A DNA stretch of 54,610 nt from Bacteroidales bacterium (lineage in GTDB: Bacteria > Bacteroidota > Bacteroidia > Bacteroidales > F082): positions 1-54,610 of the forward strand of contig JAFUAA010000057.1 in the NCBI GenBank assembly GCA_017460915.1, in the 5' to 3' direction. Shown here piece after piece: positions 1 through 54,610 of the stretch. The position numbers and the translations under genes were made by a program. The stretch's first letter is position 1. Every line of letters starts with the position of its first letter. The notes below the pieces were generated by a model. That model worked only from the letters and a program-made list of their open reading frames with translations. It was not told the DNA's origin and made no database searches.

Positions 1-93
1 ACAGACACTACCGTCCTGAAAACCTTGTTCGGCTTATCTAACTTCAACAATGTCAAAGAACAAATTGATAATAGTGAACTGTTATTATTTTAA
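1..93 (+). CDS. C-terminal end of an unidentified protein (partial, possibly a transposase)
   Basis: An open frame enters from the left edge and ends at a TAA at 91-93, giving 30 residues that end in SELLLF. The protein cannot be identified from this tail. Transposases often end in a similar hydrophobic xLxLF tail, and an inverted repeat follows 23 bases later, so the end of an insertion sequence is a reasonable guess but not shown. Confidence 0.5.
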   Translation, partial: TDTTVLKTLFGLSNFNNVKEQIDNSELLLF

Positions 94-115
94 GTTAAAC
101 ATTCAAATTAAAACC

Positions 116-134
116 GTCCAATTTTTTAGTGGAC
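116..134. repeat. Short inverted repeat, possible IS terminal sequence
   Basis: GTCCA at 116-120 pairs with TGGAC at 130-134 around an AT-rich centre. It lies between the end of the first CDS and the peptidase-like fragment, where the right end of an insertion sequence would sit. The matching left end lies outside the window, so this is inference. Confidence 0.3.
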
Positions 135-138
135 ACTA

Positions 139-420
139 ATGGCTACACAATGTGGTTTTGATGTCGAATGCTTTAGCGATTTGATAGATGGAAGAATAAC
201 AGCAAATATTGAGAATGGCAATCCCATAATGATGACCCTTGGGACAGACGGGGTTGATTCTCATGCTGTTGTGCTAACTGGGTATCGAGAAGTCGGATCG
301 GGCGTTGAGTATCGTATCTCAAACCCAGACAATTTTGATGGGGCAGGTTGGATTAATCGTGACAACTTGTCAATCAAGGGATACTACATTTTTACGAATC
401 CGGACAATTTTATAAAATAG
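139..420 (+). CDS. Fragment resembling the C-terminal half of a papain/C39-like cysteine peptidase
   Basis: The 93 residues contain GNPIMMTLG, then DSHAVVLTGY, then ISNPDN and GYYIFTNP. This is the order seen around the catalytic His and Asn/Asp of papain-like and C39-like peptidases. No N-terminal catalytic Cys region or signal peptide is present, and the first ATG comes just after an inverted repeat. The piece is therefore probably the 3' part of a gene cut by an upstream insertion. It could instead be a small stand-alone protein. The next gene starts 4 bases after its stop, suggesting an old operon. Confidence 0.45.
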   Translation: MATQCGFDVECFSDLIDGRITANIENGNPIMMTLGTDGVDSHAVVLTGYREVGSGVEYRISNPDNFDGAGWINRDNLSIKGYYIFTNPDNFIK

Positions 421-424
421 AACG

Positions 425-1534
425 ATGAGATTAAAATTATGCATTGCTTTGTGTGTATGGCCAATTCTTGCCTTCACACAATCACTTCGGATAATTAATG
501 TTGAAGTGAGTTCTTCAAGATGGAAAAACAACAATAACTATGTTTATTTAATGACACACGATACCGTGATAAGATACGCATCGCCTTTCGATGGTATTGC
601 CGACTTCTACCTTGATGAAAGTATCAAGGAGGACGAAACGTATGTTGTAGTAAAACAAGAGGGTGACATCATATCGAGGGTTCGGTTTGATCATTTAAAA
701 AAACAAAAAAATGTTTCTTTGTCTGATTTAAGCCTTACATTAAAAAAAGATGTTATGGTTTCAGGAACAGAATTAGATAGTGTAAATAAAAAACTAGTTC
801 ACACTGCCTACGAGCCCAGCACAAAGCTGTGGCTGGATTTTTCACCCGAAGGGCAAATGCGGCTCTACGATACCGTCCGATGGTTTTTTCCAACGGGAAT
901 CATGTTGAACATCGATGCCCAAAAAGTACGGATTCATAATAGTTATTACCTCCAGAACTACTATAATGAGTTTGGTCGCTATCCTACAGAGCAGGAATTG
1001 GATACTTTAGCAAAAAACATGTCCATTAGCACGGCGGAAGATTTGATAGGATGGTATTCATGGCATTTGCTTCGCATTAAAGAGGATGAACTATGCAATG
1101 GCGCTTTGAAAGACGTTTACCGATTCACGATGGTCAGCAACAGCTATTTTTACACATACGAGCCATACGCCATTCGAATTGAGCCTCAAGGGAAAGGACG
1201 GTGGATCATGTATTGCAGCTATGAAAGATACGATGAGTGTGAAAGAAAAGAATTGTATTGTGACCTTGTGCCTCTTGATGAGGAAAACCTTTCAATATTT
1301 CTAAACATTGTAAAACAAATGCGGTTTTGGGAAGCCAAGCCTACGGAGAATCCGAATGATTTGTACAAAACAAAAAAGACAAACATCCTCGAAGCTAACA
1401 TCGACGGCAAGTACCATGTCATTTTCCGAGGCGAAGGCGAGGATGAGGGGATGGAAGAATTGCGGGAGTTCCTTTGGGGCCTCACTGGTCTTGGCGAGAA
1501 CAAGATAGTGCACAGGAGGCTGCGGATAGAATAA
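425..1534 (+). CDS. Secreted protein of unknown function
   Basis: The 369-residue protein starts with a signal peptide (MRLKLCIALCVWPILAFTQS) that supports this start. The rest is mixed and rich in Tyr and Trp, with no family I recognise, no lipobox and no T9SS tail. It follows the peptidase-like fragment with a 4-base gap, so the two were probably co-transcribed. The periplasm or outer membrane is the likely location (inference). Confidence 0.75.
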   Translation: MRLKLCIALCVWPILAFTQSLRIINVEVSSSRWKNNNNYVYLMTHDTVIRYASPFDGIADFYLDESIKEDETYVVVKQEGDIISRVRFDHLKKQKNVSLSDLSLTLKKDVMVSGTELDSVNKKLVHTAYEPSTKLWLDFSPEGQMRLYDTVRWFFPTGIMLNIDAQKVRIHNSYYLQNYYNEFGRYPTEQELDTLAKNMSISTAEDLIGWYSWHLLRIKEDELCNGALKDVYRFTMVSNSYFYTYEPYAIRIEPQGKGRWIMYCSYERYDECERKELYCDLVPLDEENLSIFLNIVKQMRFWEAKPTENPNDLYKTKKTNILEANIDGKYHVIFRGEGEDEGMEELREFLWGLTGLGENKIVHRRLRIE

Positions 1535-1603
1535 TGGGAATCAGATGCGGAGCGGCCAACCATATTGTCAGACGATTAGCATTGCAGGTTCCCCTGATTT
1601 GTT

Positions 1604-1611
1604 TATTTTTG
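1604..1611 (+). promoter_or_regulatory. Bacteroidetes -7 box (TATTTTTG)
   Basis: TATTTTTG matches the TAnnTTTG consensus of the Bacteroidetes housekeeping sigma factor. It lies about 140 bases upstream of the MntP-like gene, in a 215-base gap with no other feature. Confidence 0.4.
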
Positions 1612-1749
1612 CGGCAGCAAAAAGAACACTCTGTATGGGCAAATTAGCCTAGCAGCCGATGAAGAATTGTAAATCAACGTCGTTGGTGAGCAAGATTTAT
1701 TCGGTAAATGGTGTTTTGAAGTATTGATAATCAGTGAAATAATTAGTTT

Positions 1750-2316
1750 ATGTCCGCTACAGCAATCATCATCAACATCCTCTTCGTCGTCTGCCTCACT
1801 TCCAGCGTGGCAACGCGCTCGGTGGGTTTGGTCACGGCTGACGACAAGCCATCGCAGAAATGGAAGATTTCGCTTGTGTTCGCACTCTCGCAGGGATTGG
1901 CCGCAGGCATTGGATACACTTTTGGAAGACTGTTTGCCCACCTGATTGAGTATATCGCCGATTATATGGTCTTTGCCATGATGCTCGTCGTGGCGGTCAA
2001 GATGTTCCTCGATTCGATGAAGGTGCTGAAAGGCAAGATGCTTTATACGGTCACTTCTGAAAAGGATTTGTTCCTGCTTTCCATCATGGCAGCCATGAAC
2101 ACCCTGCTGATGTCGCTGATGGGACCATCCTTCATGCCCTTTGGTTTTTGGTTCTTCCTTTTTGTCATTGTGGCAGGCTTTTTGTGGTCGTTTTTCGCTG
2201 TTCGCGTCGATTTCAAGCCGGGCGTCATCAAAAAGGTGAGCTTCATCGAGTTTTCCGCTTCGGTATTTATGGTGGTCATCGCGATATTGTATTTGTTTTC
2301 GGATATAATGAAATGA
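1750..2316 (+). CDS. MntP-like (putative manganese efflux) membrane protein
   Basis: The 188 residues have about five or six hydrophobic segments in two halves joined by a polar loop near residues 90-108, the general layout of MntP/DUF204 manganese efflux pumps. The MntP segments that normally carry an Asp (S-x-D-A) instead read TSSVATRS and MNTLLMS, so ion specificity is doubtful. The stop overlaps the start of the next gene in an ATGA, so both are translated from one message. It could be another small multi-pass family. Confidence 0.45.
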   Translation: MSATAIIINILFVVCLTSSVATRSVGLVTADDKPSQKWKISLVFALSQGLAAGIGYTFGRLFAHLIEYIADYMVFAMMLVVAVKMFLDSMKVLKGKMLYTVTSEKDLFLLSIMAAMNTLLMSLMGPSFMPFGFWFFLFVIVAGFLWSFFAVRVDFKPGVIKKVSFIEFSASVFMVVIAILYLFSDIMK

Positions 2317-3380
2317 AAATGAAAAAGATAACTGCTCTGTTCTTTGCGCTGTCGCTGGCCGTATTCGCCGTGGCGCAACCCTCCAATTACTACAGCTCTG
2401 CTGATGGCTTGACGGGCAACCAACTGAAAGTGGCTTTGCACAACATCATCAAAGGACACACCTCGATTTCGTATGCCCAGCTGTGGAACGCTTTCTGGAG
2501 TACCGACAACAAAGGCAACGGCATCGTTTGGGATATGTATTCCGACAATCCGAACGGCACTCCGCCATATACCTATTATCTGGGTCAGGACCAATGTGGT
2601 GGCAACTACAGCGGCGAGGGCGACTGCTACAACCGCGAACATTCTTGGCCGCAGAGTTGGTTCAACGACCAAACCACGCCGCGCACCGACTTGCACCACA
2701 TCTTCCCGACCGATGGCTATGTGAACGGACGCCGCAGCAACTACGCCTTCGGCGAGGTGCGTTCGGCCTCATGGACTTCCAGGAATGGCTCGAAATTAGG
2801 TGCTTGCAGGACGCCTGGTTTTTCGGGAACGGTGTTTGAACCTATTGATGAATACAAAGGCGACTTCGCCCGAGCCATCATGTACATGAGCGTGCGCTAC
2901 TACAGCGAGGACAGCAACTGGGGCAGCAGCGACATGACCACCAAGTCGGAAATCAAGCCGTGGGCGATTGACATGTTGCTGCGTTGGAATGAGCAAGACC
3001 CAGTCAGCCAGAAGGAAATCGACCGCAACAACGCCATCTATGACGACTACCAGCACAATCGCAATCCTTTCGTCGACCATCCGGAATACGCCCGCATGAT
3101 TTGGGACCCGAATTGGAGTGCTGTCGATGAAAATAGCGAGCCTGTTTATTTGTTTCCCAATCCGGTGAAAAGAGGGCAGATGCTTTACGTCAGTGGCAGC
3201 AATACATTTGACGCCATCATCATCTGCGACTTGAGCGGTCGCACAATGCTGAAAGCCACGGGAAATCAGGTCGGTGATTCCGCCATTACCTTGCCTAATG
3301 GTATCGCCAGAGGATGTTACATCGTCAAGCTGATGCGTGGCGATGCTGCTGTGAAATACCAGAAACTCCTTGTGAAATAA
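2313..3380 (+). CDS. Secreted endonuclease I family nuclease with T9SS sorting tail
   Basis: The start at 2313 overlaps the upstream stop (ATGA) and leads straight into a signal peptide ending AVFAVAQ; an earlier in-frame ATG at 2148 lies inside the upstream gene. The core has NREHSWPQSWF and DLHHIFPTDGYVNGRRSNY, the metal-binding and catalytic region of endonuclease I (EndA/BsnI family, PF04231). The last 80 residues (YLFPNPV, then GCYIVKL and KYQKLLVK) form a type A T9SS C-terminal domain. Length is 355 aa. A secreted nuclease for nucleic acid scavenging is the likely role. Confidence 0.9.
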   Translation: MKMKKITALFFALSLAVFAVAQPSNYYSSADGLTGNQLKVALHNIIKGHTSISYAQLWNAFWSTDNKGNGIVWDMYSDNPNGTPPYTYYLGQDQCGGNYSGEGDCYNREHSWPQSWFNDQTTPRTDLHHIFPTDGYVNGRRSNYAFGEVRSASWTSRNGSKLGACRTPGFSGTVFEPIDEYKGDFARAIMYMSVRYYSEDSNWGSSDMTTKSEIKPWAIDMLLRWNEQDPVSQKEIDRNNAIYDDYQHNRNPFVDHPEYARMIWDPNWSAVDENSEPVYLFPNPVKRGQMLYVSGSNTFDAIIICDLSGRTMLKATGNQVGDSAITLPNGIARGCYIVKLMRGDAAVKYQKLLVK

Positions 3381-3383
3381 CCT

Positions 3384-3444
3384 TGTAGGGACGCATCGAA
3401 TGCGTCCACACATTGTCATCGGACACACACGGTGTGTCCCTACA
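3384..3444. repeat. Palindromic repeat, TGTAGGGACGCA family
   Basis: TGTAGGGACGCA at the left end pairs with TGTGTCCCTACA at the right, with internal mirrored GACGCAT/ATGCGTC and GGACACACA/TGTGTCC arms. It sits between the converging endonuclease and corA genes and runs over the corA stop codon. A second copy lies at 49920-49989. Confidence 0.8.
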
Positions 3445-4357
3445 TCATCTTCTTATGCCTGAAATAGATATAGAACGCCACGGCCACCACGACCATGAAT
3501 CCCATGATGCCCCAGAAGGCCCAAGCCTTGTCTTGGAAGGGTAGCCCAACGTTCATTCCGTAAAGACCTGTGATGAAGGTCAAAGGCAGGATGATGGTCG
3601 ACACGAGGGTCAGGATTTTCATCGTTTCGTTGGTCTTGTTGGTCTGCATCGAGTCGAAGGTCATGGAGAGGCCTTCAATCAGTTCCTCGTAGTCCTCGGT
3701 CATGTCCCACACTTTTTGCAAGTAGTCAAGGATGTTGCCCCAGTAGTCTTCCATGTACTCCACATCGTCGGTGAAGCCCCGTACCTTACCTGTCTCGAAA
3801 AGATGGAAGAGCCTCAGCTGCGGCTTGAAGATGGTGTTGATGAGGATGAGGTTCTTGCGGGTGACGCTGATGCGCTCGATGATTTTCACTTGTTTTTCCT
3901 GGAGCAGTTCGCGGTTGATGAGTTCCACATCCAATCCGACCTTGCGAAGCAGATAGACCGATTCGGTCATCAGCTTCTCAAGGATGCGATAAAGCAGCAG
4001 GTCGGAGTTTTTGATGTTCATCTCCTCCTCGTTTTGGATGCGTTCTTCATATTCCTCAAAGAGTTCGGCCACGCCCCAAGGGTTTTTCTCGATGGAGATG
4101 ATGTATTCCTTGCCCCAGAAAATCTTCACTTCCTTGATTTTCACGAACTTGTTCTGGCGGTCGAAGTTAGGGAAATGCAGGATGAGGAAATAATAATCAT
4201 CGTAAATGTCGATTTTCGGGCGTTGGTTGACCGATTTGCAGTCTTCAATGTCTAAGGGGTGAAAATGGAATCTGTCTTTCAGAAACTCAAAATCTTCTTC
4301 CGTTGGGTTGTTGAGATGACGCCAAGTCAAGTCCCCGATTTTCAAGCTGTTCATCAT
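3440..4357 (-). CDS. corA: CorA family magnesium/divalent cation transporter
   Basis: The protein has 305 residues: a charged cytosolic domain, a long helical stretch, and two C-terminal membrane segments. The first of these ends in the diagnostic YGMN motif (about residues 267-270), followed by GLPF, and the chain ends in basic residues (RHKKMM). This is standard CorA architecture and length; CorA forms a pentameric inner-membrane Mg2+ channel. It stands alone on the minus strand, separated from gldD by a half repeat. Confidence 0.92.
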   Translation of the reverse strand: MMNSLKIGDLTWRHLNNPTEEDFEFLKDRFHFHPLDIEDCKSVNQRPKIDIYDDYYFLILHFPNFDRQNKFVKIKEVKIFWGKEYIISIEKNPWGVAELFEEYEERIQNEEEMNIKNSDLLLYRILEKLMTESVYLLRKVGLDVELINRELLQEKQVKIIERISVTRKNLILINTIFKPQLRLFHLFETGKVRGFTDDVEYMEDYWGNILDYLQKVWDMTEDYEELIEGLSMTFDSMQTNKTNETMKILTLVSTIILPLTFITGLYGMNVGLPFQDKAWAFWGIMGFMVVVAVAFYIYFRHKKMM

Positions 4358-4410
4358 AGGCCATTCCCCTTTCTTTTTAAGTGAATACTCAGTTTACATC
4401 GGCGCAAAAT

Positions 4411-4434
4411 CGTCATTGCGAGCGAAGCGTGGCA
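4411..4434. repeat. Half copy of the CGTCATTGCGAGCGAAGC repeat
   Basis: The sequence from 4411 reads CGTCATTGCGAGCGAAGCG, the left arm of the element seen complete at 19798-19885 and 42315-42395. No right arm follows, so this copy is truncated or diverged. Confidence 0.6.
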
Positions 4435-4490
4435 CAATTCGCGCCGCGAAAATACGGTTTTTTGTTGAAAGAAGGAAAAAAACGGGAAAA

Positions 4491-5087
4491 TTATTTCCAC
4501 TCAAAGGTGTTGATCATGTGGTCGATATCCTGTCTGATGTATTTGATGACCGGCTGCATCGAGTCATTGTTGGGCAGGAAGTTGAAGTATAACGCGCCTC
4601 TGACGAAGTTCTTGGTGCTGTCGGTGAGGTAGAATTGCATCGGGGTAGCCACGCCTTTGCCGTCCATCTCGATGAAGAGGCCGTAGACATGATGTTCTTC
4701 GTTGACAATCAAGCTGTCGTGCACGCCATTGGCCTTTTGCAGGTGCTTGGTGACCATCGTGTGGACGTCCTCCAAGTATTCGCCCAAATTGCCGTTCACA
4801 TGTTTGTGGGTCAAGTGGATGGAGCCCTTGAACTGTGGCATTTCAATGTTGACCCAGTTCTTTTCGTCAGGAGAATAGGGGTCGTGGGTGATGAGGGCGT
4901 GTTGTGGGCACTCGAAGCTGTATTTTTCGATTGTGTCGACTTTGACATAGGCTTTTTCGGGCAGGTCGATGCGGAAATAGCCGCGCGGCTTGGGCAAATA
5001 ATTGTTGTTGCGCTCGCACGAAATGGCGATGCAAGCGATGACAAGGATTGCCAATAGTATGGATACTTTATTCTTCATCAAAAACAA
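4491..5087 (-). CDS. gldD: Gliding motility lipoprotein GldD
   Basis: This 198-residue lipoprotein has a hydrophobic leader and a lipobox Cys near residue 24 (AISC). It then has the conserved PKPRGYFRIDLPEKAY block and a C-terminal FLPNNDS...VIKYIRQDIDHMI region typical of GldD. It overlaps the 3' end of gldE by 20 bases, the usual gldE-gldD arrangement. GldD is an envelope lipoprotein needed for gliding in Flavobacterium, but it is widely kept in non-gliding Bacteroidales, so motility should not be assumed. The second ATG, three codons later, is a possible alternative start. Confidence 0.92.
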   Translation of the reverse strand: MFLMKNKVSILLAILVIACIAISCERNNNYLPKPRGYFRIDLPEKAYVKVDTIEKYSFECPQHALITHDPYSPDEKNWVNIEMPQFKGSIHLTHKHVNGNLGEYLEDVHTMVTKHLQKANGVHDSLIVNEEHHVYGLFIEMDGKGVATPMQFYLTDSTKNFVRGALYFNFLPNNDSMQPVIKYIRQDIDHMINTFEWK

Positions 5088-6411
5088 CCTTTACTTCTTT
5101 GATGCGTTTCGTGTCGGCATCGGTGATTTCCATGTGGAACTTCTCGAAATTGAACTTGAACCCGATTTCAGGGATGCGCCCTTCGATTTCAAGAATCAGG
5201 CCGGCCAAGGTGTCGGCTTCGCCTTGCATGGGCTCAAAATAGTCTTCGTCGACGCCAAACACTTTGCAGAAGTCGACGATACTGGTTTGAGCCTTAAAGA
5301 GATAAGTTCCGTCGTTGAGTTTCTTGTAATGCTCTTCCATGTTGGCTTCGTCAAACTCGTCGTTGATTTCGCCCACGATTTCCTCGATGACGTCTTCCAT
5401 CGTGATGAGACCCGAGGTGCCGCCGTATTCGTCGACGACGATGGCGATATGGATTTTCTTCTCGCGGAAGTCCTGGAACAGGTCGTTGATCTTGCGGTTT
5501 TCGGGCACGAAGAAGGCGGGACGGATGAGCTTGCGCCATTCGTATGACTCGGCGTCGAGGTAGGGAAGCAGGTCTTTCACGTAGAGGATGCCTTCCACTT
5601 GGTCTAGGGTCTCGTCGTAGACGGGAATCCTCGAGAATCCGCTCTTGATGACGATGGCCAGCATTTCGGTGAACTCCATTCCTTTTTCCACTCCTATGAT
5701 GTCGACGCGAGGAATCATCACGCCGCTCACTTCTTTCTCGCTGAACGAGGCGATGCCTTTCAGCATCTGTTTCTCTTCAATCGGGGCGGTCGACTCTTCG
5801 GTGGCGATGTCGACGGCGGTCGAGAGGTCTTCCATCGAGATTTCGCCTTTCTTCTTCTCTAAGTGCTTGTCCATGAACGATGTGGAGCTGACCAAGGGCT
5901 TGCTTAGCGGTTTGAACAGCCCATTGAGGAAGTTCAAGGTGCGGGCCATGAATCGGGCCACTTTCACGGGGCGTTTGCTGGCATAGATTTTCGGCGTGAT
6001 TTCGCCTACGATGAGGATCAATGATGTCACAATGACCACTTCGAGGAGGAAAGCTGCCAAAAGATGGTGCTTCATGTCGAAGAGTTGCGCCATGATGTAG
6101 GTCGACAGCAACGTGATGGTCACATTGACGAAGTTGTTGCCTATCAAGATGGTAGCCAGCAATGTTTTGGGTTTTTCGCGCAACTTGAGCACGAGTTTGC
6201 TTTTCGTGTCGCTGCGCGACTCAAGGTCGTCGATGTCGGCGGGCTGGAGCGAGAAAAACGCTGTCTCGCTACTCGAAATCAAGGCCGAAGCGATGAGGAG
6301 TAGACAAAGCACAACCATTCCAATGACGGCATTGACGGTAAATCCAGTGAAAAAGTTGTTTGAAACAACGGTCAAAAGTCCTATGAGAGGGTCAGGGTCG
6401 GGTGTTTCCAA
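5068..6411 (-). CDS. gldE: Gliding motility-associated protein GldE (CNNM/CBS/CorC-type membrane protein)
   Basis: Length is 447 aa. The N-terminal DUF21/CNNM membrane domain has about four segments (from residue 25, including [10 protein letters not shown]). A CBS pair follows ([31 protein letters not shown]), and then a C-terminal CorC/HlyC domain ([15 protein letters not shown]). This is the gldE form of the hemolysin-C/CNNM family, placed directly before gldD. Some family members handle Mg2+; the role in Bacteroidales is not settled. A TACTTTTG box 27-34 bases upstream suggests its own promoter. Confidence 0.92.
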
Positions 6412-6437
6412 AGCTGTGTGTTTTATGATTAGCGCGG

Positions 6438-6445
6438 CAAAAGTA
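6438..6445 (-). promoter_or_regulatory. -7 box (TACTTTTG) upstream of gldE
   Basis: Read on the minus strand, CAAAAGTA at 6438-6445 is TACTTTTG, matching TAnnTTTG. It lies just upstream of the gldE start, so gldE-gldD can be transcribed apart from mutY-ssb. Confidence 0.5.
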
Positions 6446-6478
6446 GAAAATTAATCTGACATACACGTCATAATTCCA

Positions 6479-6928
6479 TTAAAACGGCAAGTCGTTTCCT
6501 TCGTCATTCTGGTTTTGAGGCATATAGCCAGGTGTGGGCTCAGGGGCAGGCGCATAGGGTTGGCCGAATGACGACTGCGTGGCGGGACGGGCGGGAGCCA
6601 TCTGCATCATTTTGTCGGCAATCACCTCGGTGACGTAGCGGACAATGCCTTGCTGGTCAGTGTATTGGCGGGTGCGCAACTTGCCTTCTACATACATCAG
6701 GTCGCCCTTCGAGTAGTTGCGTCGGCCATCGGCGATGTCGTTGGCCAGGTTGCCCCAGATGACGATGTTGTGCCAGTCGGTTTGTTCCACCCAGTTCTGG
6801 TCGCGGTCGCGATAACGTTCGGAAGTGGCCAGTGTGGCGGTCACTTTTCTGTTGCCGTTGTCGAAAGTGGTTACTTCGGGATCTTTTCCGAGACGGCCTA
6901 TCAGGATGACTTTGTTTAAGCTTGCCAT
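6479..6928 (-). CDS. ssb: Single-stranded DNA-binding protein
   Basis: The 149-residue protein opens with the SSB OB-fold signature (NKVILIGRLGKDPEV), followed by W-x-NIVIWG and GDLMYVEGKLRTRQY. It then has a Pro/Gln-rich linker and the acidic tip NDLPF, a variant of the partner-binding DDDIPF end. It starts 12 bases after the mutY stop and is surely co-transcribed. It binds ssDNA in replication, recombination and repair. Confidence 0.97.
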   Translation of the reverse strand: MASLNKVILIGRLGKDPEVTTFDNGNRKVTATLATSERYRDRDQNWVEQTDWHNIVIWGNLANDIADGRRNYSKGDLMYVEGKLRTRQYTDQQGIVRYVTEVIADKMMQMAPARPATQSSFGQPYAPAPEPTPGYMPQNQNDEGNDLPF

Positions 6929-6940
6929 GGTGTAGAGTTT

Positions 6941-7990
6941 TTAATTGTTTAAGTATAGGTCGATTAAGCGTGGAATCGGATAGTGTTCTAAATCCTTTTC
7001 ACGGGTCAAAATTAAACCTTTTGTTTCAATCTGCAACAATTCTTCTTCAAGTTTTATTTCGATGAACTGCGCGATGATGGTGCGATGGGTCAGTTTGTGG
7101 GTGAAAACCGGTGACGTTTTGGCAAGGGTAAATGGTTTGTTCCCAAAGAGTTGAATGAACCTTTCGGAACCAATCACTTCTTCTATCGTCATCGGCTTCT
7201 CGCTTTCGATGCAGGGAAAGTCGTAGAGATTGCGCCAAATGTCGTTGGAGCAGCGTTTGCGGAGGTAGATTTTGTCTTTTATCCTGATCACCAAATAGTT
7301 GAAGTAACGGGTTGTCACTTTCAGTTTTTGAAGCTTCACGGGGCGTTGCATCACGGTTTGGTGTTCGAAGGCAAGGCATTGGGCTTGCAGCGGGCAATGG
7401 AGGCAGTTGGGATTCTTGGGCGTGCAGTGCAGGGCACCGAATTCCATCATCGCTTGGTTGTGGAGGCCGGGTCGCTCGCGGTTGAGGAGTTCGTCGGCAA
7501 GTCGGGCAAAAAGATTTTGGCTCTCATTAATATTAATAGGTGTCCCAATGTCGTAGAGGCGGGCGAGCACACGGTAGACATTCCCGTCGACCACGGCATG
7601 GGGCAGGTTGAAGGCAATGGATGCGATGGCAGCAGCGGTGTAGTCTCCGATACCCTTGAGTTGCTTGAGTTTCTCGAAATCGGCAGGGAATTGTCCGTCG
7701 TATTGCTCAACGACCTGTTGGGCGCAATGGTGCAAGTTGCGCGCCCGTGAATAATAACCGAGCCCTTGCCACATCTTCAGCACTTCCTCTTCTGTGGCAG
7801 CAGCGAGGTCGATGACCGTAGGCCAGCGCTCGATGAAGCGGAGGTAATAGTCCAAGCCTTGACTGACGCGCGTTTGTTGCAAAATGATCTCCGAAAGCCA
7901 CACCTGATAGGGCGTGGGCTGCTGTCGCCAAGGGAGGTCGCGGCGGTTTTCAGCAAACCAATTAATTAAGGTGTCGTGTGTGAAGTTCAT
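6941..7990 (-). CDS. mutY: A/G-specific adenine glycosylase MutY
   Basis: At 349 aa this is full length. Catalytic Glu34 sits in WLSEIILQQTRV, the HhH motif is LKGIGDYTAAAIAS, and Asp135 is in VVDGNVYRVL. Four Cys (189, 196, 199, 205) have the C-x6-C-x2-C-x5-C spacing of the [4Fe-4S] cluster. The C-terminal NUDIX-like 8-oxoG recognition domain is present. It removes adenine mispaired with 8-oxoguanine. It heads the mutY-ssb pair. Confidence 0.97.
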   Translation of the reverse strand: MNFTHDTLINWFAENRRDLPWRQQPTPYQVWLSEIILQQTRVSQGLDYYLRFIERWPTVIDLAAATEEEVLKMWQGLGYYSRARNLHHCAQQVVEQYDGQFPADFEKLKQLKGIGDYTAAAIASIAFNLPHAVVDGNVYRVLARLYDIGTPININESQNLFARLADELLNRERPGLHNQAMMEFGALHCTPKNPNCLHCPLQAQCLAFEHQTVMQRPVKLQKLKVTTRYFNYLVIRIKDKIYLRKRCSNDIWRNLYDFPCIESEKPMTIEEVIGSERFIQLFGNKPFTLAKTSPVFTHKLTHRTIIAQFIEIKLEEELLQIETKGLILTREKDLEHYPIPRLIDLYLNN

Positions 7991-8075
7991 CGTTTGTGTA
8001 GTGCGAAATTCTTTATTTATAACTCATTAGAAGAAAAAAAATGAACAAAAGTCACCTTTGTATGGAAATTGTTCG

Positions 8076-8083
8076 TACCTTTG
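8076..8083 (+). promoter_or_regulatory. -7 box (TACCTTTG) of the HU gene
   Basis: TACCTTTG matches TAnnTTTG and lies 50 bases before the HU start. It would drive HU and the small basic ORF that follows. Confidence 0.55.
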
Positions 8084-8132
8084 CCGCAAATTTACAACAA
8101 ACATAATAATTAACCATAAAATAAGGAAAAAA

Positions 8133-8405
8133 ATGACAAAAGCAGAAATCGTTGCTGAAATCGCCAGCAAGACCGGCATTGAAAAAGGTGCTGTCCAGAA
8201 TGTTGTTGAAAACTTCATGGAAGTCGTGAAGAACGCCATGGCTAAGGGTGAAAACGTTTATCTGAGAGGCTTCGGCAGCTTCATCATCAAGACGAGAGCT
8301 GAGAAGACTGGCCGTAACATTGGCAAGAACATCGCCATCACCATCCCGGCCCACAAGATTCCGGCTTTCAAGCCTGCCAAGACCTTCATGAACGCAGTCA
8401 AGTAA
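8133..8405 (+). CDS. hup: HU-family DNA-binding protein
   Basis: The 90-residue protein MTKAEIVAEIASKTG... has the HU signature GRNIGKNIAI...IPAHKIPAFKPAK. The start at 8133 follows an A-rich leader; an earlier in-frame ATG at 8058 lies upstream of the -7 box and would add an unrelated tail. HU bends and compacts DNA as a dimer. It lies upstream of a 29-codon basic ORF, an association common in Bacteroidetes. Confidence 0.95.
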   Translation: MTKAEIVAEIASKTGIEKGAVQNVVENFMEVVKNAMAKGENVYLRGFGSFIIKTRAEKTGRNIGKNIAITIPAHKIPAFKPAKTFMNAVK

Positions 8406-8430
8406 GAAACAACAATAAAAACACAATATT

Positions 8431-8520
8431 ATGCCAAACGGTAAAAAACACAAAAGACACAAGATGTCGACTCACAAACGCAAAAAACGCTTGAGAAAGG
8501 ACAGACACAAGAAGAAATAA
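8431..8520 (+). CDS. 29-aa AURKAIP1/COX24-domain basic protein
   Basis: This tiny ORF reads MPNGKKHKRHKMSTHKRKKR and then LRKDRHKKK, 29 residues, over half of them Lys, Arg or His. It matches from memory the short conserved Bacteroidetes protein annotated as AURKAIP1/COX24-domain, related to mitochondrial ribosomal protein mS38. A ribosome-associated role is therefore likely but inferred. It starts 25 bases after HU and is easily missed by gene callers. Confidence 0.85.
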   Translation: MPNGKKHKRHKMSTHKRKKRLRKDRHKKK

Positions 8521-8545
8521 GCTCTTCTTGAGCCTAAACATGACG

Positions 8546-8588
8546 ATAACACAGCATTGGCGCATACCATTGTTGTGTTATTGTTTTG
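8546..8588 (+). terminator. Hairpin between the small basic ORF and RNase G
   Basis: ATAACACA at 8546-8553 pairs with TGTGTTAT at 8574-8581, followed by TGTTTTG. The stem is short and the U-tract imperfect, so it may be a weak terminator or an mRNA end that separates HU expression from rng. Confidence 0.4.
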
Positions 8589-8630
8589 TAAGTAACAATC
8601 AGATAGTTAACCCCAAAAGCAAAACACACT

Positions 8631-10223
8631 ATGTCTGAAGAAAATCTTGAAAACGAGATTGTGGAAGAAAAGACGGTGGAGCGCGACTTGGTCATCAATT
8701 CGCACGCTTCGGAGGTTGACATTGCACTATTGGAAGACAATATCCTTGTCGAACTTCACAGAGAGAAGACCAACAACCAGTTTGCGGTGGGAGATGTGTA
8801 TTTGGGTCGGGTGAAGAAGATCTTGCCCGGCCTCAATGCGGCTTTCGTCGATGTGGGCTATCCCAAAGAGGCATTCCTTCACTATCTCGACTTGGGCCTG
8901 CAAGCACATACACTCATGAAATACAAGAAGATGGTGGTGGCAGGCGAAGACGTCGCGATGGACAAGTTCAAGCTTGAGCCTGACCTTCCCAAAAACGGGA
9001 AAATCGCTGACATGCTCAACGTGGGCGACCTGGTTCCCGTTCAAATCGCAAAAGAGCCTATCCACACCAAAGGACCGAGAATCACGGCAGAAATCTCATT
9101 TGCAGGTCGTTACCTTGTTCTTGTGCCCTTCTCAAACCGCATTTCGGTGTCGCAGAAAATCCGCAGCAGCGAAGAACGCAACCGCCTGCGCCGTCTCATC
9201 CAAAGCATTCGCCCCAACAACTATGGCGTCATTATCCGTACCATCGCTGAAAGCAAGAAGGTGGCCGAACTCGATGCCGACCTCAAGTCGCTGATTTCCA
9301 AATGGGAGCAATGCACCATTGAGATGAAGAAGATGACCAACTTCGGCAAAATGGTCAGTGAGATGGACCAGACCAGCGTCATGCTGCGCGATTTGCTGAA
9401 CGAGTCGTTCAACAACATTCGCGTGAACGACGAGAAACTCTATGAAGAAATCAGGAATTACATCCAGACCATTGCACCGCAAAAGGCTGAAATCGTGCAA
9501 CTTTACGTAGGCAAAGAACCCATCTTTGACTATTACAACGTCGCCAAGCAAATCAAAGGCTTTTTTGGTCGCGTGGTCACCATCAAAAACGGTGTCTACC
9601 TCATCATTGAACACACCGAGGCCATGCATGTCATCGATGTCAACAGTGGCCACAAACTGAACAAGGACAACTCACCCGAGGAGAACGCCTTCCAGGTCAA
9701 CCTCGAAGCCGCCAAGGAAATCGCGCGCCAGCTGCGTCTGCGCGACATGGGCGGCATCATCATCGTCGACTTCATCGACTTGCACGAATCCAAGCACCGC
9801 AAGCAACTCTACGAAGCTCTTGTGGAGGCCATGAGGCCCGACAGGGCGAAACATAAAGTGCTGCCCGCCACGCAGTTCGGCCTTATCCAAATCACGCGTC
9901 AACGCGTGCGCCCCGAGACGGAAGTGCAGGTGCAGGAAAAATGTCCTGTCTGCGCCGGCGAAGGCAAAATCAGGCCCGCTATCTTGTTCGTCGACGAAAT
10001 CGAAAACCACCTCAAGTACCTTCTCGTCGACCAAAACGAGACTCATCTCACTTTGCAGGTGCATCCGTTCATTTATTCCTACCTTTGCATCAACGGATGG
10101 TTTTCGATTCGCCGCAAGTGGATCAAGAAATACGGCAAGTCGTTCAAAGTGGAGTCGATGCCCGAGTTCCACATGCTGCAGTACAGCTTCCTCAACGCCA
10201 ATGGCGACGAAATCAAACTATAG
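8631..10223 (+). CDS. rng: Ribonuclease E/G family endoribonuclease (RNase G)
   Basis: Length is 530 aa. An S1 RNA-binding domain (VYLGRVKKILPGLNAAFVDVG) is followed by the RNase E/G catalytic core. The metal-binding aspartates lie in VIDVNSG (about residue 335) and IIIVDFIDL (about 378), and the zinc-link CPVCAGEGKI sits near residue 440. It lacks the long C-terminal scaffold of RNase E and so is RNase G-like. It acts in mRNA decay and rRNA processing. A rho-independent terminator follows the stop. Confidence 0.95.
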   Translation: MSEENLENEIVEEKTVERDLVINSHASEVDIALLEDNILVELHREKTNNQFAVGDVYLGRVKKILPGLNAAFVDVGYPKEAFLHYLDLGLQAHTLMKYKKMVVAGEDVAMDKFKLEPDLPKNGKIADMLNVGDLVPVQIAKEPIHTKGPRITAEISFAGRYLVLVPFSNRISVSQKIRSSEERNRLRRLIQSIRPNNYGVIIRTIAESKKVAELDADLKSLISKWEQCTIEMKKMTNFGKMVSEMDQTSVMLRDLLNESFNNIRVNDEKLYEEIRNYIQTIAPQKAEIVQLYVGKEPIFDYYNVAKQIKGFFGRVVTIKNGVYLIIEHTEAMHVIDVNSGHKLNKDNSPEENAFQVNLEAAKEIARQLRLRDMGGIIIVDFIDLHESKHRKQLYEALVEAMRPDRAKHKVLPATQFGLIQITRQRVRPETEVQVQEKCPVCAGEGKIRPAILFVDEIENHLKYLLVDQNETHLTLQVHPFIYSYLCINGWFSIRRKWIKKYGKSFKVESMPEFHMLQYSFLNANGDEIKL

Positions 10224-10245
10224 GAAGCTCTGCCACGAAAAACTC

Positions 10246-10281
10246 AAAAAGCCCGCCTCACGCCATGGGGGTGGGCTTTTT
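10246..10281 (+). terminator. Rho-independent terminator after rng
   Basis: AAAAAGCCC pairs with GGGCTTTTT across an 18-base loop that itself contains short pairing, followed by CTG. It lies 23 bases after the rng stop. Confidence 0.8.
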
Positions 10282-10347
10282 CTGTAATTTAGGACAGCAA
10301 AGAGATGGAATTTTGACGGATTTCATAAAAATCACCGCTTTTTTCTT

Positions 10348-10355
10348 TAATTTTG
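10348..10355 (+). promoter_or_regulatory. -7 box (TAATTTTG) of the amidase gene
   Basis: TAATTTTG matches TAnnTTTG and lies 28 bases before the amidase ATG, after the rng terminator. Confidence 0.55.
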
Positions 10356-10383
10356 CATTGTGAAATTATAATACCATTGTCCC

Positions 10384-12132
10384 ATGAAACGAACTGCTCT
10401 ACTGCTACTTTTCCTACTGTCATTCCCTTTTTGGGCAGCTGCGCAAACCACAGAACCCCCAATGCGTTCGAATGTGTTCGATAAAGCCTATCAGGCTTGC
10501 CCCAGCATTCCCCAGGGCTTGTTGGAAGCCATTTCCTTCACCAATACGCGTTGCCGTCATCTTACCGATGCCGACTATTTCCACGACAGTCCCGAGGCCA
10601 TGCCACGTGCCTACGGTATGATGGGTTTGGTGAAAGACGGCAAGAACTATTTTCGTGAGAATCTGCATCTTGTGTCGCTGCTTTCGGACATTCCTGAAGC
10701 GGAAATCTTGGAAAGTCCCGAAGCGAACGTGATGGCTTATGCTTTGGCTTTCGACAGCCAGGCCAGGGAAGGCCATACTTCTGGAATCAAAGATTGTCTT
10801 TCTGTTATCCAACAACTTTCCGAGTTGCCAATAGGTGAGGAGAAGGACGTTTTCCCGATGCAAAGCATGCTTTATTCGGTGTGTGTGTTCCTCAATGACA
10901 GCGTTCGTGCTGCGGAATTTGGCTTTTCGAAATACCACATCGACCTGAAAGCCACCTTTTGCGAATGCTACGACAAACTTGCGGCACCGAGCCTCAAGAT
11001 GTCGCGTTTGGGAGACTATCCTGGAGCCATTTGGGATCCCGCCCCCGAATGCAATTGGGAGGAGCGTACCAAAGAAGTGAGCGCGGTGGTCATTCACGAC
11101 ACCGAAGGCTCCTATGCGGGTAGCATCAGTTGGTTCAAGAACTGCGACGCACAAGTTTCGGCGCATTATGTCATCCGATCCATCGATGGACAAATCACAC
11201 AAATGGTGCGGGAGAAGGATAAGGCTTGGCATGCCCGCACCGCCAATGGCTACACCATAGGCATAGAGCACGAAGGCTATGTCAACAATCCGAGTTATTA
11301 CACTGAGGCAATGTATCAATCCTCGGCCGATTTGGTGCGCGACATCTGCTCGCGCTATGCGGTCATCGACGGACATCGCACGTTTTATCGCGACACCTTG
11401 GACAACGGCACATGCCTCAACAACGGCCTCCACGACCTTGGCGGCGAAAATGCCTGCACTAAAATCCGTGGGCATCAGCATTATCCCGACCAGTCGCACA
11501 CCGACCCTGGCCCATATTGGGATTGGGACTATTACTACAAGCTCATCAACGAAGGGATGCCAGTCGACGCATTGGAAGGCGATTCGGGGCGTCTCGACTA
11601 CCAAAACTATGGCGATGATGAGCGCAGGATTTGGGTGATTCGTGGCCCAGAAGAATCCACCATCCAACTGGATTTCAGCAGTTTCAGTTTGGAAGACGAC
11701 TACGATTTCCTGTGGATTTATGATGGCGACAACGTGTATGCCCCGAAAATTGGGCGGTGGAACACACAAAGCCCAGGCGTGGTGAAAGCTTCGGGCAATA
11801 CGATGTGCATCGAGTTCCGCTCCGATTGCCTCACTACCGATGCGGGTTGGGAAGCTTTGTGGAAAGCCTTGACTCCAAGTGTGCCTATTCCGGAAGTCAC
11901 GATTGAGTCAGGAGTGTTCCCCAATCCTTTCAGTGACTGGTTCATCGTCAAGTCGGATCGAGAAGGCTTTACCGACATGACGGTTTTCGATGTGTATGGA
12001 AACGTGATGTTTTCGGAACGTTTCGTCAATGAGATTGAAATCGACGCAAGCAATTGGGCTTCGGGCGTTTATGTGGTCAACTATGGACAGCCAGTCAAAC
12101 TCGGCAAGGTGGTCAAATTGGTGAAGCTGTAA
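10384..12132 (+). CDS. Secreted N-acetylmuramoyl-L-alanine amidase with CUB-like domain and T9SS tail
   Basis: The 582-residue protein has a signal peptide (to about residue 21), a helical N-terminal region and an Amidase_2/PGRP domain. The zinc-site blocks are VVIHDTEGSYAG (about residue 236), SAHYVIRSIDG, IGIEHEGY and QSHTDPGPYWDW. A CUB-like domain follows (LEDDYDFLWIYDGDN...NTMCIEFRSD). The end is a T9SS type A sorting domain (VFPNPFSDWF...GVYVVNY...KVVKLVKL). It should cut peptidoglycan stem peptides outside the cell; target and role are unknown. Confidence 0.9.
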   Translation: MKRTALLLLFLLSFPFWAAAQTTEPPMRSNVFDKAYQACPSIPQGLLEAISFTNTRCRHLTDADYFHDSPEAMPRAYGMMGLVKDGKNYFRENLHLVSLLSDIPEAEILESPEANVMAYALAFDSQAREGHTSGIKDCLSVIQQLSELPIGEEKDVFPMQSMLYSVCVFLNDSVRAAEFGFSKYHIDLKATFCECYDKLAAPSLKMSRLGDYPGAIWDPAPECNWEERTKEVSAVVIHDTEGSYAGSISWFKNCDAQVSAHYVIRSIDGQITQMVREKDKAWHARTANGYTIGIEHEGYVNNPSYYTEAMYQSSADLVRDICSRYAVIDGHRTFYRDTLDNGTCLNNGLHDLGGENACTKIRGHQHYPDQSHTDPGPYWDWDYYYKLINEGMPVDALEGDSGRLDYQNYGDDERRIWVIRGPEESTIQLDFSSFSLEDDYDFLWIYDGDNVYAPKIGRWNTQSPGVVKASGNTMCIEFRSDCLTTDAGWEALWKALTPSVPIPEVTIESGVFPNPFSDWFIVKSDREGFTDMTVFDVYGNVMFSERFVNEIEIDASNWASGVYVVNYGQPVKLGKVVKLVKL

Positions 12133-12186
12133 AGCCCCGTTTGAACAATAATCGGAGATATGTTGCGTTTTTCTTTGGAAATTTCC

Positions 12187-12194
12187 TATTTTTG
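12187..12194 (+). promoter_or_regulatory. -7 box (TATTTTTG) of the T9SS type B gene
   Basis: TATTTTTG fits TAnnTTTG and lies 18 bases before the ATG at 12213. This position also rules out the in-frame ATG at 12054, which lies inside the amidase gene. Confidence 0.55.
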
Positions 12195-12212
12195 CAACCT
12201 ATTTCAGAAAAA

Positions 12213-13424
12213 ATGAGAAATCATACCGTCATATTCAAGGCTTTGTCGCTCATGGTGCTACTGGCCGTTTCGGTTTTTGTGCAAGCGCAAGAGCCCTGCG
12301 AAATCATATGTAGCGCGGAGATGCCCATTTGTAGTGAAACAACAGTAACGCTCAGTGTTCCAAATAATTATCTGTACACCTATTCTTGGATGCCAGGCGG
12401 GCAGACCACCAACAGCATCGTGGTGAAGCTTTATGAGACGACCACGTATAGTGTCGAGATTCGTGAGGAAGCCACGGGCAATTTGATTTGCCATCCAGAG
12501 CTCAGGGTGGAGGTGAAGCCTCGTTTTGAGGTGGATTTCCGTCAACTGAAACTCACTTGCAGCAACCGTGAGGAGGAGAATGGTCGCAATGCTCAAGTTG
12601 TTGCTTGGGTTGACTCTACGGCTGCAGTGTATGCCCCCCCGTTCACCTACCAATGGGAGCTCAGTCCGTTGCATATTGCCCCCAACGACCCCACATGGGC
12701 CATTGGTTTGGAGGCCTATAAGTACTACTACATCCGTGTGACCGACAATCGTGGCTGCACCCAATTGGATAGCGTCAAACTGAAGGCCTATCCCAATCCC
12801 GTGGTGGAGATTGCAACCAACCCAGGCGACACGGTCTACCTGCAAAACCCTCATGTAACCTATTCGTTTGAGAACAAGTCGGATGACACGCTGGATATCA
12901 GCAATTTCTATTGGATTCTGAACAGCACTTATAACATTACTTCGACTGAAAACGAACCCCGATTCACCTACGTGGAAACAGGAGATTACAGCACCGAATT
13001 GAAGATTTACAACCCGCAAGGTTGCGATACCTCTTATTATAAGACGGTCAAGGTGGAACCCGTGAAGCTGAAAATCCCGAACGTGTTTACACCCAACGGC
13101 GACGGCACCAACGACTATTTCATCATCTCCCTTGACGGCGGCAACGACTTGGGTGGCGGCACCTCGGGCAATCGTGGCGAAGGCGGCGGCAACCAGCTTG
13201 AATATGAGGGATACGAGCCTTTGAACCGTTATTACGAGGCTTCTGAACTCACCATTTTCAACCGTTGGGGACGCATCGTTTATCATTCCAAGGACTATCA
13301 AAACGATTGGGATGGCGGCGACCTTCCCGACGGCACTTATTTCTACGTACTGAAATGTCATGGCCTGAAGCAGGACGCCACCTACCAAGGCTCGGTGATG
13401 ATCATTAAAACGCAAAGACAATGA
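12213..13424 (+). CDS. Secreted protein with PKD-like region and T9SS type B C-terminal domain
   Basis: The 403-residue protein starts at 12213 with a signal peptide ending VFVQAQ. The middle holds immunoglobulin/PKD-like beta domains (YSWMPGGQTTNSI; FTYVETGDYSTELKIYN). The end is the 'gliding motility-associated C-terminal' type B sorting domain: IPNVFTPNGDGTNDYF, LTIFNRWGRIVY, WDGGDLPDGTYFYVL. Such proteins are exported by T9SS, often with a PorP/SprF partner, which is not in this window. Its stop overlaps the next start (ATGA). A Gly-rich stretch interrupts the tail near residue 310. Confidence 0.88.
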   Translation: MRNHTVIFKALSLMVLLAVSVFVQAQEPCEIICSAEMPICSETTVTLSVPNNYLYTYSWMPGGQTTNSIVVKLYETTTYSVEIREEATGNLICHPELRVEVKPRFEVDFRQLKLTCSNREEENGRNAQVVAWVDSTAAVYAPPFTYQWELSPLHIAPNDPTWAIGLEAYKYYYIRVTDNRGCTQLDSVKLKAYPNPVVEIATNPGDTVYLQNPHVTYSFENKSDDTLDISNFYWILNSTYNITSTENEPRFTYVETGDYSTELKIYNPQGCDTSYYKTVKVEPVKLKIPNVFTPNGDGTNDYFIISLDGGNDLGGGTSGNRGEGGGNQLEYEGYEPLNRYYEASELTIFNRWGRIVYHSKDYQNDWDGGDLPDGTYFYVLKCHGLKQDATYQGSVMIIKTQRQ

Positions 13425-13885
13425 ATCGACGCAAACATGTTTTTCCCATTTTGGTTTTGGCGCTCGGGTTGCTCGTCTCATGCGGCGGCAATGGCAACGA
13501 GGGCCGTCTCTCAACGGATTTGGTGACCAACCCCAAGTCGGCCACTGAAAAGTCCGACAAACAAGCCGCCATAGAATTCGACAAGGAAGAACACGATTTT
13601 GGCACTTTGCTGCAAGGCGAAGTGGTGAGTTATTCCTTCCATTTCACCAATACGGGCAACGTGCCACTGATTATCAGCCAAGTGACCTCAACCTGCGGTT
13701 GCACTGTTGGCGACTATCCTCGTGAGCCCATCGCCCCAGGCAAAAGCGGCAGCGTTAAGGCAACCTACGACAGCGCGGGTCACCATGGCTTCCAAAGTCG
13801 CACGCTGACCGTGATGTCGAACACCATTCCGGCCAAAAACACCCTAGTCATCAAAGGCAAGGTTCAAACCCCAGACCAATATTAA
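13421..13885 (+). CDS. DUF1573 lipoprotein
   Basis: The 154 residues open with a lipoprotein signal (LGLLVSCGG). DUF1573 follows: HDFGTLLQGEVVSYSFHFTN, then TSTCGCTVGDYP and PIAPGKSGSVKATYDS. The TSTCGCT core is the family hallmark; the function is unknown. It overlaps the upstream T9SS gene by 4 bases, so the two are translationally coupled. Confidence 0.88.
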   Translation: MNRRKHVFPILVLALGLLVSCGGNGNEGRLSTDLVTNPKSATEKSDKQAAIEFDKEEHDFGTLLQGEVVSYSFHFTNTGNVPLIISQVTSTCGCTVGDYPREPIAPGKSGSVKATYDSAGHHGFQSRTLTVMSNTIPAKNTLVIKGKVQTPDQY

Positions 13886-13895
13886 TCTGAGGTCT

Positions 13896-13925
13896 CTGCT
13901 CCCTGAGCCTGTCGAAGGTCCGCTC
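13896..13925. repeat. GAGCCTGTCGAAGG repeat, single arm
   Basis: The gap before yajC contains CCCTGAGCCTGTCGAAGG, one arm of the element that occurs as an inverted pair at 50719-50788. Confidence 0.55.
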
Positions 13926-13964
13926 CAATTTCAATTTTGAGTATTAAATCTTAAATCACAGAAT

Positions 13965-14285
13965 ATGAACAACTTATTTATTCTTTTGCAAGACCAAGTT
14001 CAACCGCAAGGTGGTTCCATGTGGTCAAGTCTCATTTTCATTCTTTTGCTTATAGTCGTTTTTTGGCTGTTCTTTATACGTCCACAGTCGAAGAAGGCCA
14101 AGGAGGAACAGAAGTTCCGCGAAGGTCTGCAAAAAGGCGACAAGGTGGTCACCATCGGTGGCTTCCACGGCAAGGTGACGGAGGTGAAGGATACCACTGT
14201 CATGATTTCACTGGCACCTAACATGGAGGTGGAAGTGGAAAAGACGGCCCTTGTCCAGACTGGCACCAAAGTCGGCCAGGCCTAA
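13965..14285 (+). CDS. yajC: Sec translocon accessory protein YajC
   Basis: The 106-residue protein has one membrane segment (about 20-40) and the YajC signature FFIRPQSKKAKEEQKF...GDKVVTIGGFHGKV. It associates with SecDF in the inner membrane. It overlaps the next gene by one base (TAATG), starting a yajC, ybbR-like, coaE operon. Confidence 0.95.
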   Translation: MNNLFILLQDQVQPQGGSMWSSLIFILLLIVVFWLFFIRPQSKKAKEEQKFREGLQKGDKVVTIGGFHGKVTEVKDTTVMISLAPNMEVEVEKTALVQTGTKVGQA

Positions 14286-15259
14286 TGGATATGACAGGAA
14301 AGTTCGATAGCATCAAAAGCAAGGTGGAGCGCAAGAACAAGCGCTCCATCGGGACTTTTCTTGTCTTTTTGTTGCTGTCGGCAACACTGTGGCTTTTGAC
14401 CAAGCTTTCCGAGAACTATACCACCCAAACGACTTTTGGCGTCCAATTGTCAGAGGTCCCTGCCGACAAATGGATTTCGTCGCCTGAACAGTCAGCCAAG
14501 ATGTCGTTGAACATCGATGGTTTCCATACCTTGCGTTACAAGATGATTCGTGAACAGAACCGTTTTGTGACTGTCGCCTTGGATCAAGTGCCATACCGGC
14601 AGGAGAATGGCAGTACGTATTCGTTCAGTAGCCAATATGTGGCCGAGCAAATCGCTGACCGATTGGACATCAACGTGTCGGACATCACGATGAACGAAGC
14701 CAAAGTATACTTCAATATGGAATCCTTACAGTCGAAGGTAGTGCCGATTGAGCTTCGGTCCAACATCAGGGCGCAGCGGCAATATGAAGTTTACGGCATC
14801 CCGACCCTTGACCCCGCTTCAGTGACGATTTTCGGGCCAAGGGAAATCATCGATACGATAAAAACAGTGAAAACGGAAAAGCTGTCGAAGATTAGTGTAA
14901 ACCAGTGTTTTACGGAATCTGTTTCTCTTGATTTGCTGAATGGACAGATTCAATCCAACGTTAAGGAAGTGAAAGTCGAGGTGCAAGTGGAGAAATTCAC
15001 CGAAATGGATGTTGCGGTGCCAATTCAGGTGACGGATAGCGTCAAAGTGCGTTTCTTCCCTGAGACGATGACAGTGAAATGCATGGTGGCCATCAAGGAT
15101 TATGCTTCTGTCAGACCTGAAGATTTCGGCGTGGCGGTCGATACGAGTCAGTTGAGGAATTTGCAGCCTTTGTTGGATATTCGCCTTGAGTCGTGGCCCA
15201 ACTATGTCCAGATTTTGAACACCGCCCCCGACAAGGTGGAATACCTTATTGTCCAATGA
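14285..15259 (+). CDS. YbbR-like domain protein
   Basis: The 324-residue protein has a short basic N-terminus, one membrane helix (about 20-38) and an extracytoplasmic beta-rich region with YbbR-type repeats (VSVSDIT-like and IFGPREIIDTIK segments). In Firmicutes, YbbR/CdaR regulates the diadenylate cyclase CdaA, but no cyclase is adjacent here. It is coupled to both neighbours, by 1 base upstream and 4 bases downstream. Confidence 0.8.
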   Translation: MDMTGKFDSIKSKVERKNKRSIGTFLVFLLLSATLWLLTKLSENYTTQTTFGVQLSEVPADKWISSPEQSAKMSLNIDGFHTLRYKMIREQNRFVTVALDQVPYRQENGSTYSFSSQYVAEQIADRLDINVSDITMNEAKVYFNMESLQSKVVPIELRSNIRAQRQYEVYGIPTLDPASVTIFGPREIIDTIKTVKTEKLSKISVNQCFTESVSLDLLNGQIQSNVKEVKVEVQVEKFTEMDVAVPIQVTDSVKVRFFPETMTVKCMVAIKDYASVRPEDFGVAVDTSQLRNLQPLLDIRLESWPNYVQILNTAPDKVEYLIVQ

Positions 15260-15855
15260 AAAAGATTGCGATTACTGGGAATATTGGTAGCGGTAAGTCG
15301 TGGATTTGCTCACTTTTCGAGCATTGTTTGGGCATCCCTGTGTACAATAGCGATGAGATGGCGAAGAAGATGTATTTCTTGCCAGAGGTTAGGCAGCGAC
15401 TGGAAAAGCGTTTCGGCACCGATTTCTATATTTCCGACACGCTTCTGAACCGGAAACACATCGCCGAGGTCATTTTCAACGACGAGACCGCGCAGCATGA
15501 TTTGGAGGCCATCCTATATCCCGCCTTATTCGACGATTTCGAGCGTTGGGCTGATGGCCAGGATTCTGATTACGTGCTATTTGAGTCGGCTTTGGTTTTC
15601 GAGAAGCGTTTGGAAGACCGTTTCGATGCCATCGTGCTGGTGACGGCCACTGAGGAAACACGCCTGCGTCGTGCCATGTTGCGCGACCGCTGCGATGCCG
15701 AGGTCATCAGGCAACGTATGGCCAAACAATGGCCCGAATCCGAAAAAATGTCTCGTGCCGATTACGTCATAGAACATGAGAATGACGACGAAGATGAAGC
15801 GCTTTTGGAGCAAATCGTGTACCTCAACGGTGTGCTGACCAGGTCGAATCTTTGA
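15256..15855 (+). CDS. coaE: Dephospho-CoA kinase
   Basis: The 199-residue enzyme starts at 15256, overlapping the previous stop by 4 bases. The P-loop is GNIGSGKS (residues 8-15), followed by VYNSDEMAKKM, a LID region with RLRRAMLRDRCD, and the C-terminal DYVIEHEND motif. It catalyses the last step of CoA synthesis, phosphorylating the 3'-OH of dephospho-CoA. Confidence 0.95.
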   Translation: MKKIAITGNIGSGKSWICSLFEHCLGIPVYNSDEMAKKMYFLPEVRQRLEKRFGTDFYISDTLLNRKHIAEVIFNDETAQHDLEAILYPALFDDFERWADGQDSDYVLFESALVFEKRLEDRFDAIVLVTATEETRLRRAMLRDRCDAEVIRQRMAKQWPESEKMSRADYVIEHENDDEDEALLEQIVYLNGVLTRSNL

Positions 15856-15871
15856 TTTCTGAACAATTTTC

Positions 15872-15901
15872 TTGTTTGTGTCTTTTTTTTCCGTATCTTT
15901 G
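15872..15901 (+). promoter_or_regulatory. Promoter of the iorAB genes (TTG-N19-TATCTTTG)
   Basis: TTG at 15872-15874 is followed, 19 bases later, by TATCTTTG at 15894-15901, the Bacteroidetes -33/-7 spacing. A C-rich/G-rich hairpin (around 15913-15935) lies between the promoter and the iorA start. Confidence 0.6.
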
Positions 15902-15968
15902 CCACATCACCCTGCCCCCCCCATTTGAAAGGGGGAATCAATATTTGGTACAAGATATTAAGAAAGAT

Positions 15969-17549
15969 ATGGAGAAATTATTGCTTTTAGGCGATGAGGC
16001 CATTGCACAGGGCTTCATCGACGCTGGCGGCTCGGCTATCAATAGCTACCCGGGCACGCCTTCAACCCAAATCACGGAGTATGTCATCAACTCGAAGCAA
16101 GCCAAGGAGCAAGGCGTGATTGCCAACTGGTGCGCTAACGAGAAGACGGCCCTTGAGGCCTCCATCGGAGTGGCCTATGCCGGCAAGCGTGCCATGACTT
16201 GCATGAAGCACGTGGGTCTCAACGTGTGTGGCGACCCGTTTATGAACGCAGCCATCATCGGTACGAAGGGCGTCCTCGTTGTGGTGGCCGACGACCCGAG
16301 CATGTTTTCGTCGCAAGACGAGCAGGACAGCCGCTTCTACGGTCACTGGGCCATGATTCCCATGCTGGAACCTTCCAACCAACAGGAAGCCTACGACATG
16401 GTGCATTACGGCTACGAATTGAGTGAACAATTGGGCACGCCGGTGCTCTACCGCATCCCGACCCGTTTGGCCCACAGCCGTGCTGGCGTGGTACGCAAAC
16501 CCGTCCGCCCGCAAAACGAGCTCACCGAGCCTGCCGATGCCAAGTCGTTCGTGCTGCTGCCAGCCAACGCCAAACGTCTCTATCGTAACCTCATCGACAA
16601 GCAGCCCGCTTTCACCGAGGCTTCGGAGACTTCAGGCTACAACAAGTATTTCGAAGGCACGAACAAGAAACTGGGCATCATCACCACGGGTATCGCCTAC
16701 AACTACCTGATGGAGAACTTCCCCGATGGCAACTGCCCGTATCCTGTTGTGAAAATCACGCAGTATCCTTTGCCTTACGACATGATCAACAAGTTGTACG
16801 ACGAGTGCGACGAAATCCTCGTCCTCGAAGATGGTCAGCCGTTTGTTGAGGAGCAAATCAAAGGCTTCCTTGGCAAGGGTAAGAATGTGATGGGTCGTCT
16901 CGACGAGACCATCCGCCGCGATGGCGAACTTAACGCCGAAAAGGTGGCCAAGGCACTTGGTATGGATGTGCCTACGATGTTCAAGGTGCCGGAGGTGGTC
17001 ACCAACCGTCCGCCCGCGCTGTGCCAGGGTTGTCCCCACACCGATAGCTACACCGCTTTAAACGCCGTCATGGCTAACCACAAAGGTGGCAAGGTGTTTG
17101 GCGACATCGGTTGCTACACTTTGGGCTTCAATATGGGTGCCATCCAGACCACCGTTTGCATGGGTGCTTCCATCACCATGGCCAAGGGCGCCAGCGAGGT
17201 GGGCATCTTCCCGAGCGTGGCCGTCATCGGTGACGGTACTTTCGGTCACAGCGGCATGACGGGCCTCATGGACTGCGTCAACGAGAAGGCCAACGTCGTG
17301 GTCATGATTCTCGACAATGACATCACTGCCATGACGGGTGGTCAGCCCTCGTCGGCCCACAACAAGATCCGTCGCATCTGCGAAGGTCTTGGCGTGGAAC
17401 CCGAGCACATCCGTGACATCATCCCGCTGCCGAAGAACCACGAGGAGAATGTCAAGATCATGGAGGAAGAGGTGAACTACAACGGTGTTTCGGTCATCAT
17501 CCCGCATCGCACCTGCATCGTCGAATTGAAGAAACACATGAAGAAGTAA
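15969..17549 (+). CDS. iorA: Indolepyruvate:ferredoxin oxidoreductase alpha subunit, short form
   Basis: The 526-residue start at 15969 begins MEKLLLLGDEAIAQGFIDAG with the family block SYPGTPSTQITEY. The TPP-binding part reads IGDGTFGHSGMTGL...LDNDITAMTGGQ. The protein stops at RTCIVELKKHMKK, without the C-terminal 2[4Fe-4S] ferredoxin domain of the classic archaeal IorA (about 600 aa). With iorB it should oxidatively decarboxylate aryl pyruvates to aryl-acyl-CoA, or run in reverse. An in-frame ATG at 15852 precedes the promoter and is rejected. Confidence 0.92.
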   Translation: MEKLLLLGDEAIAQGFIDAGGSAINSYPGTPSTQITEYVINSKQAKEQGVIANWCANEKTALEASIGVAYAGKRAMTCMKHVGLNVCGDPFMNAAIIGTKGVLVVVADDPSMFSSQDEQDSRFYGHWAMIPMLEPSNQQEAYDMVHYGYELSEQLGTPVLYRIPTRLAHSRAGVVRKPVRPQNELTEPADAKSFVLLPANAKRLYRNLIDKQPAFTEASETSGYNKYFEGTNKKLGIITTGIAYNYLMENFPDGNCPYPVVKITQYPLPYDMINKLYDECDEILVLEDGQPFVEEQIKGFLGKGKNVMGRLDETIRRDGELNAEKVAKALGMDVPTMFKVPEVVTNRPPALCQGCPHTDSYTALNAVMANHKGGKVFGDIGCYTLGFNMGAIQTTVCMGASITMAKGASEVGIFPSVAVIGDGTFGHSGMTGLMDCVNEKANVVVMILDNDITAMTGGQPSSAHNKIRRICEGLGVEPEHIRDIIPLPKNHEENVKIMEEEVNYNGVSVIIPHRTCIVELKKHMKK

Positions 17550-17552
17550 CTA

Positions 17553-17625
17553 TGGCCTATAGCCAATGGTCTATGGCTACCTCAACGTAAAGGTAAGCCA
17601 TAGGCCATGAACCATAGTTGATGAA
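17553..17625. repeat. Imperfect inverted repeat of GGCCTATAGCC/GGTCTATGGCT motifs
   Basis: The iorA-iorB gap begins with ATGGCCTATAGCC and GGTCTATGGCT. These are mirrored by AGCCATAGGCCAT and GAACCATAG. The arms form a long imperfect hairpin inside what is probably one operon. Confidence 0.65.
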
Positions 17626-17667
17626 GCAACTATAGAATATTGAAGTTTAATTTTAAATCTTAGGAAA

Positions 17668-18237
17668 ATGAAAAAAGATATAGTCCTATGCGGCGTGGGT
17701 GGCGACGGCATCGTTTCGGTGGCCAAGATTATCTCTGATGCCGCTCTCAATATGGGCATGAACCTGAAACAGTCCGAAATCCACGGCATGTCGCAGCGCG
17801 GCGGTTCGGTGTTCTCGCACCTCCGCATCTCTGATGACGAAATCTTCGCCGATGTCATCCCTGAAGGCCATGCCGACATCATCCTTTCGTCCGAGCCTAT
17901 GGAAGCTTTGCGCTACCTGCCTTGGCTGAGCAAGGAAGGCTGGGTCATCACCAACAACGACCCGTTCATCAATATCGGCAACTATCCTGATATGGAGCTG
18001 ATTAACGGCGAGTTGGCCAAACTCGACCATGTGGTTTCCTTCAATGCCAACGAAATCGCCAAGCAACTGAAGGCTCGTTCCAACATGGTGCTGCTGGGTG
18101 CCACGGTGCCTTACCTCGGCATCGAGATGGAGAAGGTGGAAGAGGCCATCGTCCACATTTTCGGCAAGAAAGGCCAAGAGGTGGTCGACCTTAATATCCA
18201 GGCCGTGCGTGCTGGTTATGCTGAGGCGGCGAAGTAA
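17668..18237 (+). CDS. iorB: Indolepyruvate:ferredoxin oxidoreductase beta subunit
   Basis: The 189 residues match the gamma-type 2-oxoacid oxidoreductase domain: VGGDGIVSVAKIIS, EIHGMSQRGGSVFSHLR, and the conserved SSEPMEALR. It follows iorA in the same direction after a repeat-filled gap and completes the two-subunit enzyme. A strong terminator follows. Confidence 0.93.
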   Translation: MKKDIVLCGVGGDGIVSVAKIISDAALNMGMNLKQSEIHGMSQRGGSVFSHLRISDDEIFADVIPEGHADIILSSEPMEALRYLPWLSKEGWVITNNDPFINIGNYPDMELINGELAKLDHVVSFNANEIAKQLKARSNMVLLGATVPYLGIEMEKVEEAIVHIFGKKGQEVVDLNIQAVRAGYAEAAK

Positions 18238-18254
18238 CCCCCGCCTGTAAAATG

Positions 18255-18292
18255 AAAAAAAGCCCGATTGGAGGTTCCAGTCGGGCATTTTT
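18255..18292. terminator. Bidirectional terminator between iorB and cstA
   Basis: GCCCGATTGG pairs with CCAGTCGGGC around an AGGTT loop, flanked by an A-run on the left and a T-run on the right. This serves both converging genes. Confidence 0.88.
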
Positions 18293-18306
18293 ATTGGTTC
18301 CGTTTG

Positions 18307-19761
18307 TTACATCGTTTTCTTGTTTCTCTTGATGAAAATGACAAACAGCACCAATCCCAATACGGTGATGGCAGCGCCGATGCCGTAACCCACCAGGCGT
18401 GGCAGGATGGAGCCCAAACCTCCATCGGCGGCCTTGGCCACGAAGAGGAACGAGCCCGTCACCATCGTCATGAAGAGGGCAGGGATGAGGGTGACCAAAT
18501 ACCACATTTTGCCTTTGTTTTTGGCCAGATAGACCGAGATGGCCCAAAGAGTCACCGTGGCAAGGACTTGGTTGGCCCAAGCGAAGTAGCGCCAGATGAG
18601 TTGGAAGCCTTTGTCGTCGGCGATGCTGTAAACCAAGATGATGGCCGTGATGACGAACATCGGGATGGCGATGAGCAGGCGGTTCTTGATGGGCTTTTGG
18701 TCGTAGTGCATGAAGTCGGCGATGATGAGTCGGGCCGAGCGCAAAGCCGTGTCGCCCGAAGTGACCGCCGCGCTGATGACGCCCAAGATGGTGATGACGG
18801 CGATGACGGGTGTGAACCACGTGTCGGCGATGACGCCCACGATGGCGGCTCCGCTTTTTCCCGTCATGTCAACCACGCTGTCGGGACCGAAGAAATAAGC
18901 GGCGGCAGCGGCCCAAATCAGGGCGACGACGCCTTCAGTAATCATGGCACCGTAGAAAATCGGACGACCTTGTCGCTCGTTCACCATGCAACGCGCCATC
19001 AGTGGCGACTGCGTGGCATGGAAGCCCGAAATGGCACCGCAGGCGATGCTGATGAACATCATCGGGAAGATGGGGTTGTTGGCCGCGTCGGGATGGCGGT
19101 TTTGCAGTCCGCTCCACAATTCGGGAATCTCAGGCTTGTAGATGATGAAGGCAATGAAGATGGCCACAGCCATACCCAACAGCAGAATGCCGAAGATGGG
19201 ATAGATTTTGCCGATGAGCTTGTCGATGGGCAAAAGCGTGGCAATCAGATAGTAGGCCAAGATGACGACAATCCAGATGTATTTGTTCCAGCCTGGTGTG
19301 AAGTGCGCGTTGAGCAAGGTTGCGGGCGTGTTGACGAACACCACGCCGACCAAAATCATCAGTAGGACGGTGAAGCCGCGCATCACTTGTTTGGCGCCGT
19401 TGCCGAGGTAGGTGCCGTGGATTTCGGGCAGGCTTGCGCCTTTGTCGCGCAAGGAAATCATGCCTGCCAAATAATCGTGGACGGCACCTGCGAAGATGCT
19501 GCCCAACACAATCCACAGGAATGAGGCTGTGCCGAACTGCGCGCCCATGATGGCTCCGATGATGGGCCCCACACCAGCGATGTTAAGGAACTGGATGAGA
19601 AAGATGCGCCAAGGCTTCATCGGCACGTAATCGACACCGTCGGCCATGGTGGTGGCGGGGGTGGTACGCTGCGGGTCGGCACCGAAGAGGCGTTCAACAA
19701 ACTTTCCGTAAATGATATAGCCGAGAATCAGGACGGCTAATGCGATGAAAAAAGTGATCAT
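18307..19761 (-). CDS. cstA: Carbon starvation protein CstA family transporter
   Basis: The 484-residue multi-pass protein has the CstA blocks GVDYVPMKPWRIFLIQFLNIAG, then GPIIGAIMGAQFG, SIFAGAVHDYLAGMISLRDKG and TPVIAVITILGVISAAVTSGDTA. The start at 19761 (MITFF) is chosen because the 49 in-frame codons upstream are a translation of a palindromic repeat. CstA proteins take up peptides or pyruvate under starvation; the substrate here is not known. Confidence 0.93.
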   Translation of the reverse strand: MITFFIALAVLILGYIIYGKFVERLFGADPQRTTPATTMADGVDYVPMKPWRIFLIQFLNIAGVGPIIGAIMGAQFGTASFLWIVLGSIFAGAVHDYLAGMISLRDKGASLPEIHGTYLGNGAKQVMRGFTVLLMILVGVVFVNTPATLLNAHFTPGWNKYIWIVVILAYYLIATLLPIDKLIGKIYPIFGILLLGMAVAIFIAFIIYKPEIPELWSGLQNRHPDAANNPIFPMMFISIACGAISGFHATQSPLMARCMVNERQGRPIFYGAMITEGVVALIWAAAAAYFFGPDSVVDMTGKSGAAIVGVIADTWFTPVIAVITILGVISAAVTSGDTALRSARLIIADFMHYDQKPIKNRLLIAIPMFVITAIILVYSIADDKGFQLIWRYFAWANQVLATVTLWAISVYLAKNKGKMWYLVTLIPALFMTMVTGSFLFVAKAADGGLGSILPRLVGYGIGAAITVLGLVLFVIFIKRNKKTM

Positions 19762-19797
19762 ATTAGGTTCAAATTTATGTTTTCTCAATCGTCGCTT

Positions 19798-19885
19798 CGC
19801 GTCATTGCGAGGAGGAACGACGAAGCAACCTAGAGTTTCATTTGGCTTTTCCTGGATCGCTTCGTGCCTCGCGATGACGCAAAGC
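19798..19885. repeat. Palindromic repeat, CGTCATTGCGAGG...CGCGATGACGC family
   Basis: GCGTCATTGCGAGG on the left pairs with CTCGCGATGACGC on the right, with inner arms ACGAAGCAACC and GGATCGCTTCGT. It fills the cstA-prfB gap. Read in frame it yields CVIARHEAIQ and CFVVPPRNDA, which falsely extends the cstA frame. The same element lies inside a barrel gene at 42315. Confidence 0.85.
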
Positions 19886-19888
19886 GTG

Positions 19889-21005
19889 TCATTCCTTCTT
19901 CCCTCCAAATTCCATCAAATATGCCTTGAGGAACGCATCGATGTCGCCATCCATCACAGCCTGCACGTTGGAGGTCTGGTAGTTGGTGCGGTGGTCCTTC
20001 ACGCGGCGGTCGTCGAAGACGTAGCTGCGGATTTGGCTGCCCCACTCGATTTTCAGCTTGCCTGCCTCAATCTTGTTCTGTTCCTCCATGCGGTGGCGCA
20101 TCTCGCGGTCGTAGAGTTGCGACTTCAGGATGCGCAAGGCGTTCTCGCGGTTCTTGGGTTGGTCGCGGGTCTCGGTGTTCTCGATGAGGATTTCCTCTTC
20201 CTCGCCCGTGTAGGGGTCCTTATATTGGTAACGCAGGCGCACGCCCGACTCAACCTTGTTCACGTTTTGGCCGCCGGCGCCGCCGCTGCGGAAGGTGTCC
20301 CACGAGAGGCGCGACTGCTCCACGACGATTTCAATCGTGTCGTCGACGAGCGGGGTGACGAACACCGAGGCGAACGACGTCATGCGTTTGCCTTGGGCGT
20401 TGTAGGGGCTGACGCGCACCAGACGATGCACGCCGTTTTCACCTTTCAGGTAGCCGTAGGCATAGTCGCCTTCGATCTTCATCGTCACCGACTTGATGCC
20501 GGCGTCGTCGGCTTCCAGCAGGTCGCTGATGGTGAGTTTGTATTTGTGGTTCTCGGCGTAGCGCATATACATACGCATCAGCATCGAAGCCCAATCTTGC
20601 GCTTCGGTGCCGCCCGCGCCCGAGTTGATTTTCAGCACGGCGCTCATCGGGTCGGCCTCTTCACGCAGCATGTTCTTGAATTCCAGGTTCTCCACGATTT
20701 CGATGGCGGTGGCATATTGCGCATCCACCTCTTCCTCGGTGGCTTCGCCTTCCTTGGCGAAGTCGAAGAGCACGGCAAGGTCGTCGTAGGCTTGCGCGGC
20801 TTCCTTGTAGCCGTTGAGCCAGCTTTTCACTTCGCGCACTTTCTTCATCGTGGCTTCGGCGGCCCTGGGGTCGGCCCAAAACTGCGGGTCTTGCGTCTTT
20901 TCGTCTAGTTCTTGTGCTTCGATGGTACGTCTGTCGACGTCAAAGATACCTCCTCAAGGCATCAATCCTCTTACATAATTCTTTAAGTTGGTCTTGGGTG
21001 ATCAT
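19889..21005 (-). CDS. prfB: Peptide chain release factor 2, with programmed +1 frameshift
   Basis: Zero-frame codons 1-21 start at 21005 (MITQDQLKEL...RRYL) and end at a UGA at 20942-20940. Just before it stands AGGAGG-TAT-CTT-TGA-C, the classic RF2 site: an SD-like AGGAGG three bases before the slippery CTT and the stop. A +1 shift continues as DVDRRTIEAQ to give about 371 aa with GGAGGQNVNK (peptidyl-tRNA hydrolysis, about residue 245) and a VSPYN stop-recognition loop (SPF in E. coli). It recognises UGA/UAA and autoregulates through the shift. The annotation must join both frames. Confidence 0.96.
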
Positions 21006-21028
21006 ATTAAATAGGTATTTTCGGGCTG

Positions 21029-21036
21029 CAAAGGTA
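21029..21036 (-). promoter_or_regulatory. -7 box (TACCTTTG) of prfB
   Basis: CAAAGGTA on the plus strand reads TACCTTTG on the minus strand, 24 bases before the prfB ATG. Confidence 0.55.
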
Positions 21037-21091
21037 GGGAAAAGTTTTCAATTAGTTTGGAGTGGGGAGTGAGGCGTTGGTGGTTTTCTGA

Positions 21092-21175
21092 TTTTGGCGT
21101 AAATTTAGGACTATAATGGATAATTTTAGCGTAAATTTATGACTTAAAGAGATAAATTTGGCGTAAAATTGGGAA
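21092..21175. repeat. Three 32-bp-period direct repeats upstream of an ATPase gene
   Basis: The motif TTTnGCGTAAATT, followed by a GACT-like word, occurs three times. Its GCGTAAA cores start at 21097, 21129 and 21161, exactly 32 bases apart. The copies differ at several positions, so this is not a CRISPR. They lie just upstream of the -7 box at 21194, in a position suited to an operator or binding array. Confidence 0.75.
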
Positions 21176-21193
21176 CTATACTGAAAAATGTTG

Positions 21194-21201
21194 TATTTTT
21201 G
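21194..21201 (+). promoter_or_regulatory. -7 box (TATTTTTG) of the DUF4143 ATPase
   Basis: TATTTTTG fits TAnnTTTG and lies 22 bases before the ATG at 21224. The in-frame ATG at 21188 lies in front of this box and cannot be the start. Confidence 0.6.
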
Positions 21202-21223
21202 CAGCCGTAAAACAAGAAACGAT

Positions 21224-22477
21224 ATGGACAAAAAGCGACAAATGGAAGTGCAGGTCGAGAAGATGAAAGACCGCAAAACGGGACGGATTATGGTGTTCAC
21301 CGGAGCAAGACAGGTGGGGAAGACCACATTGGTGCGACAGGTGCTCGACGATTACGTCTATCTCTCCATCGAAGACCCCGTGACCGGTCCCACTTATCTT
21401 CAACTCACCGCCGGACAGTGGCACGAACTCTATCCCAAAGCCGTGCTTGACGAGGTGCAGAAGTTGCCCGAATTGGTGGAAAGCATTAAGGCTACCTACG
21501 ACCAATTCCCCGATGTGCGTTACGCTTTGTTGGGGTCGAGCCAGTTGTTGCTTTTGCAGAAAGTGAGGGAAAGTTTGGCCGGTCGGTGCAGCATTTTCAC
21601 TCTTTATCCGCTCACATTGCCCGAACTGCTCACCAACGGTTGGGACGACGAAATACAACTTTCGGCATGGCAACGCTTGTTGCAGCAACCCGACCAAAAA
21701 CCTTCGTTTTGGCCTTCCTTTGTCTTGGATCCAGCTATGCCGAAGAAAGCCAAGGCTTGGACGTATTATCAGCGTTTCGGAGGATATCCCGCCTTGGTCG
21801 ATGAGGAAATGACCGACGACGAACGATACCTTTGGCTAAAGGATTACGTGCGCACCTACCTTGAACGCGATGTGCGCGACTTGGCCTCCTTCCGCGACTT
21901 GGAGCCATACGTCAAGTTGCAACGTGCCTTGGCTTTGCAGACCGGACAGACGGTCAACATTTTGGGTTTGGCCACGGCGTTGGGCATTTCGTCGAAAACG
22001 GTGAGCCGCTATTTGGAATACCTGCGCTTGAGTTACCAGACCGTCACGCTCCAGCCGTGGCAACGCAACTTGAACAAGCGCTTGGTGAAGACCCCGAAAA
22101 TCCATTATATGGATTACGGGTTGCTTCAGGCCGTGTTGCAGAAGCGCGGCGGCATGACGGGAGCCGAGTTCGAGAGCCTCATCGTCACGGAACTTTACAA
22201 GCAGGCGCAAAATGTGCTCTCGGACGCTGCGTTCTACCACCTGCGCACCCACGACGGCAAGGAAGTGGACCTACTCGTCGAGCTACAGGACGGCTATATC
22301 GCCTTCGAAATCAAGATGGCGGAGCATGTGGCCAAGACCGACGCAAGGCATCTTATGGATTTGGATGCCATCCTCGACAAGCCAGTACTTCATTCCTTTG
22401 TTTTGTCCAACGACGTGGAAACCAAACAATTGTCCCCAAATGTGACAGCGGTTCATGCGGCGGCGTTTTTGAGTTGA
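21224..22477 (+). CDS. AAA+ ATPase with DUF4143 (PDDEXK-like) C-terminal domain
   Basis: The 417-residue protein has Walker A GARQVGKTTLVRQ (about residues 27-39), Walker B AVLDEVQKLPELVE, and sensor region YALLGSSQLLLLQK. A winged-helix region follows (ALGISSKTVSRYLEYL). The end is the DUF4143 nuclease-like part, FESLIVTELYK...LRTHDGKEVDLLVELQDGYIAFEIK, with the D-x(n)-E-x-K pattern. Biological role unknown for the family. Three 32-bp repeats precede it. Confidence 0.9.
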   Translation: MDKKRQMEVQVEKMKDRKTGRIMVFTGARQVGKTTLVRQVLDDYVYLSIEDPVTGPTYLQLTAGQWHELYPKAVLDEVQKLPELVESIKATYDQFPDVRYALLGSSQLLLLQKVRESLAGRCSIFTLYPLTLPELLTNGWDDEIQLSAWQRLLQQPDQKPSFWPSFVLDPAMPKKAKAWTYYQRFGGYPALVDEEMTDDERYLWLKDYVRTYLERDVRDLASFRDLEPYVKLQRALALQTGQTVNILGLATALGISSKTVSRYLEYLRLSYQTVTLQPWQRNLNKRLVKTPKIHYMDYGLLQAVLQKRGGMTGAEFESLIVTELYKQAQNVLSDAAFYHLRTHDGKEVDLLVELQDGYIAFEIKMAEHVAKTDARHLMDLDAILDKPVLHSFVLSNDVETKQLSPNVTAVHAAAFLS

Positions 22478-22496
22478 ACATCACAATGTTGGAAAA

Positions 22497-23943
22497 ATGA
22501 AGATATTGCATAACATCATTGGAATTCTGATAGTTCTGGCATTTTCCGCTGCCAGCAAAATTACCGCGGCAAGGCAACGAAGGCGCTTGAGCAAGGTTAT
22601 GCCATGCAAGAGGTTGAAAATGAGGCTGCTGCCATGGAAGCCTTCAAGGCTGCTGAGCATTACGGCTTGAGGTGCGACGATTCGCTTACGGTGTCCCGTG
22701 CCCGATACGAAATCGGTGACATGATGTATCGCAAAGGCGAGACGAAAGAGGAATACATCGGGCGGCTGAAGGCTGCCGATGCGGGCTTCGGGACGCATTA
22801 CGGCGAGCGGGCCAAGCTGTGGAACCTGATGGCTTCCGCGTATATGGCCTTTGAAGAATTTGACAGTGCGCAAATGTGTTTGGAACGGGGATTGGATTAC
22901 GCTTGTAAAGACGTTGCGCGCAACGTCTCTACAAAGGATGTGCCTCACGATGTCGTTTCCACGCTGATTATCAATTATTTCGTCCTATATTTCGACCAAG
23001 GCCAATTCGACAAGGCCTCCGAATACCTTTGGCGGTTCAAGGCGAGGGACGGGCTGAATGACGATGAAACCTTGCGGTATTATTACAGTAGCTTGATCAA
23101 CAACTACCGAGCGGCGGGCAATTCGGATTCCGCAAATTATTATTGTAGGTTTTTGGAGAAAATGCTGCCAGAAATGGATACGGAAAAAGACGCCTTTGGC
23201 TACTGGAATTACTATGAGTTGTCGGTGTATGCCGAGGAGCAAGGCGACTACAAATCAGCTTTGGAGTATTACAACAAATTCGTCAGGGGTTATTCGAGGC
23301 ACAATCGCAAGGATGAGAGTGACAATCTTTACGCCGTCCAGCGGAAATACGATTTCGAGGTCTTGCAGAACGAGATGAACCAGAAAATTTCGCCCGCCAG
23401 CGGTGGATTATTTTTGTTAGTGTTTTGGCAGCCTTGATTTTGGCGGCTTTCTTGGTGTCGCAGGTCAAGTTGGCGCGGCGGCGGAAGGTGGAGGCCGACA
23501 TCAACGCCGAGTTGTTCCACTTCAAGCAGCAGAACGCGGTCTTGGCGCAAAAGGATGCTGAACACGAACAGGTGCGACAGGACTATGCTGAGCGCCTTTC
23601 GAATGCCTTCGACAAGGAACAACAGACCATGCTGCGCCTCGACATCTACCTGAAAGACAAGAAGGCCAACCTACTCAACGACTTGGAATCCACCGTCTTC
23701 GACCAAAACGACGACCACTGGGCGGCGATGCTCGCCGTGGTGGAGAAGAAATATCCCGGACTTTGGGACACCCTCCAGCAAAAACACCCCGACCTGACCG
23801 ACGACGAGCGGAAGTCTTACATCCTTTCTCACTTCAAACTGTCGCGGCAGGAGGAAGCGGATTCCCTCGGCACCTCCGTGAATATGGTGGACAAACTGCG
23901 CGGGAGGGTGCGGAAGAAAATGGATGCCGAGCAAAAGAAATAA
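22497..23943 (+). pseudogene. TPR/coiled-coil regulator with HTH tail, broken by two frameshifts
   Basis: Three segments join into one Bacteroidetes-type sensor-regulator. Frame 1 from 22497 gives a signal/lipobox leader (MKILHNIIGILIVLAFSA). Loss of one base near 22549 moves into the frame reading CQQNYRGKATKALEQGYAMQ and TPR-like helices (to 23437). A second one-base loss near 23391 moves into RQRWIIFVSVLAALILAAFLVS (membrane helix), then a coiled coil and a C-terminal HTH (LSRQEEADSLGTSVNMVDKLRGRVRKKM) ending at 23943. Sequencing error is possible, but two shifts in one gene favour decay. Homologues are typically 500-600 aa. Confidence 0.75.
22904..22933. repeat. 30-bp palindrome TGTAAAGACGTTGCGCGCAA... 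within the TPR gene
   Basis: TGTAAAGACGTTGCG pairs with CGCAACGTCTCTACA, 30 bases in total, so the frame is kept. It encodes CKDVARNVST between two TPR helices. Related arms frame the composite repeat at 44709-44842. Confidence 0.8.
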
Positions 23944-23977
23944 TGTGATAAATTGTGGTTGTTTCAAGAAAAGTTTC

Positions 23978-23985
23978 TATCTTTG
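23978..23985 (+). promoter_or_regulatory. -7 box (TATCTTTG) of the DUF234 ATPase
   Basis: TATCTTTG fits TAnnTTTG; the predicted start of transcription falls at the edge of the TTAAWTTAA array. Confidence 0.6.
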
Positions 23986-23994
23986 CAACCGCAA

Positions 23995-24033
23995 TTAATT
24001 TAATGGTAGTTAAATTAACGACGGTTAAATTAA
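23995..24033. promoter_or_regulatory. Array of three TTAAWTTAA palindromes at 15-bp spacing
   Basis: TTAATTTAA (23995-24003), TTAAATTAA (24010-24018) and TTAAATTAA (24025-24033) are spaced exactly 15 bases apart. They lie between the -7 box and the ATG at 24046. The position at the start of the transcript suggests an operator blocking transcription, perhaps autoregulation (inference). Confidence 0.65.
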
Positions 24034-24045
24034 GTCTAATAGAGT

Positions 24046-25356
24046 ATGAGATTCTACGATAGAACAACTGAATTACAGGTACTTGAAAAGAATTGGCAAC
24101 AGTCGGCCAATCACTCCATAATGACTACGCTCATCGGAAGACGACGCATTGGAAAGACTGCTTTGTTGTTGAAAAGTGTGGAAAACACGCCTTTTCTTTA
24201 TCTGTATGTGTCAAAAGACAATGAGCAGGTGCTTTGCCGCAAATTCCAGCAACAGGCACAGGATGCGCTCGACTTGCAACTCTACGGACAAGTGGAAAGT
24301 TTTGGCAGCCTTTTCAAGGAACTGATGAAATACGGAGAGAGCCACCATTATACGCTCATCATCGACGAATTCCAGAATCTGTTGGGTATTAATGCCGCCA
24401 TTCCGAGTGAGATACAGGACATTTGGGATCGCAACAAGGACAAAAGCCGGGTCAACCTTATCCTTTGCGGCTCCATCTATTCCATGATGAAACGCATTTT
24501 CGACCATAGCGACCAGCCGCTTTTTGGCCGTCGCGACTCGCATCTGCGCCTGCTTCCTTTCAGCATCGGGACAATGAAAAACATTCTTGCCGACCATAAC
24601 CCCGATTACAAGCCCGATGATTTGCTTTGTCTCTACATGCTTACGGGCGGCGTGGCCAAATATGTCGCCCTGCTGATGGATGCACGCGCTACGACCAAGC
24701 AGAGGATGCTCAACTTCGCCCTATCGCCTGACTCGCCATTCCTGACCGAAGGTACTGAACTGCTGATTTCAGAGTTTGGTCGCGATTATGGTACTTATTT
24801 TTCCATCCTCCAACTCATCGCCGGCGGAATGACCACTCAAAGCGAGATTGACAGCGTCATCGGGAAGAACACGGGCGCCTATCTGAATAATATGACCGAG
24901 GATTACCTTTTCATCAGCAAGAACACGCCTTTGTTGAGCAAACCTGGCGCGAGGAACATCCGCTGGCAGATTGACGACTGTTTCCTGCGTTTTTGGTTCC
25001 GTTTCGTCTATCCCTACCAAGGCTTGATTGAAAGCAACCAACTTGGTCTGCTAAAACAGTATGTGACAGACAACTATGCGCAATTCACGGGACGCACTTT
25101 GGAACGCTATTTCCAAGAAAAGGCGATGCAAAGCGGCAAGTTCACGAAAGTGGGCAACTGGTGGGACCGCAAAGGCAAGAACGAAATCGACATGGTGGCC
25201 CTAAACGAATTTGACAAAACCTGTCTTGTGGCCGAAATCAAGCGCAACAAGGATAGAATCAGCCTAAAAGACTTGCAGGAAAGAGTGTTGGCCTTGCCTT
25301 CGGAGTTTTCATCGTATCAGATTCAAATGGAGGGGCTTTCGTTGGAGGACGTGTAG
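24046..25356 (+). CDS. AAA ATPase of the ATPase_2/DUF234 type
   Basis: The 436-residue protein has an N-terminal FYDRTTELQVLEK, Walker A LIGRRRIGKTALLLK (about residues 28-42), Walker B HYTLIIDEFQNLL (about 103-115) and LILCGSIYSMMK. The C-terminal DUF234 part contains QIDDCFLRFWFRFVYPY and a PDDEXK-like end, GKNEIDMVALNE...CLVAEIKRNK. This is the archaeal-type ATPase family common in Bacteroidetes accessory regions; its cellular role is unknown. Confidence 0.9.
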   Translation: MRFYDRTTELQVLEKNWQQSANHSIMTTLIGRRRIGKTALLLKSVENTPFLYLYVSKDNEQVLCRKFQQQAQDALDLQLYGQVESFGSLFKELMKYGESHHYTLIIDEFQNLLGINAAIPSEIQDIWDRNKDKSRVNLILCGSIYSMMKRIFDHSDQPLFGRRDSHLRLLPFSIGTMKNILADHNPDYKPDDLLCLYMLTGGVAKYVALLMDARATTKQRMLNFALSPDSPFLTEGTELLISEFGRDYGTYFSILQLIAGGMTTQSEIDSVIGKNTGAYLNNMTEDYLFISKNTPLLSKPGARNIRWQIDDCFLRFWFRFVYPYQGLIESNQLGLLKQYVTDNYAQFTGRTLERYFQEKAMQSGKFTKVGNWWDRKGKNEIDMVALNEFDKTCLVAEIKRNKDRISLKDLQERVLALPSEFSSYQIQMEGLSLEDV

Positions 25357-25468
25357 GTTCTTTTGTTATTGCAAGGCTTGCAGAAGCATTTTTGCGAAAA
25401 GTTGTAGAGAATTTACTTGGTCAACTTTGTTTGATGTATTTGAAAAAAAAGGTACCATGCCAAAAGCT

Positions 25469-26806
25469 TTATGGCTTTAGGATAATCCATCGACCAAATC
25501 TTGCACTGCCTTCACGGGCAATCACACCCTCTTTTTTAAGGATGGCCAGTTCCCGTTCGATAGTGCGTTTGATTACCGACATTATCACCGACATCTGTGT
25601 GACGGTAATGGTGGGATCCATCCTTATCAAATCAATGATTTTTCGTTGTCTTTCAGTAAGTTCCATTACCGACAAACCACCGACACTATCACCGACATTA
25701 CCGCCATTTTGTTTGTTGAGGGCGACAAAAACTTCTCGTTGTATGGTCGCCAATACACCGCCACGGACTTGCTCAAACAAAGGGATTTGAAGTTGCTCTT
25801 TCTTGAACGCATTGCTTATTTTCTCATAACCGCGCCCCCAACTCTCGATGAAACCAACCAAATAGAACACTTTGGCGATGAGACTGTTGCGAGGATGCGA
25901 TTCGTGTGTTGTCATTAGGTTGTCGGCTGTTATCTCTGGCGGAAACTCGCCACTGTTCCAAAGGTCGATGTGATCATCCCAAACGCGCATTTGGATGAAT
26001 GTGCCACGATAATCCTTGTGAACGATGGCATTGCAAATAATTTCCCTAAGTGCGTCTTCAGGAATTTCCAATGGCTCGATACGATGTAAACCCTCGTATT
26101 TGATGGGCGCAACCAAATAGCGACTGCGCAAGGTTTGTATCACCCGCTCTGGCATTCGGATAAGCGGACAAACAATGGTGTCGTCAAAAATCAAATCGGC
26201 TTGGGTGGCACCGAACCTGCCAATACGGAAAGATGCAGAAAGACAGTATTCTTCAATGTCTTTCCCAAATAGCTTCAGAGCGGCAAAAGTGAGTTGCCCT
26301 TGCTTGTTGATGAGTTTGAGGATGCGAAGAATATGCTCCAAATTTTCGTGTTTTGCGCTTTCGTTCAACCGTTTGGCATCAATGGCGAAATTGACGAAAT
26401 ACTTGACCGCTTCGGGGTCGATGTCGTCAAGTGTTGCGTTGGGTTCGATGTGCATGTCCCAAGTGACACGGGTTTGCCTCATCAGAAAGTCAGTAAGTGC
26501 GCTGCCACTACGCATATAATACTTGCCGTTGCAAGAAACAGGCTGGTCGGACGGCTTGATGTGAATGGCGATATATGCTTTGCCGTCTTTGGTGAGAATT
26601 TCAATGTCGGGAATGATGCCTGTGGCTTGTATGGCTTTGTTGGGAAGGGCTTCCAAAAGGTATTCGGCATTGTCAATGCCAACGACTTCGCCAGCATCAT
26701 TTATTCCGATATAGAGCGTACCTCCCTGCGCATTGGCAAAGCCGCTGATGTAGGCGAGGTATTTGTCAGACCATTGCTGCTTGTATTCTGTTGTTTGGGA
26801 TTCCAT
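25469..26806 (-). CDS. AlbA_2 (Schlafen-type) ATP-binding putative transcriptional regulator
   Basis: The 445-residue protein starts MESQTTEYKQQWSDKYLAYI, with the AlbA_2 core FANAQGGTLYIGINDAGEVVGI. A GHKL-type ATPase_c_4 region follows (REIICNAIVHKDYRG; DLWNSGEFP...SLIAKVFYLVGFIESWGRG). The end is a winged helix (MTVTQ-like ITVTQMSVIMSVIKRTIERELAILKKEGVI). Such proteins are called ATP-dependent helicase-like or transcriptional regulators and are common in accessory islands. It lies at the downstream end of a five-gene minus-strand run. Confidence 0.9.
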   Translation of the reverse strand: MESQTTEYKQQWSDKYLAYISGFANAQGGTLYIGINDAGEVVGIDNAEYLLEALPNKAIQATGIIPDIEILTKDGKAYIAIHIKPSDQPVSCNGKYYMRSGSALTDFLMRQTRVTWDMHIEPNATLDDIDPEAVKYFVNFAIDAKRLNESAKHENLEHILRILKLINKQGQLTFAALKLFGKDIEEYCLSASFRIGRFGATQADLIFDDTIVCPLIRMPERVIQTLRSRYLVAPIKYEGLHRIEPLEIPEDALREIICNAIVHKDYRGTFIQMRVWDDHIDLWNSGEFPPEITADNLMTTHESHPRNSLIAKVFYLVGFIESWGRGYEKISNAFKKEQLQIPLFEQVRGGVLATIQREVFVALNKQNGGNVGDSVGGLSVMELTERQRKIIDLIRMDPTITVTQMSVIMSVIKRTIERELAILKKEGVIAREGSARFGRWIILKP

Positions 26807-26866
26807 ATTGATTATGTATGTTGTTATTGTGTAATATTATCCCTGCGACATCCCTTCCTTCTCAAA

Positions 26867-27508
26867 TTATCCTTTAATTTGATTCCTGAATGATTTCCCA
26901 ATATCCATAATTAGTTCATCATATCTGTCTTTTGTTGCTTTGTTTTGCTGAATTGTGTTCTTTGTGTCCTCTTCTGTAATTGTTTGAACAGTTTCTCCTT
27001 CCTCAATCTGAATTCTTATGTCAATTAGTTTTAATTTGCCAAATTGGAACTGCTCAAACTGTTCGATTAACTGGATTAATTTGTTGTAATGTTCTTCTTC
27101 TATTAATAAGAGATTATCGTTTATGGCTTTTCTTGTAAGTCTTATTTGTTCACTAAACGATGGAATTTTAGAGGGATCAGCCTTTTGCCATAACATATCT
27201 GCTTGTTGTTTGGTATATAACAATACTCTCCATAAATCATTATATAATTCAAATTGTTTTTCTGAATACCTTGCAAATTGCAATTTTGCTTTCTCTAATT
27301 CATTTTTTGTTCTTTCTAATTCATTAGCATATCTGTTTTTTAATGTTTCTAATTCGCTTTCATGCTTGTTATTATAGGAATCAAGCAATCGATTAGACAA
27401 AAAGCCGCCAAACCATTTCGCTAATGCAATGATAATAACGCCAGAACCTCCAACAGATACAAAAAAAGCTGATGCTAACTTAAAATATTCAATCCATTTC
27501 ATAATCAA
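26867..27508 (-). CDS. Membrane-anchored coiled-coil protein of unknown function
   Basis: The 213 residues have one N-terminal membrane helix (about 12-33, ASAFFVSVGGSGVIIIALA). A heptad-rich coiled coil follows (about 45-85, Glu/Lys-rich), and then a helical cytosolic region. I recognise no domain. Its start overlaps the stop of the upstream gene by 4 bases, so the two are translated together. Base composition is clearly AT-richer than the core genes. Confidence 0.75.
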   Translation of the reverse strand: MIMKWIEYFKLASAFFVSVGGSGVIIIALAKWFGGFLSNRLLDSYNNKHESELETLKNRYANELERTKNELEKAKLQFARYSEKQFELYNDLWRVLLYTKQQADMLWQKADPSKIPSFSEQIRLTRKAINDNLLLIEEEHYNKLIQLIEQFEQFQFGKLKLIDIRIQIEEGETVQTITEEDTKNTIQQNKATKDRYDELIMDIGKSFRNQIKG

Positions 27509-27858
27509 TAAAATAAATTGTTAAACTTCATCCATTCTCTTATTTGTGTTGGATTGACACTTATATATAAGAATTGGTTTACAGTCAAAAAACCGAACTT
27601 GTTTCCCCGTAAATATATAGTTGGTGGTGTAGATGTGTACGGATTATAAGGACTTAATGAGGAATACTGACTTCCATATATGGAGAACTTATTATTAATA
27701 GATGTATAAGAATATGGATTTCCATATTGCCCATATGCATTCAATATGGATTCTGAATCATAAATGTTCAAACATAATTTCCCCAAAAACTGTCCATCGT
27801 TTGCAACGACGAAAGACTCACCTCTGCTTATTCTTGCATTCAATTCGTTTATTGTCAT
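27505..27858 (-). CDS. Small Tyr/Ser/Asn-rich repeat protein
   Basis: The 117 residues start MTINELNARISRGESFVVANDGQFLGKL. Two related units follow, NAYGQYGNPYSYTSINN and SIYGSQYSSLSPYNPYTS, then TPPTIYLRGNKFGFLTVNQFL. Proteins with this 'YG-x-YG-x-x-YSSxS' unit and a closing GYLTVN-like motif are known as hypotheticals; the function is unknown. No signal peptide is visible. It overlaps the next gene by 4 bases. Confidence 0.72.
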   Translation of the reverse strand: MTINELNARISRGESFVVANDGQFLGKLCLNIYDSESILNAYGQYGNPYSYTSINNKFSIYGSQYSSLSPYNPYTSTPPTIYLRGNKFGFLTVNQFLYISVNPTQIREWMKFNNLFY

Positions 27859-27914
27859 ACAAAGTTCAATTAAACACTATACTCTTATTCAAATTCCATC
27901 GCTTTAATCATCCC

Positions 27915-28451
27915 TTATTCTTCACTTTTCAGATAATTATATTGCGTTTCTAGTTTATCCAAATTTTCCTTAGAGAGCTGATTGACACAATAATAAACAT
28001 CATCTTCGGCTGCTTTATGCTCATCATTTACTCCAAAGACCGAACCGCATAACACTTTTAATTCATCCACGGCAATCATTGATTTCCCATTTGCTTCATT
28101 ATCTCCACCATTAACAATTACCTCCTCCAAGCTGTGACAAATATAATAAACGAGGTATCCCAAACCTATTCCAACAAACGCAGCAAGAACAGCGGCAATG
28201 CCGCTAATAGATGCAGCAGCACCAATAAGCATAATATTAACTAAAAGAGCTGAAACGATACCAAACACGGAAAATCTTGTCGTTTTTTTATGTCTATTTC
28301 TACATTTGTTACACCGAGGAACGCAAATGACATATTCTTCATCGTTCGTGTCTTCAATGTGAACTTTCAATTCAGAACCAACTTCAATCCGGTTCTTTTT
28401 GCAAAAATGACACTTGGAATCGTGATAATAGTTCGGCTTATAAATAATCAT
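27915..28451 (-). CDS. Zinc-ribbon-like membrane protein of unknown function
   Basis: The 178 residues begin with two Cys pairs (CHFCKKNR at about 14-21 and CVPRCNKCRNRH at about 43-54) that look like a zinc ribbon. Two membrane segments follow (about 65-110, Ala/Ile-rich), then a soluble tail. It belongs to the AT-rich minus-strand run. No family is recognised. Confidence 0.7.
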   Translation of the reverse strand: MIIYKPNYYHDSKCHFCKKNRIEVGSELKVHIEDTNDEEYVICVPRCNKCRNRHKKTTRFSVFGIVSALLVNIMLIGAAASISGIAAVLAAFVGIGLGYLVYYICHSLEEVIVNGGDNEANGKSMIAVDELKVLCGSVFGVNDEHKAAEDDVYYCVNQLSKENLDKLETQYNYLKSEE

Positions 28452-28463
28452 AGAACAATGATT

Positions 28464-28970
28464 TTAGTGGTCGTTTATTTCCCAAATGATTTCTTGTTTT
28501 ACATAACCTTTAATCCTCATAACCGAAGGGGCTTCTTTGAAAATGTAGCCTGGCAAATCTCCAATTTTTACCATGTCATGGCTTGGGCATAAAAGAATTT
28601 CAGATTCATCATAGGTCTCTCCTGCTTTTGGCCGTCCTGCTGTGTAAACATGTTTTTTTGCGTACAGAATTGTATTTGTTCTATTTTCCAAGTACTTTGT
28701 TCTAATACCCAATTCATTTTTGAAATCAAAAATGGCATATTCATAGTGATGGCTTTTATCAACTTCAACAACAAGAATTCTTGGGGAGAACCACAAAACG
28801 CTTCTTCCAATTATGAATCCCACAATTAAAGCTAACAAGGCCGAATAACCTATTATCTTTTTATATTTAGGATTGATGTTTTTGTTCGCACAAATCACAT
28901 ACCGAATAATCAAGTATATGAATATGGACAATATACAAAAAGCATATACAATAAAACCTTTTAAATGCAT
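28464..28970 (-). CDS. Membrane protein of unknown function
   Basis: The 168 residues have two N-terminal membrane segments (about 7-27 and 40-62) and a soluble C-terminal domain with VVEVDKSHHYEYAIF and AGRPKAGETYDES. No signal peptide cleavage site or known domain is seen. It lies 12 bases from the zinc-ribbon protein gene and is probably in the same operon. Confidence 0.68.
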   Translation of the reverse strand: MHLKGFIVYAFCILSIFIYLIIRYVICANKNINPKYKKIIGYSALLALIVGFIIGRSVLWFSPRILVVEVDKSHHYEYAIFDFKNELGIRTKYLENRTNTILYAKKHVYTAGRPKAGETYDESEILLCPSHDMVKIGDLPGYIFKEAPSVMRIKGYVKQEIIWEINDH

Positions 28971-28983
28971 TACCTTGGAATTA

Positions 28984-29967
28984 TTAAATACTTAAACCTT
29001 GCTCTCTTAGTGATTCTTTCAAAATCGCTGCTGCGTTACCACCTACTGCTGCATAAAATTTAATCGGCAAGTTGTCTTTGACAAATTCGAGAAGTAATGT
29101 GTGGAACGCCCTAAAACTACCGATAGCTCTTACTTCTATATGAATGTTACCTTGGTCTGTTTTTATTGTAATATCTCCGTTATGTAATTTAATGTCTTTA
29201 ATGTTTTCTTTGTTACATTGTTTTCCGTCAATAATTAACAAACTCTTACTAATTCCTATATATTTATCAAAGACTTCATAGGTGCCTTGTCCATAAAAAT
29301 AATTAAAATAAACTAAGTCGTTATTATCAAAAGCTTGTCTAATCATCCTAAGACGATAAGAAGTCCATAACTCTTCAATGTTTATTGTTGCAACCTCAAA
29401 ATCATCGAGTGTGCTATCCTTAATATAAGTCACTTCTCTATCGAGTGTCGGCCTTTTGGATTTCCTATCGACCAAATTCCAGTAATGATATTTTCTATCT
29501 GACTTTTCATAAAAAGCTCCATTCAAATAAGTGTCTTTAGCTTCAACAATAATATCATACATATCAGAAAACTTATAAATATTCGATACGGTGATATTAT
29601 CTCTGCTATTTTCAAACCATTGTTTTACAAAGCCTTCGGTGCCAAGTATTTCATTACTACCTTCAAATCTGGCTTTTCTTATGGCCATTAAAACAATAAT
29701 AGCAACTCCTATCACCCCAGCGGCAATAGGAAGAAAAAGAGTTCCTGAAAGCGATAAAAAACCGACAACCGCAGCTACAATCAAAGTGGTAACTATCAAT
29801 TTTATCGTTTTGGATAATATTAGTTCTGTTTTGCTTTTACTAAGTGCTAAACTATCAGTTGCACAAAAGACAACATTCCCAATTTCATTAGGAATAACGG
29901 GGAATAATTTTGAAGTCCCGCTTTTAATTTCTTCCAGGTGTTGTTTGTCATTTTCGTTATAGATCAT
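28984..29967 (-). CDS. Membrane protein with soluble C-terminal domain, unknown function
   Basis: The 327 residues comprise a soluble N-terminus (about 50), two membrane helices (about 52-95, LIVTTLIVAAVVGFLSLSG and IAAGVIGVAIIVLMAI) and a long cytosolic part. No family is recognised. It is the first gene of the AT-rich minus-strand run, with a TATATTTG box just upstream. Confidence 0.7.
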   Translation of the reverse strand: MIYNENDKQHLEEIKSGTSKLFPVIPNEIGNVVFCATDSLALSKSKTELILSKTIKLIVTTLIVAAVVGFLSLSGTLFLPIAAGVIGVAIIVLMAIRKARFEGSNEILGTEGFVKQWFENSRDNITVSNIYKFSDMYDIIVEAKDTYLNGAFYEKSDRKYHYWNLVDRKSKRPTLDREVTYIKDSTLDDFEVATINIEELWTSYRLRMIRQAFDNNDLVYFNYFYGQGTYEVFDKYIGISKSLLIIDGKQCNKENIKDIKLHNGDITIKTDQGNIHIEVRAIGSFRAFHTLLLEFVKDNLPIKFYAAVGGNAAAILKESLREQGLSI

Positions 29968-29987
29968 AATGCATTTTTTTTCTGCTG

Positions 29988-29995
29988 CAAATATA
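29988..29995 (-). promoter_or_regulatory. -7 box (TATATTTG) of the AT-rich gene run
   Basis: CAAATATA on the plus strand reads TATATTTG on the minus strand, 20 bases before the ATG of the 327-aa protein. It could drive the whole run down to the AlbA gene. Confidence 0.55.
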
Positions 29996-30310
29996 CGGCT
30001 TTTCTGAAAGATGCAAGGAAGCGTAATGAAAATTTCTGTTTTTCGCTATTGCCAATTGTTGAATTCATGTTTTTAAGAACCCAATAGCGATGACAAGTAT
30101 GTTGAAGATTCACTATTCCAAAAGATGTAGAGTTCTGTTCAGTGAAACCAGAAAGGCGGCTGGGGTTGCGTTCCTTCGGGCATAGCTTTACCATTATTTC
30201 GTTACTTTTGAACGGAGAGTATTAATAATCACCGTAAGAAAAATACTTTTCCAGCAGGAAAATGCGACATGGCCAATAAAGCCTACCCAAACCCCACCAA
30301 GGTCTGTAGT
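29996..30310. other. Gap with no gene seen
   Basis: Apart from the promoter at its left edge I see nothing coding here. A 76-codon minus-strand frame (29964-30194) overlaps the promoter and has no recognisable protein features. Confidence 0.5.
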
Positions 30311-30937
30311 TCATCTTTCCCCGTGCGACACCACCATGTCAAACAAGATGGCATCCAATGCCTCCGAGGAAGTCTTTTCGTGTTCTGGTCGGAAACTCGC
30401 AATAGTCTGCTCAAAATGCTCGGCCCAATGGCGGGCGTATTCGACAAGGATAGAGTCCACTTCCTTTAGGTCGTTTTCCTTGCTTTGCCTCTTTAGCGCA
30501 AGCAACTCGTCGATTTTCTGGCGGATGGGTTCTTCGGCAACAGTGGCTTGCACCAATTCGCTGAATAGCACGGGCGGCATGGTTTGCCGTGCCTCAATCC
30601 AGCGGCAGGCAAGAATGCCGCGCAGATAATAAAGGAAGCGCTTCAGCGGATAGGCCGCATTATGCAGGTAGCGTTTGTCGTGTTTGATATAGATGCTGCC
30701 ATAGTGGTACATGGTCTTGATGGGGGTGAAATAAGCTGGTTCCAATGCCCTCATGCGCGACAAGAAATCCTCGTCGGCTCGATAGATGATTGGGGAGTGA
30801 AGCCATTCCATCAGCGAAGGGTTGGACTTCTGGAACAGCCGCAAAGTCTTGAGCAATTCCCAGCCCACGAGGTCAACATCGTCGTCGTACATGTGTTCAA
30901 TCACGACTTGGAAAAGAATCTCAAACTCAAGTTCCAA
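30311..30937 (-). pseudogene. RlaP/YcgL-type nucleotidyltransferase lacking its catalytic N-terminus
   Basis: The 208 residues match the C-terminal part of the RlaP nucleotidyltransferase family (COG3541). They show DLVGWELLKTLRLFQKSNPSLMEWLHSPIIY, then FTPIKTMYHYGSIY, LKRFLYYLRGILACRWIEA and PPVLFSELV. Intact members have about 90 more residues carrying the GSR-AWGF and D-x-D polymerase-beta motifs; these are absent, and no matching frame is seen upstream. It is most likely a truncated remnant. Confidence 0.75.
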
Positions 30938-31200
30938 AACGAATTATTTTTTCCTTGATTTGGAAAACGAGTTTTAATGCGGACGGAGATTGACATTTTT
31001 GTATTGTCGGGTGCGAAAAAAGATGAACGAAGCCCCAAAATCTTTGGACTCCCCCCAACAAAAAGTTTGGAATCAACAAGAAATCAACTATTTCATTATT
31101 AACGATTTACGATTCTCAGAAACCAAAAAAGTTTGGACTATGCGTTTGGACTGCTTGACAAACGCGATAGTTTTGCAGGCAAATTCAAAATCGTATCGTT

Positions 31201-32091
31201 ATGCAAAAACAAACTTGTTTTCTTTTGCTGCTGCTCGCCATTTCGCGTTTGGCGTTCTCGCAGAATCCCATCAACATTGATGAGTACAAGGTCATTGACC
31301 AAAGCCGTTTCATCATCACCTACGAAGCGATGATGACCGACGACTCGCTGAAGCCCACGGAACACAACTACGACCGCCTCGTCCTGATGGTGGGTGATTC
31401 CATTTCACGATGTTACAGCAATACTATGTACCGTTATGATTCCGCTTATACGGAATGGTGTGTACACAAAGGAAGGGATGCTTGCCAAAACATGAGCCAT
31501 TTTGTTGGGGACTCTGGCGGCGTTTGGAACCCCGATGTGTATAAGTATTTTGGCTCAAAACGGATGACGGCCATGCATCGTATGGGAGAGGCTCGGGTGC
31601 CGATTTTTCTGTATGACGAGCCTTTGGACTTGATGGACTGGAAGATGTCGTTTGGAACAAAGGAAATCCTTGGCTATCCATGCTTCAAGGCTGAATGTGA
31701 TTTTCGTGGACGGCATTGGACGGCTTGGTACACGATGCTGATTCCTGTGCAAGACGGTCCGTGGAAATTCTGCGGCTTGCCCGGACTGATCCTCGAAATG
31801 GAGGAGTCGCGAGGGCATTATGCTTTCCGCTGTATCGGTATCGAGACGCAGAAAAGGCCGATAGTTTGGTTTGATGGGCCTCGTTTTGAAGATTATCAGC
31901 GTTGCATTCGTGCCGATGTCATGAAGCAAGAGGAGGATTATCATGCGGATTGGTATGCTTACATTCGGATGGCAAATCCTGGTATCAAGTTATATGTCGC
32001 AAAAACGGACGCTTCGGGCAAACGAAGGCCGGTGGAGGCTCCTGCGGATGAAAAGAAAGTGCTGCCTTATAACCCTGTTGAGTTGGAATAA
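31201..32091 (+). CDS. GLPGLI family protein 1
   Basis: The 296-residue secreted protein has a signal peptide (MQKQTCFLLLLLAISRLAFS). The family core reads GRHWTAWYTMLIPVQDGPWK, then FCGLPGLILEMEES (about residues 190-203). The C-terminus YNPVELE is shared with the two paralogues downstream. GLPGLI proteins (TIGR01200) have no settled function; they are exported and cluster with peptide maturation genes. Unlike the other two, this copy has no visible precursor before it. Confidence 0.9.
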   Translation: MQKQTCFLLLLLAISRLAFSQNPINIDEYKVIDQSRFIITYEAMMTDDSLKPTEHNYDRLVLMVGDSISRCYSNTMYRYDSAYTEWCVHKGRDACQNMSHFVGDSGGVWNPDVYKYFGSKRMTAMHRMGEARVPIFLYDEPLDLMDWKMSFGTKEILGYPCFKAECDFRGRHWTAWYTMLIPVQDGPWKFCGLPGLILEMEESRGHYAFRCIGIETQKRPIVWFDGPRFEDYQRCIRADVMKQEEDYHADWYAYIRMANPGIKLYVAKTDASGKRRPVEAPADEKKVLPYNPVELE

Positions 32092-32170
32092 TATTGGTCA
32101 AATATTGTATAGGACTATTCTAAAATAGACCCCAAAATAAGTAAATACTAGTCTAATTACAAAAAATTTG

Positions 32171-32178
32171 TATTTTTG
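32171..32178 (+). promoter_or_regulatory. -7 box (TATTTTTG) of peptide unit 1
   Basis: TATTTTTG fits TAnnTTTG, 430 bases before the precursor 1 ATG. Confidence 0.55.
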
Positions 32179-32185
32179 TACCCGA

Positions 32186-32607
32186 AAAACAATAATGACC
32201 AATGAAACTCCTGAATGACATAATGCTCCGTTTCCTCCGAGCCGCCAGCGTGAAACCAGTGCTTGTTGCAGAGGTTTTGGCGTTTGAACCCAATAACTTG
32301 GTCAGGTGTTGGATAATCATTAGTAATTTACGGAGTGCTAACCAAAGCGGAGGATTTTTGGGCAAGACGCAAGGACAACAAGCCTGGCGGATGGCCACAG
32401 AACTCCGCAAAATGGGGAAGAACAAGTTCGTCCAAACCTTGTCCCCGCAATGGAAGCGCTTGCCGTTTGCGGGGACTTGACCGCCATAGGCGGCGGGAAT
32501 GCATGGCCAAGGCGTACCCCACCCCCGCAACGAAAGGCAAAACGGAAGCGGGGAGCGCAACAATGCCGAAAACAAACAAGACTTTTACAAACTTAAACCT
32601 TACTGAA
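32186..32607 (+). other. Long 5' leader before precursor 1
   Basis: About 420 bases lie between the promoter box and the precursor start, without a convincing gene (the 92-codon frame from 32202 has no family features). It contains several G/C-rich inverted segments, such as CCGCC-ATA-GGCGG near 32480. It shares the ordered words GTGCTTGTTG, AAGCGGA and TTTTGGGCAAGA with the leader of unit 2. A structured regulatory leader is inferred. Confidence 0.5.
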
Positions 32608-32842
32608 ATGAAAAACCTGAAACTGAACAAGCTGAACCGAATCAGCGAGGAAATGAAGAACGCTGTTAAGGGAGGCGAAGCACCCTGCTGCTCATGCCGG
32701 ATGCTGCTACGCCAATAGCGGCGGGTCGTCGGTGGCTGCAAACGGAAATGAAAACAAGAAATATGGGTGTCACTCGATTGTTGGTTCTGATTGCGACACT
32801 GCATATGAAGATATGTGGCATATTGTTTGTCCACAAGACTAA
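32608..32842 (+). pseudogene. RiPP precursor 1 (GG leader), frameshifted at the core
   Basis: From 32608 the frame reads MKNLKLNKLNRISEEMKNAV, then KGG and EAPCCSCRMLLRQ, stopping at 32718 (36 aa). In the +1 frame, from about 32681, the sequence continues HAGCCYANSGGSSVAANG and later YGCHSIVGSDCD to a stop at 32840-32842. That aligns with GCCYVNQGGSS and GCLHTKCDEY of precursor 2. One extra base (or two lost) between 32680 and 32700 explains the break. The leader is almost identical to that of precursor 2. As written, only a truncated core can be made. Confidence 0.82.
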
Positions 32843-32860
32843 TCTTAAGGTTTTACAATA

Positions 32861-32897
32861 AGAGAGTGTTGTTGAATAAAATCGCAACACTCTCTTT
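32861..32897 (+). terminator. Hairpin after precursor 1
   Basis: AGAGAGTGTTG (32861-32871) pairs perfectly with CAACACTCTCT (32885-32895), followed by TT. It stands between the precursor and the GLPGLI 2 gene and probably limits read-through. Confidence 0.75.
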
Positions 32898-32913
32898 CCC
32901 AACACATGGATAT

Positions 32914-33765
32914 ATGAATAAGAAAACAACAGTTTTAGTGCTTTTGCTTTTTCATTCGCTTTGCATTACAGCCCAAGACCGCATAGATGGGGTTTCGTTT
33001 GAAGATTATATGGTTGTTGATACCAGCCGGTTTGTCGTTGTTTATGAAATGCTTCAAACACGCGATGCCCAAAATCCATCAGAAAAGGTTTACGACTATG
33101 CCTTGCTTGAAGTGGGAAGGCAAATATCTCGCTATCATAGCAAACACCTTGTCACCTTTGATTCCATTTACACGGTAGCGTTGAGAAAAGGGAGGCAAGG
33201 CATACCTCCCGCCAATAGCAACTTGTATCCTTTTGAAATTTACAAAAACCATTCGGAAAAGAACGTGCAAGTATTCTATCGCGCACGAATGAGAGGCATA
33301 TTCAGCTATGAAGAGAAAATGGAAGAAATGAGATGGATACCAATTGGCGGAAAAGAAACCATTGCGGGCCATTCCTGCAATAAGGCAGCCTGCACATTCA
33401 GAGGACGCGAATGGACGGCATGGTACACTTCAGAGGTTCCCTGTTCTGAAGGCCCATGGAAGTTTTGCGGATTGCCAGGGTTGATTCTGAAGGTTGAAGA
33501 CGACAAAAACGAGTACACTTTTCGTTGCGTCAAAATCAATGGTGGAGGCAAGCCAATTGAGGTCATGCAAAGTTACTTTTATGAGAAAAGCACAAGAGCA
33601 GCAGTAGTTGAATTGGAGAAGAAAGCCCATAACGACTTTTACGGTTACATGACAACCTATAACGGTAAAACTCCAAATATTGTATATGACGATGGAACCA
33701 AAATGCCAGCGGAAAAGGTAAATGAGAGATTCAACAAGCCCTACAACCCCATCGAATTGGAATGA
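32914..33765 (+). CDS. GLPGLI family protein 2
   Basis: The start at 32914 gives a 283-residue protein with a signal peptide (MNKKTTVLVLLLFHSLCITAQ); the in-frame ATG at 32815 lies inside precursor 1. The core reads GREWTAWYTSEVPCSEGPWK and FCGLPGLILKVEDDKN (about residues 185-200), and the end is PYNPIELE. It is closer to GLPGLI 3 than to GLPGLI 1. It follows precursor 1 after a hairpin and is followed within 4 bases by the truncated rSAM copy. Confidence 0.9.
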   Translation: MNKKTTVLVLLLFHSLCITAQDRIDGVSFEDYMVVDTSRFVVVYEMLQTRDAQNPSEKVYDYALLEVGRQISRYHSKHLVTFDSIYTVALRKGRQGIPPANSNLYPFEIYKNHSEKNVQVFYRARMRGIFSYEEKMEEMRWIPIGGKETIAGHSCNKAACTFRGREWTAWYTSEVPCSEGPWKFCGLPGLILKVEDDKNEYTFRCVKINGGGKPIEVMQSYFYEKSTRAAVVELEKKAHNDFYGYMTTYNGKTPNIVYDDGTKMPAEKVNERFNKPYNPIELE

Positions 33766-33768
33766 ACC

Positions 33769-33948
33769 AAGAACGCTTATCTTACTGCCGAACAAATCAG
33801 GTCGGCCTTGGCCAACACGCCCCAAATCACCTTTGAGGTGACGGATGCCTGCAATTTGTGTTGCGAATACTGCGCCTACGGCAAGCTGTATGCCGGCTAT
33901 GACGTTCATGCCTACACAACTGTTTCCTTTGAAACATGCAGATTGTAA
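33769..33948 (+). pseudogene. Truncated radical-SAM maturase copy, start codon lost
   Basis: The frame reads NAYLTAEQIRSALANTPQ and then DACNLCCEYCAYGKLYAGYD, nearly the same as residues 2-45 of the intact maturase at 35584. The ATG of ACCATGAAC has become AAG (33769-33771). The CX3CX2C cysteines are kept, but the Arg between them is Cys. Homology stops near 33903 and unrelated codons run to a TAA at 33946-33948. This is the remnant of a duplicated unit. Confidence 0.88.
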
Positions 33949-33986
33949 ATAAATTGCATTTTTTTGATAAAAAAACAGCCAAAACA

Positions 33987-34017
33987 TTTGACAAATGAAA
34001 AATAATGTGTATCTTTG
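33987..34017 (+). promoter_or_regulatory. Promoter of peptide unit 2 (TTTG-N19-TATCTTTG)
   Basis: TTTG (33987-33990) and TATCTTTG (34010-34017) are separated by 19 bases, a full match to the Bacteroidetes sigma consensus. It is the strongest promoter seen in the locus, 438 bases before the precursor 2 ATG. Confidence 0.7.
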
Positions 34018-34024
34018 TACCATC

Positions 34025-34454
34025 AAACCTGTTGAAAGGATACGGTCGTGAAGCCCAATCTGTCGATAGGAAAACAGCTGACATCGCTCATAGGCAAAGC
34101 GACAGGGCGGTGCTTGTTGTTCGTTTCGTTCTCCGTCGATACATTGATTGTCAAGTGTTTACAAGCATTATCTTCTGATGAGGTTAAGACGTATGCCCTG
34201 CCTGTTGCCGTAAGCGGAAGCCGGGGTGGAAAACGGCCTTTCATCTGGGTTTTGGGCAAGAACAGGTTCATTCGAGTTGTGGTCTCCGTTGCCTGAATCT
34301 TTTCAGGCGGCGGCTCCGGCAAGGGTGGCGGTCCATCCGCCTTGAGGGAGGCCCTGGATGGGCAAGCAAACAGGAAAGCTGTTTTTGGCTGCGCCATAAA
34401 GTTGGCAATTCAAAGCCGACGGATGTTTTCAAATGAAGTACGAACCTTTAAATT
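34025..34454 (+). other. Long 5' leader before precursor 2
   Basis: About 430 bases separate the promoter from the precursor start. The 82-codon frame from 34048 has no family features. The words GTGCTTGTTG (near 34111), AAGCGGA (near 34212) and TTTTGGGCAAGA (near 34250) occur in the same order as in leader 1, and the 3' half is rich in GGCGG/CCGCC arms. A conserved RNA leader is inferred. Confidence 0.5.
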
Positions 34455-34673
34455 ATGAATGTCATGAAAGACTTGAAACTGAACAAGCTGAACCGAATCA
34501 GCGAGGAAATGAAGAATGCCGTTAAAGGCGGAGAACAGCCTCAAGAGTATTGCACTTGCGGTTGCTGTTATGTAAATCAAGGCGGATCGAGTTTCGAAGA
34601 CAATAAGATTGCCAATTTCAATGGCTGTCTGCACACGAAATGTGACGAGTATGTAGTAGTACCAGAAATGTAA
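34455..34673 (+). CDS. RiPP precursor 2, GG-Bacteroidales type, Cys-rich core
   Basis: The 72-residue peptide may start at 34455 (MNVMKDLK) or at the next ATG, 34464, which matches precursor 1. The leader NRISEEMKNAVKGG ends in the double Gly cut by C39 peptidases. The predicted 46-residue core starts EQPQEYCTCGCCYVNQGG and has six Cys (CTCGCC, GCL, KCD). It fits the 'natural product precursor, GG-Bacteroidales' family (TIGR04149, from memory). It is the only intact precursor in the window and lies just upstream of GLPGLI 3 and the maturase. Confidence 0.88.
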   Translation: MNVMKDLKLNKLNRISEEMKNAVKGGEQPQEYCTCGCCYVNQGGSSFEDNKIANFNGCLHTKCDEYVVVPEM

Positions 34674-34680
34674 ACTCATT

Positions 34681-34718
34681 GCAGGCTCCTTGTTTTGTGG
34701 AGCCTGCAACAATCTTTT
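34681..34718 (+). terminator. Hairpin after precursor 2
   Basis: GCAGGCTCC (34681-34689) pairs with GGAGCCTGC (34699-34707), followed by AACAATCTTTT. As in unit 1 it separates the precursor from the GLPGLI gene and probably lowers downstream transcription. Confidence 0.78.
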
Positions 34719-34725
34719 ATGTCGC

Positions 34726-35580
34726 ATGAAAACTAAATTTACCTTTATAATCGCACTCTTTTTCATCACAGTTTCCATGATAGCCCAAAAGCCTATATTT
34801 CTGGATGACACTGTCTTCATTGGTAAAAGTGTGTACGAAATTCATTATTCAGTCAGTGTTGTGGATGATGTTGATAATGAAGAATCAAAGGTTTCTGATT
34901 TTTTGGTGCTGGAAATAGGAGAAAACCTATCAAGATGCTATAACCAAAACTTGTTTTTGTATGATTCCAGTTTTACGGCAAGTGTGAGACAAGGGAAAAA
35001 CGCCTATCCAATTGCAAGGGGTGTCCATTTTCCTGAGGAAGTGTTGAAGTGCTTTCCAGAAGCGAAATTGATAGTTAACCATAGGATGCCCCAAAAATAC
35101 ATCTATCAATATGAAGAGGAAGTCCCAAATTGGCAATGGCAAATGTGTGACGAAACGAGAGAAATACTGGGCTATACTTGCCACAAGGCGCAGTGCTACT
35201 TTCGAGGCCGTTTGTGGACGGCATGGTACAGCGAAGAGATACCTTTGCACGATGGTCCGTGGAAGTTTTGTGGGCTGCCTGGGCTCATTCTCAAGGTGGA
35301 GGATGACAAAGCACACTATTCATTCACCTGTGAGAGTGTCCAAAAAGCCAAGGGTTCTCCGATAGTTGTCTATGACAAGTATTACTACACGCAAACAACA
35401 CGGGAACAGATGTACGAAGAACTGACCACGATTTATTCGGATTGGTATGCTTATTTGCGTTTTCTTAATGGCGGACACTTGGAAGTAGGAAAACGGGATG
35501 AAAACGGCAAAGTGACCTTTATGGAAGTACCGCTCGATGTGAAAAAAACTATACCCTACAATCCCATCGAATTGGAGTAA
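34726..35580 (+). CDS. GLPGLI family protein 3
   Basis: The 284-residue protein starts at 34726 with a signal peptide (MKTKFTFIIALFFITVSMIAQ). The core reads GRLWTAWYSEEIPLHDGPWK and FCGLPGLILKVEDDKA (about residues 182-197), ending PYNPIELE. It lies 3 bases before the intact radical-SAM gene, so the two are surely co-transcribed. Role unknown; export to the envelope together with the peptide system is inferred. Confidence 0.92.
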   Translation: MKTKFTFIIALFFITVSMIAQKPIFLDDTVFIGKSVYEIHYSVSVVDDVDNEESKVSDFLVLEIGENLSRCYNQNLFLYDSSFTASVRQGKNAYPIARGVHFPEEVLKCFPEAKLIVNHRMPQKYIYQYEEEVPNWQWQMCDETREILGYTCHKAQCYFRGRLWTAWYSEEIPLHDGPWKFCGLPGLILKVEDDKAHYSFTCESVQKAKGSPIVVYDKYYYTQTTREQMYEELTTIYSDWYAYLRFLNGGHLEVGKRDENGKVTFMEVPLDVKKTIPYNPIELE

Positions 35581-35583
35581 ACC

Positions 35584-36831
35584 ATGAACGCTTATCTTAC
35601 TGCGGGGCAAATCAAGTCGGCTTTGGCCAACACGCCACAAATCACTTTCGAAGTTACGGATGCATGCAACTTGCGTTGCGAGTATTGCGCCTATGGAAAG
35701 TTGTACTCCGACTACGACAATCGAGAAGACAGGATGCTGCCTACGGAAACCGCCAAACGATTTATCGACTACATTGGCGCCCTTTGGGCTTCGCCCGACA
35801 ACCATTCTGTGAACAACAACCTTTATGTTGGCTTCTACGGCGGTGAGCCTCTACTCAATATGCCTTTCATTAAGGAGATTGTAGGCTATTTGAAAGCGGG
35901 TGGTCATGCCAAGCGCTTCGCCTACAACATGACCACCAACGCCATGTTGCTCGACCGCCACATGGATTTCCTCGTTGAACACGACTTCAGCCTGCTCATC
36001 AGCTTGGACGGCAACGCCGAAAACGATTCATACCGCGTCAAGGCCGACGGGAAGCCGTCGTTTGAGCAAGTGGTAAAGAATGTCGATATGCTGCGCGCTG
36101 CCTATCCCGATTATTTTGCCAAGAAAGTGAATTTCAACGCCGTGCTGCACAACCGCAACTCGGTGGACAGCATACGCGGCTTCATCAAGGAACGCTATGG
36201 GAAAACGCCTCGTATCGGTGACATCAACGATTCGGCTATACGTGAGGACATGAAGGAAGAGTTCAAGCGAATGTATCGCAATTCGTATGAAAGCCTCCTA
36301 CAGAACGAGAACTACGATGAAATTGAGAAGGAAATGTTCCTTTCAAGTCCTACTTACCATTCGGCCACCATCTTTCTCATGCAGAACTCACCCTTCAAGT
36401 ATGAAAACTACAACGAGTTGTTGTTCGGGAAAAACGAGGACATAGCATTCTGTCCCACGGGCACTTGCATACCGTTTTCACGCAAGGCGTTCGTCACGGT
36501 GAACGGCAAGATTCTGCCATGCGAGAGAATTGGTCATCAGTACAGTGTCGGGCAAGTTGACTCCAAGGGCGTGATGCTCGATTTCGAGGCAATAGCCGAA
36601 AAATACAACAATTACTACTCACGGCTCGAGAAGCAATGCCGCTTGTGCAAGAACCAACGCAATTGCATCCAATGCATGTTCAACCTCGATGGACTGGAGA
36701 AAGGGAAATGCGACTGCAATGGCTTCATGGACGAGAAACAATATGAGCGATACCGCCAAACGCAACTGGCGTTTTTTGCCCGCCATCCTGAAGCCTATTC
36801 GGAAATCATGAAGAATGTCATATACAAATAG
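35584..36831 (+). CDS. Radical SAM peptide maturase, GG-Bacteroidales type
   Basis: The 415-residue enzyme has Cys28, Cys32 and Cys35 in DACNLRCEYCAYG, the CX3CX2C [4Fe-4S]/SAM site, followed by GFYGGEPLLN and the strand LLISLDGN. The C-terminal SPASM-like region has many Cys (CPTGTC, LPCERIG, CRLCKNQRNCIQCMF, KCDCNG) for auxiliary clusters. It should install a radical-based modification on the precursor core, possibly at Cys (inference). It matches TIGR04148-type maturases from memory. It follows GLPGLI 3 directly. Confidence 0.92.
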   Translation: MNAYLTAGQIKSALANTPQITFEVTDACNLRCEYCAYGKLYSDYDNREDRMLPTETAKRFIDYIGALWASPDNHSVNNNLYVGFYGGEPLLNMPFIKEIVGYLKAGGHAKRFAYNMTTNAMLLDRHMDFLVEHDFSLLISLDGNAENDSYRVKADGKPSFEQVVKNVDMLRAAYPDYFAKKVNFNAVLHNRNSVDSIRGFIKERYGKTPRIGDINDSAIREDMKEEFKRMYRNSYESLLQNENYDEIEKEMFLSSPTYHSATIFLMQNSPFKYENYNELLFGKNEDIAFCPTGTCIPFSRKAFVTVNGKILPCERIGHQYSVGQVDSKGVMLDFEAIAEKYNNYYSRLEKQCRLCKNQRNCIQCMFNLDGLEKGKCDCNGFMDEKQYERYRQTQLAFFARHPEAYSEIMKNVIYK

Positions 36832-36834
36832 ACA

Positions 36835-38067
36835 ATGGAAATGAAAGATGGTTGGTTGTCTTTACCCAAAACGGTTTATATTTCGTTTGAGGAGCCGGAT
36901 TCGGTTTTGCTTTATCATACCGAAAAAAGCTGTCATGCATACAGCCGGTTACCCAAAAACGTAAAACTTATGGAGGATGTTTACAATCCGAAGAACTTGG
37001 GCGTCGTGAACCTGAACGAATATTTGCCAGATGGTGATATTGAGGCTTTCTTGGATCGTTTACTTGAATCCGGCATGTGCAAACTAAAGGAACAAACAAA
37101 AGACGCCCCCAAACCTATCAGCTTTCTACCCATCCTGAATCTGCAGAACGACGTGGAAAGGCTGCAAGAAATCGGGGAAGACCACATGATTGGCGATAAC
37201 ATCAGTACGTACCTCACCCGCACGGTGATACACCTCAACAGCAAATGCGGCAAGCATTGCCCGCACTGCGGCCTATTTCACAAGCAGACGCTTTGCTGCA
37301 CCGCCACTGAGCCGCCACAGGTCATGCCAGTGGAGCGGCTAAAAGAGTTGGTCGGACAATTGGCCACTACCTCAGTGCAGGTAATCGACTTGGTGGGCGG
37401 CGACTTGCGTACCTATCCGCATTTGAGCCAACTCCATGCCTTGGTGGAGCAATATCCCCAATTCAGTTGGCACCTGTGGCAGCACATCATCAATGGAAAA
37501 GGCTTGTCGTTGGATCATGTTAAAACGGAGGTCATATTGACCGCTCCATTCGAAAAAACGATGTTGCCGGAGACTTTTCAACACGATTCGAATGTCTGGT
37601 TTCATCTGTTGGTTGAAAGCGAGATGCAGGTTGAGCAAGCAGAACAACTGATTGCCGGAATTGAGGCGGAGCGTTGTGAGTGGGTCCCGGTTTTCAACGG
37701 TGAGAACCTGAAGTTCTTCGAGGACAACGTCTTTCTTAATGAGGACGACATCATGTCGGGTCCGGTTAGTATGCGGGAGATTTTCTGCCACCAGAAACTG
37801 AACACGAACTATTTCGGGAAGCTGCATTTCTTCGCCGACGGGGAAGTGAAAGCCGACGTGAACAAGGAAGCCGTCGGACGCTTTCCTGAAAAGAATGTCC
37901 TTGAATTGGTTTACGAGGAACTGACTCGCAACACGGCATGGAGACGCATCAGGGAAGGGGCGCGGTGTTCGGGGTGCCGTTTCCGTTATCTGTGTCCCTC
38001 GTCGGGTAATTATGAAACCGTAATCGGCAAAGAGAGTCTTTGCCATGTACAACCTATGCGTGAATGA
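36835..38067 (+). CDS. Second rSAM/SPASM-like protein of the GG-Bacteroidales system ('pseudo-rSAM' type)
   Basis: The 410-residue protein resembles the family named pseudo-rSAM in these systems (TIGR04150, from memory). Here a CX3CX2C motif is present (Cys138, Cys142, Cys145 in NSKCGKHCPHCG), followed by another Cys pair (LCCT) and VIDLVGGDLRTYP. The C-terminus has SPASM-like cysteines (CSGCRFRYLCPSSGN...LCHVQ). The N-terminal 130 residues could be a leader-recognition domain. It may be an active second maturase or a partner. Its stop overlaps the exporter start by 4 bases. Confidence 0.82.
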   Translation: MEMKDGWLSLPKTVYISFEEPDSVLLYHTEKSCHAYSRLPKNVKLMEDVYNPKNLGVVNLNEYLPDGDIEAFLDRLLESGMCKLKEQTKDAPKPISFLPILNLQNDVERLQEIGEDHMIGDNISTYLTRTVIHLNSKCGKHCPHCGLFHKQTLCCTATEPPQVMPVERLKELVGQLATTSVQVIDLVGGDLRTYPHLSQLHALVEQYPQFSWHLWQHIINGKGLSLDHVKTEVILTAPFEKTMLPETFQHDSNVWFHLLVESEMQVEQAEQLIAGIEAERCEWVPVFNGENLKFFEDNVFLNEDDIMSGPVSMREIFCHQKLNTNYFGKLHFFADGEVKADVNKEAVGRFPEKNVLELVYEELTRNTAWRRIREGARCSGCRFRYLCPSSGNYETVIGKESLCHVQPMRE

Positions 38068-40271
38068 TGAGCAAACGTTTTCCACATATCCGTCAACATG
38101 ATGCCATGGACTGCGGACCAGCCTGCCTTTGTATGATTTCCAAATACTATGGCAAATCATATTCCTTGGAACGGCTGCGAGGCAAGAGCCATATCACTAA
38201 TCAAGGAGTTAGTTTGGCTGGCATCGCCCATGCTGCGGAGAGCATAGGTTTCGAGACGGAATCGGGCACCATTTCTTTCGCAGACCTGATGGACACGGAG
38301 AAACTGCCTTGTATAGCCCATTGGAATCAAAACCATTTTGTAGTGGTGTATGGCTTTAGTTGTGGGAAGAATGGCACGATTGTCAAGGTGGCAGATCCAG
38401 GTGTGGGATTGGTCAGTTATACAAAAGATGAGTTTTGTGCGCATTGGCTCAGTGTGTTCGATGACACTAAACCACCTCAGGGCATTGTAATGGTTTTGGA
38501 ACCCACATCAGCTTTTTTTGAACATGAAGATGGTAAAACAGCCCAACGAAAACGTTTTGCCCTCATCAGTCAGCATGTCATGCGTTATAAGGGTGCATTC
38601 TTCCAATTGGCATTTGGATTGCTTGCGGGAAGCTTGTTGCAATTGCTGTTCCCATTCCTCACCCAAGCCATTGTCGATAAGGGCATCCGTTTCAGGGACT
38701 TGAACTTGATATGGCTCATCCTCTTGGGCCAGATGATGCTGATTTTAAGCCGCACGGCCATCGACTTCGTCAGACGCAAGGTGTTGCTTCATTTGAGCAC
38801 ACGGATCAACATCTCATTGATTTCCGATTTCATCTGCAAGTTGATGAATCTTTCCATGCAGTTCTATGATTCCCGTACCACGGGTGACCTGCTGCAACGC
38901 ATCGACGACCATAGGCGCGTGGAGAGCTTTCTTACCGCACAGTCGCTAAATGTCTTGTTTTCAGTTTTTTCGATTATTGTTTTTAGTGTCGTTTTGGCGA
39001 TTTACAGCATTCCCGTTTTTCTTGTGTTTGTGACGGGTAGCGTTTTGTATGCCGTATGGGCCAGTGTTTTCCTCAAAAAGCGTCGTATCCTTGATTACAA
39101 ATTGTTTGACCGTTATGGTGTCAACCAGGATGTGATTTATCAACTGCTGACGGGGTTGCCCGAAATCAAGCTGCAAGGCTGCGAACAACGAAAACGCTGG
39201 GAGTGGGAAGATGTGCAAGCAGACCTTTTTAAGGTTAATCTGGAATCACTCAACCTGCAACAAAACCAAGAGGCGGGCAGCATCCTGATTAACGAACTGA
39301 AAAATGTATTCATTACCGTTTTGGCTGCAACCAACGTGGTAAACGGCAATTTGAGCCTTGGCATGATGCTCTCCATACAATACATCATCGGACAACTGAA
39401 CAGCCCTATCGACCAGATTGTAGGGTTCATCTACCGTTGGCAGGATGTAAGCATCAGCCTGGAACGTATCAATGAAATCCATGAGGTGGAAAACGAAAAC
39501 GCCCATCGAGATATATGCGCCATGCCACGGCAACGCGACATTGTGATTGAGCACATGTGCTTCAAGTATGACGGCAACGCGAAAAACAACACGCTCGACG
39601 ATATCATCCTGACTTTGCGCCAAGGTAAAACCACGGCCATCGTGGGGACAAGCGGGAGCGGAAAAACAACGCTGGTGAAGCTGCTCTTGGGTTATTATCC
39701 GGCCTTGTCTGGGCAAATCATGCTGGGAGACAAGGACTTGAAAAATGTCGACTTGCAATGGTGGAGGTCAAAATGTGGAGCTGTAATGCAAGACGGTTTC
39801 ATTTTTTCAGATACTATAGAGAACAACATCGCTGTTTCAAGTGATATACCGGATAAAAAGAGACTGGAATATGCCATAGAAATGGTCAACCTGAAGGATT
39901 ATATTCAATCTCTTCCAATGGGGTTGTCAACTAAAATCGGGCATAATGGACAAGGATTGAGCCAAGGTCAGAAACAGCGTGTTCTGTTGGCAAGAGTAAT
40001 CTATAAAAACCCTGATTTTGTCTTTCTTGATGAAGCCACCAATGCTTTAGATGCAGAGAACGAACGTACGATTGTAAATAATCTGCGGGAGTTCTATGGC
40101 GATAAAACCGTGGTTGTGGTGGCTCATAGGCTTAGTACAGTGCGCCACGCGGACTGTATTGTGGTGTTGCATGAAGGCAAGATCGTGGAAAGCGGCACGC
40201 ACGACGAGTTGACAGCCTTGCGGGGGCGATACTACACTTTGGTAAAAGATCAATTGGAATTAGGGAAGTAA
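38064..40271 (+). CDS. C39 peptidase-containing ABC exporter
   Basis: The 735-residue protein has three parts. The C39 peptidase has Cys17 in MDCGPACLCM, His91 in NHFVVVYG and Asp111 in VADPGVG. The membrane domain has about six helices (160-440). The ABC ATPase has Walker A GTSGSGKTT (about 528-536), signature LSQGQKQR (about 632) and Walker B FVFLDEATNALD (about 652-663). It cleaves double-Gly leaders and exports the core, fitting the KGG ends of both precursors. Its start overlaps the upstream stop. Confidence 0.95.
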   Translation: MMSKRFPHIRQHDAMDCGPACLCMISKYYGKSYSLERLRGKSHITNQGVSLAGIAHAAESIGFETESGTISFADLMDTEKLPCIAHWNQNHFVVVYGFSCGKNGTIVKVADPGVGLVSYTKDEFCAHWLSVFDDTKPPQGIVMVLEPTSAFFEHEDGKTAQRKRFALISQHVMRYKGAFFQLAFGLLAGSLLQLLFPFLTQAIVDKGIRFRDLNLIWLILLGQMMLILSRTAIDFVRRKVLLHLSTRINISLISDFICKLMNLSMQFYDSRTTGDLLQRIDDHRRVESFLTAQSLNVLFSVFSIIVFSVVLAIYSIPVFLVFVTGSVLYAVWASVFLKKRRILDYKLFDRYGVNQDVIYQLLTGLPEIKLQGCEQRKRWEWEDVQADLFKVNLESLNLQQNQEAGSILINELKNVFITVLAATNVVNGNLSLGMMLSIQYIIGQLNSPIDQIVGFIYRWQDVSISLERINEIHEVENENAHRDICAMPRQRDIVIEHMCFKYDGNAKNNTLDDIILTLRQGKTTAIVGTSGSGKTTLVKLLLGYYPALSGQIMLGDKDLKNVDLQWWRSKCGAVMQDGFIFSDTIENNIAVSSDIPDKKRLEYAIEMVNLKDYIQSLPMGLSTKIGHNGQGLSQGQKQRVLLARVIYKNPDFVFLDEATNALDAENERTIVNNLREFYGDKTVVVVAHRLSTVRHADCIVVLHEGKIVESGTHDELTALRGRYYTLVKDQLELGK

Positions 40272-40273
40272 CT

Positions 40274-40762
40274 ATGGACTGGAAAGAATCTGATATGCGG
40301 AAGAGTCCCAAAGTGAGGGAAATTGTAGGCCAAATGCCGCCTATGCTGGCTCGTTATGGCATTGCGGTAATCGTAGGAAGCCTGCTGATGACCTGCCTTG
40401 TTTTTGCTGTGATGCCCTATCGTCCCCAACTTCCCGTCGTGGCCAAACAAACACTCTGCTCCGATTCCTCGCAAGTCGTGTCTGCGGTTGTCCCAAGCGA
40501 GTTGTACAACACTTTTCCAAAGGCTTTTTCCGAGGTCGGAATCAATCGGCAAAAAGACGGGTTGCAGCTTCTTCGTGCCACGGAAATCGGGAACGATGAA
40601 GATGGTAATCCTGTCACCCTCATTGAATTGGAAGGAAAAAACAACAACCTGAACCTCGATTCAACCATCACGATCTTCCACTTGGGGAAAGTGCCACTGC
40701 TCTCGTGGATGTTGGGAAGATACTATTTTGGAGTATTTGACAAAAACCATAATAATCAATAG
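40274..40762 (+). CDS. Short HlyD-like membrane protein, possible reduced export adaptor
   Basis: The 162 residues begin like the N-terminus of Bacteroidetes HlyD adaptors (SPKVREIVGQMPPMLARYGI), with one membrane helix at about 28-48 and a periplasmic tail of about 110 residues. Normal HlyD adaptors run above 400 aa, with a coiled-coil hairpin and lipoyl halves, which are missing. It starts 2 bases after the exporter stop. It may be a reduced adaptor or an unrelated accessory protein. Confidence 0.5.
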   Translation: MDWKESDMRKSPKVREIVGQMPPMLARYGIAVIVGSLLMTCLVFAVMPYRPQLPVVAKQTLCSDSSQVVSAVVPSELYNTFPKAFSEVGINRQKDGLQLLRATEIGNDEDGNPVTLIELEGKNNNLNLDSTITIFHLGKVPLLSWMLGRYYFGVFDKNHNNQ

Positions 40763-40771
40763 CTTTGTGCC

Positions 40772-43450
40772 ATGAGAAAACCATTTGCCTTTGTTATCTT
40801 GTTTGCGCTTTTCACTTGTGAGGCGCTGTCGCAAACCATCCTTACGGGCCATGTGCTCAACGAGAAGAAAGAGCCTGTTTTCAATGCCTCGGTGGTGCTG
40901 ATGCGTGTGACCGACAGCTTGCCATTGAGCTACACTTTCACCGACGACAAGGGGCATTACAAACTCATCACTGAAAACAAAGAGGAGAAATGGCTCCTCA
41001 CTGTATATGGCTTCAACATCGGGCGGCAATCAAAAATAATCGAGAATAAATCTCAAGTCGTTGATTTTAATGTGGCTGAACAAGCAATTCAGATTCGCGA
41101 GGTGAGCGTGAAGTCCGAAAAGATTTGGGGCGGCAACGACACGGTGAACTATGTGGTGGATGCTTTCCGCGACACCACCGACATCGTCATCGCCGATGTG
41201 CTGAAGAAGATGCCTGGAATCGAGGTGAAGGACGACGGCAAAGTGGAATACAAGGGCAAGCCCATCTCGAAGTTCTACATCGAGAACATGGACATGCTGC
41301 AAGGCCGCTACAACCTCGCCACCAACAGCATCGCCGCCTCCGATGTGGCCTCGGTGCAGGTGATGGAGAACCACCAAGAGGTGAGGGCGCTGCAAAACAT
41401 CCAGTTTTCGGACAATGTGGCCCTCAACATCAAGTTGAAGGAAAACGCCAAAGGCACCTTCGCCTTGATGGCCGACCTTGGCGCGGGCTGGGCCGACAGT
41501 CTGCAATACGAAGGCGGTCTCACGGGGATGTACTTCGCGAAACGGAACCAGTTTCTCGGCACCTTGAAAGCCAACAATTCAGGCATTAACCTTGTTGACA
41601 ACGAGAATGTCACGGTCTATCCGATGGCCTCGATGGTCAAGCCGAGTGCGCCAAGCATCTCCAGTTCGCGCTATGCGCTGAACCGCTCGCAAGGCGTCAC
41701 CCTCAACAGCCTCCACAAACTGAAAAACGAGGCCGAACTGTCGTACAACCTGCTCTTTGGCGGCGACCGCAACCGCAGGTCGAGCGAGTCGCGCACGCTC
41801 TATCTCCTTCCCAACGACACGCTCAACCTCGTCGAGCGGATGCAGTCGATGGAAACAGCTAAAATGCTCGAAGGCAGCATCAATTACAACCTGAACAAGG
41901 ACTTGGACTATTTGAAAATCAGCCTCACCGCTTCGGGACACCGCAACTGGGGCGAGGGCTTGGTGGACAACGGCGAACTGATTCGTCCGGAGGAAGACTA
42001 CCCATCGCTGTGCGCCAAGGCCAATATCCACTGGATTCGCAAGAGCCGCCGCGACCCCGAAAGCGGCGTGGAAATCAATTCCACCACGAGTTACGGCACC
42101 TTGCCCTACGGCATGCAAGTCGAGCCAGGCTGTTTTCCCGAAGTCCTCAACAGTGGCGAAGATTATGCGCTGACGATGCAAAACATCGGTTTTCAATCCT
42201 TTAAGAGCGAGAATTCCCTTCGTTTCCTCACCAGCATGGTTTGGAAACGGTTGCGCATCATGCCGTATTTCAATTTCAACGTGGAAGAGCAGTCGCTTAA
42301 TTCAGACGCGCTTTGCGTCATTGCGAGCGAAGCGAAGCAATCCAGACAAGAAACTTCAAGTCTGGAATGCTTCGTCGTGTCTCCTCGCAATGACGGAAAC
42401 CTATTCAGTAATGACATCCGTTGGCACAAATACCAGCCCGCCGCAGGTGCCTGGTTCACTTACGACCGCCGTCGCGTGAGCGTAACGCTCGTTGTGCCCG
42501 TACAGTTGCGTTACCTGCAATTGGACGACCGCATCGAGACCGCTTCCGACAAGCAATTCAAGGTGTTGTCCCAGCCTTCGCTCTCGTTCCGTTATGATTT
42601 CAGCCACAAATGGAAAGTGAGCACCAAAATTGCCACCTACAACAACACCCCGAGTTTGCGAACGCTGTATTCGGGTTACATCTTACAGAATTACAGAACC
42701 TTGTCACGCTACGATTGCCCTTTGGCCGACACTTATGGGACCAACGGATCGCTGACTTTTTCGTACAAGAACGTGATGAAATATGCGTTTGGCGATTTTT
42801 CGGTGAACTACAACCGCTACCGCAACGAAGTGATGTATGCGCAAAGTTTTGAAGGCAACACCATGGTTATCAATGCCGTGGAGCAGCAGAGTTGGGGCGA
42901 TTACCTGTCCGTTTCGCTATATGCGGGTAAGGGCTTCAGTTGGAAGCGGTTGAACATCAATGCGAAATGTTCGTACGGATTGGGTCGCTCGCCACATTTG
43001 GTCCAAAACCAAGTGGCCACCTATTACAACCAAGCCTGGAACGTCAATCTGACCGCTTCTATCGCAATCACAGATTACATCTACTTCAACAATAAAGGCA
43101 GTTTTAGTCGGATGACTTCTTCTTTGGATGGTTTTAATGCCGATAGTCAGCCAATTGTGAGTATCATTGACAATGCCAATTTGAGTGTCGTGTTGCCTTT
43201 TGGTTTGTCCGTCACGCCCTCGGTGGAGTTCTATCACACCCGTTCCGAAGGTCGAACAGACAATTTTGTGCTTTTGGATTGCAGCCTCGGTTATACTTTC
43301 CGCAAGGTCAAGTTCACTTTGGATGTGAACAACATTCTTGACACAGATAGTTTTGTTTATTCCTATTATTCAGGAATTTACGGACATTATTCGGCTTATT
43401 CGATTCGGCCAAGGAGTGTGATGCTAGGGGTGCGGTTGAAGGTGATTTAA
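40772..43450 (+). CDS. Outer-membrane beta-barrel protein (TonB-receptor-like), with in-frame repeat insertion
   Basis: The 892-residue protein has a signal peptide ending CEALSQ and a carboxypeptidase-regulatory-like domain (LTGHVLNEKKEPVFNASVVL). A plug-like part follows (VADVLKKMPGIEVKDDGKVEYKG), then a long barrel ending SIRPRSVMLGVRLKVI. This is the outer-membrane beta-barrel family related to TonB-dependent receptors. It starts 9 bases after the HlyD-like gene, so it could be the outer-membrane exit or receptor for the peptide. A palindromic repeat at 42315-42395 adds about 30 foreign residues in frame. Confidence 0.88.
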   Translation: MRKPFAFVILFALFTCEALSQTILTGHVLNEKKEPVFNASVVLMRVTDSLPLSYTFTDDKGHYKLITENKEEKWLLTVYGFNIGRQSKIIENKSQVVDFNVAEQAIQIREVSVKSEKIWGGNDTVNYVVDAFRDTTDIVIADVLKKMPGIEVKDDGKVEYKGKPISKFYIENMDMLQGRYNLATNSIAASDVASVQVMENHQEVRALQNIQFSDNVALNIKLKENAKGTFALMADLGAGWADSLQYEGGLTGMYFAKRNQFLGTLKANNSGINLVDNENVTVYPMASMVKPSAPSISSSRYALNRSQGVTLNSLHKLKNEAELSYNLLFGGDRNRRSSESRTLYLLPNDTLNLVERMQSMETAKMLEGSINYNLNKDLDYLKISLTASGHRNWGEGLVDNGELIRPEEDYPSLCAKANIHWIRKSRRDPESGVEINSTTSYGTLPYGMQVEPGCFPEVLNSGEDYALTMQNIGFQSFKSENSLRFLTSMVWKRLRIMPYFNFNVEEQSLNSDALCVIASEAKQSRQETSSLECFVVSPRNDGNLFSNDIRWHKYQPAAGAWFTYDRRRVSVTLVVPVQLRYLQLDDRIETASDKQFKVLSQPSLSFRYDFSHKWKVSTKIATYNNTPSLRTLYSGYILQNYRTLSRYDCPLADTYGTNGSLTFSYKNVMKYAFGDFSVNYNRYRNEVMYAQSFEGNTMVINAVEQQSWGDYLSVSLYAGKGFSWKRLNINAKCSYGLGRSPHLVQNQVATYYNQAWNVNLTASIAITDYIYFNNKGSFSRMTSSLDGFNADSQPIVSIIDNANLSVVLPFGLSVTPSVEFYHTRSEGRTDNFVLLDCSLGYTFRKVKFTLDVNNILDTDSFVYSYYSGIYGHYSAYSIRPRSVMLGVRLKVI
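42315..42395. repeat. CGTCATTGCGAGCGAAGC palindromic repeat inside the barrel gene
   Basis: GCGTCATTGCGAG on the left pairs with CTCGCAATGACG on the right, with inner arms TCCAGACAAG and CAAGTCTGGA. In frame it encodes CVIASEAKQSRQ and ECFVVSPRNDG without a stop. The same element fills the cstA-prfB gap. Confidence 0.88.
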
Positions 43451-43514
43451 AAGAAATTCTCTATTTTATTCAAGAAAAGTAGTGTTTTTGCAGCGTTTCT
43501 TGAACAAAATCAAA

Positions 43515-44135
43515 ATGACCTATCTGCAATTTCGCGAACAATGGCATCGGGTGGGCTGCTTCAACATCTATCAAGTGAGGGCAGATTGCCCCCATTTCGA
43601 CCGTGGCAACTTCGGCCATTGGGTTAAAAAGGGCTATTTGGTGCGCTTGCTGCAGGATTGGTATGCTTTTGCCGATTTGCTGCAAGTGGCTGAGTTCTCG
43701 CGCTATATCGCACAAAGGATTTACGCCCCTTCCTATATCAGCCTGCATTCGGCTTTGGCCTATTATGGCATCATCCCCGAAGCGGTGACGAGAATCACTT
43801 GTGTAAGTACCAACAGAACTGCACATTACGAGAATGCCTTTGGCGAGTTCAGTTACCAGACCGTCAAGCCGGATTTGTTTTTCAGTTACGAGCCAAGAGC
43901 CTTGCCACAGGGCTACACCTATCATTTGGCCTTGCCCGAAAAGGCCCTGCTCGACTTGCTTTACCTTTATCCGCAATACGACACCGAAAACGAAATGCTG
44001 GAACTGCGCCTTGACGACTATTGGATGCACGAGGAACTGAATGTCAACCGATTGCGTGTTTTTTCAGAAAGGGCAAACAGCAAAGCCTTGCAGATTAGAA
44101 TCGAAATAATGCTAGAAACCTACCGCCATGATTGA
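43515..44135 (+). CDS. AbiEi-like antitoxin (type IV toxin-antitoxin)
   Basis: The 206-residue start at 43515 (MTYLQFREQW) is preferred over the ATG at 43482, which gives a tail without homology. It shows an N-terminal winged-helix part (WVKKGYLVRLLQDWYAFADLL), then APSYISLHSALAYYGIIPEAV and ALPEKALLDLLYL, typical of AbiEi transcriptional antitoxins. It overlaps the AbiEii-like gene by 8 bases. AbiEi neutralises AbiEii and represses its own operon; here the partner is broken. Confidence 0.82.
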   Translation: MTYLQFREQWHRVGCFNIYQVRADCPHFDRGNFGHWVKKGYLVRLLQDWYAFADLLQVAEFSRYIAQRIYAPSYISLHSALAYYGIIPEAVTRITCVSTNRTAHYENAFGEFSYQTVKPDLFFSYEPRALPQGYTYHLALPEKALLDLLYLYPQYDTENEMLELRLDDYWMHEELNVNRLRVFSERANSKALQIRIEIMLETYRHD

Positions 44136-44511
44136 ACTCAAAACTTTACTCGGCTTCTATCCGCCGCAAATCGCCAACAATGCTGCATTCCGCAAACACA
44201 TCCTGAAGGAATATGTCGAATTGTTGTCGCTCGAATACCTTTCTCGCTCGCCGTATGTGCCGCATTTGGCTTTCATCGGAGGCACCAACTTACGCCTCGT
44301 TTACGGCATTGACCGTTTTTCAGAAGACCTCGACTTCGATTGCAAGGATTTCAGCGAATCGCAGTTCATGGAGATGACAGACAGTCTCATCGACTATCTG
44401 AAAACAAGAAAACTGGTTTCGACAGGAAGCAGAAGAGGTTCCTCATCGCCATGTTTGTCGCTTTCTTCTGCCTTGATGTCTGGGCTTATACGATTGTGGC
44501 GTCGAAGTTGA
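44128..44511 (+). pseudogene. AbiEii-like nucleotidyltransferase toxin, truncated
   Basis: The N-terminal 90 residues match AbiEii: LEYLSRSPYVPHLAFIGGTNLRLVYGIDRFSEDLDFD, which includes the GG-T-x-LR and D-L-D-F-D polymerase-beta motifs. After about residue 92 (LKTRKLVS) the homology stops and a low-complexity Ser/Leu tail runs to a stop at 44511, giving 127 aa instead of the usual 250-300. The C-terminal part has been lost, so the toxin is probably inactive. Confidence 0.8.
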
Positions 44512-44713
44512 ATCTGCCCCCGATGCAAGCCATCTTTGGTATCAGTTTACCAATTACCTCACAGGTAAAAGAGGCGCGGTTTCCGTTGACGGAGTCGTGA
44601 TTCAGGAATGGAAAATCATGCAAGGCCTTGACAACGGCTGCTTCTTTATCATGAGGGAATGGTCGTCGAAAGAGGAATTGGAAGATTTCTGCGAGCGGTT
44701 GGCCCGCCAGTAG
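44404..44713 (+). pseudogene. Mixed gene remnants downstream of the truncated AbiEii
   Basis: Two short protein-like pieces lie in different frames. One reads KRFLIAMFVAFFCLDVWAYT (membrane-like), ending at 44600. The other reads HLWYQFTNYLTGKRG and then QEWKIMQGLDNGCFF to a stop supplied by the repeat at 44711. Neither has a start or a recognisable family. They look like debris from deletion. Confidence 0.4.
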
Positions 44714-44842
44714 AGACGTTGCGCGGATTCTGGCGGATTTGCAATCCGACAGCATTGAGACGGGGATTTCAAATCCCCATTCCGATGCCGCTGGATTGCA
44801 AATCCAGCGGAACTGAAGACGTTGCGCGCAACTTCTCTACAA
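44709..44842. repeat. Composite palindromic repeat with three inner hairpins
   Basis: Outer arms TAGAGACGTTGCGCG and CGCGCAACTTCTCTA frame three inner palindromes: GGATTTGCAATCC, GGGGATTTCAAATCCCC and CTGGATTGCAAATCCAG. The outer arms are the same family as the 30-bp palindrome at 22904-22933. Confidence 0.85.
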
Positions 44843-44872
44843 ACGGCCTGCAAAAAAAATCTCACTTTTTCC

Positions 44873-44902
44873 TTGACAGTATCAAAAAAAGCCGTACTTT
44901 TG
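44873..44902 (+). promoter_or_regulatory. Promoter of the second barrel gene (TTG-N19-TACTTTTG)
   Basis: TTG at 44873-44875 and TACTTTTG at 44895-44902 are 19 bases apart, matching the Bacteroidetes consensus. The leader to the ATG at 45047 is about 140 bases. Confidence 0.65.
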
Positions 44903-45046
44903 CAGAGTGATATTAAACTAATACACTAAACAAGTAAAAACAAAATTGTTATGGCAAACATCTGCAAAACCCACACGGACGGCAATATTAATAAGGTGTC
45001 GCCGTTATCAAGGCAAACAACTCAAAATCATTCAAAACCTACAATT

Positions 45047-47479
45047 ATGAACAAACGCATTTTCACGCTTCTGGCACTCTGTATGTGCTTCATTTATCAG
45101 GGTTGGGCACAGAGCAAAATCACGGGAACCATTGTCGAGGAAGCCAACGGCAAGAGCATTCCCTTCGTCAACGTGGGGCTGTTTCGGCAGACGGACAGCG
45201 TCTTCGTCAGCGCTGCCGCCTCCGACGATAAAGGCCGCTTCGAACTGTTGGCTCCCAATGGTGACTACCGCCTGCAAATCTCGGCCATCGGTTTCCAGAC
45301 TTATGATCAGGAACTGCAAGTGAAAGGCAATCAAGACCTTGGAAACCTGAAACTCAAGGAAGGCTCCACCAAACTCAACGAAGTGACCATCACCGAGAAG
45401 CGTCCGCTGTTTGCCGTTGAGGGCGAAAAGACGATGTACAACGTGGCTGAGGACAATAGCATCCAGACGGGAACGCTGTCGGATGCCTTGCAGAACGCGC
45501 CGGGCGTGGAGGTGGACGTGGAAGGCAACATCACCCTGCGCGGCACTTCGAGCGTGGAGGTGTGGATCAACGACAAGCCCTCGCACATGACCGCCGAGAA
45601 CCTCAAGACCTATATCCAGACCCTGCCCGCCAACAGCCTCGACCGCGTGGAAGTCATCACCAACCCCTCGGCGCGCTATGGCTCCAAGGCCGACGGCATC
45701 ATCAACATTGTCACCAACGCCAAGGTGCAGAAAAACGAGTTTTTCAGCTTTGGCGTGAACGCTTCCACGAATCCTTTCGTTAGCCCGTGGGCATCCTACG
45801 TTTGGTCGAACGAGAAACTGACTTTCAACGCCTACATCAATGGCGGTTACAGCCATTGGAAAGGCAACAACTTCGTGGATCAATCGTTGTTTACCGAAGA
45901 CGGATTTTTGGCCAACCACGAAATCGATTCTGCACGATACAGCAACAAAGGCTACAGTGCCGGCGGCTACTTCAGCATTGATTATGAGATGGATACGGCC
46001 AACAGCCTGAATTTGTGGTTCAGCGCGTGGCCGAGTTGGGGCAACAATGTCAACCACACTTATATGTTCAGGGAAGAGTTTTTGCCCGATTCCGTTGTCA
46101 CCGCCATTACTGAAAGTGCGTCTGCGCCCAGCCGCAACTTTTTCGCCAACGGCGGCCTGTACTATCAGCACAAGTTCAACAACAAAGGCCACAACCTTTC
46201 TGTCAGCCTCAATGGAATGGGCTGGGGAGGCGCCAAGGGCGGCACGATTACGAGGGAGTTTACCTTGCCTACGGAACGCACTCGCGTGATGCATCAGTAT
46301 GGAGAGTACGGCTCTATGGGCGCGGAAGGCGAAATCGTCTATAACCTGCCCTATTCGGAAAACGGAGAAATCTCGGTGGGCTACAACGTGGGTTACGACC
46401 CCGAGACACGCTATCTCATCACCGACTCGATTGTCAATGGTGACACCATCAGGGACTTGTATCGGTCGTACAACGCCCGATTTACCAACCTCAACAACGA
46501 GGCTTTCATCACCTTGCAGCACAAATTTGGCGGTTTCACGGTGAAGCCGGGTGTGCGTTTCGTGAGCGAAACAGTCAGCGGTGCCTATCCCGATTCGTCG
46601 CAATACGATTTCCGCAAGCCATTCTTCAGCGTCAGGCCGTCGCTGCACCTGTCGTATCGCACCAAGTCGATGCACAACTTCAGGTTGAGCTACACGATGC
46701 GCATTGCCGCTCCCGAAGCCGAGGAGTTGAGCCGCTTCCCGATGTATGACGAGGACGAATACAGCACGGGCAATCCCGATTTGGAACGTATCTATACGCA
46801 TTCTGTCGAGGCGGGCTGGACCAAATATTGGAACAACTTCGGCTCGGTGGGCTTGTCGGCCTACTATCGCGGCAAGACCAACGAAGTCAACGAGATACAA
46901 CTCTCTGAATATCATTGGCTTTACAACCGCGTGGTGCAATATTCCTATCCCGTCAACGTGGGCCAAAGCCACAGCACGGGCTTGGAGGCCAATGTGATGT
47001 ACCGCCCGAGCGGCTTCTTCAACCTACGTTTCTACGCCAACCTTTACGATTCCTACATCAACACAGAATACAACGGAAAGCCTTACGAGTTCGATACCTG
47101 GTCCTACAGCTTCCGCCTGAATATGTGGGCCAAACTTTGGAACAAATTAGAGGTGACGGCTTCGGGTTATTATCGCTCGCCAACGCAATCCCTGTTCAGC
47201 AAAAGTCACGCCAACTACGGCATCAACGCAGGCCTCCGCGCCGACTTCTTCAATCGCAAGCTTTCGGTTTACGTCAACGCCAACGACATCTTCAACTGGA
47301 ACAGTTGGGGACGTACCAACGACAGCCCGTATGTGCAGTCCACGTCGAACTACAAGTACAACAGTCGCAGCGTTTCGGTCGGCTTGACTTTCCGTTTCGG
47401 CAAAATGGAGCTTGAACAACGCGCCCGTCAAGGCGAGGGTGAGTCGCAAAGTGCGCCACAAGGGATGGGCGGAATGTAG
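45047..47479 (+). CDS. Outer-membrane beta-barrel protein with CarboxypepD-regulatory-like domain
   Basis: The start at 45047 places a signal peptide (MNKRIFTLLALCMCFIYQGWAQ) first; an in-frame ATG at 44951 would bury it. The 810-residue protein has a regulatory-like domain (ITGTIVEEANGKSIPFVNVG) and a plug (LSDALQNAPGVEVDVEGNITLRG; LDRVEVITNPSARYGSKADGIINIV). A TonB-receptor-like barrel follows, ending in VSVGLTFRFGKME and a Gln/Gly-rich tail. No ligand can be named. It stands alone with its own promoter. Confidence 0.9.
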   Translation: MNKRIFTLLALCMCFIYQGWAQSKITGTIVEEANGKSIPFVNVGLFRQTDSVFVSAAASDDKGRFELLAPNGDYRLQISAIGFQTYDQELQVKGNQDLGNLKLKEGSTKLNEVTITEKRPLFAVEGEKTMYNVAEDNSIQTGTLSDALQNAPGVEVDVEGNITLRGTSSVEVWINDKPSHMTAENLKTYIQTLPANSLDRVEVITNPSARYGSKADGIINIVTNAKVQKNEFFSFGVNASTNPFVSPWASYVWSNEKLTFNAYINGGYSHWKGNNFVDQSLFTEDGFLANHEIDSARYSNKGYSAGGYFSIDYEMDTANSLNLWFSAWPSWGNNVNHTYMFREEFLPDSVVTAITESASAPSRNFFANGGLYYQHKFNNKGHNLSVSLNGMGWGGAKGGTITREFTLPTERTRVMHQYGEYGSMGAEGEIVYNLPYSENGEISVGYNVGYDPETRYLITDSIVNGDTIRDLYRSYNARFTNLNNEAFITLQHKFGGFTVKPGVRFVSETVSGAYPDSSQYDFRKPFFSVRPSLHLSYRTKSMHNFRLSYTMRIAAPEAEELSRFPMYDEDEYSTGNPDLERIYTHSVEAGWTKYWNNFGSVGLSAYYRGKTNEVNEIQLSEYHWLYNRVVQYSYPVNVGQSHSTGLEANVMYRPSGFFNLRFYANLYDSYINTEYNGKPYEFDTWSYSFRLNMWAKLWNKLEVTASGYYRSPTQSLFSKSHANYGINAGLRADFFNRKLSVYVNANDIFNWNSWGRTNDSPYVQSTSNYKYNSRSVSVGLTFRFGKMELEQRARQGEGESQSAPQGMGGM

Positions 47480-47583
47480 TTTTTTCGCCACAAAAAAACA
47501 TCGAATTTCACCCCAAAATGCCGGTTTTCGCCACATTTGTCCGGAAATCGGCACTTTTTTTTACACCGTATCGCGCAAGGCAG

Positions 47584-47591
47584 TACTTTTG
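47584..47591 (+). promoter_or_regulatory. -7 box (TACTTTTG) of the fab cluster
   Basis: TACTTTTG fits TAnnTTTG, 40 bases before the fabH ATG, and would drive fabH and the genes after it. Confidence 0.55.
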
Positions 47592-47631
47592 CCGTCGATT
47601 TTTGAAATGATAACGAACTAATTTTACTGAA

Positions 47632-48585
47632 ATGAAAATCATCGGAACAGGAAGCGCACTACCCGCCCTTAAGGTGACCAACGACGACTTGGCGAAGTTT
47701 TTGGACACCAGCAATGAGTGGATTATCACCCGCACGGGCATTCAGGCGCGTCACTTATTATCTACTGAAGATTTGTACGACTTGTCTGTCGACGCCGCCA
47801 CCAAGGCCATCACGGCCTCGGGCTTGCGTCCCGACCAAATCGATTTCCTCTTGGTCTCGAATGTGGCCAACCGCCATGTCACCCCAGGGCTGAGCTGCAT
47901 CGTGCAGAAACGCATCGGCCTCAGCTGCGCCGGTCTCGACATCAACGTGGCTTGCGCTGGCTTCGTCAACGCCTTGATGCTGGCCGACGGTATGATGAAG
48001 GCCGGTCACGCCAAGAACATCCTCGTCCTCTGCGCCGAGGAACCCACCAAATACTGCGATTGGAAAGAACGCGATTGTAGCGTCCTTTTCGGCGACGGTG
48101 CTGGTGCCGTGGTGCTCACCGAGGGCAACGCCTTCAAGGACGTGAAGCTCACCATGATCAGCGACCGCGATGTGCTGTATTATGAAAGAGGTATGGAAAC
48201 CACGCCATTCGAGAAAGAATACATCAAGGGGCAGCCCTTGGTGATGAAAGGCAAGGAGTTGTTCCGCACGGCCGTCTCCGAGTCGGCAAAGGACATCATT
48301 ACCCTGCTGAACCGCAACGGCTTGCAGCATGAGAACATCGACTGGTTCATGTTGCATCAGGCCAACAAACGCATCATCGAAGGCATCCGTAAGATTGTGG
48401 GTGGCCCCGAAGAGAAATATCCAACCGTCATTGAGAAATACGGCAACACCTCGTCAGCGAGCATCCCGATTATGCTCGATGAGATGTTGGCCGACAACAA
48501 AATCAAGGCTGGCGACAAGATAGTGATGAGTGCCTTCGGCGCGGGTTTCGTCTCGGCGGCCTGCCTTTGGGAATGGGAATTTTAA
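47632..48585 (+). CDS. fabH: 3-oxoacyl-ACP synthase III (KAS III)
   Basis: At 317 aa this is a normal FabH. The catalytic triad is Cys108 in NVACAGFVNAL, His in FMLHQANKRI (about 242) and Asn in KYGNTSSASIP (about 271), and the family block EWIITRTGIQARH is present. It starts fatty-acid chains by condensing acyl-CoA with malonyl-ACP. It is first in a same-strand fab group, separated from fabF by a repeat. Confidence 0.95.
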   Translation: MKIIGTGSALPALKVTNDDLAKFLDTSNEWIITRTGIQARHLLSTEDLYDLSVDAATKAITASGLRPDQIDFLLVSNVANRHVTPGLSCIVQKRIGLSCAGLDINVACAGFVNALMLADGMMKAGHAKNILVLCAEEPTKYCDWKERDCSVLFGDGAGAVVLTEGNAFKDVKLTMISDRDVLYYERGMETTPFEKEYIKGQPLVMKGKELFRTAVSESAKDIITLLNRNGLQHENIDWFMLHQANKRIIEGIRKIVGGPEEKYPTVIEKYGNTSSASIPIMLDEMLADNKIKAGDKIVMSAFGAGFVSAACLWEWEF

Positions 48586-48588
48586 TCA

Positions 48589-48646
48589 GTTAATAGTTGT
48601 CAGTTAACAGTTGACAGTTGTAGGGCTGTCACATTGTGGCAGCCGC
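48589..48646. repeat. CAGTTAACAGTTGACAGTTG repeat plus small hairpin
   Basis: Short tandem-like words (CAGTTAATAGTTGT, CAGTTAACAGTTGACAGTTG) are followed by GGCTGTCACATTGTGGCAGCC, which folds on itself. It fills the fabH-fabF gap. Confidence 0.7.
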
Positions 48647-48679
48647 ATAATATTGAGTAAAGGAAAAAATCAACAGAAT

Positions 48680-49915
48680 ATGGAAAACAGAAGAGTAGTA
48701 ATCACCGGCATGGGCGCCGTTTCGCCCATTGGCAACGACCTGCCGACGATATGGAAAAACCTGATGGACGGCTATTGTGGCATCGATTTCATCAAATCCT
48801 TCGATACCACTGACCTTCCCGTGAAGATCGCCGCCGAGCTGAAGGACTTCAACCCCGAAGCGCTGGGCGTGGACAAAGGCTTTGTCAAGCGCAACGACCG
48901 CTTTGCCATCTACACATTGGCCGCAGCTTATGAGGCCATGAAGGACAACGAAGACATGCAGATGGATCCGTCTCGCTTGGGCACTTATGTCGGCTCGGGC
49001 ATTGGTGGTTTCGACACCATCTTGCGCGAGGTGAAGAAGTATTATGAAGAAGGCGCGCGTTGGATTTCGCCTTTGATGATTCCCACCATGATTGGCAACA
49101 TGGCTTCGGGCAGTGTGGCCATCCGCTACAACGCCCAAGGTCCCTGCGTGCCCATCGTGACGGCCTGCGCTACTGGAACGCACTCCATTGGTGAGGCCTA
49201 TCGTGCCATCAAGCATGGCTATGCCGAGGCCATCATTTCGGGTGGCTCGGAGGCGGGCATCAATCCCGTCGCCATCGCTGGCTTCGCCAACTGCAAGGCT
49301 CTGACCAAGTCCGAAGACCCGAAATATGCGTCTTTGCCGTTCAACAAGAACCGCGCAGGATTCGTCATCGCCGAGGGTTCGGGCATCGTTCTCCTTGAAG
49401 AATACGAACACGCCAAGCAACGCGGCGCGACGATTTACGCCGAGCTTTGCGGCTACGGCAACTCTTGCGACGCCTACCACAACACGGCTCCACGTCCCGA
49501 CGGCACCACCCAGTCGTTGGCCATCAAGCAGGCTTTGGACGAGGCCCAGTTCAAGGCAGGCGAAAGCATCTACATCAACGCCCATGGCACGGGTACCCCG
49601 ATGAACGACAGCGGCGAGACCAAGGCCATCAAGATTGCGATGGGCGAGGAGGAAGCCCACAAGGCGCACATCAGCTCCACCAAGTCGGAGATGGGGCACG
49701 CCCTCGGTGCTGCCGGTGCTATCGAACTCATCATCAGCGTGATGGCGTTGAACAACGGCATCGTCCCGCCCACTATCGGCTTGGACGAACCCGACCCCGA
49801 GTGCGACCTTGACTACACGCCCAACACACCCGTCAAGGTCGATTTGGACATCGCCATTTCCAATTCCTTGGGCTTTGGTGGACATAACGCTTGCTTGGCG
49901 ATTCGTAAAATATAA
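48680..49915 (+). CDS. fabF: 3-oxoacyl-ACP synthase II (KAS II)
   Basis: The start at 48680 (MENRRVVITGMGAVSPIG) gives 411 aa. The catalytic Cys163 is in VTACATGTHSIG, with His in NAHGTGTPMNDS (about 301) and in EMGHALGAAG (about 340). It elongates acyl-ACP chains. The in-frame ATG at 48611 lies in the repeat-filled gap and is rejected. Confidence 0.96.
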   Translation: MENRRVVITGMGAVSPIGNDLPTIWKNLMDGYCGIDFIKSFDTTDLPVKIAAELKDFNPEALGVDKGFVKRNDRFAIYTLAAAYEAMKDNEDMQMDPSRLGTYVGSGIGGFDTILREVKKYYEEGARWISPLMIPTMIGNMASGSVAIRYNAQGPCVPIVTACATGTHSIGEAYRAIKHGYAEAIISGGSEAGINPVAIAGFANCKALTKSEDPKYASLPFNKNRAGFVIAEGSGIVLLEEYEHAKQRGATIYAELCGYGNSCDAYHNTAPRPDGTTQSLAIKQALDEAQFKAGESIYINAHGTGTPMNDSGETKAIKIAMGEEEAHKAHISSTKSEMGHALGAAGAIELIISVMALNNGIVPPTIGLDEPDPECDLDYTPNTPVKVDLDIAISNSLGFGGHNACLAIRKI

Positions 49916-49919
49916 CGTT

Positions 49920-49989
49920 TGTAGGGACGCACTGCGTGCGTCCGCATGGAAACGGAGCACGCTATGGACGCACGTCGTGCGTCCCTACA
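49920..49989. repeat. Palindromic repeat, TGTAGGGACGCAC family
   Basis: TGTAGGGACGCACTGCGTGCGTCC on the left is mirrored by GGACGCACGTCGTGCGTCCCTACA on the right; each arm is also palindromic inside. It is a fuller copy of the element at 3384-3444 and fills the fabF-fabZ gap. Confidence 0.88.
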
Positions 49990-50033
49990 ACAACGATTCA
50001 ACGATTAAACAATCAACATTTAAACAACATACA

Positions 50034-50462
50034 ATGAACAGAGACGAAATCAAACATTACCTGCCGCACCGCGAGCCTATGCTCCTGGTCGATGAGATGA
50101 CCCTCGACGAGAACCATGTGGCCCATTCCAAGTACCACGTGACGGGCGAGGAGTTCTTCCTGCAAGGCCATTTCCCGGGCGAACCCGTCGTGCCAGGCGT
50201 CATCCTTTGCGAGATTATGGCCCAAAGTTGCGCCCTGCTGATGAAGGACGACCTCATCGGCAAGCTGACCTTCTACACGGGCATCGACAAGGTGCGCTTC
50301 AAGAACAGCGTCAAGCCGGACGACACCGTTGAGGTGGAAGCCACGCTGACCTATCATCGTGCCAACATCTACATCTGCTCCGCCGTGTTGAGCGTGGGCG
50401 GCAAGATGTGCGTTAAGGGCGAACTTTCCTTTGCCCTGCTGCCCGATACGAGGAACAAGTAA
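50034..50462 (+). CDS. fabZ: 3-hydroxyacyl-ACP dehydratase FabZ
   Basis: The 142-residue start at 50034 (MNRDEIKHYLPHREPMLLVD) is a typical hot-dog-fold FabZ. The catalytic His is in QGHFPGEPVVPGV (about 46) and the Glu in CEIMAQ (about 60). It dehydrates 3-hydroxyacyl-ACP. The in-frame upstream codons are repeat sequence. Confidence 0.94.
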   Translation: MNRDEIKHYLPHREPMLLVDEMTLDENHVAHSKYHVTGEEFFLQGHFPGEPVVPGVILCEIMAQSCALLMKDDLIGKLTFYTGIDKVRFKNSVKPDDTVEVEATLTYHRANIYICSAVLSVGGKMCVKGELSFALLPDTRNK

Positions 50463-50474
50463 TTTGAACAAACC

Positions 50475-50714
50475 ATGGCAACGATTCAAGACAAGACGAA
50501 GGCGTTGATTGCTTCCAAGCTGAAAGTCAGCGAGAGCGAGATCACGCCCGAGAAGAACCTTTTCAACGATTTGGGTGCCGATTCGCTCGACTTCGTGGAG
50601 ATTTCCATGATGTTGGAGCGTGAGTTCAATGTGAAGTTCACCGAGGCCGACACGGCTGCCGTGAAGACCGTCGGGGATTTGTATCAGCTGATGGAACAAT
50701 ATTCAAACAAATAA
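50475..50714 (+). CDS. acpP: Acyl carrier protein
   Basis: The 79-residue acidic protein has Ser37 in LGADSLDFVEI, the phosphopantetheine attachment site. It lies 12 bases after fabZ. It carries the growing chain for the enzymes encoded on both sides. Confidence 0.96.
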   Translation: MATIQDKTKALIASKLKVSESEITPEKNLFNDLGADSLDFVEISMMLEREFNVKFTEADTAAVKTVGDLYQLMEQYSNK

Positions 50715-50718
50715 CAAC

Positions 50719-50788
50719 GGGCCTTCGACAGGCTCAGACACCTTTCCTTTCTGAAAAAGTTAAGGTCCCTGAACCTGTCGAAGAGCCG
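50719..50788. repeat. Inverted pair of the CTTCGACAGGCTCAG repeat
   Basis: GGCCTTCGACAGGCTCAG at the left is mirrored by CCTGAACCTGTCGAAGAG at the right. A single arm of the same element lies before yajC (13896). It fills the acpP-fabG gap. Confidence 0.8.
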
Positions 50789-50819
50789 AAATAAAAGGAT
50801 AAGTTTAAAATAGATAAAA

Positions 50820-51566
50820 ATGAAACTCTTAGAAAATAAAGTGGCTCTGATTACGGGAGCCGGTCGTGGCATCGGCAAGGCCATCGCCATGCGCTTTGCC
50901 CAAGAAGGCTGCAAGATTGCCTTCACCGATATCGCCTTGAACGATGTCGTTTTGGAAACCGAAAAAGAACTGAAAGCCATGGGCGTGGAAGCCAAGGCCT
51001 ACGCATCCAACGCCGCCAACTTTGAGGAAACCCACAAGGTGGTGGACGAAATCGTCAAGGACTTCGGCCGTATTGATATCCTCGTCAACAATGCCGGTAT
51101 CACCAAGGATACTGCATTGAAGCGTATGACCGAAGAGCAATGGGACGCCGTCATCAATGTGAACCTCAAGTCGGTATTCAACTTCACCAAGGCCGTCCAA
51201 CCTGTCATGTGGAAACAGGCTGGCGGTAGCGTCATCAACATGAGCTCGGTGGTGGGCGTTTCGGGCAATGCCAACCAGTGCAACTACAGCGCTTCGAAGG
51301 CCGGCATCATCGGCTTCACCAAGAGTGCGGCCAAGGAGATGGGCGTGCGCGGCATCCGCCACAACGCCATCGCCCCTGGCTTCATCATCACCGCCATGAC
51401 GGACGCCCTTCCCGAGGATGTCCGCAAGGCTTGGGAAAGCTTGATTCCGCTGCGTCGCGGCGGCACGCCCGAGGATGTGGCCAATGTGGCCCTCTTCCTC
51501 GCCTCCGACCTCTCATCATACGTGACGGGCCAGGTGATTCACTGCTGTGGCGGTATGAATTGCTGA
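50820..51566 (+). CDS. fabG: 3-oxoacyl-ACP reductase FabG
   Basis: The 248-residue SDR enzyme has the cofactor motif GAGRGIGK (13-20), NNAG (about 89-92) and the catalytic Ser/Tyr/Lys set (MSSVVG; YSASKAG, about Tyr156 and Lys160). It reduces 3-oxoacyl-ACP with NAD(P)H. It ends the fab group and is followed by a terminator. Confidence 0.94.
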   Translation: MKLLENKVALITGAGRGIGKAIAMRFAQEGCKIAFTDIALNDVVLETEKELKAMGVEAKAYASNAANFEETHKVVDEIVKDFGRIDILVNNAGITKDTALKRMTEEQWDAVINVNLKSVFNFTKAVQPVMWKQAGGSVINMSSVVGVSGNANQCNYSASKAGIIGFTKSAAKEMGVRGIRHNAIAPGFIITAMTDALPEDVRKAWESLIPLRRGGTPEDVANVALFLASDLSSYVTGQVIHCCGGMNC

Positions 51567-51652
51567 TTTTTTGACACGGGACGCGAGACTTCGGGACGCG
51601 GGACTTCGCCACCGAAGGCTTGGAAAACATTTTGAAAACGATAGCAGAAAAG

Positions 51653-51683
51653 GAAAAGCCTTGCCTTGCGGCAGGGCTTTTTC
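51653..51683 (+). terminator. Rho-independent terminator after fabG
   Basis: AAAAGCCTTGCC pairs with GGCAGGGCTTTTT around TTGC, followed by C and G. The stem and U-run are typical. Confidence 0.85.
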
Positions 51684-51716
51684 GTTAGGCTTTTCTTGCT
51701 GTATTGCTATAGTAAA

Positions 51717-51781
51717 AATCTGTTTATAGCGTGCTTAGAACTCGATTTTTTTTATGTTCTAAGCAGGTTATAAACGGAAAC
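51717..51781. repeat. 65-bp palindromic repeat, copy 1
   Basis: GTTTATAGCGTGCTTAGAAC pairs with GTTCTAAGCAGGTTATAAAC around a T-rich loop. It lies downstream of the minus-strand ATPase gene, in the same orientation as the copy at 53298-53362. Confidence 0.85.
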
Positions 51782-51836
51782 TTTTGTTGTAAAATTACTG
51801 ATTTTTATTGTTTAATATATTGTTAATCAGTAAATT

Positions 51837-53258
51837 CTATTCCTTAAAAAGATGTTCTAATGTAATTACACTTTGAACACTATGCTGATATATATTCGGT
51901 TTTATTCCGAAAGGCGTTATCATCGTCAGGTGAAGGGATTTATGGGTCTTTTGCGATACACTGAAGCGGCCTCGCTTGTGTCGGAGGTCGGCGTCGTCTT
52001 CGCTGTCAATGGCGTATTCTTTTGTTGAAAACTTCATCTCGCAAAGGTTGGTCACTTGGTCGGAGCGGTCGATGACCATATCGACCTGTGCTCCAGCACC
52101 ATAAACGGGGTCTTTCAACACCTGCCAGGAGTACACATGCGTTGAAACGCCAGAAATGCCTAAGGCTTGCTTGATTTGCCGGATATGCTCAAAACAGACC
52201 CGTTCAAAGGCCAAGCCTTCCCAAGTGTTTCGGACGGGCGTGTTGGTGCTGATGCTCCAAAAGGCTTCATCAGTCGCTGGGGCATCATGCAAAAACTGAT
52301 AGTAAAACAAGGTGTAATTGTCGATGAGTTGGAAGATGGCGTTGCTCCGTTTGATGCCTTTGTAACTATATTTTCGGATAAAACCGCAAGCCTCCAAATC
52401 CAGCAACACCTTGGTCAGTTGTCCGTTGTTGGTGATATGCCCTTCCTTGATTAATTCCTCGCGAGTCAGTCCCATCTTTTTGGTGCCCAAGGCGGAAACC
52501 ACATTCAGGTATGGCTCGGGGTTCTTGAACAGGGAATCGTACAGCTCTTGGTATTCGTAATGCAATTTGCCCGTAGGCGAAAAGATCAGGTTGTCAATGT
52601 TTTGTGCCGCACTTTTCCCTTGCTCCAAAAGCGACCAATAGAAGGGAACACCGCCCATCACCATGTAAGTCTCCAATAGCTCGAAACGACTCATCTTCAG
52701 ATGGCGGTTTTTGGCGTATTGTTCACATTCGTTCAGCGTAAAAGGTTGGAGATGAATACGGTAAGTCGCACGATTGTGCAAGCCGCCATGATTTCGGAAA
52801 ACATTGTTGATGATCCATGATGTGGCCGACCCGCAAATGATAAGCAGGATATCTTTTCGGGCTGAGGCATAGTTGTTCCAAAAATGCTCAAGTGCGGAAA
52901 CGAAATTGGATCGCGCCGCATCCATCCACGGCAATTCGTCGATGAAAACCACCTTTTTGCCTTTCCTTTTGCTGTCGAGGAACTCGGAAAGGAGGAAAAA
53001 CGCGTCGAACCAGTCGGTGGGGACGCGACATTTCTTCATTCCGCTTTTGAGGAGCGAAAGCCTGAATTCTTTCAACTGTTCCTTGGTCTTTTGGTTGGCC
53101 AAGCCCGAATGTTGGAAGGCGAATTTATACCCAAAAGTCTCTCTAATCAAGAAAGTCTTTCCAACGCGCCTGCGCCCTGTGACGGCGACAAATTCCGAAT
53201 ACTCGGAGTGATACGCTTTCATTAATTCGTTTCTTTCTGATATTCTGCCTACTAACAT
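51837..53258 (-). CDS. AAA ATPase of the ATPase_2/DUF234 type, flanked by repeats
   Basis: The 473-residue protein has an N-terminal GRISERNELMKAY, Walker A VTGRRRVGKTFLIRE (about residues 27-41), Walker B KVVFIDELPWMDA (about 107-119) and sensor LIICGSATSWIINNV. The C-terminal DUF234 part contains FQLIDNYTLFYYQFL and a PDDEXK-like GAQVDMVIDRSD...CEMKFSTKEYA. It shares the layout of the ATPase at 24046 but is not a close copy. It stands alone between two 65-bp palindromes. Confidence 0.9.
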   Translation of the reverse strand: MLVGRISERNELMKAYHSEYSEFVAVTGRRRVGKTFLIRETFGYKFAFQHSGLANQKTKEQLKEFRLSLLKSGMKKCRVPTDWFDAFFLLSEFLDSKRKGKKVVFIDELPWMDAARSNFVSALEHFWNNYASARKDILLIICGSATSWIINNVFRNHGGLHNRATYRIHLQPFTLNECEQYAKNRHLKMSRFELLETYMVMGGVPFYWSLLEQGKSAAQNIDNLIFSPTGKLHYEYQELYDSLFKNPEPYLNVVSALGTKKMGLTREELIKEGHITNNGQLTKVLLDLEACGFIRKYSYKGIKRSNAIFQLIDNYTLFYYQFLHDAPATDEAFWSISTNTPVRNTWEGLAFERVCFEHIRQIKQALGISGVSTHVYSWQVLKDPVYGAGAQVDMVIDRSDQVTNLCEMKFSTKEYAIDSEDDADLRHKRGRFSVSQKTHKSLHLTMITPFGIKPNIYQHSVQSVITLEHLFKE

Positions 53259-53284
53259 GGTAAAAAGTGCTTTGTTTCAAGTTG

Positions 53285-53292
53285 CAAAGTTA
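53285..53292 (-). promoter_or_regulatory. -7 box (TAACTTTG) of the flanked ATPase
   Basis: CAAAGTTA on the plus strand reads TAACTTTG on the minus strand, 27 bases before the ATG at 53258. The -33 region would fall inside palindrome copy 2. Confidence 0.5.
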
Positions 53293-53297
53293 TAATA

Positions 53298-53362
53298 AAA
53301 TCCGTTTATAGCGTGCTTAGAACCAGATTTTTTTTGGTTCTAAGCTGGCTATGAACGGAAAA
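53298..53362. repeat. 65-bp palindromic repeat, copy 2
   Basis: GTTTATAGCGTGCTTAGAAC pairs with GGTTCTAAGCTGGCTATGAAC around a T-run. It lies between the LytTR gene stop and the ATPase promoter, so it may act both as terminator for the first and operator for the second. Confidence 0.85.
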
Positions 53363-53384
53363 ATGATTGCTAAGCGGAAGAAAA

Positions 53385-54263
53385 CTATTTCTTGTTAAAC
53401 GCCTCCAGAACCTTAGCCGAATAGGTTTTTGAAACGGGCACCGACTCCAATCCTTCGCGCTCGAAGTCAACGACGAAGCCGTCGGTCTCGTTGTGGAGGA
53501 CGCTCACCTTTTTAATATTAATGATGTAAGAGCGGTGGCAGCGCATCAAGCTGCTGGAATCCACGCAGTTGTCCTCGATGGTCTTCATCTTGCAGCGCAG
53601 CATGTAGCTCGCTATGGCGCCGCTGCGTTGGTAGAACACGTTGATGTAGTTGTCCTCGGCCTTGATGTAATACAAGTTGTCGAGTTTAACGCTCAGTTTC
53701 AGGTTGCCGTTGTTGTCCATCAGGTTGATGATTTCGGTGTGTTCGGGCATCACCTCGTCGTCCGATTCCACCGTGTCGCTCTTGGTGAGCATCAGTTTTT
53801 GGCGCGTGTCGTGCAGCATCAGCATCAGGTCGGTGATGGTGTAAGGCACGCCTAAGGCGACAAAGGTAATCAGCAGGCTTTTGGCGAAGATATAACCCAA
53901 ACTGTAGTCCGTCGCCTTGATTTGAAAATAGGAAATGCTGGAATGATAGGCTGCGATGAGGAGAATCTCAACAAACAGCCAAAGGATGTAGAGCCACAAT
54001 GGGAAATGCCGCATCCGCTTGACAGCGAAGATCATCAACATGCGGCTGCAAGCCAGGAAGAAAGTTCCCGAGCCGACGAAAGCCACCGTGTTGAGGAAGT
54101 AGTTGTTGGTGCCTAGTTGGAACCACGAGGTGTCGGAGAAGGGGGTATAGGCCGTCAGAAACACCAGCGCGAACAGGGTCGAGATGATAACATTGAGGGC
54201 TTGCCCGACGGGTTCTGTCAGACAATCAGGCGTTTGTGTTATCAGGCGTTTGGGGTATTTCAT
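53385..54263 (-). CDS. Membrane-bound LytTR-domain transcriptional regulator
   Basis: The 292-residue protein has four hydrophobic segments (about 24-45, 55-78, 87-108 and 125-145) and a C-terminal LytTR DNA-binding domain (about 190-290: LKLSVKLDNLYYIKAEDNYINVFY; LMRCHRSYIINIKKV). No receiver domain is present, so the membrane part is probably the sensor. Target genes are unknown. A TATCTTTG box lies 24-31 bases upstream. Confidence 0.92.
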   Translation of the reverse strand: MKYPKRLITQTPDCLTEPVGQALNVIISTLFALVFLTAYTPFSDTSWFQLGTNNYFLNTVAFVGSGTFFLACSRMLMIFAVKRMRHFPLWLYILWLFVEILLIAAYHSSISYFQIKATDYSLGYIFAKSLLITFVALGVPYTITDLMLMLHDTRQKLMLTKSDTVESDDEVMPEHTEIINLMDNNGNLKLSVKLDNLYYIKAEDNYINVFYQRSGAIASYMLRCKMKTIEDNCVDSSSLMRCHRSYIINIKKVSVLHNETDGFVVDFEREGLESVPVSKTYSAKVLEAFNKK

Positions 54264-54286
54264 CGGTTTTCACTGAAAATTTGCGG

Positions 54287-54294
54287 CAAAGATA
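54287..54294 (-). promoter_or_regulatory. -7 box (TATCTTTG) of the LytTR gene
   Basis: CAAAGATA on the plus strand reads TATCTTTG on the minus strand, just upstream of the LytTR start. Confidence 0.55.
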
Positions 54295-54397
54295 CAAAAA
54301 CTTGTTGAAATTAAATTTCGGGTGCCTTGTACGGAAGCCTGAAAATAACTGGCGTTTTCATTTTTTTTCAATCATATTCATCATATTCAGTCATATA

Positions 54398-54430
54398 TTT
54401 GTTTTTTATTGGAAAATAGTTTTATCTTTG
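54398..54430 (+). promoter_or_regulatory. Promoter near the right edge (TTTG-N21-TATCTTTG)
   Basis: TTTG at 54398-54401 and TATCTTTG at 54423-54430 have a 21-base spacer, within the known range. It could drive the partial gene at 54561, or the promoter may lie outside a mobile element starting near 54471. Confidence 0.5.
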
Positions 54431-54470
54431 CAAGATAAATGTCTTAACTCTTGAAAAGTCAATAATATAA

Positions 54471-54610
54471 GGGGACTTCTAAAAATAGACAAGATGTTGT
54501 GTATCAAACAATAAAGTGTAAAGAAAGCCGTTGTTAAGTAAACCTACAAAAGAGACAGTCATGAGAAAGTACAAGACGACAGGCAACACGACATTGTTTG
54601 ACCAAGAGGA
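54471..54610. mobile_element. Possible left end of an insertion sequence (runs off the window)
   Basis: A GGGGACTTCTAAAAATAGAC sequence at 54471-54490 resembles the terminal repeats of some Bacteroidetes insertion sequences, and 70 bases later a transposase-like N-terminus begins. The right end is not visible, so the boundary is a guess. Confidence 0.35.
54561..54610 (+). CDS. N-terminus of a possible IS5-type transposase (partial)
   Basis: An ATG at 54561 opens a frame reading MRKYKTTGNTTLFDQE before the window ends. The short basic start followed by 'LFDQE' is like the N-terminus of IS5/IS1182-type transposases, but only 16 residues are visible. Confidence 0.45.
   Translation, partial: MRKYKTTGNTTLFDQE

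Follow-up and report, generated by a model that had tools for sequence, protein, structure and literature searches.

Small exported cysteine-containing peptides repeatedly precede genes of the GLPGLI family, near an outer-membrane barrel gene, in gut-type and related bacteria, a pattern that we regard as largely real. The window, by which we mean the whole 54,610-nucleotide stretch analyzed, carries one intact peptide-GLPGLI unit (34455-35580), along with modifying enzymes and an exporter of its own and with a decayed copy ahead of it. Flanking this unit are a GLPGLI gene and a barrel gene that stand near each other elsewhere.

All window features described here lie on the + strand. The initial annotation recognized three GLPGLI genes, including a lone copy at 31201, and this is upheld: GLPGLI 1 (31201..32091, with a signal peptide), GLPGLI 2 (32914..33765) and GLPGLI 3 (34726..35580) are full-length and score 166.6, 168.2 and 173.8 bits against TIGR01200 (cut-off 50), which makes all three members of the GLPGLI family (TIGR01200; PF09697) well above threshold. 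The open reading frame list starts the second and third earlier, at 32815 and 34690. Unit 2 is intact and comprises, in order, a precursor, a hairpin, GLPGLI 3, TIGR04148 and TIGR04150 proteins, a C39 exporter, an HlyD-like protein and the barrel. Its precursor (34455..34673) combines a GG leader with a cysteine-rich core, reaches 23.9 bits (E 2.9e-5) against TIGR04149, whose cut-off is 25, and aligns with other precursors. An order of leader, precursor, hairpin, GLPGLI and radical-SAM (rSAM) gene had been read twice; it holds for unit 2 but not for unit 1, where precursor 1 (32608..32718; 14.3 bits) keeps a whole leader and loses its frame early in the core. A stop follows soon after the leader, core-like residues continue in another frame to about 32839, and the two pieces each match the precursor profile separately. 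The rSAM gene of unit 1 is a remnant (33775..34014), interrupted by two stops, that spans only positions 2-82 of the 411-position profile; the 46 residues left open reach 50 bits (cut-off 300). With a broken precursor and an rSAM fragment, unit 1 has decayed, and we reject the idea of two working copies. Read by eye, an inverted repeat separates precursor from GLPGLI in both units. The leaders of the two precursors are nearly identical, as first described; their cores do differ, but not freely, as the alignment reveals a C-x-C-x-C-C-Y..GGSS...N..AN pattern common to other TIGR04149-type precursors. Pattern searches of the source genome and six-frame searches further located a leader motif in an upstream ORF of each unit, coding GKNKFV (32413..32431, in ORF 32202-32480) and GKNRFI (34253..34271, in ORF 34048-34296). 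We also rejected the idea that the leaders contain a known RNA family, the single match lying far under cut-off. A second contig of the same assembly (C47) repeats window positions 17215-44012 at 99.995-100% identity; being near-identical, it provides no independent evidence and was rejected as a second locus.

The RiPP part of the window is the known TIGR04148/TIGR04149/TIGR04150 system, which we take to be the one named "GG-Bacteroidales". Downstream of GLPGLI 3 lie the radical-SAM peptide maturase TIGR04148 (35584..36831; 527.4 bits, cut-off 300), the pseudo-rSAM protein TIGR04150 (36835..38067; 302.7 bits, cut-off 250) and the C39 peptidase ABC exporter (38064..40271; PF03412, 109.6 bits), all three of which are confirmed. 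The window resembles this system in its maturase, pseudo-rSAM protein, family-leader precursor and C39 exporter. It departs from it in placing a GLPGLI gene between precursor and maturase, in closing the run with a barrel (40772..43450), and in an adaptor-like protein reduced to 162 residues (40274..40762). That short HlyD-like protein had no family match in profile searches and shows similarity only around its membrane anchor; it aligns with the N-terminus of proteins of 427-443 residues in sister loci, presumably HlyD-type adaptors. The adaptor-like protein is also 162 residues long in locus L235 and is short in L079 too. One study describes a five-gene cluster of Bacteroides uniformis with TIGR04149, TIGR04148 and TIGR04150 members, an exporter and a hemolysin-secretion-type protein (PMC4573289). 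GLPGLI genes occur in 4 of the 20 rSAM loci fetched, or in 5 of 21 counting the window, and the four fetched loci with a GLPGLI gene are the same four that have a barrel. Across genomes, GLPGLI is found in 65/295 and the rSAM gene in 20/295. With these counts, we reject a tie between GLPGLI and rSAM chemistry.

The pairing extends beyond this RiPP system. Elsewhere in the source genome, another locus (C15) contains three tandem units of a Sec-exported cysteine peptide and a GLPGLI gene together with a related barrel and no rSAM gene. To count such pairs, we used a peptide rule of our own: 40-130 residues, an ATG start, at least two cysteines after the leader or signal, and either a leader-position GG or a hydrophobic beginning that includes K/R. 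With at least 200 bp free upstream, such a peptide precedes 47/103 GLPGLI genes, 23/431 other genes and 1/31 barrels (Fisher p 8e-22 against other genes); with no free-space filter the figures are 47/251, 24/905 and 1/146 (p 7e-17). These Fisher counts are the raw output of the rule, from which 13 calls were dropped by eye for the trees. As an independent check, a Sec-peptide profile built from seven seeds was run on 295 genomes. It found four more places where it aligned over 50 or more of its 65 positions (E 2e-15 to 0.003), and in each of them the next gene downstream is a GLPGLI gene. No NCBIfam family exceeded its cut-off in the five Sec peptides scanned. In tandem units, the signal or leader stays constant and the mature part varies. 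The C15 operon also encodes a fulvocin C-related protein (NF033852; 69.5 bits, cut-off 35) that shares the leader motif and starts in a similar way. This member of the fulvocin C-related bacteriocins has a signal-type start and a cysteine-rich end, and is followed by a thioredoxin-like membrane protein instead of GLPGLI.

The initial annotation made each GLPGLI protein the dedicated partner of its own peptide. In a subset of loci, the association indeed goes far beyond chance, but it is not general: it had been said that GLPGLI genes found without precursors as often as with them would count against the proposal, and 214 of 261 distinct genes have no recognized upstream peptide. Among Weeksellaceae, the rule gave one doubtful upstream peptide in 36 cases, and none was seen for 24 GLPGLI genes in wider stretches, so this group was rejected as a further peptide-bearing family. 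Given the 214/261 and the 0/24, GLPGLI is not a general peptide partner. Copy numbers follow the same divided course. Counting distinct GLPGLI genes of at least 200 residues, peptides and GLPGLI are equal at 3:3 in L017 and L264 (the latter with an extra cut-off copy at the contig end), at 2:2 in L097 and L107, and in single-unit loci, but they are unequal in the window, L100, L101, L102, L103, L106, L276, L277, L280, L298 and L307, and GLPGLI-rich arrays often have few peptides or lack them altogether, the largest array without a recognized peptide having 12 GLPGLI genes.

The barrel, by contrast with the peptide, was right to be counted in the set: in Bacteroidales, a homolog of the window barrel lies within 6 kb of 100/114 GLPGLI genes, gene fragments included. 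These neighbor counts omit three GLPGLI places (G058, G072, G253) and the duplicate contig C47; 20 of the loci in the gene-order survey were chosen as GLPGLI-rich, and the 80 named loci are those most similar to GLPGLI 3 among at least 592. Orthologs of the window barrel are 82-84% identical in L232 and L235. An ortholog of GLPGLI 1 (84-85% identical) stands close before the barrel ortholog in L232 and L234, as the first gene of a GLPGLI-GLPGLI-barrel run with no RiPP block, so that L232 and L234 against the window, like L302 against C15, form pairs of loci without and with peptide-GLPGLI units. Elsewhere, this place near the barrel is taken by different peptide-GLPGLI units, some having a plain Sec signal and no modifying enzyme, or is empty. 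The window barrel itself had no match to the Pfam plug and barrel models (PF07715, PF00593); its only Pfam matches are CarboxypepD_reg-like and below cut-off (PF13715, 25.2 bits against 32.2). According to one source, secretion of PopC requires the TonB-dependent transporter Oar, and the Oar-like domain architecture dominates in Bacteroidetes (PMC6434023). The window protein is like Oar-type transporters in its carboxypeptidase-like N-terminal domain and unlike them in being unrecognized by either Pfam model. A distant relative in a Flammeovirga record is annotated as a TonB-dependent receptor.

We tentatively favor the view that peptide-GLPGLI pairs are cassettes in a GLPGLI-barrel operon, the peptide probably being bacteriocin-like and GLPGLI its periplasmic partner. 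The peptide would reach the periplasm by Sec or by a C39 exporter, whose adaptor in the window looks cut down to a membrane anchor, and the pair would move as a toxin-plus-partner cassette. A wider version is likewise plausible rather than assured: the pairs may be exchangeable cassettes of a class of secreted peptide systems found throughout Bacteroidota, each small cysteine peptide having its own free-standing bowl-domain protein, with the resident GLPGLI and barrel as a common outer-membrane gate, export by Sec or GG/C39, and modification optional. Binding between cognate partners, a toxic action of the peptide and the way it is transported are all inferred. If functional, the pairing would give the GLPGLI family a peptide and a barrel as partners, and would expose small Sec-exported peptides missed by RiPP-enzyme-based searches. 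The many GLPGLI genes with no recognized peptide count against a toxin-partner role, as does a cluster of kinase- and regulator-type genes that flanks GLPGLI-barrel pairs in 40 loci, of which only L097 has a listed peptide. Weeksellaceae count against it too: besides having no convincing peptide, their GLPGLI genes seldom have a barrel nearby (3/36 in short flanks, 0/24 in wider stretches), and several copies adjoin iron, copper or Fe-S genes, a setting that toxin immunity leaves unexplained.

The metal-gene contexts in Weeksellaceae keep alive a different and less likely account. In it, GLPGLI and barrel would work together in TonB-dependent uptake, and the cell would export the peptide as a carrier of its own making, to be recovered once it has picked up its load, such as a metal. 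Hemophores and methanobactin are analogous self-made carriers, and the peptides do contain cysteine. In 20 Weeksellaceae stretches, the GLPGLI neighbors include FeoB-like genes in four, an HMA-type TonB receptor in three and Fe-S assembly-like genes in five; Pfam searches of one of each kind gave FeoA (L363), a TonB barrel with HMA under cut-off (L357) and Fe-S_biosyn (L353). M56-type proteins (eight loci) and BlaI-type repressors (six) also flank GLPGLI-barrel pairs, and three matches to the TonB C-terminal domain were obtained with the one M56 protein searched (L100). The names FeoB, BlaR1/BlaI and two-component are based on Pfam/NCBIfam for a few examples and on likeness for the rest. However, the Weeksellaceae loci may represent only two or three conserved neighborhoods. 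In the Bacteroidales and named loci, a FeoB query found no match and an HMA-receptor query only L228 and L244. Toxins better suit an operon in which tandem pairs share a single barrel and stand alongside a bacteriocin-related protein. Were the metal account correct, the pairing would instead add a peptide-based carrier system.

The barrel could also be an exporter, with GLPGLI as a periplasmic chaperone that hands the peptide to an Oar-like barrel for release. Sec peptides by themselves get only as far as the periplasm, the adaptor-like protein is short in the window and L079, and Oar provides a precedent in PopC secretion. We consider this unlikely, since arrays of up to 12 GLPGLI genes and the peptide-free GLPGLI-barrel runs of L232 and L302 would have no cargo. 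A signaling role, with the secreted peptide perceived by way of barrel and GLPGLI and interpreted by adjoining two-component or BlaR-type regulators, would suit the regulator-type genes near many GLPGLI-barrel loci, but with the window and C15 outside the 40 kinase/regulator loci and a peptide listed only in L097, it is very improbable.

The cassette reading and its opposite, that GLPGLI-barrel operons tend to collect small secreted genes with no functional link, can be compared on the trees. In favor of the latter, most GLPGLI genes are without peptides, and peptide presence is scattered over the GLPGLI tree (32 changes against 43.7 in shuffles, minimum 40). Distances among GLPGLI proteins covary with those of barrels (r 0.79) and of peptides (r 0.67) in Mantel tests on 42/46 pairs (barrel present in the locus; precursor 1 left out), which may be plain shared descent. 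The covariation first proposed between peptide and GLPGLI is borne out in part: the way a peptide is exported agrees with GLPGLI phylogeny (3 changes against 14.6 in shuffles, 0/500 as low), yet in the GG-leader set the peptide-GLPGLI correlation given the barrel is weak and short of significance (partial r 0.16, p 0.095, n 16), which also counts against a toxin-partner role. Tree and Mantel results are both inflated by relatedness. The absence of any link is nevertheless very improbable, as peptides precede GLPGLI genes but hardly ever stand immediately before a barrel gene, and as the division into two peptide types matches the GLPGLI tree. The two loci of the source genome belong to separate clades of that tree.

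GLPGLI proteins are widespread in Bacteroidota, the highest count among 16 genomes being 28 copies; we found no settled role for them, and the available parts of the literature bearing the family name link them neither to peptides nor to a partner barrel. The tail PYNPIELE, noted at first as shared by GLPGLI 2 and 3, is rejected as a special sign of pairing: N-P-I-E-type ends occur across the family, including 24/33 copies in Weeksellaceae, where a barrel is seldom near. Against PF22252 (cut-off 27.6), GLPGLI 3 scores 35.1 bits, GLPGLI 1 26.7 and GLPGLI 2 17.9. The function of the N-terminal bowl-like domain of PNGase F-II (4R4X, 7ZGN) is given as unknown in PMC9522356. A GLPGLI sequence profile matches PNGF-II at E 1e-4 and 7ZGN only at E 0.56; unlike that domain, GLPGLI is free-standing, without a catalytic domain, and the likeness comes from sequence profiles. 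The AF2 model of GLPGLI 3 has a mean pLDDT of 93.8.

The window carries three GLPGLI genes, two leader-bearing precursors, an rSAM, a pseudo-rSAM, a C39 exporter and a barrel (40772..43450), all where the initial annotation had placed them. That annotation also described a unit occurring twice, which holds for unit 2 (precursor 2, GLPGLI 3 and rSAM, 34455-36831), which is intact, but not for unit 1, which has decayed: precursor 1 is off frame, the frame being lost early in its core, and of its rSAM there is just a remnant, interrupted by two stops. In precursor 2, the core shows a pattern common to other TIGR04149-type precursors. A 162-aa protein lies 3′ of the exporter in place of the long adaptor-type protein (427-443 aa) of sister loci, its likeness limited to the membrane-anchor end of the latter; similarly short proteins occur in two other fetched loci, L235 (162 aa) and L079 (165 aa). 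The barrel is followed by two overlapping genes (43482-44511) that presumably resemble an AbiE-type toxin-antitoxin pair. Contig C47 of the same genome is a copy of window positions 17215-44012 at 99.995-100% identity, which reflects either redundancy in the assembly or a duplication that happened very recently.

The same genome holds a second locus, on contig C15 (L017), in which three tandem units follow the design of the window locus, each with a small peptide and a GLPGLI gene behind an upstream region that is itself repeated. The peptides combine a nearly constant Sec signal with a variable, cysteine-containing mature part. Downstream (3′) in the same run lie a protein related to the bacteriocin fulvocin C (NF033852, 69.5 bits, cut-off 35) and a thioredoxin-like membrane protein (L017:13052-15007), then a barrel related to that of the window. 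No rSAM of the TIGR04148 family is present on contig C15. Because these pairs have a Sec signal and lack the rSAM, peptide-GLPGLI pairing is independent of the modification and export route. Peptide and maturase can likewise part, since genome G048 (97% complete) encodes a peptide of TIGR04149 type together with two GLPGLI and a barrel but gives no TIGR04148 match at 1e-8.

Related loci capture the arrangement with and without these units. In L232 and L234, a single further GLPGLI separates an orthologue of GLPGLI 1 (85% DNA identity) from the downstream orthologue of the window barrel (~83%); in the window, an 8.7-kb RiPP block sits between GLPGLI 1 (31201..32091) and the barrel. L235, whose contig starts inside the leader, has the RiPP block as in the window before an 84% identical barrel. 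At the chromosomal site of C15 (flanks 77-88%), L302 has one GLPGLI and a barrel, and the stretch before them contains no candidate peptide by our own rule (40-130 aa, ATG start, GG leader or hydrophobic start with K/R, at least two Cys after). Both comparisons therefore identify the GLPGLI-barrel pair as the common part, with peptide-GLPGLI units as the part that comes and goes; the order of the two states is a matter of inference.

Of 295 genomes sampled from the order, 20 have TIGR04148 and 65 have GLPGLI. The three further genomes of the same genus in this sample lack both at the limits used, which suggests an accessory locus. GLPGLI is found in 4 of 20 fetched rSAM loci, and a barrel in exactly those four; in 102 fetched loci, a barrel lies within 6 kb of 100 of 114 GLPGLI genes and fragments. 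Rule-positive peptides lie within 300 bp upstream of 47/251 GLPGLI genes, compared with 24/905 other long ORFs and 1/146 barrels (GLPGLI against other ORFs, p 7e-17). When only genes preceded by 200 bp or more of free space are considered, the counts are 47/103, 23/431 and 1/31 (p 8e-22). A Sec-peptide profile (7 seeds, 65 positions) matched four further places in the 295 genomes across 50 or more of these positions, all directly upstream of GLPGLI; weaker matches are many and cover the signal region only. Among the best 80 of at least 592 loci by likeness to GLPGLI 3, peptide-GLPGLI units appear, among others, in Dysgonamonadaceae (L264, three units), a Bacteroidales MAG (L277, three Sec units among six GLPGLI), Porphyromonas levii (L266), Flavobacterium (L254) and Sinomicrobium (L287).

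The initial proposal that each GLPGLI is dedicated to a peptide does not extend to the family at large: 214 of 261 distinct GLPGLI genes, counted after 13 peptide calls were dropped by eye, have no recognised peptide. Long GLPGLI arrays with few or no peptides occur in L290, L282 and L092. On the minus strand of L092 (12183-13163), a GG-leader cysteine peptide reads through, in the same frame and with no intervening stop codon, into the next GLPGLI's signal peptide.

Peptide, GLPGLI and barrel are inherited together. On a maximum-likelihood tree of 47 peptide-bearing GLPGLI proteins (18 GG, 29 Sec) plus GLPGLI 1, peptide type changes three times, against a shuffle mean of 14.6 (0/500 as low), and the window and C15 copies from one genome fall in different clades. 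A quick tree of all 261 GLPGLI gives four changes (minimum 10 in 300 shuffles). Peptide presence or absence is far less clustered than type (32 changes versus 43.7 in shuffles), which is what units that come and go would be expected to produce. Distances correlate (n=42) between peptide and GLPGLI (r 0.67), peptide and barrel (0.68), and GLPGLI and barrel (0.79). Conditioning on the barrel leaves a partial correlation between peptide and GLPGLI of 0.30 overall (p 0.0005), with 0.57 in the Sec set and 0.16 in the GG set (p 0.095); a tighter peptide-GLPGLI link is confined to the Sec set. This covariation is compatible with coevolution or shared descent alike.

The two export routes (Sec and C39) would bring the peptide at least to the periplasm, where GLPGLI, judging by signal peptides read from the sequence, should also reside, and one barrel could serve several peptide-GLPGLI pairs. 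We tentatively favor a bacteriocin paired with a cognate partner in the periplasm because the pair is the unit of gain, a constant leader precedes a variable mature part, and a bacteriocin-related protein lies nearby. A less likely reading, an uptake module that works with a carrier of the cell's own making, draws support from iron and copper contexts in the family of a Chryseobacterium genome (Weeksellaceae) and from the regulator contexts of GLPGLI-barrel loci. GLPGLI is abundant in Weeksellaceae (13 of 16 genomes), where the counts speak against a general pairing with peptides: short flanks of 36 copies contain one doubtful peptide and three barrel neighbors, and 20 wider stretches with 24 copies contain no peptides and no barrels. 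Of these 20 stretches, 4 have FeoB-like genes as neighbors, 3 a TonB receptor that carries an HMA-like part, 5 genes resembling those of Fe-S assembly and 3 BlaR1/BlaI-like genes. GLPGLI lies beside FeoB-like genes or such receptors in L355, L363, L370, L371, L357, L360 and L367. Among Bacteroidales loci, 40 have clustered genes of kinase and response-regulator type beside GLPGLI-barrel, with kinase-sized and regulator-sized genes adjacent in 30 by our count and Pfam support for four kinases and one OmpR-type regulator. These loci hardly overlap with the peptide loci (1/40, L097). M56-type proteins flank eight GLPGLI-barrel loci; the one tested (L100:10346-12397) is BlaR1-type with three TonB C-terminal matches and adjoins the GLPGLI-barrel module. 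Several loci similar to L100 carry BlaI-type repressors beside such modules.

AlphaFold2 predicts GLPGLI 3 with confidence (pLDDT 93.8, pTM 0.86) as a beta-rich protein. For the bowl-like domain of PNGase F-II, a profile relative of GLPGLI, function is stated as unknown in an excerpt of PMC9522356. Excerpts of two further papers count GLPGLI genes among those that PhoP targets directly in Riemerella anatipestifer (PMC9603813) and, in Porphyromonas gingivalis, among those that change with the regulator PG0720 (PMC8757827). The main texts of published, mostly open-access papers yielded no peptide-GLPGLI-barrel module, and no paper under the name GG-Bacteroidales.

Upstream ORFs before both precursors share the motif GKN[KR]F[IV] (32413-32431 and 34253-34271); the stretch of the window searched against Rfam gave no match. 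A pattern search of the rest of the genome located the motif on C15 (four places), at C2:41079, and at C22:245962 and C22:307898. It precedes the two precursors, the three Sec peptides and the fulvocin-related gene, as well as three genes of lipoprotein type, and the pattern has nine non-redundant genome matches versus one for the reversed control. In 2.5 Mb of loci, 8/9 matches to the residue motif lie just upstream of such genes, L189 and L276 included. Differences between copies fall, by eye, mostly at third codon positions, and the ORF may therefore encode a regulatory upstream peptide. By eye, the lipoprotein-type gene near 245962 on C22 is similar to the fulvocin-related gene.
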